Positions 1 to 32,670 of a DNA stretch of 32,670 bases are shown one piece after another. Position 1 is the stretch's first letter. The number at the start of each line of letters is the position of its first letter. A model generated the notes under the pieces. It saw only the letters and a program-made list of their open reading frames with translations. It did not search any database and was not told where the DNA came from. Source of the DNA: Gemmatimonadota bacterium (GTDB taxonomy: Bacteria > Gemmatimonadota > Gemmatimonadetes > Longimicrobiales > Gaopeijiaceae); the NCBI GenBank assembly GCA_028874995.1, contig JAPPGM010000164.1:13998-46667 (forward strand). The letters run 5' to 3'. Made by a program: the position numbers and the translations under genes.

Positions 1-231
1 CAGCTCGCGCTCCTCCTCGAAGATCTTCACGTGCGGCGAGCCCGTGCGCGCGGTCACGTTCCAGTCGATGCCCCGGATGTCGTCCCCGTACTGGTACTCG
101 CGCACCTCGGCGAAGCTCATCCCCCGCCCCTTGAATACGGAGTGGTACTCGCCCGAGAACACCTCGTTCACGAGACCGCGCGTGGTGATCTCGATCCAGC
201 GGACCTGCTTGAGGATCTCGCGGGGAATCAT
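1..231 (-). CDS. DUF58 domain protein, N-terminal part (runs off left edge)
   Basis: The 77 codons seen begin M-I-P-R-E-I-L-K-Q-V-R and include the FKGRGMSFAEVREYQYGDD block and GIDWNVTARTG, which are typical of the start of DUF58 proteins. DUF58 proteins are von Willebrand-like proteins usually encoded beside MoxR ATPases. The family is thought to bind metal through a MIDAS-like site further downstream, but that part lies outside the window. The ATG at 231 follows the MoxR stop codon by 22 bases on the same strand, so the two genes are almost certainly one operon, and the MoxR ATPase probably acts on this protein. No strong ribosome binding site is visible before the ATG. The function of such pairs in this lineage is unknown; assembly or activation of envelope complexes is a common guess. 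Confidence 0.9.
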   Translation of the reverse strand, partial: MIPREILKQVRWIEITTRGLVNEVFSGEYHSVFKGRGMSFAEVREYQYGDDIRGIDWNVTARTGSPHVKIFEEEREL

Positions 232-253
232 CGTCCGGCGGCGCCCCCGTCCC

Positions 254-1243
254 CTACGGAACCTCGACCGTGTCCAGCACGCGCGTCACCACATCCTCCG
301 TCGTCATCTCCTCCGCCTCGGCCTCGTAGGTGAGGATGACCCGGTGCCTGAGCACGTCCATCGCAACCGAACGCACGTCCTCCGGCGTCACATAGCCCCG
401 ATGCCGCAGAAACGCATGCGCCCGCGCCGTCCTGGCCAGACAGATCGTCGCCCGCGGCGACCCCCCGAACGCTATCAGCGGCTCCAACTCCTTCAGCCCG
501 CTCTCGCGCGGTTCACGGGTGGCGAAGACCAGGTCGACGATGTACCGCTCGACCTTGCTGTCCATGTAGATCGTCTCGACGGCCTCGCGCGCCGTCAGTA
601 TCTCCTCGGGCGTCACCACCGGCTCGGCGCTGGGCTCCGGCCCGGTGCTCATCCGCCGCATGATCTCCAGCTCATCGTCCCTGTCCGGATATACCACCGA
701 CAGCTTCAGCATGAACCGGTCCACCTGCGCCTCGGGAAGCGGATACGTCCCCTCCTGCTCGATCGGGTTCTGGGTGGCGAGCACCAGGAAGGGCGACGGC
801 AGCTGGAAGGTGTTCTCGCCGATCGTGACCGTGCGTTCCTGCATGGCCTCGAGGAGCGCCGACTGGACCTTGGCGGGTGACCGGTTGATCTCGTCGGCCA
901 GGATCACGTTCGCAAAGATCGGCCCCTTGCGGGTCTCGAACTCGGTCTTGCGGGGATCGTAGATGAGGGTGCCGATCAGGTCCGCCGGGAGCAGGTCCGG
1001 GGTGAACTGAATCCGCTGGAACGAGGTCCGGATCGCGTCGGCCAGGGTGCGAATCGTGAGCGTCTTGGCGAGTCCGGGGACGCCCTCCATGAGGACGTGT
1101 CCGTCGGAGAGCAGTCCGATCAGCAGCCGTTCGACCATCGCCTTCTGGCCCACGATCACGCGTCCCACCTCGTCGAGGAGACGGTCCACGAAGCCGCTGG
1201 TCTCGCGGATCCTCGCCTGTATGACTTCGATGTCTCGGTTCAT
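254..1243 (-). CDS. MoxR-family AAA+ ATPase
   Basis: This is a 329-residue MoxR-type AAA+ ATPase, normal in length for the family. Counting from the ATG at 1243, the Walker A motif GVPGLAKT is at about 54-61, the Walker B VILADE at about 113-118 followed by the MoxR-typical INRSPAKVQSALLEAMQE, and the sensor LATQNP at about 155-160. MoxR proteins use ATP hydrolysis as chaperones that help load cofactors or assemble complexes with vWA or DUF58 partners, and such a partner follows directly. An in-frame TTG at 1282 would add 13 residues, but the ATG at 1243 has AAGG a few bases upstream and gives the usual MoxR N-terminus, so it is preferred. The gene is divergent from the propeller gene at 1393, and the 149-base gap must hold both promoters. 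Confidence 0.95.
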   Translation of the reverse strand: MNRDIEVIQARIRETSGFVDRLLDEVGRVIVGQKAMVERLLIGLLSDGHVLMEGVPGLAKTLTIRTLADAIRTSFQRIQFTPDLLPADLIGTLIYDPRKTEFETRKGPIFANVILADEINRSPAKVQSALLEAMQERTVTIGENTFQLPSPFLVLATQNPIEQEGTYPLPEAQVDRFMLKLSVVYPDRDDELEIMRRMSTGPEPSAEPVVTPEEILTAREAVETIYMDSKVERYIVDLVFATREPRESGLKELEPLIAFGGSPRATICLARTARAHAFLRHRGYVTPEDVRSVAMDVLRHRVILTYEAEAEEMTTEDVVTRVLDTVEVP

Positions 1244-1392
1244 GCCTGCCTTGGGTATGGGGTTGTGGTTGAAAGGGTTCAAGTCGTCCGACAGGCAATA
1301 TTAATGGATGGACCTCACATCGGAACGGTTGCCGGGAGCGTCAGGGTATCTATGTTGGCGTCACCCAATCCCCCCGAGCCGGAGGTTCAACC

Positions 1393-2649
1393 ATGTGTTC
1401 TCCCGCCTTTTCGTGCCTCCCGAGCTCCTGCGGCCGCGACCGCCGGAACGCCGTCCGCTCCCTCATGACCCTCGTGGTGGCGCCGGCGTTGGCCGCATGT
1501 GGCGCCGACCCGGGGTCCGAACCGGGAATGGTTGTGGAAGACAGCGCGGGGGTGCGGATCGTACAACACACCGGAACACCGGATGTCGAACCCCCCTTCT
1601 CCTTCGCGCCGGAACCGGTGTACCGCCACGGCGACGACCCGGATGACCAGATGTTCGCGGGCATCTGGAACGGCATCCTGCTCGGCGACGGGAGCGCCGC
1701 GATCTTCGATGCCGGAAGTTCGGAGATCGTGCTCCTGAACCCCGACGGCAGCTTCCTCTCCGTCCTGGCGCCTGCGGGGCAGGGCCCCGGGGAAGTGGGA
1801 ATGGTGACATGGATGACCGGGGTGGGACGGGACAGCATTCTCGTCGAAGACATCGCCAACGGGCGGTTCACGTTTTTTGTCGACGGTGCCGTCGCCCGCA
1901 TCGTAAGCACCCAAGGCCCGGTCAGCGAAGGTCTGAGCACGCATGGCATGGACGCTTCCGGGCGGATGCTGATGTCGTCCTCGTCGTACCGGCGCGGCTT
2001 CCCGGACGAGTGGCTGCCCGGCTACATGGTCCGCTTCGACCTGGAAACCGAAACTGCCGACACCGTGGCCACATTCGACTGGGTGCCGTTCCGCCCACCG
2101 GACGGCACTCCCGAAAACCCGTTCTCGCACGTCGGCATCGTGGTCGCGGCCGGGGGCGAATTCCTGTACGGGCGTACCGATACGCCGGAGTTGATCTGGC
2201 GCAGGCCGGACGGGTCGATCCGGCAGATCGTTCGCTGGGAGCCCGACCGGGTCTACCCCACCGAAGAGCACTGGGACCTGTTCGCGGCCGACCTGCGCGA
2301 GACCGCGCCCGAGTACAATCCCCAGGCGCGGACCGAAGAGGCCATCGAGAAGCTCGTCACAGACATGCTGGCGCGGTACAGACTGGTTCCCGACGAAGCG
2401 CTGCCCCTCTTCACCCTGCCCGTCACGGACGACACGGGACGTGTCTGGCTCGGCGAGTTCACTGTGGCTTCCGACCGGGGTGCCGCGCCGTCCTACACGG
2501 TATTCTCACCTGAAGGGCACTGGCTCGGGATCCTGGATGTGCCCGACGGGATGCGCGTCCTGGACGTGGCCGGGGAACGGGTCCTCGGCGTGATCAAGGA
2601 CGAGATGGATGTGGAGAGCGTGGTGGTGTGGGAGTTGGTGGGGTCGTGA
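1393..2649 (+). CDS. six-bladed beta-propeller lipoprotein, copy 1
   Basis: This 418-residue secreted protein has a basic n-region (RDRR), a hydrophobic stretch and a lipobox ending LAAC with the cysteine at residue 36. The family signature EDSAGVRIV follows at 49-57 and the propeller loop GQGPGE at 129-134. Repeated V-x-x-L-D-G-x-A-x-I-F-D type strand pairs follow, and the protein ends in E-S-V-V-V-W-E-L, as in its neighbours. Such proteins are annotated as 6-bladed beta-propeller (NHL/TolB-like) proteins; no substrate is known. They are expected to be anchored to a membrane through the lipidated cysteine. The ATG follows GGAGG by seven bases. It is the first of four tandem copies and shares about half of its residues with the next ones. 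Confidence 0.85.
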   Translation: MCSPAFSCLPSSCGRDRRNAVRSLMTLVVAPALAACGADPGSEPGMVVEDSAGVRIVQHTGTPDVEPPFSFAPEPVYRHGDDPDDQMFAGIWNGILLGDGSAAIFDAGSSEIVLLNPDGSFLSVLAPAGQGPGEVGMVTWMTGVGRDSILVEDIANGRFTFFVDGAVARIVSTQGPVSEGLSTHGMDASGRMLMSSSSYRRGFPDEWLPGYMVRFDLETETADTVATFDWVPFRPPDGTPENPFSHVGIVVAAGGEFLYGRTDTPELIWRRPDGSIRQIVRWEPDRVYPTEEHWDLFAADLRETAPEYNPQARTEEAIEKLVTDMLARYRLVPDEALPLFTLPVTDDTGRVWLGEFTVASDRGAAPSYTVFSPEGHWLGILDVPDGMRVLDVAGERVLGVIKDEMDVESVVVWELVGS

Positions 2650-2676
2650 CCGGTGGCACACGAACAACCGACTGCA

Positions 2677-2693
2677 GTGTGTATCGTACACAC
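2677..2693. promoter_or_regulatory. 17-bp palindrome, candidate operator before propeller copy 2
   Basis: GTGTGTATCGTACACAC reads as two 7-base inverted arms around three central bases. It lies 18 bases before the ATG at 2712. The same design occurs at 5172-5190 and at 7753-7769, so it is a recurrent candidate protein-binding site rather than a chance hairpin. The binding protein is not known from the sequence; HicB at 7965 is the best local candidate. Confidence 0.6.
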
Positions 2694-2711
2694 CAGTCAA
2701 GGGAGCAGAAA

Positions 2712-3929
2712 ATGACGAGTCGCGTTGGTTCCCCCAACCGCAGTCCCCACCGCGCCTTCCTGGCCGCCGTGCCGACACTGGCGCTCTTCGCCTGCGGCGG
2801 CGACAGCGCCCCGATCGCGGACGCGGTGGTCGAGGACAGCGCGGGGGTGCCGATCATCCAATACGCCCAAGTGCCCGAAGTGGATCCCCCATTTGCGCTC
2901 GCCGACGAGCCGACGTATCGCCACGGAGACGATCCCGACCACTACTCCTTCGGCCGGATCGGCGAAGGACGCCTCTTTCCGGACGGCCGCGCCGCCCTCG
3001 CGGACGTCGCCAACACCGAGGTGATCGTGCTGAGCTCTGACGGCAGCCGACACGATATCCTTGCCAGGGAGGGCCAGGGCCCCGGCGAAATCGACTACGT
3101 GACCGACATGTTCGTGCTGGGGCCGGACAGCCTTCTCATCCTGGACCGGAATCAAGGTCGCTTTTCGCTGTTCGCGAACGGTTCGCTCGCCCACACGGCG
3201 TCCATCGTGGATCTGCGGCGCGCTACCTCGCTCTGGCCGAAGGGAATCGACGCCACCGGCAGGTTCCTCGTCTCCACCGGTTCGTACCGTTCCGGTTTCG
3301 AAGAGGAGTGGCTTTACGGACATCTGGCCCGGTACGATCCGGAGAGCGGCGCGGTCGACACGGTCGCGTCCTACAAGTTCGTGTCGGGAGACTCGAACCC
3401 CATTCCCGGCATGGGACGCGTCATCGTCTCCGGCGGGCAGTTCATCTACGTGCGTTCGGACAACCCCGAGGTCGTCTGGTACCTGGCCGACGGCACGATG
3501 AGGCAGATCGTGCGCTGGCAGCTCGAGCGCCGGTACATGACCGAAGAGTACCTGGCGGGGCTCAAGCCGACCCTCCGGGACAGGCTTCGTTTCGCCAATC
3601 CCGGGATGTCGGACGAACGGCTGGAAGAAGTAACCATGGAGCACATGGCCAGATACGAGGCGGACCTGGGCAATCCCATTTCGCACTTCTCGCCCCCCTT
3701 CGCCGATGGGGAGGGCCGGGTCTGGCTCCCGAAGTTCATTCCGGGCGGCCCCCGCGAGGGTGCCCCGCCCTACACGGTCGTTTCTCCTGATGGGGCATGG
3801 CTGCGGATGGTGGACGGGCCGCCGGGGCTTCGCATTCTGGATGTCGGCTGGGGACGGGTGCTGGGCATCGTGGAAGACGAGATGGGTGCGGAGAGCGTCG
3901 TGGTGTATGAGCTTGTGGATGCCGGCTGA
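2712..3929 (+). CDS. six-bladed beta-propeller lipoprotein, copy 2
   Basis: A 405-residue lipoprotein with a basic start (MTSRVGSPNRSPHR), a hydrophobic core and a lipobox LFAC with the cysteine at residue 28. The motif EDSAGVPII and the GQGPGE loop place it in the same propeller family as its neighbours. The ATG at 2712 was chosen over a start 84 bases upstream because GGGAGCAG lies just before it and it gives a clean signal peptide. That signal peptide matches the one at 5206 almost residue for residue. The 5-prime region, including the palindrome, is also shared with 5206, so these two are recent duplicates. The stop codon is four bases before the next gene, so copies 2 and 3 are probably one transcript. 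The function is unknown; the fold suggests ligand or protein binding at the cell surface. Confidence 0.87.
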   Translation: MTSRVGSPNRSPHRAFLAAVPTLALFACGGDSAPIADAVVEDSAGVPIIQYAQVPEVDPPFALADEPTYRHGDDPDHYSFGRIGEGRLFPDGRAALADVANTEVIVLSSDGSRHDILAREGQGPGEIDYVTDMFVLGPDSLLILDRNQGRFSLFANGSLAHTASIVDLRRATSLWPKGIDATGRFLVSTGSYRSGFEEEWLYGHLARYDPESGAVDTVASYKFVSGDSNPIPGMGRVIVSGGQFIYVRSDNPEVVWYLADGTMRQIVRWQLERRYMTEEYLAGLKPTLRDRLRFANPGMSDERLEEVTMEHMARYEADLGNPISHFSPPFADGEGRVWLPKFIPGGPREGAPPYTVVSPDGAWLRMVDGPPGLRILDVGWGRVLGIVEDEMGAESVVVYELVDAG

Positions 3930-3933
3930 CTTG

Positions 3934-5145
3934 ATGGCTGCATGCTCGAGCCTTCGTGGGCCCGGCCTCGCTCCGCTCCTCGCACTGACTCTCGGCGGAT
4001 GCGGTGACACTTCCGCGCCCACAAGCGGTGCCGACGTCAACATCCGGGACAGTGCGGGCATTCGCATCGTCGAGTACGTGGGAACCCCGTCGCCCCCCAT
4101 GCTCACGCTCGCCGACGAGCCGGTCTACACCCACGGAACCCGCCCCGGCGACTACATGTTTGCGAGCATTGATTCCTGGATGGGAGGCGTGCTGTTCCCG
4201 GACGGCACGGCAGCGGTAAGCGATTGGGAGAACAAGGAGATCGTCATGCTCAGCCGGGACGGGGCCCATCACGACGTCATTGCGAGGGCGGGCGAGGGGC
4301 CGGGCGAGATCGGCTGGTCCGCCCGTCTGTACGCGGGGAGTTCGGGCACTTTCCTTGTGGACGACCGCGGCAATCGGAGGCTAACGCTGTTCGCCGACGG
4401 TGCGCTGGTCCGGACTGTGAGGGTGCCAAGCCCTGGGGAAGGGGCGGACCTGCGCGCTCGAGGCCTCGACGCGGCCACCCAGGTCCTCATGTCATCGGGT
4501 GCGTCCTCCGGCCGCGGCTTCAACGCACCGTGGAAGCCCGGCCACATGGCCCGATTCGACCTTGAGACGCGACGGGCGGACACGGTCGCATCCTTCGACC
4601 ACGTGCGGTCGGAACCGCCGCGCCAGGACGGTAGCCCGTTCTTCCGGCATTTCGGTGTCGTCGGGGCCGCCGGAGGAGAATTCGTCCACGGCCGCAACGA
4701 CATCCCCGAACTCTTCTGGCGGCGCCCGGACGGCTCGGTGCGCCAGATCATGCGCTGGGAACCGGAGTGGACCTATACGACCGAAGAGAGCCGGGAGCGG
4801 TTTCTGACGTGCTGGGAGTCCCTGCTCAGAGACGATCCGAACAGGCCCGAGGCCATCATCGAGATGGACCTGGCACGCTGGCGATTCAATCATGTTGCAC
4901 CGGAACCGTTGTTCACGACCATCTTCGGCGACGACGAAGGCAGGGCTTGGCTATGGCACTGGGAGATGCCCTGCCACAACCGGCTCCGCTTCACCGTGAT
5001 CGGCCCCGATGGTACCTGGTTGGGCGTCTTCGAGCCCCCCGACGGGTTCGATCTGCTGGGTGTCGCCGGGGATCACGCCCTGGTGGTGGTCAAGGACGAG
5101 ACGGATGTGGAGAGCGTCGCGGTGTATGAGCTGGTGGGGTGGTGA
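3934..5145 (+). CDS. six-bladed beta-propeller lipoprotein, copy 3
   Basis: A 403-residue propeller lipoprotein. From the ATG at 3934 the N-terminus is short, with the lipobox LGGC cysteine at residue 23, followed by IRDSAGIRIVEYVG and a GEGPGE loop. An alternative ATG at 3919 would overlap the end of copy 2 and add five residues; both starts lack a strong ribosome binding site, which suggests translational coupling to copy 2. The C-terminus ends E-S-V-A-V-Y-E-L like the other copies. The middle part is more diverged, with a C-W-E-S-L-L segment and an extra M-P-C-H-N-R-L loop. The position in the tandem array suggests shared expression with copies 1, 2 and 4. The ligand is unknown. Confidence 0.83.
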   Translation: MAACSSLRGPGLAPLLALTLGGCGDTSAPTSGADVNIRDSAGIRIVEYVGTPSPPMLTLADEPVYTHGTRPGDYMFASIDSWMGGVLFPDGTAAVSDWENKEIVMLSRDGAHHDVIARAGEGPGEIGWSARLYAGSSGTFLVDDRGNRRLTLFADGALVRTVRVPSPGEGADLRARGLDAATQVLMSSGASSGRGFNAPWKPGHMARFDLETRRADTVASFDHVRSEPPRQDGSPFFRHFGVVGAAGGEFVHGRNDIPELFWRRPDGSVRQIMRWEPEWTYTTEESRERFLTCWESLLRDDPNRPEAIIEMDLARWRFNHVAPEPLFTTIFGDDEGRAWLWHWEMPCHNRLRFTVIGPDGTWLGVFEPPDGFDLLGVAGDHALVVVKDETDVESVAVYELVGW

Positions 5146-5171
5146 GCGGTGCACCGTGGAAGATCAACAAG

Positions 5172-5190
5172 AGTGTGTATTATACACACT
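5172..5190. promoter_or_regulatory. 19-bp perfect palindrome, candidate operator before propeller copy 4
   Basis: AGTGTGTATTATACACACT is a perfect inverted repeat with 9-base arms around one central base. It contains TATTAT and TATACA, either of which could serve as a -10 box. It ends 15 bases before the ATG at 5206, with AAAGGAG between the two. It matches the sites at 2677-2693 and 7753-7769. Confidence 0.65.
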
Positions 5191-5205
5191 GCAAAGGAGC
5201 AGGAA

Positions 5206-6423
5206 ATGACCAGCCGCCCTGAATCCCCCAGCCGCAGTCCGCACCGCATCCTTCTGACGGCGCTGGCGACCTTGGCCCTCTTCGCCTGCGCCGGCGACAC
5301 CACCCAAATCGCGGACGCAGTCGTCCAGGACAGCGCGGGCGTGCGTATCGTCCAGCACACGGGGGCACCTGACGCCGAGCCCCCCTTCGCCTTCGCGCCG
5401 GAACCGGTCTACCGCCACGGGGACAGCCCGGGTGACTACGCGTTCGCGCGCATCTGGAGGGGCATCCTCCTCGGCGACGGGAGCGCGGCGATCTTCGATG
5501 CCGGCAGTTCGGAGGTCGTGCGCCTCAACCCCGACGGCACCTTCCACTCGGTGCTCGCGCCCGCTGGCGAGGGGCCCGGCGAAGTGAGCCGATTGGTGAC
5601 GTCGATGTTTGCGGTGGGACAGGACGGCATTCTGGTCCTGGATTTGGGTCAGACCCGCTCCTCGCTGTTCGTGAACGACGCCCTCGCCCACACGGCGTCC
5701 ATCCTGGACCTCCGGGGCGCCACATCGCTCTGGCCGATGGGAATCGACGACGCCGGCAGGTTCCTCGTCGCCACCAGTTCGTTCCTGCCCGGGTTCGAAG
5801 AGGAATGGCTCTTCGGGCACATGGCCCGGTACGACCCGGAGACCGGGGCGGTCGACACGGTCGGGTCGTACAAGTTCGTGCCGGGAGAGTCGAACCCCGC
5901 TCCCGGTATCGGAGACGTCTTCGTCTCGGGCGGGCAGTTCGTCTACGTGCGGACGGACATCCCCGAGGTCGTCTGGCACTTGGCCGACGGCACGGTGAGA
6001 CAGATCGCGCGCTGGCAGCTCGATCCCCGGTACCTGACCGAGGAAGACCTGGAGGCGATCGAGCCGATCCTCCGGGACAGGTTCCGTTTCGCGAATCCCG
6101 GAGCCTCGGACGAGGAGGTCGAAAGCATGACCAAGCGGAACATGGCCGGACACGAGGCGGACCTGGGCAATCCCATCGAGCACTTCAAGTCCCCGTTCGC
6201 CGATGCGGAGGGCCGGGTCTGGCTCCCCACTTCCATGCCGGGCGTCCCGGGCGAGGGCGTCCCTCCGTATACCGTCATTTCGTCGGAAGGGGAGTGGCTG
6301 GGGACGATGGATGGGCCGGCCGAGCTTCGCATTCTGGATGTCGGTCGGGGACGGGTGCTGGGTATCGTGACGGACGAGATGGGAGTGGAGAGCGTCGTGG
6401 TGTATGACCTCCCTCATCGATGA
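5206..6423 (+). CDS. six-bladed beta-propeller lipoprotein, copy 4 (altered C-terminus)
   Basis: A 405-residue propeller lipoprotein starting MTSRPESPSRSPHR, with lipobox LFAC (cysteine 28), QDSAGVRIVQHTG and a GEGPGE loop. The N-terminal third resembles copy 1 (for example FAPEPVYRHGD and FDAGSSEVV), while the rest resembles copy 2 (for example LRGATSLWPMGID and GLGNPI-type segments). It may therefore be a recombinant between the two. AAAGGAG lies seven bases before the ATG. The last residues differ from all relatives: after V-V-V-Y-D the sequence becomes LPHR and stops. That point, near 6412, is exactly where the remnant of an oppositely oriented ATPase begins, so the 3-prime end was replaced by a rearrangement. 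Only a few residues are lost, so the protein is probably still functional. Confidence 0.86.
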   Translation: MTSRPESPSRSPHRILLTALATLALFACAGDTTQIADAVVQDSAGVRIVQHTGAPDAEPPFAFAPEPVYRHGDSPGDYAFARIWRGILLGDGSAAIFDAGSSEVVRLNPDGTFHSVLAPAGEGPGEVSRLVTSMFAVGQDGILVLDLGQTRSSLFVNDALAHTASILDLRGATSLWPMGIDDAGRFLVATSSFLPGFEEEWLFGHMARYDPETGAVDTVGSYKFVPGESNPAPGIGDVFVSGGQFVYVRTDIPEVVWHLADGTVRQIARWQLDPRYLTEEDLEAIEPILRDRFRFANPGASDEEVESMTKRNMAGHEADLGNPIEHFKSPFADAEGRVWLPTSMPGVPGEGVPPYTVISSEGEWLGTMDGPAELRILDVGRGRVLGIVTDEMGVESVVVYDLPHR

Positions 6424-7168
6424 GCTCGCGCTGGTCGACCGGGTACTGCCGCCGGATGAAGTCCCCGAGAAGAGGAACCGCGAAGGAGTATTTCCCGTGC
6501 CGGTTCCTGAAGACGATCCCCGAGTTGATTAGCGCCGCAAGGATCTGGCTTGCGTGACTGGGGCTGAACCCCTTCACGGGGAGTTCCCTGGAAAGCTCGA
6601 CGATCTCCTGAACGCTGAACTCGGATTCAGGGTCGCCCAGCCTCGACACGACATTCAGAAGATCGCGCTGCCGGTCGGTCACCCTCGACCACCGGCCCGC
6701 AAAGAAACCGCTGTCCAGCTTGGCCGTGATCTCCTTGATCGGGACGCTCGGGTTGCTCGACCCGGTGGTGATCTGCGACACGAAAACGTCGAAGGCCTCA
6801 TGGCAGATGAACTGGATGAAGTACGGGTATCCGGCCGAGTGCTCCTCGATCTGGCGGATGGACTCCTCGGTGAAGGTGGTCGGGCAGTCACCGTCCTGGA
6901 TCGGCTTCACGATCGCCTCACGAACATCGGGTGGATCCAGGCGATTGAGAAAAAGCACGCGGAACATTCGCTCCGAGTAGGTCCTGGCTTCGACCAGCTT
7001 GGGGAAGAGCGTGGGCAGACCGGTCAGCACCAGGAGAAATGGAGCACCCTGTCTCTGGATGGACTGGAACACGTCGAGCATGACCGAGAGCGGGTATTCG
7101 TCCTTTCCGGCGTGGTCCGCCATGTTCTGGGCCTCGTCGTAGGCGAAGACGATTCCCCCGGGCTGGTG
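6413..7168 (-). pseudogene. AAA ATPase remnant, N-terminal half missing
   Basis: Reading from 7168 down, the frame gives GGIVFAYDEAQNM (a Walker B-like block), then LLVLTGLPTLFPKLVEARTY, followed by a winged-helix-like C-terminal half with SPSHASQILAALINSGI and HGKYSFAVPLLGDFIRRQ. These blocks are typical of AAA_16-like ATP-binding proteins found in mobile or defence-type contexts. The Walker A half is absent, because an in-frame stop (7169-7171) and unrelated sequence lie directly upstream. After about R-E-L-I-D-E the frame runs on antisense through the propeller gene, so the native stop codon is lost as well. An ATG at 7123 could start a fragment, but without a P-loop it could not bind ATP normally. 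It is therefore called a pseudogene. Confidence 0.8.
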
Positions 7169-7171
7169 TCA

Positions 7172-7752
7172 TGTCACACGTGATATGTCGTCAGACGGTG
7201 CGGCGGGTGCTGAAAGAGCGCCATCAGACCGTGGCGGCGCGTCGGCGGGGTGATCTCGCCGCGGCGCAATGCCGACTGCGCGGCGGGGATGGAGCGGGTG
7301 CCCGACTGACATTGACGCCAGGCGGGGAGCGGAGTCAATCGAGCCGAGTCGTCCCAATCGAGCATGCGGCTGTCCCTGGATTTGCCGCGGCGGCGGGCGG
7401 GCGGTTTGATCACAGGCCATCCGAGCATCAGCGTCCCAGGTCGTCTGATCACAGGCCGATTCCACCATGTACGGTTTTGGATTCGCGCTCTCGCGGCGTC
7501 GGGGACCGTTTCCACAATGACCCCCAAGGGGCGCTGCAGGGCCTGGACCGTGACGGCAAGGCCGCGTTCTTCACGCGCGAGGGTGCGGTGCTCGGGGGCT
7601 CGCCCCCGTTGCCGGAGGTCACCCGGAAACTGCCGGAGCCCGCCCCCACCCCCCGACCGCCTGTCCAACGGCGCCCCCCGCTTCGTCGACCCCCACCGAA
7701 GGATCGCCTTGGGGACCGTCCGCAAGGAAGCGACTGGCGGAAACAGGCGTGA
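7172..7752. other. gene-poor scar region between ATPase remnant and hicAB
   Basis: About 580 bases hold no gene that could be recognised. Open frames exist on both strands but have composition typical of chance frames in GC-rich DNA (many R, P, G). The only structure seen is a 12-base direct repeat, TGATCACAGGCC, at about 7407-7418 and 7446-7457, offset by 39 bases. The segment around 7500-7620 reads on the plus strand as D-R-D-G-K-A-A-F-F-T-R-E-G, which could be a fragment of an old gene. It probably contains the breakpoint of the event that truncated the ATPase. Confidence 0.4.
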
Positions 7753-7769
7753 GTGTGTATAATACACAC
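7753..7769. promoter_or_regulatory. 17-bp perfect palindrome with embedded TATAAT at hicA start
   Basis: GTGTGTATAATACACAC is a perfect inverted repeat (8-1-8) ending one base before the hicA ATG. A consensus -10 box, TATAAT, occupies 7758-7763 inside it. That spacing predicts transcription starting at or next to the ATG, so the mRNA would be leaderless; no ribosome binding site can fit. Many TA antitoxins repress their own promoter by binding such palindromes, and the HicB here has a ribbon-helix-helix DNA-binding tail. Confidence 0.7.
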
Positions 7770-7770
7770 C

Positions 7771-7965
7771 ATGTCGAGCAGGGAGATCATTCGCAGGCTG
7801 GTCGCGGACGGTTGGTCGCTTCGTAACGTCCGCGGGAGCCACCACCAGTTCGTTCACCTTGACAAACCCGGCCGAGTGACGGTAAAGCACCCCAGCAAGG
7901 ACGTTCCGGTCGGGACCCTGCGCAACATCTACCGACAGGCTCGGTGGAGTTGGGAGGATCGCTGA
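7771..7965 (+). CDS. hicA: HicA-type mRNA interferase toxin
   Basis: A 64-residue protein with the HicA layout: a short helix (SREIIRRLVADGW), then RNVRGSHHQFVH with the conserved GSHHQF at 22-27 that carries the catalytic histidine, a PGRVTVKHP strand and a short final helix. HicA toxins have a double-stranded-RNA-binding-like fold and cleave mRNA without the ribosome; HicB neutralises them. The ATG at 7771 was chosen over an upstream in-frame ATG at 7753 because the latter lies inside the palindrome and would add only CIIHT-type residues. The stop codon overlaps the hicB start by one base. All key residues are present, so the toxin looks active. Confidence 0.92.
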   Translation: MSSREIIRRLVADGWSLRNVRGSHHQFVHLDKPGRVTVKHPSKDVPVGTLRNIYRQARWSWEDR

Positions 7966-8468
7966 TGCGCTTTGTTGCCGTGATTCACAAGGACACTGGA
8001 ACCGGGTACGGGGTCACCGTGCCCGACCTGCCGGGATGTTTCTCGGCCGGTGACACATTGGAAGAGGCTATCGAGTCCGCCAGGGAGGCGATCGCCTGCC
8101 ATATCGAGGGACTGCTCCTGGACGGCGAGCCGATCCCCGAACGCGCCTCACTGGAAATGCACCAGGCCAACGAGGACTACAAGGATGGCGTATGGGTCCT
8201 TGTCCCTGTGGATGTCTCCAAGCTCTCCAGCAAGACCACACGGGTCAACATCACGCTGCCGGAGCGGGTGCTGGCGATCGTGGACCAGGCCGCGGTACGT
8301 GAAGGAGAATCGCGTTCCGGATTACTCGCCCGCGCGGCGCTGAGCTACGTCCAGCGTGAAGCCGAGGGGCAGCTGCCGGGACTGCTGACCGACCGGCCGG
8401 AATCGAGTCGGCGCTATCGGGCTGAACCGCGGCGACGGGGTCCGAGGCGCTCATCCGGCGGCGAATAG
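7965..8468 (+). CDS. hicB: HicB-type antitoxin with ribbon-helix-helix domain
   Basis: A 167-residue antitoxin. Residues 1-70 form the HicB-like domain (MRFVAVIHKD, then GYGVTVPDLPGCFSAGDTLE, then EAI repeats), a partly degraded RNase H-like fold that blocks HicA. Residues about 91-132 (TTRVNITLPERVLAIVD, then SRSGLLARAALSYV) form a ribbon-helix-helix DNA-binding domain, which should bind palindromic operators as a dimer. A basic, probably disordered tail follows. The ATG overlaps the hicA stop as TGATG, and GGGAGG lies about nine bases upstream, so the two are translationally coupled. It probably autoregulates through the palindrome at 7753-7769. Identical-looking palindromes before two propeller genes raise the possibility that it controls those too. 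It is somewhat longer than many HicB proteins because of the tail. Confidence 0.92.
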   Translation: MRFVAVIHKDTGTGYGVTVPDLPGCFSAGDTLEEAIESAREAIACHIEGLLLDGEPIPERASLEMHQANEDYKDGVWVLVPVDVSKLSSKTTRVNITLPERVLAIVDQAAVREGESRSGLLARAALSYVQREAEGQLPGLLTDRPESSRRYRAEPRRRGPRRSSGGE

Positions 8469-8520
8469 GTCCGGCAAGCTTTTGTCCAGCCAGCAATAGT
8501 TCCATCGACATCTGCCAATT

Positions 8521-8564
8521 ATCCTTGCAAATCACAGTTATATCTATGATTTTGCAGGGATGAT
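8521..8564. repeat. 44-bp direct repeat, left copy, overlapping ATPase start
   Basis: Bases 8521-8564 match 9776-9819 at 38 of 44 positions, without gaps. The repeat contains an imperfect inverted repeat (TGCAAATCA at 8526-8534 against TGATTTTGCA at 8547-8556). TATGAT at 8545-8550 could be a -10 box for a leaderless ATPase mRNA, since the gene ATG at 8560 is inside the repeat. Confidence 0.75.
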
Positions 8565-9750
8565 CACACGAAGAGTCCTTCATGACGTCCGCCGGGCGCT
8601 GACCCGCCAGGCCGCCACGGCATTGCTCGGTCCGCGCCAGGTGGGCAAGACGACGCTCGCCCAGGAGATCGCGCGCACGACCGAATCGCTCTACCTGGAT
8701 CTTCAGTCCAGAGCCGACCGAACCCGTCTCTCGGACCCCCGTCTGTTCCTGCGCAACTACGAGGACCGCCTCGTGATCCTCGACGAGATTCACCGGGTTC
8801 CCGAGCTCTTTCCCGAACTCCGCGGGCTGATCGACGAGGGGCGGCGGCGCGGTCGCCGAACCGGACGCTTCCTTATCCTCGGATCGGCCTCGGTGGACCT
8901 GCTGAAGCAGGCGGGCGAGAGCCTGGCCGGGCGCATCGAATTCGTTTCCCTCGATCCGCTGGACGTGCTCGAGGCCGCCCCGGACGATGAGGCGACGACA
9001 TCTCTGTGGGTCCGCGGTGGTTTCCCGGACAGCTTTCTCGCCGGGAGCGACGAGGACAGCCTCGCCTTCCGGCAGAACTTCATCCGCACCTACCTGGAGC
9101 GCGACCTGGCGGAGTTCATCCAGATGCGGATTCCTTCGGAAACCCTCGCACGGCTCTGGACGATGCTGGCCCACGATCAGGGGGGACTGCTGACGATCTC
9201 CAAACTGGCCAGAAACCTCTCGATCAGCGCTCCGGCGGTGACGCGATACGTCGACGTGCTAACGGGCCTGCTCCTGGTTCGCCGGCTTCCTCCCTTCGTG
9301 GCCAACGTTCGCAAGCGACTCGTGAAGTCACCCAGGGTCTACATCCGCGACAGTGGACTGCTGCACGCGCTACTGGACATCGAGAGCTTCCACGCATTGG
9401 CCGGTCATTCCGTCGTCGGCGCGAGCTGGGAGGGATTCGTGATCGAGAACCTGCTGGCGGCCGCCCATCCGCGGACCCGGGCCAGCTTCTACCGGACGGC
9501 GGGGGGGGCCGAGATCGACCTGGTTCTTGAGGTGCCCGGGTTCCGTCGACCGTTGGCCATCGAGATCAAGCGCGGCCTCTCGCCAAGGCTCGGTAGGGGG
9601 TTCCGCAGCGCGCACGCGGACCTGGCACCGGAACGTGCCTTCGTGGTCTACGCCGGAGGTGAGCGTTACCCGGTGGCGGAATCGGTCGAGGTGATCGGGT
9701 TGGCCGAAATGGCGAGGATCCTGGCGAATCCGCAGGCTCTGAAGCAGTAG
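8560..9750 (+). CDS. ATP-binding protein, AAA_14 plus DUF4143
   Basis: A 396-residue ATPase. The N-terminal AAA domain has Walker A GPRQVGKTT at 24-32, Walker B LVILDEI at 71-77 and the sensor-like FLILGSAS at about 105-112. A winged-helix-like middle (LTISKLARNLSISAPAVTRYVD) follows, and then the DUF4143 part. The latter contains GAEIDLVLEV and AIEIKRG (acidic residues 319, 321 and 336, lysine 338), resembling a PD-(D/E)XK nuclease core. This family is widespread in accessory regions and its role is not settled; some members are suspected of toxin-antitoxin or mobile functions. The ATG has AGGG directly before it, too close for a normal binding site. The gene lies between two copies of a 44-bp repeat, as if it moves as a cassette. 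Confidence 0.92.
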   Translation: MITRRVLHDVRRALTRQAATALLGPRQVGKTTLAQEIARTTESLYLDLQSRADRTRLSDPRLFLRNYEDRLVILDEIHRVPELFPELRGLIDEGRRRGRRTGRFLILGSASVDLLKQAGESLAGRIEFVSLDPLDVLEAAPDDEATTSLWVRGGFPDSFLAGSDEDSLAFRQNFIRTYLERDLAEFIQMRIPSETLARLWTMLAHDQGGLLTISKLARNLSISAPAVTRYVDVLTGLLLVRRLPPFVANVRKRLVKSPRVYIRDSGLLHALLDIESFHALAGHSVVGASWEGFVIENLLAAAHPRTRASFYRTAGGAEIDLVLEVPGFRRPLAIEIKRGLSPRLGRGFRSAHADLAPERAFVVYAGGERYPVAESVEVIGLAEMARILANPQALKQ

Positions 9751-9775
9751 CTGACCGGCGATGAGGCGACTCAAA

Positions 9776-9819
9776 ATCCTGGCAAATCGAAGGTATACCT
9801 ATGAATTTGCAGGGATGAT
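9776..9819. repeat. 44-bp direct repeat, right copy, without its gene
   Basis: This copy carries nested symmetry: GCAAAT (9782-9787) and ATTTGC (9805-9810) enclose the perfect palindrome AGGTATACCT (9791-9800). Like the left copy it ends GCAGGGATGAT, but no ATPase frame follows; after a few codons it meets the end of the opposite-strand amidohydrolase gene. The start-to-start distance between copies is 1255 bases, just the size of the ATPase gene plus one repeat. Confidence 0.75.
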
Positions 9820-9837
9820 GTCCCTCCGCAGCTCCTC

Positions 9838-11172
9838 CTACCTCCAGGTCCTGAGCGCCTCCCGATCCACCACCACCCCCCTCTGCACCACCGCGTGCAC
9901 CCGCTTCGTGCTCGTGATGGCCTCGACCGGGGACGCGTCAAGCACGAGCAGCGTCGCCTCGTCGCCGGGTGCGACGCCCCACCGGCGGTCCAGAAATCGC
10001 GCCGCTTCGGTCGTGGCGGCACGCAACGCAGCCCAGGGCGAAAGGCCGGCCTCGACGAGCAACTCCAGCTCCCGGTGCACGGAGTACCCCTGAAAGACCC
10101 CAAGATTGCCCCCGTCGGTCCCGGCGAGCATCGGCACGCCCGCGGCGGCGAGCGTCCCCACCGCCGCCAGGTTCGGCTCCATCAGGGTGCGCTGCCACCC
10201 CAGCCAACCTTCGATCCGTGGATTCGCGGAGGCGTCGGTACGGTAGGCACCCAGCAGCGCGGCCGGTACGGTCTCCGTGAGGAGGGGGTCGTCGAGGAGG
10301 GCGGGATCGTCCAGTAGGCGCGAGAAGTCGCCCTGCACGGCCAGGGTTGGGATGTGAACGGTCCCCGCCTGCAACAGGATTTCGGGGAGGTCGGGCGGCG
10401 GTGGTTCCGGGCCGGGCGTGTGGGTGACCGCACTGGCCCCTGCCAGCGCAGCGTCACGGATATCCTGCCACGTTCCCACATGGACGATCGTCTTGATGTC
10501 GTGCTCCCGGGCCGTCTCCAACACGGCCGTCAGCGTGGGCAGGTCGATCGTTGGAAAGCTCCGGCCGCCGTAGATCTGATGGTCGTATACCACCTTCACC
10601 ACGTCGGGCGCTGCCATGGCCAGATCGGCCACCTCGCGGCGCGCCTCCCGGGGCGTGTCCACGGTGCGGGTGGGGATTCCGTACTCGGTGCAGTGTCCGT
10701 TCGTGGCGGTGAAGCACGGTCCGGCGGCGAGTATGACAGCCCCCTGCCCCCCTTCCGCCCGCTGCCGGTCCCGGAACGACAGGATCATCTCTTCCGGACT
10801 GAAGAGGTCGAGGACGAAGGCCACGCCGGTGTAGAGGGCGGCGTTCGCCGTCCCCTGGGGTCCCAGCAGCTGGGGCATTCCGGCGGGCGAATTGTTGCCG
10901 AAGGTGTGGCTGTGCAGGTCGGCGAGCGCCGGGATGACGAACTTGCCGGTCAGGTCCAGGGTCTCGCCGGGGAAGTCCGGGGGGACGGTTTCGGCGATGC
11001 GCGATACGGTGCCGTTCTCGATGAGGAGGACGCCGCGCCGGACCGATTCGTCGGCGGGGTTGAGGATGGTGGCGCCGGACAGCGCGAGGATCTGGGCCAT
11101 GGTGGCCCCGGTCCATGGGCCGGGCGCGAAGGCGGCCAGCGCAGCGGTGAGAGTGATGCAGTTGCGCGTCAT
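9838..11172 (-). CDS. secreted metal-dependent amidohydrolase
   Basis: A 444-residue amidohydrolase-superfamily enzyme. The N-terminus MTRNCITLTAALAAF looks like a cleavable signal peptide, so it probably works in the periplasm. The small beta-domain (LSGATILNP, VLLIENGTVSRI, KFVIPALADLHSH) leads into the TIM barrel. The expected metal ligands are present: the H-S-H pair in LADLHSH, a lysine in DVVKVVYDH, histidines in TIVHVGT and AVTHTPG, and an aspartate in AGTDGG. Close families hydrolyse imides, dipeptides or other amide bonds; the substrate cannot be told. The ATG at 11172 was preferred over an upstream open extension that is Arg/Ser-rich and lacks homology-like features. It lies 37 bases after the small secreted protein gene on the same strand. 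Confidence 0.9.
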   Translation of the reverse strand: MTRNCITLTAALAAFAPGPWTGATMAQILALSGATILNPADESVRRGVLLIENGTVSRIAETVPPDFPGETLDLTGKFVIPALADLHSHTFGNNSPAGMPQLLGPQGTANAALYTGVAFVLDLFSPEEMILSFRDRQRAEGGQGAVILAAGPCFTATNGHCTEYGIPTRTVDTPREARREVADLAMAAPDVVKVVYDHQIYGGRSFPTIDLPTLTAVLETAREHDIKTIVHVGTWQDIRDAALAGASAVTHTPGPEPPPPDLPEILLQAGTVHIPTLAVQGDFSRLLDDPALLDDPLLTETVPAALLGAYRTDASANPRIEGWLGWQRTLMEPNLAAVGTLAAAGVPMLAGTDGGNLGVFQGYSVHRELELLVEAGLSPWAALRAATTEAARFLDRRWGVAPGDEATLLVLDASPVEAITSTKRVHAVVQRGVVVDREALRTWR

Positions 11173-11209
11173 GCCGCCGGCATGAGCGCTCGACGCCGCG
11201 CCACCTCTT

Positions 11210-11674
11210 TCACGACTGCGCCGGGCGGCAGATGTCCCTGCCCTCCTCCTTCTTCTCCTCCCCCTCCTTCTTCTCATCCTCCTTCTTCCCACGGGCCAGA
11301 CCGATCCACATGAACAGGGTCGTGTCGCGCGGCTCGCTCCACTCGATGTTGAGGTCGAGCTGCGCGCGGAGTCCGGCCTTGTAGTCGAACCTGACCGGTT
11401 TGCCCGGCTCCGCGACGACATCGAGCGTCTCGTCGCCGAGCGTGTCCTTCGCCCGCACCGTCCACTTGCCCGAATGACCGGTCCAGACGTGCAGGCATCC
11501 GGTGATGGACATTCCCGCGAGCGGCACCACCGGACTGCTGAGGGACGCGCGGCCCTTCTCGACCGGCAGGCTGATCCAGCTGCCGCCGTCGCCGATGGCC
11601 TTCAGGAGCTGCATGAGCTGGCCTTCGGCCGGTGCGGCAGGGAAGAGGAATGCCAACGCGAGGGGCACCGCCAT
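11210..11674 (-). CDS. small secreted protein with charged tail, unknown function
   Basis: A protein of about 154 residues, not recognised as a known family. From the ATG at 11674 it begins with a likely signal peptide (MAVPLALAFLFPAAPAEG) and then a soluble domain with ISLPVEKGRASLSSP, GCLHVWTG and a beta-rich segment. It ends in a strongly charged run of K and E (KKEDEKKEGEEKKEEGRD) before the stop. The open frame continues upstream of 11674, but the extra residues are proline- and threonine-rich and unlike a coding start. No good binding site precedes the ATG, so a non-ATG start slightly upstream, supplying arginines for the signal peptide, is possible. It is followed 37 bases later by the amidohydrolase, suggesting co-transcription. 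Confidence 0.65.
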   Translation of the reverse strand: MAVPLALAFLFPAAPAEGQLMQLLKAIGDGGSWISLPVEKGRASLSSPVVPLAGMSITGCLHVWTGHSGKWTVRAKDTLGDETLDVVAEPGKPVRFDYKAGLRAQLDLNIEWSEPRDTTLFMWIGLARGKKEDEKKEGEEKKEEGRDICRPAQS

Positions 11675-11950
11675 GGCCAGGGGGGACCGGGGGCGCAGTT
11701 GCGGCCTGGGGTCGTTGCGGTGTTGCAGGGCCGTTGCCTCCGGCTGACGGGGATGGACGGGTCGCGCTTGAACCAAGGTAGTGCCGGGGGTTGGACCTGC
11801 GGTAGGACCGGCGGGGTTGTCGGTCCCCTCATCTGACCCGTTTTGCACGTTTTGGGCGCGAGCCCTGTCAGTAAGGGTAGATGAGGAGAATCCACTTCGT
11901 TTCACGCCAACCGGGTGGGGCTCGGAACCCGATCCGAAAGGGAGGGATCA

Positions 11951-12607
11951 ATGGACGCAGGAACCACAGTCGTGCTTGCCGATCCGCACGCCATGGTGCG
12001 CGAAGGACTCAGGCTCGCGCTGGAGGCCACCGGGCGAATGACGGTCGTGGGCGAGACGGGTTGTACCGAGGAAGCGGTGCGGATCTCCAGCCGTGCGAAG
12101 CCCGATGTTCTGGCGATCGGCTTCCAGGGGCGGCGCGGGAGGACTCTGTGGGCGATCCGGAAGCTGAGAGCCGGGGACCCGGGAACGAATGTGCTCGTCC
12201 TCACGGATTCCGAACGGAACGAGTCACTGGACGGGATCATCGAGTCGGGCGCCAGGGGATGCATCGGCAAGGACCGGACGGCCGGCGATCTGGTGATCGC
12301 GGTCGACCTGGTCGCCGCCGGACGGATGCGTTTGCCGCGGCAGGCCTCGCGGCTGGTCCGGCGGAGGGTCGTGACCAACGGATCCGGGGCGGAAGCGCGG
12401 TTGGCCAGGTTGAGCGAGAAGGAACGCAGGATCGTGGTGCTGACCGCCCGCGGATTCACCTCGAAGGAGATCGGGCGCCGAGTCTTCATGACCGCCAAGT
12501 CCGTGGACAACGCCAGGGGTCGGGTGCGGAGGAAGCTGGAGCTCAAGACACGGGCCGAGCTCATCGCGTTTGCCGACAAGGCCGGGCTGCTGGAGGGAGA
12601 GGCATGA
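11951..12607 (+). CDS. LuxR-family regulator with degenerate receiver domain
   Basis: A 218-residue protein laid out like a NarL/FixJ response regulator: a receiver domain (about 5-125) and a LuxR-type helix-turn-helix (about 153-215, LSEKERRIVVLTARGFTSKEIG). The receiver keeps the switch threonine (T85 in VLVLTDSE) and the lysine (K107 in GCIGKD). The acidic pair is reduced to D11-P12, and the phosphoacceptor position, after P51-D52-V-L-A-I, is G57 instead of aspartate. It therefore should not be phosphorylated in the usual way and is probably an atypical receiver controlled by ligand, partner or abundance. GGGAGG lies about six bases before the ATG. No histidine kinase is nearby. It is divergent from the small secreted protein gene and upstream of the cysteine-rich peptide, either of which could be a target. 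Confidence 0.9.
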   Translation: MDAGTTVVLADPHAMVREGLRLALEATGRMTVVGETGCTEEAVRISSRAKPDVLAIGFQGRRGRTLWAIRKLRAGDPGTNVLVLTDSERNESLDGIIESGARGCIGKDRTAGDLVIAVDLVAAGRMRLPRQASRLVRRRVVTNGSGAEARLARLSEKERRIVVLTARGFTSKEIGRRVFMTAKSVDNARGRVRRKLELKTRAELIAFADKAGLLEGEA

Positions 12608-12814
12608 CGGGCTCGGCTGGATCCGGCACCTCCGAGCGCGTAGTGTGGGGGTTGAGGGAGTTTCCACACGTGAGACGCGAAGAAGTGGCATTTCACATCC
12701 GAATTGAGGTGATTTCGCCCTTCATGGGCCGGGTCGGGAATGCGATCGTGTACCACGCGGTCGGTGAACCGCGGGAAATCGGTCCCACGAACCTCAAGAA
12801 AAGGAGATGACAAG

Positions 12815-13159
12815 ATGAGACCGAATCGGAAGAGAAGCAGAGGGCTTTCGCCACTGGTGATCCGCTCACTGGGGGTGCTGGCGATCACGCTGATGGCGAT
12901 GACGACTGCGCCGGCGAGTGGTATTGGTGTCCCGGATTGCCCGGTGGACTGCAATCCGTGGGGCGACTGGACCTGTCACAATCCTCCGGAAGAGTGCGCA
13001 GAAAGCCATGGCATTAAGTGCGTTCCCGAAGGTGCCGTCCCCCCGGAATGCCTAGACAACTGTGAGTACGTTTCTCAGTGCAGGCACACAACGTGCGTCA
13101 CACGAGAGTCTGGGCCAGGCCTTCGCTCGGACTGCGTATTGTCAGGCGCGCGGTTGTAG
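12815..13159 (+). CDS. cysteine-rich small secreted protein (10 Cys)
   Basis: A 114-residue protein, not recognised as a known family. Residues 1-35 form a clear signal peptide: basic start MRPNRKRSRG, hydrophobic core SLGVLAITLMAM, and an A-P-A-S type cleavage region. The mature part of about 78 residues has ten cysteines at 42, 46, 54, 61, 69, 79, 83, 89, 94 and 107, a pattern expected for a disulfide-knotted extracellular peptide or a metal-binding one. AAGGAG lies eight bases before the ATG, a strong sign that it is translated. A propeller lipoprotein and a DsbA-like oxidoreductase follow on the same strand. In Bacteroidetes, small secreted cysteine-containing NVEAL peptides are encoded next to TolB-like propellers, so this may be an analogous arrangement; no NVEAL motif is present. 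Confidence 0.75.
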   Translation: MRPNRKRSRGLSPLVIRSLGVLAITLMAMTTAPASGIGVPDCPVDCNPWGDWTCHNPPEECAESHGIKCVPEGAVPPECLDNCEYVSQCRHTTCVTRESGPGLRSDCVLSGARL

Positions 13160-13180
13160 TCCGAGGCCGTGTACGACCGA

Positions 13181-14464
13181 ATGGAGTCTCGTGTGTTGCG
13201 TGTATCGCCACTCCGCGTCCAGTTCCTTCTGCCAGCATTGTTCCTGCTCGGAGCAGCGTGTGAACGGCCGACCTACACGGGACTACCCGGCGGTGTGCCT
13301 TTCCTGGAACAGGACAGCGCCGGGGTGCTCGTGGCCACGACGTTGGGCGCCAAAGCGAGATTCCCGATCGGATGGGTCGTGGATACAGTCCCGGAGTACC
13401 AGTTGGGAGCGGTGGAGGGGGAGGATCCGTATCTGTTTTCGAGAATCAGTGGTACACAGCAACTCTCGGACGGGCGGGTCCTTGTGGTGGACGCAGTGAG
13501 TTGTGAGCTACGGTTCTTCGGCCCGGACGCAGATTTCCTCGAGTTGGCCGGCGGGAAAGGCGAAGGGCCCGGAGAGTTCAATGCCGGAATAGCTGGAAGA
13601 TGCGACCTGATACCCTCGCCCGGCATCGATTCGTTGCGTGTTTTCGATGGCGCGAGGCTGAGCTTGCTGGACGACCGGGGTCGGTTCAGCCGTCGCTTTC
13701 CGGTCTCATGGCCTGGGCAATCGGTAACGCACGTGGCTGGCGTCGTCGGGGGAAGGGTGCTGGCACAAAGTCGATCTGTCGTTATGTCCCAAGGGGAAGG
13801 CCTGTCGAGTGAACCGTCCACCGCCGATTTCGCGCTGCTGGAACTCGCAACCTGGAGTGTCGTGTGGGAGGGCTTCTTTCCCGGTCAATACAGGTATACC
13901 GTCTGGGTGAACGACAGTCCGGTGGGACGAGTCGTATCGTCCGTTCCCTTCGACATTGTGCCCGACGCGGTGTTGGGCAGCGACGGCTTTTTTTTGACGC
14001 TGGGTGAAGAACACGGTCCAGAGATTCTGGAGTATGACATCATGGGTCGACTGCGCCGAGTCATACGCCTTGCAGAGCCGGTGTTGGTTCCCTCGCCTAG
14101 AGAGCTCGACAAGTACGTTGCGTTCCACGTTGATCGGTGGAGTATTGCGGACACCTCCCGCAACACGGTGTTTGACAATTTGAGACGCCGATACGGAAAG
14201 ATGCCACTGCCGAAGATCATGCCCGTCTTCGCGCGACTCCTTGTCGACGAAGCGGGCTGGCTGTGGGCGGAACTCTATCGGTTTGACGTCGGCCAGCCGG
14301 TGAGATGGCTCGTATTCGGGTCCAACGGCGAGGGTCTCGGAAGTGTCGACATGCCGCCGGATCTGGAAGTGTGGCAGATCGGCCATGACTTCGTCCTGGG
14401 GGTGTGGCGCGACGAGCACGGGGTGGAGTACGTGCGGCGCCACGCCCTCACCGGGCGGAGGTAA
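13181..14464 (+). CDS. six-bladed beta-propeller lipoprotein, copy 5
   Basis: A 427-residue propeller protein starting MESRVLRVSPLRVQF, with a hydrophobic core and a lipobox-like LLGAAC (cysteine 27). EQDSAGVLVATT and GKGEGPGEF follow. It is more distant from the array at 1393-6423: the early part reads TGLPGGVPFLEQDSAG, and the C-terminus ends YVRRHALTGRR instead of V-V-V-Y-E-L. A GTG at 13169 is an alternative start four codons upstream; the ATG is preferred because it gives a normal signal peptide. Base composition appears less GC-rich than in most of the window, hinting at a different origin. It sits 21 bases after the cysteine-rich peptide and before the DsbA-like gene, and a collapsed duplicate lies at 15217-15539. 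Confidence 0.85.
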   Translation: MESRVLRVSPLRVQFLLPALFLLGAACERPTYTGLPGGVPFLEQDSAGVLVATTLGAKARFPIGWVVDTVPEYQLGAVEGEDPYLFSRISGTQQLSDGRVLVVDAVSCELRFFGPDADFLELAGGKGEGPGEFNAGIAGRCDLIPSPGIDSLRVFDGARLSLLDDRGRFSRRFPVSWPGQSVTHVAGVVGGRVLAQSRSVVMSQGEGLSSEPSTADFALLELATWSVVWEGFFPGQYRYTVWVNDSPVGRVVSSVPFDIVPDAVLGSDGFFLTLGEEHGPEILEYDIMGRLRRVIRLAEPVLVPSPRELDKYVAFHVDRWSIADTSRNTVFDNLRRRYGKMPLPKIMPVFARLLVDEAGWLWAELYRFDVGQPVRWLVFGSNGEGLGSVDMPPDLEVWQIGHDFVLGVWRDEHGVEYVRRHALTGRR

Positions 14465-14528
14465 CGGAGGTTCACGGTGCAGGCTTACGGAGACTATTCA
14501 CAACCGGTCCCAACCGAAGGATGGAAAG

Positions 14529-15209
14529 ATGAGCAAACCCCGAACGATCATGGAAACAGCGGCCACGATGCTGGTGACGGCGGCTGCCTTAGTTGTGGCT
14601 TCAGTCTACGTCCACGGACAACTCGCGGGCGGATCGCCCTCACGAGGGGAAGTGGACGATAGTGAGATCGAGAACTGGCAGGAGGATACCGCACTGGGCA
14701 TTCGTGTCGGACCGGCCGACGCGCGCATGGTGGTCACGGAGTTCATGGACTTCACTTGCCCCTTCTGCGCGATGGTGGTCCCGGCCGTTGATTCGCTTCT
14801 CAGCCACTATCCCAACGATGTCGCACTGGTCTTTCAGCATTTTCCGCTGGACCGGCCCCTTTCCGGACCCAGCGCGATGGCGGTCGAATGTGCTGATCGT
14901 CAGGGCAAGTTTCAGCGAATGTATCGGGTGCTCTTTGCGCAACAGCAGTCACTCGGGAGCAAGGATTGGGCGGCCTTTGCGGAAGAGGCCGAGATCCCGG
15001 ATCTCATAGCGTTCGAAGAATGCGTGGCGCTACCCGCGGATGCTTTTCCGAGAATCGACGCCGGCCGTCAGCTTGGGAAGCGGCGGAATGTCACCGGGAC
15101 ACCCACCCTCTTCGTCAACGGTCGTAGGCTTGGTGCGCGTAGCTTCGCTGAGCTCCAGGAGGTGGCGGAAAAGTTGGGACTCGAGCCGCGAATGAGCCCT
15201 CCAGAGTAG
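14529..15209 (+). CDS. DsbA-family thioredoxin-like oxidoreductase, membrane-anchored
   Basis: A 226-residue protein. Residues about 8-30 form one hydrophobic segment (signal anchor or signal peptide). The thioredoxin-like domain has the redox motif CPFC at 77-80 in EFMDFTCPFC, an inserted helical region, and the cis-proline loop TGTPTLFVNG near the C-terminus. Proteins of this type (DsbA/DsbG/BdbD-like, Thioredoxin_4) catalyse or repair disulfide bonds outside the cytoplasm. GAAGGA lies about eight bases before the ATG. The position just after a ten-cysteine secreted peptide and a propeller lipoprotein makes those plausible substrates; this is inference. No DsbB or VKOR partner is seen in the window. 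The start at 14529 is supported by the binding site and the signal; longer open frame upstream overlaps the propeller gene. Confidence 0.9.
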   Translation: MSKPRTIMETAATMLVTAAALVVASVYVHGQLAGGSPSRGEVDDSEIENWQEDTALGIRVGPADARMVVTEFMDFTCPFCAMVVPAVDSLLSHYPNDVALVFQHFPLDRPLSGPSAMAVECADRQGKFQRMYRVLFAQQQSLGSKDWAAFAEEAEIPDLIAFEECVALPADAFPRIDAGRQLGKRRNVTGTPTLFVNGRRLGARSFAELQEVAEKLGLEPRMSPPE

Positions 15210-15216
15210 GAAGCGG

Positions 15217-15539
15217 TGTTTTTTCACGCTCCTGTGTTCGGTCTCCGATCCTCCTGGCCTTGTTCGTCATCGCCGCGGCATGTGAGCAGCCGCCTGAGAC
15301 CGGGTTGCCCGGTGGGGTCCCGTTCCTGGAACAAGACAGCGCCGGAGTACTGGTGGCCACGACGCTGGGTGCCCATGCTAGATCCCCGACCCGCCTGCCT
15401 GGAGAAGTTGGTCGAGTTAGAGCTCGATCCCTATGAAATGGCGGACACCACCCGGCGGCGGGTCAGTGAATCTCGCTTACGGCTCTATCGCCAGAAATAG
15501 GAGTAGGTCCGGCGCCACACCCTCACCGGGCGGAGGTAG
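15217..15539 (+). pseudogene. collapsed propeller lipoprotein gene (three retained segments)
   Basis: Three pieces of a copy-5-like gene survive. The first (about 15217-15395) reads S-P-I-L-L-A-L-F-V-I-A-A-A-C-E-Q and then TGLPGGVPFLEQDSAGV, matching the signal peptide and N-terminus of the gene at 13181. The second (about 15395-15500, another frame) reads LEKLVELELDPYEMADTTRR, which lines up with LDKYVAFHVDRWSIADTSRN of copy 5. The third (15507-15539) reads VRRHTLTGRR and a stop, nearly identical to the copy-5 end VRRHALTGRR. The propeller between the pieces is gone. The remaining frames are broken, so no functional protein is expected. The DsbA-like gene is thus bracketed by an intact and a dead copy of the same propeller gene. 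Confidence 0.85.
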
Positions 15540-15557
15540 AGGACCCAGAGACCTCCC

Positions 15558-16397
15558 CTACCGGCCTCTCCCCTTCCTCCGCTCCGGAGGCAAGTCCAAC
15601 GCCCCGCGAATATCCGAGTACCGGATTCGCGACCGGCGCGTGTCGGTCACCACCAGGTCACCATCCACATCGCGCACTGTGACACTCCCCGAACCCGCGC
15701 CAATCCGCACGGTGCCGCCCACCGACGTGACCTCGATGCTGCCCGATCCGTCCGAAACCGACACGTCGCCACCCACGGTTCGGATCCTGACCGACCCCGC
15801 GCCGTCCTTGATGGTGACGTTGCCCGCCACGTCCTCGATCCGGAGACTCCCCGAGCCGTCGTCGACCGTGACGCTGCCGGCCACATCCTCGATCCGGAGA
15901 CTGCCTGAACCGTCCTCGATGACCACCGCGGCCACGCCGCGAAGCTGCATGCTCCCGGACCCGTCATCGATTTCCACCTCGCCGACACCCGTGATCTCGA
16001 CGCTGCCCGAGCTGTCCTCCACGCGCAAGTTCATCCCGGCGGGCACCTTCACGACCAGGTCGATGCGCGCGTACCGGTTCCCGCCGAACCAACCGCCGCC
16101 CCCGTTGCGCGGGTAATCCGTGTCGAGCCTGCCGCCGTCGAGTGTCACGTCCAGGGCCGCCAGCCGGTCCTGGTCGGACGCGCACAGGGTGGCGGTGACA
16201 TGGACCTCGTCGGTCCTGGTGCTCCCCTCGATGACCAGCTTCCCGGCGCCGGCGTCCACCCGCAGGCTCTCGCCCGCCCTCGCGCCGAGTTCCATGTCTT
16301 CACGAAACTTGCAGTTGTTCTGGGCGGCCAGTGATGCGGGGGTCACAACTGCTGCGCCGAGGAGCGCTGCCGCCTTCCATGTCATTTGTCTCGTCAT
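15558..16397 (-). CDS. secreted DUF4097-like beta-repeat protein
   Basis: A 279-residue secreted protein. The ATG at 16397 has AAGGAAGG just upstream and opens a signal peptide (MTRQMTWKAAALLGAAVV, then SLAAQ). After a beta-rich N-terminal part come seven tandem repeats of about 18 residues built on the pattern G-S-G-S-L-R-I-E-D-V-A-G-S-V-T-V-D-D, two of them almost identical. Such regular short beta repeats are typical of DUF4097 proteins and should stack into a right-handed beta-helix or solenoid. The role is unknown; a surface scaffold or adhesin-like function is possible. The gene is single, with a divergent AbiEi-like gene upstream and the collapsed propeller relic converging from its 3-prime side. 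Confidence 0.85.
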   Translation of the reverse strand: MTRQMTWKAAALLGAAVVTPASLAAQNNCKFREDMELGARAGESLRVDAGAGKLVIEGSTRTDEVHVTATLCASDQDRLAALDVTLDGGRLDTDYPRNGGGGWFGGNRYARIDLVVKVPAGMNLRVEDSSGSVEITGVGEVEIDDGSGSMQLRGVAAVVIEDGSGSLRIEDVAGSVTVDDGSGSLRIEDVAGNVTIKDGAGSVRIRTVGGDVSVSDGSGSIEVTSVGGTVRIGAGSGSVTVRDVDGDLVVTDTRRSRIRYSDIRGALDLPPERRKGRGR

Positions 16398-16537
16398 CCT
16401 TCTTCCTTTCCGTTGGTTGGCCGTGTGTGGCATTTGGTTCGTCTTTCCCTGACGAGTGATCCGCACCAAAAGTTCCCGAGCGGGGTCGATGGACGGCGGC
16501 GGCGCCATTCCTGGACTCGGCTGTCCGCAATCCAAGT

Positions 16538-17422
16538 TTGGAGGACTACCACCCTGGCAGCGAGCGGGAAGCGGATCTTCGCAACAAAGACGGGTACGAC
16601 GTGCTCGGCGAAGGCAGATCGGCCAGGGACACCCTGGCCCGACTCGTCGCCAAGGGATGGCTGGACCGAATCGAGAAGGGGAAGTACCTCATCGTTCCAC
16701 TCGAAGCCGGCCCCGATCGCACCTGGACCGAGGACGCGCACGTGATTGCGGCACACCTGGTGAGTCCCGGCGTGGTCAGCTACTGGTCCGCCCTCAATTA
16801 CTGGAACCTCACCGAACAGGTACCCCGCGTCACCTGCGTGCAGACGACGGCCCGAAAGGAGAACCGCAGGCCGCGGGTCCTCGGGATGCGCTTCCGAATC
16901 GTTCGCGTGAACCCTCGCAAGTTCTTCGGCAACCACCGATACCGTGCCGGGGAATCCCACATCGAGGTCACGGATCGGGAAAAGACGATCGTCGATTGCC
17001 TTGACAGGCCCGATCTGAGCGGAGGACTGGACCAGGTCGCGAAGGCGTTTCTTTCGGGGGACGGCGACTTCGACTGGGACCGCACGACGCGGTATCTGCG
17101 CCGCTTCGGCTCCGGCGCCGTTGTCAAACGCTTCGGGTTTCTGGTTGAAGCTCTTGGGCTGATCCATCCTCCGGAGCCGAGGATGCTCGATGAGTGGCTG
17201 GACCTCCGCACTGCCGGAATCAGCAAACTCGATCCGTCCACGCCGAGAAAGCCGCATCGGATCGCAACGCGCTGGCGAATCGGGGTCAATCTCCCGGAAG
17301 AAGGGCTCCTCGGGCGGAAGTGCCCTACACCGGCGGTTTCACCACCCTCCCCGGCGTCCACGGCACGCCCGCCCCGTCCAGCGCCCGGCGGAAGTCCACC
17401 ATCGCGGCCACCAGTTCGTTGA
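16538..17422 (+). CDS. AbiEi-family antitoxin-like protein, orphan and probably damaged
   Basis: The core from about residue 19 to 235 resembles AbiEi-type antitoxins of type IV toxin-antitoxin systems: a winged-helix part (ARDTLARLVAKGWLDRIEKG, KYLIVPLEAG) and the AbiEi body (VIAAHLVSPGVVSYWSALNY, TEVTDREKTIVD-like segment, KRFGFLVEALGL). AbiEi normally represses the operon and counters the nucleotidyltransferase toxin AbiEii, but no toxin gene is present. The first codons from the TTG at 16538 do not look like the family; the expected start appears in another frame as TTLAASGKRIFATK (about 16547-16588), implying a frameshift near 16587. After about RIGVNLPEEGLLGRK the frame runs antisense through the end of the BNR gene, so the native stop is probably lost. 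It may be a pseudogene. Confidence 0.65.
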   Translation: MEDYHPGSEREADLRNKDGYDVLGEGRSARDTLARLVAKGWLDRIEKGKYLIVPLEAGPDRTWTEDAHVIAAHLVSPGVVSYWSALNYWNLTEQVPRVTCVQTTARKENRRPRVLGMRFRIVRVNPRKFFGNHRYRAGESHIEVTDREKTIVDCLDRPDLSGGLDQVAKAFLSGDGDFDWDRTTRYLRRFGSGAVVKRFGFLVEALGLIHPPEPRMLDEWLDLRTAGISKLDPSTPRKPHRIATRWRIGVNLPEEGLLGRKCPTPAVSPPSPASTARPPRPAPGGSPPSRPPVR

Positions 17423-20400
17423 GGGCCGGAAGCCGTTCCTGCAGAGCGGGACCCGCGCGTTCCAGGGCAGCGCGCTCGGCCTCCGTGGGGGGCGCGTAGA
17501 TCTGGTGGATCCCGTTCGCGTCGGCGAGGATGCGCTGCACCGGCTGCGGCCCGTCCTCCTGCTGGCCGCCGCCGAAGCCACCGAATCTCCCACCACCGCC
17601 ACCCCTCAGCCCCCGCAGAACCTCGCTTGCCGCCTCGTCGAGGGAATCGGCCTGGGCCCGCAGCTCCTCGCTCGCGTCGACGCGGTCCATCGCGGCCTCG
17701 ATCCCCTCCAGCTCCTGCTGGATGGCCTGCGCCTGCCGGACCGCGATTCCCACCGTCGCCGAGAGACGGCGATGCTTCAGCCGCAGCGCCTGCAGGTCGG
17801 CCAGCTGGGCCCCGGTCATCCCGATCAGGTCGTCCATGCTCACGGAGAACTCCCGTTCGAGGACGGTCGGATCACCCTCATCCGGCGTGATCGTAAGACG
17901 CGCGGTGTACTGACCGGGGAGGGCGGGGACGCCCGCTCCGCCTCCGAAGCCGCCAAATCCGCCGAAGCCCCCGAAACCACCACCCGGACCTCCACCGGAG
18001 GGCGCCGCGGGAGGACCGGACCACGGCGGATCCAACCGCAGATTCCACTGGACCTGGTGCAGTCCCGCGCCGCCGGGCGCGCCGAGCGTGCGGAGCGTCT
18101 GGCCATCGGTGGCCACGATCTCCAGCAGCCGCTCCCCGCGCGTCCCTTGGGGGATCATGAACGAAATCGTCGTCCCGTACGGCGGATTGCTCGCCGAGTA
18201 GTTGCGGTCCGCGTGCGTGCCCGTCGTGTGCGAGGTGTTGACGACATGGGCCAGCGGGTCGCGCACGGGGAAGAGGTACGGCCCCCCGGCCGCCTTCGCC
18301 TCGGCGAGCCCGCGGATCGCGTTGAGGTCGTCGATGACGAAGAAACCGCGTCCATGCGTCGCCACTACCAGCGCGTCGTCGCGCGGGTGGACTTTCAGGT
18401 CGTGGACGGGCGAGGGGGGGATGCCGTTCTCGAGCGGCACCCACGATTCGCCCCCGTCGAGCGACACGAACGGCCGGATCTCGGTGCCCACGAAGAGGAG
18501 GTTAGGGTCCTCATGATGCTCGGCGAAGGCGCGCACGTTGCCGAACTCCGGGAGGTCGCCCGCGATGGAGGTCCAGCTTTCGCCCATGTCGGTGCTCTTC
18601 AGCACGTAGGGGCGGAAGTCGTTGCTGCGGTGGCCGTCGAGGGTCGCGTAGAGGGTGGATTCGTCGTGGTGGGACCAGCGTACCCGGCTCACGTAGGTCG
18701 TGTCGGGGACGCCGGGTAAGACGGTCATCTTACGCCAGGTCCGGCCGTCGTCGGTGGTGATGGAGATGGTGCCGTCGTCGGTGCCGGTTGCGATGTGGCC
18801 GGGGCGCAACGAGGAGACGTGCATGGTGGAGATGTTGGAGAAGACGGCCGTGCCCTGGTGGCGGGAGACCGCGTTGCGGGCGGGGATGCCGCCCATCATG
18901 GGGAGGCTGTCGCGATCGATCTCACGGGTGAGGTCCTCGCCCAGCACCTCCCAGGCATCGCCCCGGTTGGTGCTCTTGAAGACGTGGTTGCCGGCGAAGT
19001 AGACGGTGGCCGGGTCGAAGGGCGAAAGCTGGATCGGGGAGCTCCAGTTGAAGCGGTAGGGGTCCTCGCCGGGTGCGGGGCGGGGGCGGATCGACTTGCG
19101 CTCGCCGGTGCGCCGGTTGTAGCGCTGGATGTTCCCGTTCTGGGACTCCACGAAGGCGATGTTGTGGTCGGTGGGATCGATGGCGGCGAAGAACCCGTCG
19201 CCTCCGGCCATCCGGATCCAGTCGGCGTTGCCGATCCCCATGCTGTTCCGGGTCCGGCTCGGGCCGCCCCAGGTCGAGTTGTCCTGCAGTCCCCCGTAGA
19301 TCCCGAAGAAGGGCTCCTGCATGTCGAGGCCCACCGCATAGAACTGGCTGACGGGCAGGTTCGGGGAGAAGTCCCACGTGTCGCCCCGGTCGTGGGAGAC
19401 GTAGAAGCCGCCGTCGTTGCCGAGCAGGATGTGCGACGGGTCCTCGGGGTTGATCCACATGGAGTGGTGGTCGACGTGGGTGGTCTGGGCGATGCGCTGC
19501 CAGTTGGCCCCGCCGTCGGTGGAGCGCTGCAGCGGCACGCCCAGGTGATAGACGACCTCGCGGTCCTGCGGATCGACCCGGATCTGGCCGAAGTACCACG
19601 GGATCGACGCGATGTCACTCATCTTGCGCCAGCCCCGGCCGCCGTTGTCGGTGCGGTAGACGCCCTGCTCGGATCCCTCGATGACGGCGTAGACGGTCCC
19701 CGGGTGACTGAGGCTGATGTCGAGGCCGATGCGGCCCATGTCGGAGGTGGGGAGACCGTGGGTGAGCTTGTTCCAGGTGGACCCGCCATCGACGGTCTTA
19801 TAGATGCCGCTGCCGGGCCCGCCGCCGACGTAGCTGTAGGCGCGGCGTTCGCGCTGCAGGGCCGCCGCGTACAGCACGTCCGGGTCGGTCGGGTCCATGG
19901 CCAGATCGGTTACGCCCGTGTGTTGGTCGATGGTGAGCACGCCCTCCCAGGTCTCGCCGCCATCGGTGGTCTTGAAGACGCCGCGATCGCCTCCCGGACC
20001 CCAGAGCGCGCCGACCGCGGCCACGTACACGATGTCGGGGTTCTCGGGGTGGATGACGATTCGCCCCACATGCTGCGAGGTGCGCAGCCCCATGTGTTCG
20101 AAGGTGGCGCCGCCGTTCACGGACTTGTAGACGCCATCCCCGTAGGACGAGCTGCGCATGTTGTTGGGCTCGCCGGTGCCCACCCACACGATGTCGGAGG
20201 CAGAGGGCGCGACGGTCACGTCACCCATGGAGCCTACGCCCGCATCGTCCAGGATCGGCTCCCAGTCGACGCCGCCGCTGGTCGACTTCCAGACGCCGCC
20301 GGTCGCGGCCGCGATGTAGATGACGGTGCCGAGGCGACCGCCGCGGGTGCCGGGCGACTGCGCCACCGCGATGTCCACGATGCGCCCGCTCATGACGGCG

Positions 20401-20582
20401 GGGCCGATGGAGCGGGCGGCGGTCTGGTTGACGAGGGCGTGGTCGGAGGGGGTTTGGGTGGCTGTCCCTCCAGCGCCGTCCCGGGCGCCGCGGCCCCCGC
20501 GTTGCTGGGCGTCGAGGAGCGTGGCCGAGAGGGTGACGGAGAGGATGGCCGAGAGAGCCGGCAGGGTGATTCGGTGCGACAT
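17325..20582 (-). CDS. secreted BNR/VPS10-type repeat protein (sortilin-like)
   Basis: A protein of about 1085 residues. The ATG at 20582 opens a signal peptide (MSHRITLPALSAILSVTLSA, then LLDAQQ). The body is a beta-propeller with about ten Asp-box or BNR motifs of the S-x-D-x-G-x-T-W type (for example TTDGGETWE, TVDGGSTWN, STDGGANWQ, SHDRGDTWD, STDMGESWT, SLDGGESWV), as in VPS10/sortilin-like or BNR glycosyl-hydrolase-like exported proteins. Toward the C-terminus follow an immunoglobulin-like part, a flexible G-G-F repeat (FGGFGGFGGFGG), a predicted helical coiled coil (about LADLQALRLKHRRLSATVG onward) and a second glycine-rich stretch. It is likely periplasmic or surface-bound; the ligand is unknown. 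An alternative start 22 codons upstream is less likely because it would precede the signal peptide. Confidence 0.9.
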   Translation of the reverse strand: MSHRITLPALSAILSVTLSATLLDAQQRGGRGARDGAGGTATQTPSDHALVNQTAARSIGPAVMSGRIVDIAVAQSPGTRGGRLGTVIYIAAATGGVWKSTSGGVDWEPILDDAGVGSMGDVTVAPSASDIVWVGTGEPNNMRSSSYGDGVYKSVNGGATFEHMGLRTSQHVGRIVIHPENPDIVYVAAVGALWGPGGDRGVFKTTDGGETWEGVLTIDQHTGVTDLAMDPTDPDVLYAAALQRERRAYSYVGGGPGSGIYKTVDGGSTWNKLTHGLPTSDMGRIGLDISLSHPGTVYAVIEGSEQGVYRTDNGGRGWRKMSDIASIPWYFGQIRVDPQDREVVYHLGVPLQRSTDGGANWQRIAQTTHVDHHSMWINPEDPSHILLGNDGGFYVSHDRGDTWDFSPNLPVSQFYAVGLDMQEPFFGIYGGLQDNSTWGGPSRTRNSMGIGNADWIRMAGGDGFFAAIDPTDHNIAFVESQNGNIQRYNRRTGERKSIRPRPAPGEDPYRFNWSSPIQLSPFDPATVYFAGNHVFKSTNRGDAWEVLGEDLTREIDRDSLPMMGGIPARNAVSRHQGTAVFSNISTMHVSSLRPGHIATGTDDGTISITTDDGRTWRKMTVLPGVPDTTYVSRVRWSHHDESTLYATLDGHRSNDFRPYVLKSTDMGESWTSIAGDLPEFGNVRAFAEHHEDPNLLFVGTEIRPFVSLDGGESWVPLENGIPPSPVHDLKVHPRDDALVVATHGRGFFVIDDLNAIRGLAEAKAAGGPYLFPVRDPLAHVVNTSHTTGTHADRNYSASNPPYGTTISFMIPQGTRGERLLEIVATDGQTLRTLGAPGGAGLHQVQWNLRLDPPWSGPPAAPSGGGPGGGFGGFGGFGGFGGGAGVPALPGQYTARLTITPDEGDPTVLEREFSVSMDDLIGMTGAQLADLQALRLKHRRLSATVGIAVRQAQAIQQELEGIEAAMDRVDASEELRAQADSLDEAASEVLRGLRGGGGGRFGGFGGGQQEDGPQPVQRILADANGIHQIYAPPTEAERAALERAGPALQERLPALNELVAAMVDFRRALDGAGVPWTPGRVVKPPV

Positions 20583-20782
20583 TTTTTCGCTCGCGTGCGA
20601 CGGGTAAGCGGGTTCTGAGTGGACTGGGAGGACAACGGGCTTCGACATTGGGGATCGCGGGGAGAGGGGGCAAGCGCTGGGGAGTGTTCAGTTCCCGAGC
20701 GGAGGGGATGCGGATTCCACCGAGTCCGGCCGGAAACCGTGGAACAGGTGGAGGGGCCGTGGCCGCTACGGGCTACACGGTC

Positions 20783-21193
20783 TCAGCGAGGGCCACCGCA
20801 CTCCTTCTCGTCCTGGGTACGGAAGTAGAGCGTCGCCAGAATGCCCGCGGCCAATGCATAGAGAGCGGCGTCCTCCAGCGTGACCGCGGCCGTGCGGTCC
20901 AGCGGGGCCAGCAGGAAGACCAGGACCGCCGTCGCCACGAGCAGGCCCGATGCGGCCAGATGCCGCCACCCGGCGGGACGGTCGGCAAGACGCTGAATCA
21001 GAGTTGCCCGCGCCGCCACCCGGTCGTCGCCATCGCCGGTGTGCGTGACCAGCGGGTCATCCAGATAGCGCGCACCCTGCTGAATCTGCCAGTCCAGCCA
21101 GCAGGTGTGGCAGGTCCGCAGGTGCTCCTTCACCGCCGGATCCGCCCGCGGTGTCCCCGCCCGTGCAAGCGCGGAAAGATCAGGACATTTCAT
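20783..21193 (-). CDS. anti-sigma factor with zinc-binding N-terminus
   Basis: A 136-residue membrane protein. The N-terminal part carries H-x3-C-x2-C in VKEHLRTCHTC, the ZAS zinc-finger signature of anti-sigma factors that clamp ECF sigma factors. Two hydrophobic segments follow (HLAASGLLVATAVLVFLL and ALYALAAGILATLYF), so the protein should sit in the inner membrane. The ATG at 21193 overlaps the 3-prime end of the sigma gene by 14 bases, which ties the two in expression. The protein presumably holds the sigma factor inactive until an envelope signal releases it; no extracytoplasmic sensor domain is visible because the protein ends shortly after the second segment. Confidence 0.85.
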   Translation of the reverse strand: MKCPDLSALARAGTPRADPAVKEHLRTCHTCWLDWQIQQGARYLDDPLVTHTGDGDDRVAARATLIQRLADRPAGWRHLAASGLLVATAVLVFLLAPLDRTAAVTLEDAALYALAAGILATLYFRTQDEKECGGPR

Positions 21194-21827
21194 CCCTGGC
21201 CTCCTGCAGCAGCTCACGCAGTCTCCTTCGGGCATGTCGCAGATTGGACCGGACCGTAGCGGGCGACACGTCCATGATCCGCGCCGCCGCCGCCGGGCTC
21301 AGCCCACTGATGTGGACCAGTCGGAAGGCTTCGGCCTGTCGCGCGGGCATCTCGGCCATGGCGCGTCCGAGGCTCTCCAGGAACCGACGGTAGTTGAGCA
21401 TCCTCGACGGATCGTCCAGCAGTGCACCGGACTCCTCGTGGGGGATCAGTTCGGCGGCGTATCGATCGAGGGTCGACTTGCGCGCCTTCCGCGCCGCGCA
21501 CCAGTTGCGGCAGGCACAGTGCGCCACTCTGGTGATCCAGCCCGGCATCGCTCCACAGTCCTCATAGCGCGATCTCTGGGTCAGCATGCGCACCGACACT
21601 TCCTGGTACAGGTCCTCCTGGTCGTCGGCGTTCTTCGCGTAGGACCTGACCACGCTCCTGATGATCGGGCCGAAGCGTTTCAGCACAACCCGGAAGCACT
21701 CGGGATCCCCGCGCCTGAACGCCTCCGCGTCAATGGCGGCCCGGTCGACGCGCTCTCGCGTTTTCGGGGGCGACGCGGCGTGCAGATCGGCCGGTCCCAA
21801 CACACCGGCAAGCGCCGAATCACTCAT
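21180..21827 (-). CDS. ECF-type RNA polymerase sigma factor
   Basis: A 215-residue sigma-70-family factor of the extracytoplasmic-function class. Region 2 is at about 40-115 (FRVVLKRFGPIIRSVVRSYA, DDQEDLYQEV, GWITRVAHCACRNW) and region 4 at about 150-210 (MPARQAEAFRLVHISGLSPA, then a helix-turn-helix with VSPATVRSNLRHARRRL). It would direct RNA polymerase to a small regulon. Its ATG overlaps the stop of the upstream membrane protein gene as ATGA, and its own end overlaps the anti-sigma start. This three-gene coupling suggests the membrane protein is part of the same signalling unit. The target promoters cannot be read from this sequence. Confidence 0.92.
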   Translation of the reverse strand: MSDSALAGVLGPADLHAASPPKTRERVDRAAIDAEAFRRGDPECFRVVLKRFGPIIRSVVRSYAKNADDQEDLYQEVSVRMLTQRSRYEDCGAMPGWITRVAHCACRNWCAARKARKSTLDRYAAELIPHEESGALLDDPSRMLNYRRFLESLGRAMAEMPARQAEAFRLVHISGLSPAAAARIMDVSPATVRSNLRHARRRLRELLQEARDEMS

Positions 21828-22618
21828 CCGTACCTCCTTCTTCGCACCAGATGGAAGAACAATAGCGCCTGTACCCCGGGCAGCACCAACGGTACCCAGG
21901 CACCGCCGACACCCGATCGCAGTGTTCCATCGTTCAGTAAGGGCGTGATCGGATCCGACACGGTCAGAAATCCGAAAAACGCCAGTCCCCCGATCACCCC
22001 GAGCGCGAGGCGGGCGGTGCGGCGCCTTCCGCGCCTGAGATCGGCGGTCAGCTCGGCGGAAAGGACTCCGAGAAGCACGTTGATCACCCCGAACGCCGAT
22101 AGCGCGACCGGGAGGTGAACCTTGAACCGGAGCACGTTCGGCGGGTGCCGGTGCGGCGCGTCAACCGCCAGGTGGTAGTCGTCCGGAGGATTGGCCTCCA
22201 CAAAACGGACTTGCCGCGCGAGCCCCGCGGGAGTTGCCGGCCCGAACCGGCGCACATCCGCTGCGTCCCCACCCAGGCCGACCCGGTACCGATCCTCGAT
22301 CACCGGCGATACCCACGCCGCCAACAGGTAGGCGACAGCGCCCCCGGCGATGTCCGCCGCGATCGCAGCGCGAAAAACCCGACGCGAGTACCCCAGCTTC
22401 TGCGTCAGTACCACGCCGGCCGCGAACAGGGTGAACGGAAGGACGAAGGCGGTCTCCGCGGTGGCGTAGGTCAGCCATCGGAGAAGCGATCCGGACAATC
22501 CGCCGGGAGCCCCGCGGAAAACCACCAGCGCGAGTCCGATGACGAACAACAGGACCCAGAGCAGCACCACATTGACGACCGGAATCCAGATCCCGACTCG
22601 CTCCCGATGGTCCGCCAT
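21824..22618 (-). CDS. six-segment membrane protein, unknown function
   Basis: A 264-residue integral membrane protein, not recognised as a known family. Hydrophobic segments are visible at about 10-34 (IWIPVVNVVLLWVLLFVIG), 45-75, 85-105, 165-190, 200-220 and 235-260, with one larger loop of about 60 residues between the third and fourth (it includes VRFVEANPPDDYHLAVDAPH). The layout of three plus three segments around a central loop recalls LptF/LptG permeases, but no convincing family motif was seen. The ATG at 22618 follows GGGAGGGG at a somewhat long spacing. The stop overlaps the sigma factor start as ATGA, so the genes are translationally coupled. It may sense or transmit the signal handled by the sigma/anti-sigma pair. 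Confidence 0.7.
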   Translation of the reverse strand: MADHRERVGIWIPVVNVVLLWVLLFVIGLALVVFRGAPGGLSGSLLRWLTYATAETAFVLPFTLFAAGVVLTQKLGYSRRVFRAAIAADIAGGAVAYLLAAWVSPVIEDRYRVGLGGDAADVRRFGPATPAGLARQVRFVEANPPDDYHLAVDAPHRHPPNVLRFKVHLPVALSAFGVINVLLGVLSAELTADLRRGRRRTARLALGVIGGLAFFGFLTVSDPITPLLNDGTLRSGVGGAWVPLVLPGVQALLFFHLVRRRRYG

Positions 22619-22719
22619 GTGGTCGGTGCCCCTCCTCCCGGGGAGTTGGTGCCCTGCTGATCGCCACGGCTTTGCACGAAACCGGGCCGACAACTGTTAA
22701 ATAGGTGGAGGCACGAACG

Positions 22720-23646
22720 ATGACAACACCAACACGACCCGCCCGACCGCCAACGCGGCGAGCCGGATGGCCCACGCTGCTCGCCATCTGCCTGGCGACC
22801 GCCTGCGACGTGCCTCCCTACGACATCGGATACGAGGACTTCGCGGACGCCGTAGCCGGACACACCGAGGGCACTCCATTCGAAGACGCGCGGGTCGAGC
22901 AGCTGATCGCGACGCTCGACTCCGTGCTGGCGCTTCCCGAAACGGTTCGCAGCTTCCGGCGCCAGGCGGGACGCTACCTTCAGGGGTTCCGCTGGGCGCT
23001 GGGGAAGGGGATGGTGACCGAGGCACAGAGCGGGCGCATCGTCGCGCACCTGGAAGGGCTGAAGGAGGATCATCGCGGTGACGGCAGGATGATCGACAGA
23101 CAGCGCCGTCTGTTCGAGATCCTCAGCCCCGGCCACGTCGCACTGAACATCGTCGGAACGGACACCGACGGGGTTCGGTTCCAGCTGGAGGAGTATCGCG
23201 GCAACATCGTGGTGCTGGTTTTCTCGGGCGAGTGGTGCGGTCCCTGCCGCGCCGAGTACCCCTACCAGCGAAGGATGCTGGAGCGGTACGAGGGCGAGAA
23301 CGTCGTCCTGCTCGGGGTCAACAGCGACGAGGAGCTCGAGACGATCTGGGAGGCGAAGGAGCGGGAGCGGTTGCACTACCGGACCTGGTGGGACGGCGAC
23401 ACCGACGGCCCGATCTCGACGGAGTGGGACGTGTGGATGTGGCCGAGCATCTTCATCCTGGACGAAGATGGCGTGATCCGCTTCGTGAACCGGCGCGGGG
23501 ACGGGATTATCGAGGCGGTCGACCAGCTGCTTGAGGAGGGGGCCGGCGAGCGGGGCGATCCCGATTACGTGGGCGGTGAGGTCTACCGCATTCGGTGGGC
23601 GGCTTCCACCACCAGCGAAGGTCCGCTTTCGCTGTCGGGGCAGTGA
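22720..23646 (+). CDS. TlpA-like thioredoxin-fold protein, exported
   Basis: A 308-residue protein. The start MTTPTRPARPPTRRAG plus a hydrophobic stretch ending CLATAC resembles a lipoprotein signal, although the lipobox is not ideal. A helical N-terminal region (about 40-135) is followed by a TlpA/AhpC-TSA-type domain with the redox motif WCGPC at 172-176 in FSGEWCGPCRAEYPY, and the WPSIFILDEDGVIRFVNRRG block near the end. TlpA-like proteins reduce disulfides in the periplasm, for example during cytochrome c or copper-centre maturation. AGGTGGAGG lies eight bases upstream of the chosen ATG. It is divergent from the sigma operon and leads a run of propeller genes. Confidence 0.88.
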   Translation: MTTPTRPARPPTRRAGWPTLLAICLATACDVPPYDIGYEDFADAVAGHTEGTPFEDARVEQLIATLDSVLALPETVRSFRRQAGRYLQGFRWALGKGMVTEAQSGRIVAHLEGLKEDHRGDGRMIDRQRRLFEILSPGHVALNIVGTDTDGVRFQLEEYRGNIVVLVFSGEWCGPCRAEYPYQRRMLERYEGENVVLLGVNSDEELETIWEAKERERLHYRTWWDGDTDGPISTEWDVWMWPSIFILDEDGVIRFVNRRGDGIIEAVDQLLEEGAGERGDPDYVGGEVYRIRWAASTTSEGPLSLSGQ

Positions 23647-23822
23647 AGGATGGAGATCCGGCCCACCATTGCGTCCGCGACGTGGAAGGCGTGATCCGCC
23701 ATGTAAACAAGCGCGGCGGCGATCTCGTCCAAACGGTGGATCGCATGCTCTTGGAGAAGAAACGGCGTGACGCCGGGACCGCGAACGGCGGCGGCCGAGG
23801 AGAGATGCAGGAGTCACCATGA
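23643..23822 (+). pseudogene. relic of a second TlpA-like gene (C-terminal end only)
   Basis: Reading from a GTG at 23643, which overlaps the stop of the intact gene, the 59 codons contain V-R-D-V-E-G-V-I-R-H-V-N-K-R-G, then V-D-R-M-L-L-E. This lines up with L-D-E-D-G-V-I-R-F-V-N-R-R-G and V-D-Q-L-L-E-E of the preceding TlpA-like protein. Nothing of the redox domain is left. It is most simply the tail of a duplicated gene whose front was deleted. Translation of a short peptide from the GTG cannot be excluded. The stop codon overlaps the start of the next propeller gene. Confidence 0.7.
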
Positions 23823-25069
23823 TGCAAAAACCGGACGGGATGAGCACGCAGTCATTCGCCGTGTACACCGCCGTCAGTTTCGTGCTGCTGGTGCTCAACA
23901 CAGCTGTGGGCAGTGATGCGATCAGCGCCCGGCAGTCCTACTCCGTCCGCGACAGCGGCGGCATCACTATCGTGGAGAACAGCGGTCCGGTCTGGTCCGG
24001 CGGGCAGGGATGGCGCGTGGGGACGGATCCGGATCTGAGTATCGGAACGGTTGCAGGCGATCCGAACTACATCTTCGTACAGGTCCGCGGCGCGGTGCGC
24101 ATGGACGACGGGACGATCGTGGTCATGGAGAGCGGGACGAACGAACTCCGGCTCTTCGACGGCGGCGGGGGGTTCGTCCGCAACCTCGGGGGGACCGGAG
24201 AAGGACCCGGGGAGTTCCGTTTTCTGACGGAGATGTGGGTGAGTGGAGACACCATCTTCGGCTTCTGCAACCTGCAGAAGCGCATCGCCGTCTTCAACCG
24301 GGGCGGGGATGTTCTTGAGATGGTTCGGGTCGAGGTGGCGGAGGGGGCCGGGAACCCGGCCGCGGAAGACCAGTTTCCCGACGGGACGCTTCTGGTGCTC
24401 AGCGCGCCGAGCGGCGGCCTCTCGTTCACCTTGGGCACCATCAAGGGAAACACCTGGCGGCTCGACCGGTTTTCGCGCGACGGCCGGTTCATGAATGAGA
24501 TCGCCTTCGTCAAGGAGGCGGACAGGTGGGGACATGACATTCCAGGCGTCTGGTCATTCCCGTATCTGCCGTTGACCCTAGGAATCGGCCCCCACGCGGC
24601 GAGCCGCCACCATGTCTACGTCGGACACCACACCCAGGGGAGGATTGAGCGCCGGAACGGCAGCGGCGACCTGATCCGCGTGATTCGATGGCCGACCCCC
24701 GAACTCCGGGTGACGGACCGGGAAAAGCGCCGCTACCGGGAGGCCCGGTCGGAGCCTCCCCGGGACGTCGATCGCGCCGGTTGGAACCGCTACCTGCGGG
24801 AGACACCGTTCCCCGACCGCATGCCCGCATACCGGCGACTGCTGGTCGATGGCCTCGGGAACCCATGGGCCGAGCGCTACCGGCCACCCTGGGAGTCAGC
24901 ACAGTCCTCCTGGTACGTCTTTGACGATCAGGGTGTGTGGCTGGGCGAAGTCCCCGTTCCGGACGGGCTGTGGGTTTTCGAGGTTGGCGCGGACTACGTT
25001 CTCGGCCTGCGGCGGGATGAATTGGATGTTCCGTTCGTCGTGACGTTTCCGCTGCACCGGGGTGGTTAG
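23819..25069 (+). CDS. six-bladed beta-propeller secreted protein, copy 6
   Basis: A 416-residue exported propeller. The N-terminus has a hydrophobic core (FAVYTAVSFVLLVLNTAVG) but no lipobox cysteine, so it is probably secreted by cleavage rather than lipidated. VRDSGGITIVENSG replaces the usual DSAGV motif, and GTGEGPGEFRFLTEM carries the family loop. The C-terminus ends F-V-V-T-F-P-L. AGGAG lies six bases before the ATG at 23819, and a second ATG follows directly. It is preceded by the TlpA relic and followed by two propeller genes with a different N-terminal style, so an operon led by the TlpA-like gene is likely. The ligand is unknown. Confidence 0.85.
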   Translation: MMQKPDGMSTQSFAVYTAVSFVLLVLNTAVGSDAISARQSYSVRDSGGITIVENSGPVWSGGQGWRVGTDPDLSIGTVAGDPNYIFVQVRGAVRMDDGTIVVMESGTNELRLFDGGGGFVRNLGGTGEGPGEFRFLTEMWVSGDTIFGFCNLQKRIAVFNRGGDVLEMVRVEVAEGAGNPAAEDQFPDGTLLVLSAPSGGLSFTLGTIKGNTWRLDRFSRDGRFMNEIAFVKEADRWGHDIPGVWSFPYLPLTLGIGPHAASRHHVYVGHHTQGRIERRNGSGDLIRVIRWPTPELRVTDREKRRYREARSEPPRDVDRAGWNRYLRETPFPDRMPAYRRLLVDGLGNPWAERYRPPWESAQSSWYVFDDQGVWLGEVPVPDGLWVFEVGADYVLGLRRDELDVPFVVTFPLHRGG

Positions 25070-25115
25070 GGGCGCAGACCGTGGCAGTGTTTCACTTGAT
25101 CGAAGGGGAGGGATC

Positions 25116-26306
25116 ATGATCGGCAACACGCATCTCGGGATCACCGGCTCGGCGCTGGTCGCCTGTGCGATCTTTCTCGCGGGCGTTCCGCCCGTAGGGG
25201 CGCAGGAAGTGATCGAGCTTCCAGCCGAGGACCGATGGCTCGGCGCCGACTTCGAGGAGCTGTACCGGGTGGGATCGATGCAGGGGGACCGATGGGACAC
25301 CTTCGGCCGGGTTGGCGCCGTCGCATTCGACGCGACCGGCAACCTGTATGTCCTCGATGCCCCAAGCGCCGGTATCAGCGTCGTGGATCTTGAGGGCAAT
25401 CTGGTGCGCCGGTTCGGCCGGGTGGGCGAGGGCCCGGGAGAGTTTGTCGGAGACGCCGCGCCCATGCTGGATCTCGCGATTCTGCACGATCAGCGCATCG
25501 CCGTCTTTGATGCCGGGCGGCGTGCCTTCGTGTTGTTCGGCCCCGAGGGCGACTTCGAGCGCAACGTCCCGTTTGGCGGCGCCCATTGGGTCATTATTCC
25601 AGGTCTCCAGGCCGATCCCGGGGCCGAGTCCGTCATCTCCACCGGTGCAGTCCGTCACTTCGACGCACCCGAATTCTCACACCGCCCCGTCATGCGCTAC
25701 GTGCTGAGTGGCGACGAAGTTCTGCACGACACGGTGGCGATGGGGTGGAACCCCCCGGGAGATCCGGAGGCCTTCGCTCCCGTTCTGCGCGCGGGCGTGC
25801 TGCCCGGCGGCGGCGTGGCCTTCACCGACTCGTCCGGCTACGCGATCAAGATCGCGGCCAGCGAAGGCGGAGTGGACCGGGTCCTGACCAGGCCGTTCCG
25901 ACCGGTCCCCGTTACCGAGGGACTGAAGGCCGCCTATCTCGAGCGTGAACTCGAGGCGCTTCAGGCTTCGGGCGAACGTGCCAGTGACCCGATGCAACAG
26001 GCTATGGCCGACTTCCGGCGTGGCCAGCTCGAAGCGATGGAGTACTACCCCGAGGTGCCGGTGGTGCGCAGCCTCCGGACGAGTCCGCAGGGGACGATCT
26101 GGGTGCGTCGCACCGGCGACGAACCCGATACCAACGGGCCCATCGACCTGATCACCGCGGACGGCCGCTATCTGGGCAGCTTCGCGCTGGGCGCGACAAA
26201 CCTTCCGTCCGCGTTCGGTCCGGACGGGCTGGTCGCCTTCGTGGAGCGGAACGATCTCGACGTGCAGACGGTCGTGGTGCGGCGGTTGCCTCCGGAGTTG
26301 AGGTAG
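25116..26306 (+). CDS. six-bladed beta-propeller secreted protein, copy 7
   Basis: A 396-residue exported propeller of a second subtype. The signal peptide (MIGNTHLGITGSALVACAIF, ending PVGAQ) should be cut by signal peptidase I. The mature start EVIELPAEDRWLGADFEELY replaces the DSAGV motif. The family loop RFGRVGEGPGEF is present, as are blade motifs such as LYVLDAPSAGISVVDLEG and ITADGRYLGSF. AAGGGGAGGG lies just before the ATG. It has a close paralog directly downstream, and the pair clearly arose by tandem duplication. An upstream GTG-type extension overlapping copy 6 was rejected because it lacks signal-like sequence. Confidence 0.87.
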   Translation: MIGNTHLGITGSALVACAIFLAGVPPVGAQEVIELPAEDRWLGADFEELYRVGSMQGDRWDTFGRVGAVAFDATGNLYVLDAPSAGISVVDLEGNLVRRFGRVGEGPGEFVGDAAPMLDLAILHDQRIAVFDAGRRAFVLFGPEGDFERNVPFGGAHWVIIPGLQADPGAESVISTGAVRHFDAPEFSHRPVMRYVLSGDEVLHDTVAMGWNPPGDPEAFAPVLRAGVLPGGGVAFTDSSGYAIKIAASEGGVDRVLTRPFRPVPVTEGLKAAYLERELEALQASGERASDPMQQAMADFRRGQLEAMEYYPEVPVVRSLRTSPQGTIWVRRTGDEPDTNGPIDLITADGRYLGSFALGATNLPSAFGPDGLVAFVERNDLDVQTVVVRRLPPELR

Positions 26307-26313
26307 AGGTCGA

Positions 26314-27486
26314 ATGGGGACTATGGACCTTCGAATTCAAATGAGTCGCGTACTGGTCGTTGGTGCCGTCTGCGCGGCAGGGGTGCCGCCGTTGAGCGCC
26401 CAGGAGGTGACCGAACTGCCGGCGGAGGACCGCATTCTGTCCGCCGACTTCGATGTGCTGTATCGGGTCGGATCCCTCCTGGGAGATGAATGGGATGCCT
26501 TCGGACAAGTTGCGGACGTGGACTTCGACGGGGCGGGCAATCTCCATATCCTCGATGGCCAGACCGCCCGCATCTCGGTCGTGGATCTTCAGGGCAATCT
26601 GATGCGCCGGTTCGGTCGGGTGGGCGAGGGTCCCGGCGAGTTCAGCGGAGCCCGGAATGTGTGGACACTGGCCGTATGCAGTGATGACCGCGTCGCGGTC
26701 TACGACGCGTGGCGACGCGCTTTCGTTCTTTTCGGTCCGGACGGCGAGTTCGAACGGGGGATCCGGCTGGGAGGCCCCAGATTCGTCTCGATTCCGGGGC
26801 TGCAGTGTGAGGCCTTGTCGCAATCCGTGGTGTCGACCGGCGAGGTTGAGTACCTCGGCTGGACGCCACTTTCGGAACCGTCATTCCGGCACGTCATGCG
26901 CTACGGGCTGAGCGGCGATAACGCCGTGATTGACACAGTGGCGGCAGGGTGGAAGCCACCGGGGTCCGGGTTCGACTTCGTCCCCGTGTTCAGGGTCGGC
27001 GTGCTCCCCGATGGCGGCGTGGCCTTCACCGACTCGTCCACCTACGCGATCAAGATCACGGGAGCGGAAGGCGGGTTATCTCGCATCCTCACCAGACCGA
27101 TTCGGCCGGCACCGTTGACGGACAAGTTCAAAGCCGAGTATGTGGAGCAAGAGCTTGAGGAGATTGAGAGTCTGGGCGGGCCCGCGGCCGACTTCCGGCG
27201 CACTCAGCTCGAATCAATTGAGTACTTTGACGAGATTCCGCTGATCCGGGATCTCCGAACGAGTCGTGAAGGGACGATTTGGGTCCGCCGCGGCAGCGAC
27301 GAGCTCGGTATCGACGGGCCTGTCGACCTGATCACCGCCGATGGCCGCTATCTGGGCACCTTCGCGCGCGACGCGACCGACATGCCGTCCGCGTTCGGTC
27401 CGGATGGGCTGGTCGCGTTCGTGGAGCGGAACAATCTGGACGTTCCGACGGTCGTGGTGAAGCGGTTGCCGAGTGGGGTGTGGTAG
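26314..27486 (+). CDS. six-bladed beta-propeller secreted protein, copy 8
   Basis: A 390-residue paralog of the preceding gene, sharing EVTELPAEDRILSADFDVLY, RFGRVGEGPGEF, VAFTDSSTYAIKI and ITADGRYLGTF almost word for word. The signal peptide ends PLSAQ. It starts only seven bases after the stop of copy 7, so the two are surely one transcript. The ATG at 26314 and another at 26323 are both possible; a weak GAGG lies before the first. It lacks about 12 residues present in copy 7 in the helical linker (around ERELEALQASGERASDPMQQ there). The function is unknown; the conservation of the pair suggests both are used. Confidence 0.87.
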   Translation: MGTMDLRIQMSRVLVVGAVCAAGVPPLSAQEVTELPAEDRILSADFDVLYRVGSLLGDEWDAFGQVADVDFDGAGNLHILDGQTARISVVDLQGNLMRRFGRVGEGPGEFSGARNVWTLAVCSDDRVAVYDAWRRAFVLFGPDGEFERGIRLGGPRFVSIPGLQCEALSQSVVSTGEVEYLGWTPLSEPSFRHVMRYGLSGDNAVIDTVAAGWKPPGSGFDFVPVFRVGVLPDGGVAFTDSSTYAIKITGAEGGLSRILTRPIRPAPLTDKFKAEYVEQELEEIESLGGPAADFRRTQLESIEYFDEIPLIRDLRTSREGTIWVRRGSDELGIDGPVDLITADGRYLGTFARDATDMPSAFGPDGLVAFVERNNLDVPTVVVKRLPSGVW

Positions 27487-27694
27487 GTATCGGGAGTCTC
27501 GCTGCTGCTACCGATCAGATCACCATGCGCGTTACCTATGGTCTTGCGTGAGCGGAGGGTGGCAGAGGAGGGATGACACGTCCCCCGTGCAACCCTTTCG
27601 CTGGACCGAGCCTCTATCAGTTGCGATCCTCATTCCCCACCCCAAGGAACGGAGCACCGCGTTCATACCGGCCAGCCATCGGGTGTGACCATCC

Positions 27695-28972
27695 ATGAAG
27701 GCACATGCCTTGTTCCGTGCCATGCGAGACGGGCTCGTGGGTGATTCCATGCTCAGAACGGTGCCCTTCGCGCTGACACTCGCGCTCACCGCTGCCTGCG
27801 CCCAAGACGCCCCCACGCCCCACGCGGCCATCGCCGTCACCGACAGCGCCGGCGTGCGGGTCGTCGATCTCGGCGATGCGCCTCTGGATTTCGTCGAGCG
27901 TCGCGTGGTTGCCTCCGGGCCCGACTTCGTCATTCGGAGCAGCGAAGACGACGTTTCTTCCGTGTTTGCCGACGTTCGGGATGTTGAGGTGCTGCCGCAG
28001 GGTCGCGTTGCCGTGGCGAACGGGCGCGGCAACGAGATTCTGGTATTCGATTCGTCCGGCGGACGGGTAACTACCTGGGGCGGCACGGGTAGCGGGCCCG
28101 GGGAGTTCCGGCAGCTTGAGTGGCTGGCCCATCTGCCCCCGGACACCCTCGCGGCTGGGGACCGCGGCCTGAGGCGTGTAACCACCCTTGATGCCACGGG
28201 CCAGTACGTCCGCAGCTTCCGGATGGCAGATGCGGTCACTCCAGCGTCCAGCCCGATACCGCCGAGACCGATGGGCCTGCTCGCGGATGGCTCGATGATC
28301 GGAGCGGTCTTTTCTCAGCCCGATCCGGCTGCGGGGACCGCGCGGCCTCCGGTCGAGATCACGATGATTCCACCAGCCGGAGGCTCCGTGCGCCCAATTG
28401 GAACGTGGCCCGGGGACGAACTCGCCATATTTGAGAAGGACGGTCTCCTGGAGGTCACGCAGCCTCCGTTCGGCAGGCGCCTCCACATCGCGCCCGCGCC
28501 CGACGGCGTCTGGATCGGTGACGACGATCGGTGGGAGGTCCGCAAGTACTCGGCCACGGGGGACCTCCGCATGCTGGTCCGGTCTTCCGCCGGCCCCGCA
28601 GCGGTGACGGAAGAGATTCTCGAGGCGTGGATCGGCGAACGGTACCGGTATGCAGGTCAAGATCCTGCTCTCGAACAGTTGAAACAGGACCAGAGGGAGA
28701 TCGCCCAGCACACGGCAACGCCAGCGTTCGGCAAGATCGTGGGGACAACGGATGGTGGTATAGCGGTTGGCGAATTCGGGGTGGGCACGGCGTCCCCGCG
28801 AAGGTGGATCACGGTGGACCCGAGCGGGACCGTCGCCGCGGTCGAGCTTCCGGCGGGCTTCGACGTCAAGCGGTGGGGGACGGACTGGGTCATCGGCGTC
28901 GTGCGCGACGCGCTGGACCGCGAGGAGATACATCGGTACCGGATCGTGTCCGACGCGGGTCCAGAGGGTTAG
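27695..28972 (+). CDS. six-bladed beta-propeller lipoprotein, copy 9
   Basis: A 425-residue propeller lipoprotein with the hydrophobic run TVPFALTLALTAAC (lipobox LTAAC, cysteine 35) and the early motif VTDSAGVRVVDLG. GTGSGPGEFRQ is the family loop. Two starts are possible, at 27695 and at 27749; neither has a strong binding site, and the second gives a short signal peptide with a single arginine. The gene follows a 208-base gap after copy 8, so it probably has its own promoter. It is the last propeller before the integrase. Its closest relative in the window cannot be named with confidence because the middle is diverged. Confidence 0.84.
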   Translation: MKAHALFRAMRDGLVGDSMLRTVPFALTLALTAACAQDAPTPHAAIAVTDSAGVRVVDLGDAPLDFVERRVVASGPDFVIRSSEDDVSSVFADVRDVEVLPQGRVAVANGRGNEILVFDSSGGRVTTWGGTGSGPGEFRQLEWLAHLPPDTLAAGDRGLRRVTTLDATGQYVRSFRMADAVTPASSPIPPRPMGLLADGSMIGAVFSQPDPAAGTARPPVEITMIPPAGGSVRPIGTWPGDELAIFEKDGLLEVTQPPFGRRLHIAPAPDGVWIGDDDRWEVRKYSATGDLRMLVRSSAGPAAVTEEILEAWIGERYRYAGQDPALEQLKQDQREIAQHTATPAFGKIVGTTDGGIAVGEFGVGTASPRRWITVDPSGTVAAVELPAGFDVKRWGTDWVIGVVRDALDREEIHRYRIVSDAGPEG

Positions 28973-29125
28973 CTGTTAGCGGACGGGCACGAACATTTCT
29001 CCTCTAGCCCTCTCCGGCGCCCGCGCCTGGCGGCGCGACCGCCTCCGGCTGGGCGCCGTCCGAATCACGCCGTCCGTTTCGCCAACGCTTCACGGAGGGG
29101 GTGTCCCTGCAGGTAGGGTTTCAGG

Positions 29126-29157
29126 CAGTATCATACAGTAGCGTAAGGAATCGTAAG
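29126..29157. repeat. two pairs of short direct repeats at 10-bp spacing
   Basis: CAGTA occurs at 29126 and 29136, and CGTAAG at 29142 and 29152, so both pairs are offset by exactly ten bases, about one helical turn. The stretch is more AT-rich than its surroundings and lies about 100 bases before the integrase start. Such phased repeats are what one expects for integrase arm-type or regulator sites, but this is inference. Confidence 0.4.
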
Positions 29158-29185
29158 TCGTTGGCCCCGTTTCTCATAGTGATTC

Positions 29186-29214
29186 TTGACGTGTCACACG
29201 ATTTCGTGTAGTCT
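29186..29214 (+). promoter_or_regulatory. candidate sigma-70-like promoter for the integrase with operator-like palindrome
   Basis: TTGACG (29186-29191) and TAGTCT (29209-29214) are separated by 17 bases, matching a housekeeping promoter. The spacer holds the perfect inverted repeat ACACGATTTCGTGT (29196-29209), a likely repressor site. Transcription would start near 29221, about 28 bases before the ATG at 29249. Confidence 0.5.
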
Positions 29215-29248
29215 CATTCTGACTGTGGGACATAATGGGGGACACGAA

Positions 29249-30385
29249 ATGGCACGACATCTGACAGCAGCGTTCGTTCGAACGGTCACCAAGCCGGGGA
29301 AATATGGCGACCAGCATGGCCTGATCTTAAGGGTGCTGCCCTCAGGGAGCAAGCAGTGGATCTGGCGTGGAACGGTGCGCGGGAAGCGAATGGACCTCGG
29401 TCTGGGCGGATATCCGTACACTCCATTGGCCGAGGCCCGCCAAGCGGCCTTCGAGCACAGAAAGCTGGCTCGGGCGGGTGGGGATCCTCGGGCGCTTCGG
29501 CGTAGCGCACCCACATTCGCAGAGGCCGCTGAGAAGGTCATCTCCATTCACCGAGACGCATGGCGCCCGGGCAGCAAGAGCGAAGCACAGTGGCGGGCCA
29601 GTCTGCGCGACTACGCGATGCCCCGGCTCGGCCAGAAGGGCGTGGACGAGATCACAACCTCGGACGTGATGGCCGTCTTGCTCCCGATCTGGACGAGTAA
29701 GGCCGAAACGGCTCGCAGGGTCCGGCAACGAATCGGTACGGTGATGAAGTGGGCCGTGGCGAAGGGATACCGGCCGGACAACCCAGCCGGCGGGGCTATC
29801 GGTGCGGCCCTCCCAAAGAACAGCGGCACCCGCAAGCACTTCCGGGCCCTCCCCCACTCGGAGATCGGGCCCGCGCTCGATGCGGTCCGGGATTCGAGTG
29901 CATGGACAATCAGCAAGCTCGCATTCGAGTTTCTGGTGCTGACCGCGGCGCGGAGCGGCGAGGTTCGGGGTGCTCGGTGGGAGGAGATCGACTTCGAGAG
30001 TGCCACCTGGACTGTCCCGGGGGAGCGAATGAAGGCGGCACGCAAGCACCGGGTCCCGGTTTCCGCGCAAGCGCTCGAGGTACTGCGGCGAGCCGAGGAC
30101 CTCGCCGACGGTACGGGTCTGGTGTTCCCATCCCCGACCGGTCGCACGCTGTCACCATCCACGCTCTCGAAACTCTTGCGCGAACTCGGGATTCGGGCGG
30201 TACCTCACGGGTTCCGGACGAGTTTCCGGATTTGGTGCGGCGACACCGGCGTCGCCCGAGAGGTCGCCGAGGCGGCGTTCGCTCATGTGATCCGGGACAA
30301 GGTCGAGGCGGCGTATGCGCGTGGAACGCTGTTCGCGCGGCGGCGTAAGGTCATGGAAGACTGGGCGCGGTACATCACGGTGTGA
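29249..30385 (+). CDS. tyrosine recombinase / phage-type integrase
   Basis: A 378-residue integrase of the P4-like class. The N-terminus (MARHLTAAFVRTV, then GLILRVLPSGSKQWIWR) is the DUF4102-type arm-binding domain. A core-binding region spans about 88-185 and the catalytic domain about 200-375. The active-site residues can be followed: R235 in TAARSGEVRG, a lysine near 262-266 in the ERMKAARKHRVP hairpin, H320 and R323 in PHGFRTSFRIW, H346 in FAHVIRDK and the tyrosine nucleophile Y356 in VEAAYARG. It is full length and looks active. Such enzymes usually insert elements at tRNA genes, but no tRNA is seen on either side here. Nothing downstream is an obvious element cargo. A longer upstream reading frame was rejected because it would start before the promoter. 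Confidence 0.93.
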   Translation: MARHLTAAFVRTVTKPGKYGDQHGLILRVLPSGSKQWIWRGTVRGKRMDLGLGGYPYTPLAEARQAAFEHRKLARAGGDPRALRRSAPTFAEAAEKVISIHRDAWRPGSKSEAQWRASLRDYAMPRLGQKGVDEITTSDVMAVLLPIWTSKAETARRVRQRIGTVMKWAVAKGYRPDNPAGGAIGAALPKNSGTRKHFRALPHSEIGPALDAVRDSSAWTISKLAFEFLVLTAARSGEVRGARWEEIDFESATWTVPGERMKAARKHRVPVSAQALEVLRRAEDLADGTGLVFPSPTGRTLSPSTLSKLLRELGIRAVPHGFRTSFRIWCGDTGVAREVAEAAFAHVIRDKVEAAYARGTLFARRRKVMEDWARYITV

Positions 30386-30874
30386 CTCGCGGCTTGGGGG
30401 CTGACATCGGGCCACGATGGCCTGCCTTCTGCCGAGTCGAGTGTCTCGGGGAGCCCTCAATGGGCAGTCGGCCTCCGCTACGCGAGGAAGATTCCGGCTC
30501 CGCACGGCGGCACAGCCACGGTATGACCTACATCTACGATACACCCAGCACACGCCCGTCCAGACCGAAGACGCTCCATTGATTCCGTCGTCCCCGACTC
30601 CCATTCCCTGACCCACAGATACCCCCCAGCCGAAGTCGGACTGGGAACACGGCCGCCGAGAGCTTCAGCTCCACAGGAGCATGACGCCGCCACGGGGAAC
30701 TCCAAAACAAAAAAGGGCGTCGGGGTTGGCGGGGATCGTGCGGTATCCCGACCGTGCCCTATCGGGTGGCCGGCCGTTCACGGCCCGCCTTGGAACGACA
30801 ACCCCCGGCCCCCCAACCCGCCGGCACCTTCGGCCATTGGGCAAGACAGAACTCCCGTCGGCGCCTCGGTATGC
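30386..30874. other. non-coding stretch after the integrase
   Basis: About 490 bases without a credible gene on either strand. Short open frames have no recognisable features. An AACAAAAAAGGGCG stretch near 30710 would read as a T-run after GC-rich sequence on the minus strand, which could be part of a terminator for the minus-strand gene, but no clear hairpin was found. No tRNA or attachment-site core was recognised. Confidence 0.35.
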
Positions 30875-31798
30875 CTACTTGATTTGAATGACGTAGATCT
30901 CGTAGATCTCAGAGTCATGCGGGGGGATGCCGTGGGTGTTGCGTTCGAAAGCGATCCTGGTTCCATCCGGGGACCACGCGGGGCTTCTATCGTCTATATC
31001 GCTCCCACTATGGTTCGTCACCCGCTCCACGCCGCTTCCGTCCGCGTTCATCACATGGATCTCAGAGTTGCCGTAGTGCGTGGATGCGAAAGCGATCCTG
31101 GTCCCATCCGGGGACCACGCTGGGTACCGGCCGCTGAAGTCCGTCAGGCGCTCGACGTTGCTTCCCTCGGCGTCCATCACATAGATCTCATGGTAGGGGC
31201 TGTCGAGCTCGTATGAGAATGCGATCCTGGTCCCGTCCGGCGACCACGCGGGGCTATAGCTGCCCCATTCGTGGTTCGTCAGACGCTGAACGTTGCTTCC
31301 GTCGGCGTCCATCACGTAGATCTCAGAGTAGCCGTCGCGGTAGGATGAGAAAGCGATCCTTGTTCCGTCCGGGGACCACGCGGGGCTAGAACTGCCCTCG
31401 TCGTGGTTCGTCAGGCGCTCAACGTCGCTTCCGTCCGCGTCCATCACGTAGATCTCAGAGTAGCCGTCGGGGTTCCCAAGGTTGCCATCGCTGTGGTTGG
31501 ACGAGAAAGCGATCCTGGTCCCGTCCGGGGACCAAGCGGGGTCCCATACCGTCCCGTAGCTGATGTTCGTCACCCACTCCACGCCGCTTCCGTCCGCGTC
31601 CATCACAAAGACCTGGCCAACCAGGGGAGCGCTGAAGTATGCGAAAGCGATCCTGGTCCCGTCCGGAGACCATGCAGGTTCCTGCCCGCTCGTGAGGGCT
31701 ACGTCGGTCGACGGCGGTTCCACCGGGCTGTCGCAAGCGGGGGCCAGGGACGCCATAAGCGCGGCGACGAGGTGTGGGGAGGAGGGAAATCGGGTCAT
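30875..31798 (-). CDS. TolB-like PD40 repeat lipoprotein
   Basis: A 307-residue protein. The start MTRFPSSPHLVAALMASLAPAC resembles a lipoprotein signal (cysteine 22). Six near-identical PD40 blades follow, each containing PAWSPDGTRIAF and, in most, EIYVMDADGS-V-x-R-L-T-N-H, as in the propeller of TolB and DPP-IV-like proteins. With six such blades the chain should close into one propeller. The DNA of the repeats is also very similar (copies at about 30951, 31091, 31221, 31352, 31508 and 31646), so blades are probably still duplicating or being converted. The partner or substrate is unknown; no Tol-Pal genes are nearby. No strong binding site precedes the ATG. It is unrelated in sequence to the DSAGV propellers. 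Confidence 0.88.
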   Translation of the reverse strand: MTRFPSSPHLVAALMASLAPACDSPVEPPSTDVALTSGQEPAWSPDGTRIAFAYFSAPLVGQVFVMDADGSGVEWVTNISYGTVWDPAWSPDGTRIAFSSNHSDGNLGNPDGYSEIYVMDADGSDVERLTNHDEGSSSPAWSPDGTRIAFSSYRDGYSEIYVMDADGSNVQRLTNHEWGSYSPAWSPDGTRIAFSYELDSPYHEIYVMDAEGSNVERLTDFSGRYPAWSPDGTRIAFASTHYGNSEIHVMNADGSGVERVTNHSGSDIDDRSPAWSPDGTRIAFERNTHGIPPHDSEIYEIYVIQIK

Positions 31799-32191
31799 GG
31801 ATTGCGTAGGTGTGGAAAAAGCGCCTCCCTGAGATGCGGCCCGAGTTCAGCGGGGACTCAAGTCCGTCTCCTGACAACCTACCGGGAATATCACCGGTCC
31901 TGCCCCGGCAGGCAACCGAGATCTTGGACCGCTGGAAGGCACGGCCATTTCGGCCCGGAACGCATTGGGTGCCTGGCACAAATGAGGCCGGTGAGACCGA
32001 GTGAATCATAGAAACCGTGGACATGGAACCGGCAGTGATCACGTCGCAGGTCACGGGCTTGGCGCCGACACCATCGCCGTCCTTCTTCGCCCCCGGCTGG
32101 CTTGCCGTCTACAACGACGAGGATATCGTGCCGATTGTATGGATTGTGGCGCCAGAAGTTGGTGGGGTCGCCGGATCAGTCGGGTGTTATG
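31799..32191. other. non-coding stretch before the last propeller gene
   Basis: About 390 bases lie between the start of the TolB-like gene and the end of the next minus-strand gene. An open frame on the plus strand from an ATG at 32017 reads EPAVITSQVTGLAPTPSPSF and some hydrophobic residues, but it runs into the antisense of the following gene and has no recognised relative. The promoter of the TolB-like gene should lie in the right-hand part of this stretch; no clear boxes were identified. Confidence 0.3.
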
Positions 32192-32670
32192 TTATCCCGC
32201 ACCCGCTTCCGGCAAACGCAATTCGTACATCACGACTCGTTCGACCTCCAGTTCGTCGATGTGTACGCCGAGCAGGTAGTCGGCCCCGAATTCGTAGATC
32301 GTGACTCCCGCCGGGTGGTCCAGACGGCACTGGAACTCACCACCGGTTCCGAATCCCCACCACTCCTTCGCGGCCTCCTCGGTACCGGGTTTGCGATAGG
32401 GAGAGACCCACACGCGGCCTTCGCGGGCGACCTGAACGGTCTCCAACGTGGGGAACACATCGGCGAACGGCCGGCGGTCGCTGATCCGGACATCATCGGT
32501 TGGGTGCCAGTCATCGCTGTCGCGTCCTCCCCGGCGCTCGATAACATCGTCCCGGTACACCTGCACATGGGTACGGATGACCTCTCTGTCCGGATCCTCC
32601 CAACGCACGATTCGGCGCAAGCGCCGTTGCTCGTCCAGCAGCCGGACTTCGGGTTCCCTCGCGGTCGCGA
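32192..32670 (-). CDS. six-bladed beta-propeller protein, C-terminal part (runs off right edge)
   Basis: The 3-prime 159 codons of another propeller gene. The visible part has LLDEQRRLRRIVRWEDPDRE, then VQVAREGRVWVSPYRKPG, and ends I-Y-E-F-G-A-D-Y-L-L-G-V-H-I-D-E-L-E-V-E-R-V-V-M-Y-E-L, which is the same ending style as copies 1-4 and 9 (G-D-x-V-L-G-V-x-x-D-E-x-x-V-E-x-V-V-x-Y-E-L). The reading frame continues to the window edge, so the start, signal peptide and GPGE loop lie outside. The strand is opposite to the other propellers. Confidence 0.8.
   Translation of the reverse strand, partial: ATAREPEVRLLDEQRRLRRIVRWEDPDREVIRTHVQVYRDDVIERRGGRDSDDWHPTDDVRISDRRPFADVFPTLETVQVAREGRVWVSPYRKPGTEEAAKEWWGFGTGGEFQCRLDHPAGVTIYEFGADYLLGVHIDELEVERVVMYELRLPEAGAG

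What the first reader, a model, noticed from the sequence alone, without database searches (positions are those of the whole stretch)
12815..15539. Ten-cysteine secreted peptide, propeller lipoprotein and DsbA-like enzyme as a possible unit
A small exported protein with ten cysteines and an excellent ribosome binding site is followed on the same strand by a propeller lipoprotein and a CPFC oxidoreductase. The order suggests a disulfide-rich extracellular peptide, a binding or display protein and a folding enzyme. It resembles the pairing of NVEAL peptides with TolB-like propellers in Bacteroidetes, but the peptide is different and an oxidase is added. The peptide family was not recognised.
Basis: partly seen in the sequence, partly recalled or inferred. 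Interest (0 to 1): 0.7.

Follow-up and report, generated by a model that had tools for sequence, protein, structure and literature searches.

The report
Exported disulfide peptide with own oxidase
A short exported bacterial peptide with ten invariant cysteines travels with its own disulfide-forming enzyme and a propeller-shaped surface lipoprotein, and is one of many different cysteine-rich peptides paired with this enzyme family across the phylum, pointing to an undescribed bacterial system for making folded, disulfide-locked peptides.

Summary
In detail: a 114-aa exported peptide with ten cysteines (PEP), a six-bladed propeller lipoprotein (PROP) and a membrane-anchored DsbA-like oxidase (DSBA) lie in tandem. 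PEP occurs in 8 of 23 genomes of its genus. The matching PROP subfamily occurs in those eight plus one, and the matching DSBA in seven of the eight and nowhere else in 395 phylum genomes. All ten cysteines are invariant in nine peptides, while the loops vary widely. Against two relatives the flanks are 82-94% identical, but from the end of the signal peptide to 15,512 the locus is only 69-74% identical or unalignable: an exchanged cassette. The theme goes beyond this genus. Around 60 other loci chosen only by DSBA similarity, 33 encode an exported cysteine-rich peptide, peaking in the 1-2 kb upstream; around 30 housekeeping DsbA genes, none. 32 of 33 distinct peptides have an even number of mature cysteines. 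The own genome holds a second such locus, with a knottin-like peptide and a DsbA-propeller gene fusion. Oxidation of the peptide by DSBA is the best explanation; display by PROP and an antagonistic or recognition role are inferred. Neither peptide nor locus was recognised by the libraries searched.

The parts
12802..12806 (+). Shine-Dalgarno AGGAG of PEP
   Evidence: sequence; invariant in eight loci
12815..13159 (+). PEP, exported ten-cysteine peptide precursor, 114 aa (about 38 aa leader, about 76 aa mature part with all ten Cys)
   Evidence: no family in Pfam, NCBIfam (best 0.56) or PADLOC
13169..14464 (+). PROP, six-bladed NHL-like propeller lipoprotein (start GTG 13169 or GTG 13193) with a subfamily-specific Cys pair (residues 104 and 137 counted from 13193)
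14529..15209 (+). DSBA, membrane-anchored DsbA-like thiol oxidase, CPFC, cis-Pro, second invariant Cys pair (C121, C165)
15236..15539 (+). Remnant of a second PROP gene (start, middle and end pieces joined by deletions, frame broken)
12923..15512 (.). Divergence island: the exchanged cassette between well-conserved flanks
11951..12607 (+). LuxR-type response regulator directly upstream; adjacent in the syntenic loci of G017 and G098 and, truncated, in G152 C59; absent in the other loci, so an optional neighbour

Best explanation
The three genes form one functional cassette for making a secreted disulfide-rich peptide. PEP is exported by Sec and cleaved after its leader (predicted). The membrane-anchored DSBA oxidises its ten cysteines on the periplasmic side into five disulfides (inferred from co-occurrence, the intact CxxC and cis-Pro, and the even cysteine counts). 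PROP, a lipoprotein propeller that itself carries a private cysteine pair, holds, displays or shields the folded peptide at the envelope (inferred). The mature peptide, with its matching PROP, is exchanged between lineages as an allelic cassette while the leader and the enzyme role stay constant. This fits a peptide whose job is recognition: most likely antagonism of or signalling to competing cells, less likely action on a eukaryotic host. The locus is one member of a phylum-wide class in which this DsbA subfamily is paired with many different small exported cysteine-rich peptides.
For: Strict co-occurrence: DSBA orthologs in 7 of 395 genomes, all PEP-positive; PROP orthologs in the 8 PEP genomes plus one; PEP in 8 of 23 genus genomes. 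Conserved order at several chromosomal sites, including a PEP-PROP-PEP-PROP-DSBA duplication. Ten invariant Cys. Divergence island with flank dS mostly 0.13-0.46 against about 0.7-1.8 inside. Mature-PEP distance tracks PROP distance, r 0.83, leader distance r 0.24. Phylum-wide: 33 of 60 DSBA loci carry a same-strand exported Cys-rich ORF within 2.5 kb, 3 on the other strand; density 0.34 per kb in the first upstream kb against 0.004 per kb in control DNA. Within 1.5 kb: 30 of 60 against 0 of 30 housekeeping DsbA loci, p = 2e-7; propeller ORFs 35 of 60 against 0 of 30. 32 of 33 distinct peptides have an even mature Cys count, p = 8e-9. CxxC in 68 of 68, cis-Pro in 67 of 67 and a second Cys pair in all DSBA members. 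DsbA-propeller fusion beside a knottin-like peptide in the own genome, and a DsbA-propeller fusion preceded by a peptide in L266.
Against: No expression or biochemical data exist. PEP has no usable fold (pLDDT 49). Physical contact of PROP and PEP is not tested; the correlation rests on seven related sequences, and PROP tracks DSBA too (r 0.67, five sequences). G017 keeps PEP and PROP without DSBA, G053 keeps PROP alone, and G152 C59 keeps PROP and DSBA without PEP, so no part is strictly needed for another to persist. 27 of 60 phylum loci showed no peptide by the scan. No dN/dS above 1 was seen.
Confidence: 0.68

Rival explanations
1. The peptides are periplasmic metal-binding or redox-sensing peptides; the cysteines bind copper or another thiophilic metal, and DSBA is a copper-tolerance enzyme of the ScsC kind.
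For: DSBA's weaker PDB relatives include copper-resistance ScsC-like proteins. Cys-rich short proteins often bind metals.
Against: Cys counts are even in 32 of 33 peptides and spacings differ widely between peptides with no shared metal motif; PEP's cysteines are fixed while its loops vary. No metal gene was noticed in the called neighbourhoods.
Confidence: 0.12
2. DSBA mainly serves the propeller: it forms the private C104-C137 bond of PROP, and PEP is a bystander or chaperone.
For: C104 and C137 are in 9 of 9 PROP orthologs and 0 of 31 paralogs.
Against: Many DSBA loci carry a peptide but no detected propeller (L224, L225, L229, L257, L264, L273, L276, L277, L279), so the peptide is the more general partner.
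Confidence: 0.1
3. The peptide works as a diffusible signal read by the producer's own kind, with the adjacent LuxR-type regulator as part of the circuit.
For: A response regulator lies directly upstream in four loci, one truncated.
Against: The regulator is absent beside the other PEP loci that have upstream sequence, and its paralogs elsewhere lie in other contexts.
Confidence: 0.15
4. Chance neighbourhood or assembly artefact of metagenome bins.
For: The named records holding PEP are metagenome-assembled genomes.
Against: Independent records show the same genes, one of them a single 4.5-Mb contig (G017, with PEP and PROP); strong enrichment with matched controls.
Confidence: 0.03

Closest known systems
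NVEAL peptides (Pfam PF14055) beside TolB-like or DUF5128 propellers in Bacteroidetes
   Different: No peptide matches NVEAL; a DsbA oxidase is added; the peptides are cysteine scaffolds of many kinds.
Bacteriocin loci with their own thiol oxidoreductase, e.g. pediocin PA-1 with PedC (PMC4919988), and EntV needing DsbA (PMC6606811)
   Same: A secreted peptide whose activity depends on, or is raised by, an oxidoreductase; in the PedC case an accessory protein of the bacteriocin system.
   Different: Gram-positive peptides with one or few disulfides and no propeller (general knowledge). Here up to five disulfides and a Sec-type leader in a Gram-negative-type phylum. No antibacterial activity is shown here.
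Bacterial defensin-like peptides, e.g. actifensin (PMC6989792) and laterosporulin
   Same: Short, cysteine-stabilised, variable between strains; one related peptide (L248) weakly matches Toxin_3 and gamma-thionin (about 0.006), one (C175) a defensin-like family (8e-5, below its cut-off).
   Different: The actifensin text mentions ABC transporter genes and no Dsb or propeller gene; PEP itself matches no such family.
Actinobacterial-type DsbA with solved structures (PDB 4pwo, 4pwp) and related membrane-tethered thiol oxidases
   Same: Among the best solved relatives of DSBA by sequence (6e-10).
   Different: General folding factors (from general knowledge), not tied to one peptide.

Membership tests
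NVEAL peptide / propeller pair | Peptide matches the NVEAL Pfam model | tested here: not met
   No hit among nine PEP members or 40 assorted peptides
NVEAL peptide / propeller pair | Adjacent six-bladed propeller lipoprotein | tested here: met
   Every PEP copy; fold confirmed
DUF5128 six-bladed propeller (PF17170) | PROP itself reaches the Pfam model | tested here: not met
   No family at E 1; 28 of 40 members of A2 match, so distant kinship only
DsbA-like thiol oxidase | Thioredoxin fold family match, CxxC, cis-Pro | tested here: met
   Thioredoxin_4 2e-21, DSBA 8e-16; CxxC 68/68, cis-Pro 67/67
DsbA-like thiol oxidase | Oxidase activity on the peptide | not testable with these tools
   Needs biochemistry
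Bacteriocin | Kills or inhibits other bacteria, with producer immunity | not testable with these tools
   No activity data; no known immunity family found in the three proteins
Knottin (cystine knot) peptide | C..C..CC..C..C order | tested here: not met
   PEP has ten Cys with other spacing; the C175 peptide of the same genome (C-6-C-5-CC-3-C-11-C) and the L243 peptide show the order

The most novel reading that the evidence does not exclude
Gemmatimonadota possess an undescribed, phylum-wide system in which a dedicated DsbA subfamily matures a large, fast-changing repertoire of different disulfide-rich peptides, with propeller lipoproteins or PDZ and outer-membrane barrel proteins as carriers: a bacterial counterpart of venom or defensin peptide diversification, with allele exchange of peptide and carrier together.
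Probability: 0.4. Interest if true: 0.88.

Novelty: new variant of a known kind. Interest (0 to 1): 0.74.

Why it matters
It would give a simple genomic handle, the DsbA subfamily, for finding disulfide-rich bacterial peptides that family libraries miss, in a phylum with very few cultured members. It also poses a testable question: what the peptides recognise, and whether the propeller is their carrier, receptor or immunity protein. Dedicated oxidases that cope with up to five disulfides are of practical use for producing such peptides.

Tried and rejected
Structure prediction of PEP from nine sequences failed (pLDDT 49), so no fold comparison was made. PEP was absent from viral contigs and plasmids; PADLOC gave no hit. 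A general propeller-peptide link was rejected: only 1 of 97 propeller genes in the fetched own-genome stretches has an adjacent exported ORF with six or more mature Cys. The LuxR-type regulator as a fixed part was rejected. The weak NCBIfam hit of PEP to a radical-SAM target family (0.56) was dismissed as composition. Single-linkage clustering of the peptides lumped them, probably through their similar leaders, and is not used, so the number of peptide families is not established. A short ORF between the LuxR gene and PEP is not kept in G098 and was set aside. Paper searches for NVEAL and DUF5128 found nothing in the held library; searches joining propeller with Gemmatimonadota, or Cys-rich peptide with DsbA and propeller, also found nothing.

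Full report
What is there. Between a LuxR-type response regulator (11951-12607) and a convergent gene (15558-16385, minus strand), three genes run on the plus strand: PEP (12815-13159, 114 aa), PROP (13169 or 13193 to 14464) and DSBA (14529-15209). PEP has a strong Shine-Dalgarno site, a charged leader with a hydrophobic core, and ten cysteines, all in the predicted mature part. No Pfam, NCBIfam or PADLOC family recognises it. PROP has a cysteine at a lipobox-like site and models as a six-bladed propeller with pLDDT 89, nearest to NHL-repeat domains and to exported Bacteroides propellers. DSBA carries CPFC and matches Thioredoxin_4 and DSBA. The tail of the reported interval (15236-15539) is a broken second PROP.

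Distribution. In 395 genomes of the phylum, PEP was found convincingly only in the genus of the window; by profile in 8 of 23 genus genomes, nine copies. DSBA orthologs at E <= 1e-42 are in seven genomes, all PEP-positive. PROP orthologs at E <= 1e-60 are in nine: the eight PEP genomes and G053. Every PEP copy is followed by PROP; in G098 a contig break falls between them, with PROP and DSBA at the start of another contig. G152 has PEP-PROP-PEP-PROP-DSBA. The exceptions are informative. G017 lost DSBA by a fusion between PROP and the downstream PROP remnant. G053 keeps PROP alone at the site where G309 has the full set. A second G152 locus has a truncated regulator fused ahead of PROP and DSBA, with PEP gone. 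On an RpoB tree the carriers lie in two groups of the genus, with some losses.

The peptide is real and under constraint. All ten cysteines are invariant in the nine sequences. The leader is 66% identical on average and the mature part 37%. In close pairs dN/dS of the mature part is 0.2-0.3, so it is coding and constrained, with no sign of dN above dS.

An exchanged cassette. Against G017 and G098, which share the chromosomal site, the flanking DNA is 82-94% identical (the minus-strand neighbour in G017 75%) and flank genes mostly have dS 0.13-0.46. From the end of the signal peptide onward the mature peptide does not align as DNA, PROP and DSBA are 69-74% identical with dS 0.7-1.0, and high identity with G098 resumes at 15,513. 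For the G017 pair the leader is 95% identical and the mature part 34%. The distance between mature peptides follows the distance between their PROPs (r 0.83, seven sequences), while leader distance follows it much less (r 0.24). This suggests, but does not prove, that PEP and PROP are exchanged as a matched pair. PROP orthologs also share two cysteines (104, 137) found in none of 31 paralogs, so PROP may be a second substrate of DSBA.

The wider class. The own genome holds about 100 or more propeller genes, and adjacency to a Cys-rich exported ORF is not general among them: 1 of 97 with six or more mature Cys (2 of 97 with four or more, the second doubtful), and 0 of 250 other genes. The link runs through DSBA. 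The nearest own-genome paralog of DSBA (38%) is fused in one open frame to a propeller-like part, found with the propeller profile (1e-37) though not by Pfam. Upstream of it on the same strand, behind a strong Shine-Dalgarno site, lies a 76-aa exported peptide with six cysteines in the C..C..CC..C..C order of knottins. With the DSBA half of that fusion as query, 41 of 395 genomes gave 72 places at E <= 1e-26. Sixty loci covering the places outside the PEP family, chosen without regard to neighbours, were fetched and scanned for exported ORFs of 40-170 aa with a Shine-Dalgarno site and at least four mature cysteines. 33 loci have one on the DSBA strand within 2.5 kb and 3 on the other strand. 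The density is 0.34 per kb in the first kilobase upstream, 0.17 in the second, at most about 0.04 elsewhere in the loci, and 0.004 in control DNA. Within 1.5 kb, 30 of 60 DSBA loci have a peptide and 35 a propeller; of 30 loci of a housekeeping DsbA type, which sits beside a VKOR-like gene in the own genome, none has either. Of 33 distinct peptides, 32 have an even number of mature cysteines (p = 8e-9), as expected if all are paired. The scan is conservative: loci L223 and L230, counted as negative, hold small exported Cys-bearing ORFs seen by eye. In one family the order is peptide, DSBA, PDZ protein, and in two loci checked an outer-membrane barrel with a carboxypeptidase-regulatory domain, so the propeller is not the only partner. 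The loci span at least five families of the phylum by the kinship labels.

How it most likely works. Shown: the genes, their co-occurrence, the conserved cysteines, the intact oxidase active site, and the enrichment with controls. Inferred: export by Sec, oxidation by DSBA, five disulfides, holding or display by PROP, and a recognition role, most likely in antagonism or communication between cells. Dedicated or required oxidoreductases for secreted peptides are known, such as PedC for pediocin (PMC4919988) and DsbA for EntV (PMC6606811). Cysteine-stabilised bacterial peptides are known, such as actifensin (PMC6989792). I found no description of a DsbA-peptide-propeller locus, but the held library lacks most subscription papers and preprints.

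Limits. All evidence is sequence-based. The named records are metagenome-assembled genomes titled Gemmatimonadetes, Gemmatimonadota or Longimicrobiales; a marine sponge origin is my guess from bin names, not tested. The propeller profile was trained on the own genome and may miss propellers elsewhere. The sequences in the correlation tests are few and related. The G173 and G309 loci (L247, L249) carry identical peptides, counted once in the parity test.

Noticed in passing
G000:C175 (L156:268-2145 minus; L139:1014-1244 minus): DsbA-propeller gene fusion with a six-cysteine knottin-like exported peptide upstream (MRKLWNLVM...), in the same genome as the window.
   Followed up: yes
window, whole genome G000: About 100 or more paralogous six-bladed propeller lipoprotein genes per genome, many in tandem arrays (C55, C147, C30, C78 and the window itself); function unknown.
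   Followed up: partly
L238:1446-3572: Three related exported CC..CC-type peptides (70-81 aa) upstream of a propeller and a DSBA gene in G152.
   Followed up: no
L223, L225, L229, L257, L264: In another family of the order: exported peptide, DSBA and a small PDZ-like protein close together, in L223 and L225 followed by a large outer-membrane barrel with a carboxypeptidase-regulatory domain; no propeller detected.
   Followed up: partly
L074:3471-3776: Another exported cysteine-rich ORF (MKRRTKYILFALLINLAMLLQ...CC..CC) not linked to PEP, near transposase-like genes.
   Followed up: no
L085:3253-3462 minus; L144:510-755: Further exported Cys-rich ORFs in the own genome and in G098, the latter overlapping the start of a propeller gene.
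   Followed up: no
L247 and L249: Identical peptide and near-identical propeller neighbourhood in two genomes of the genus (G173, G309): recent transfer or bin contamination.
   Followed up: no
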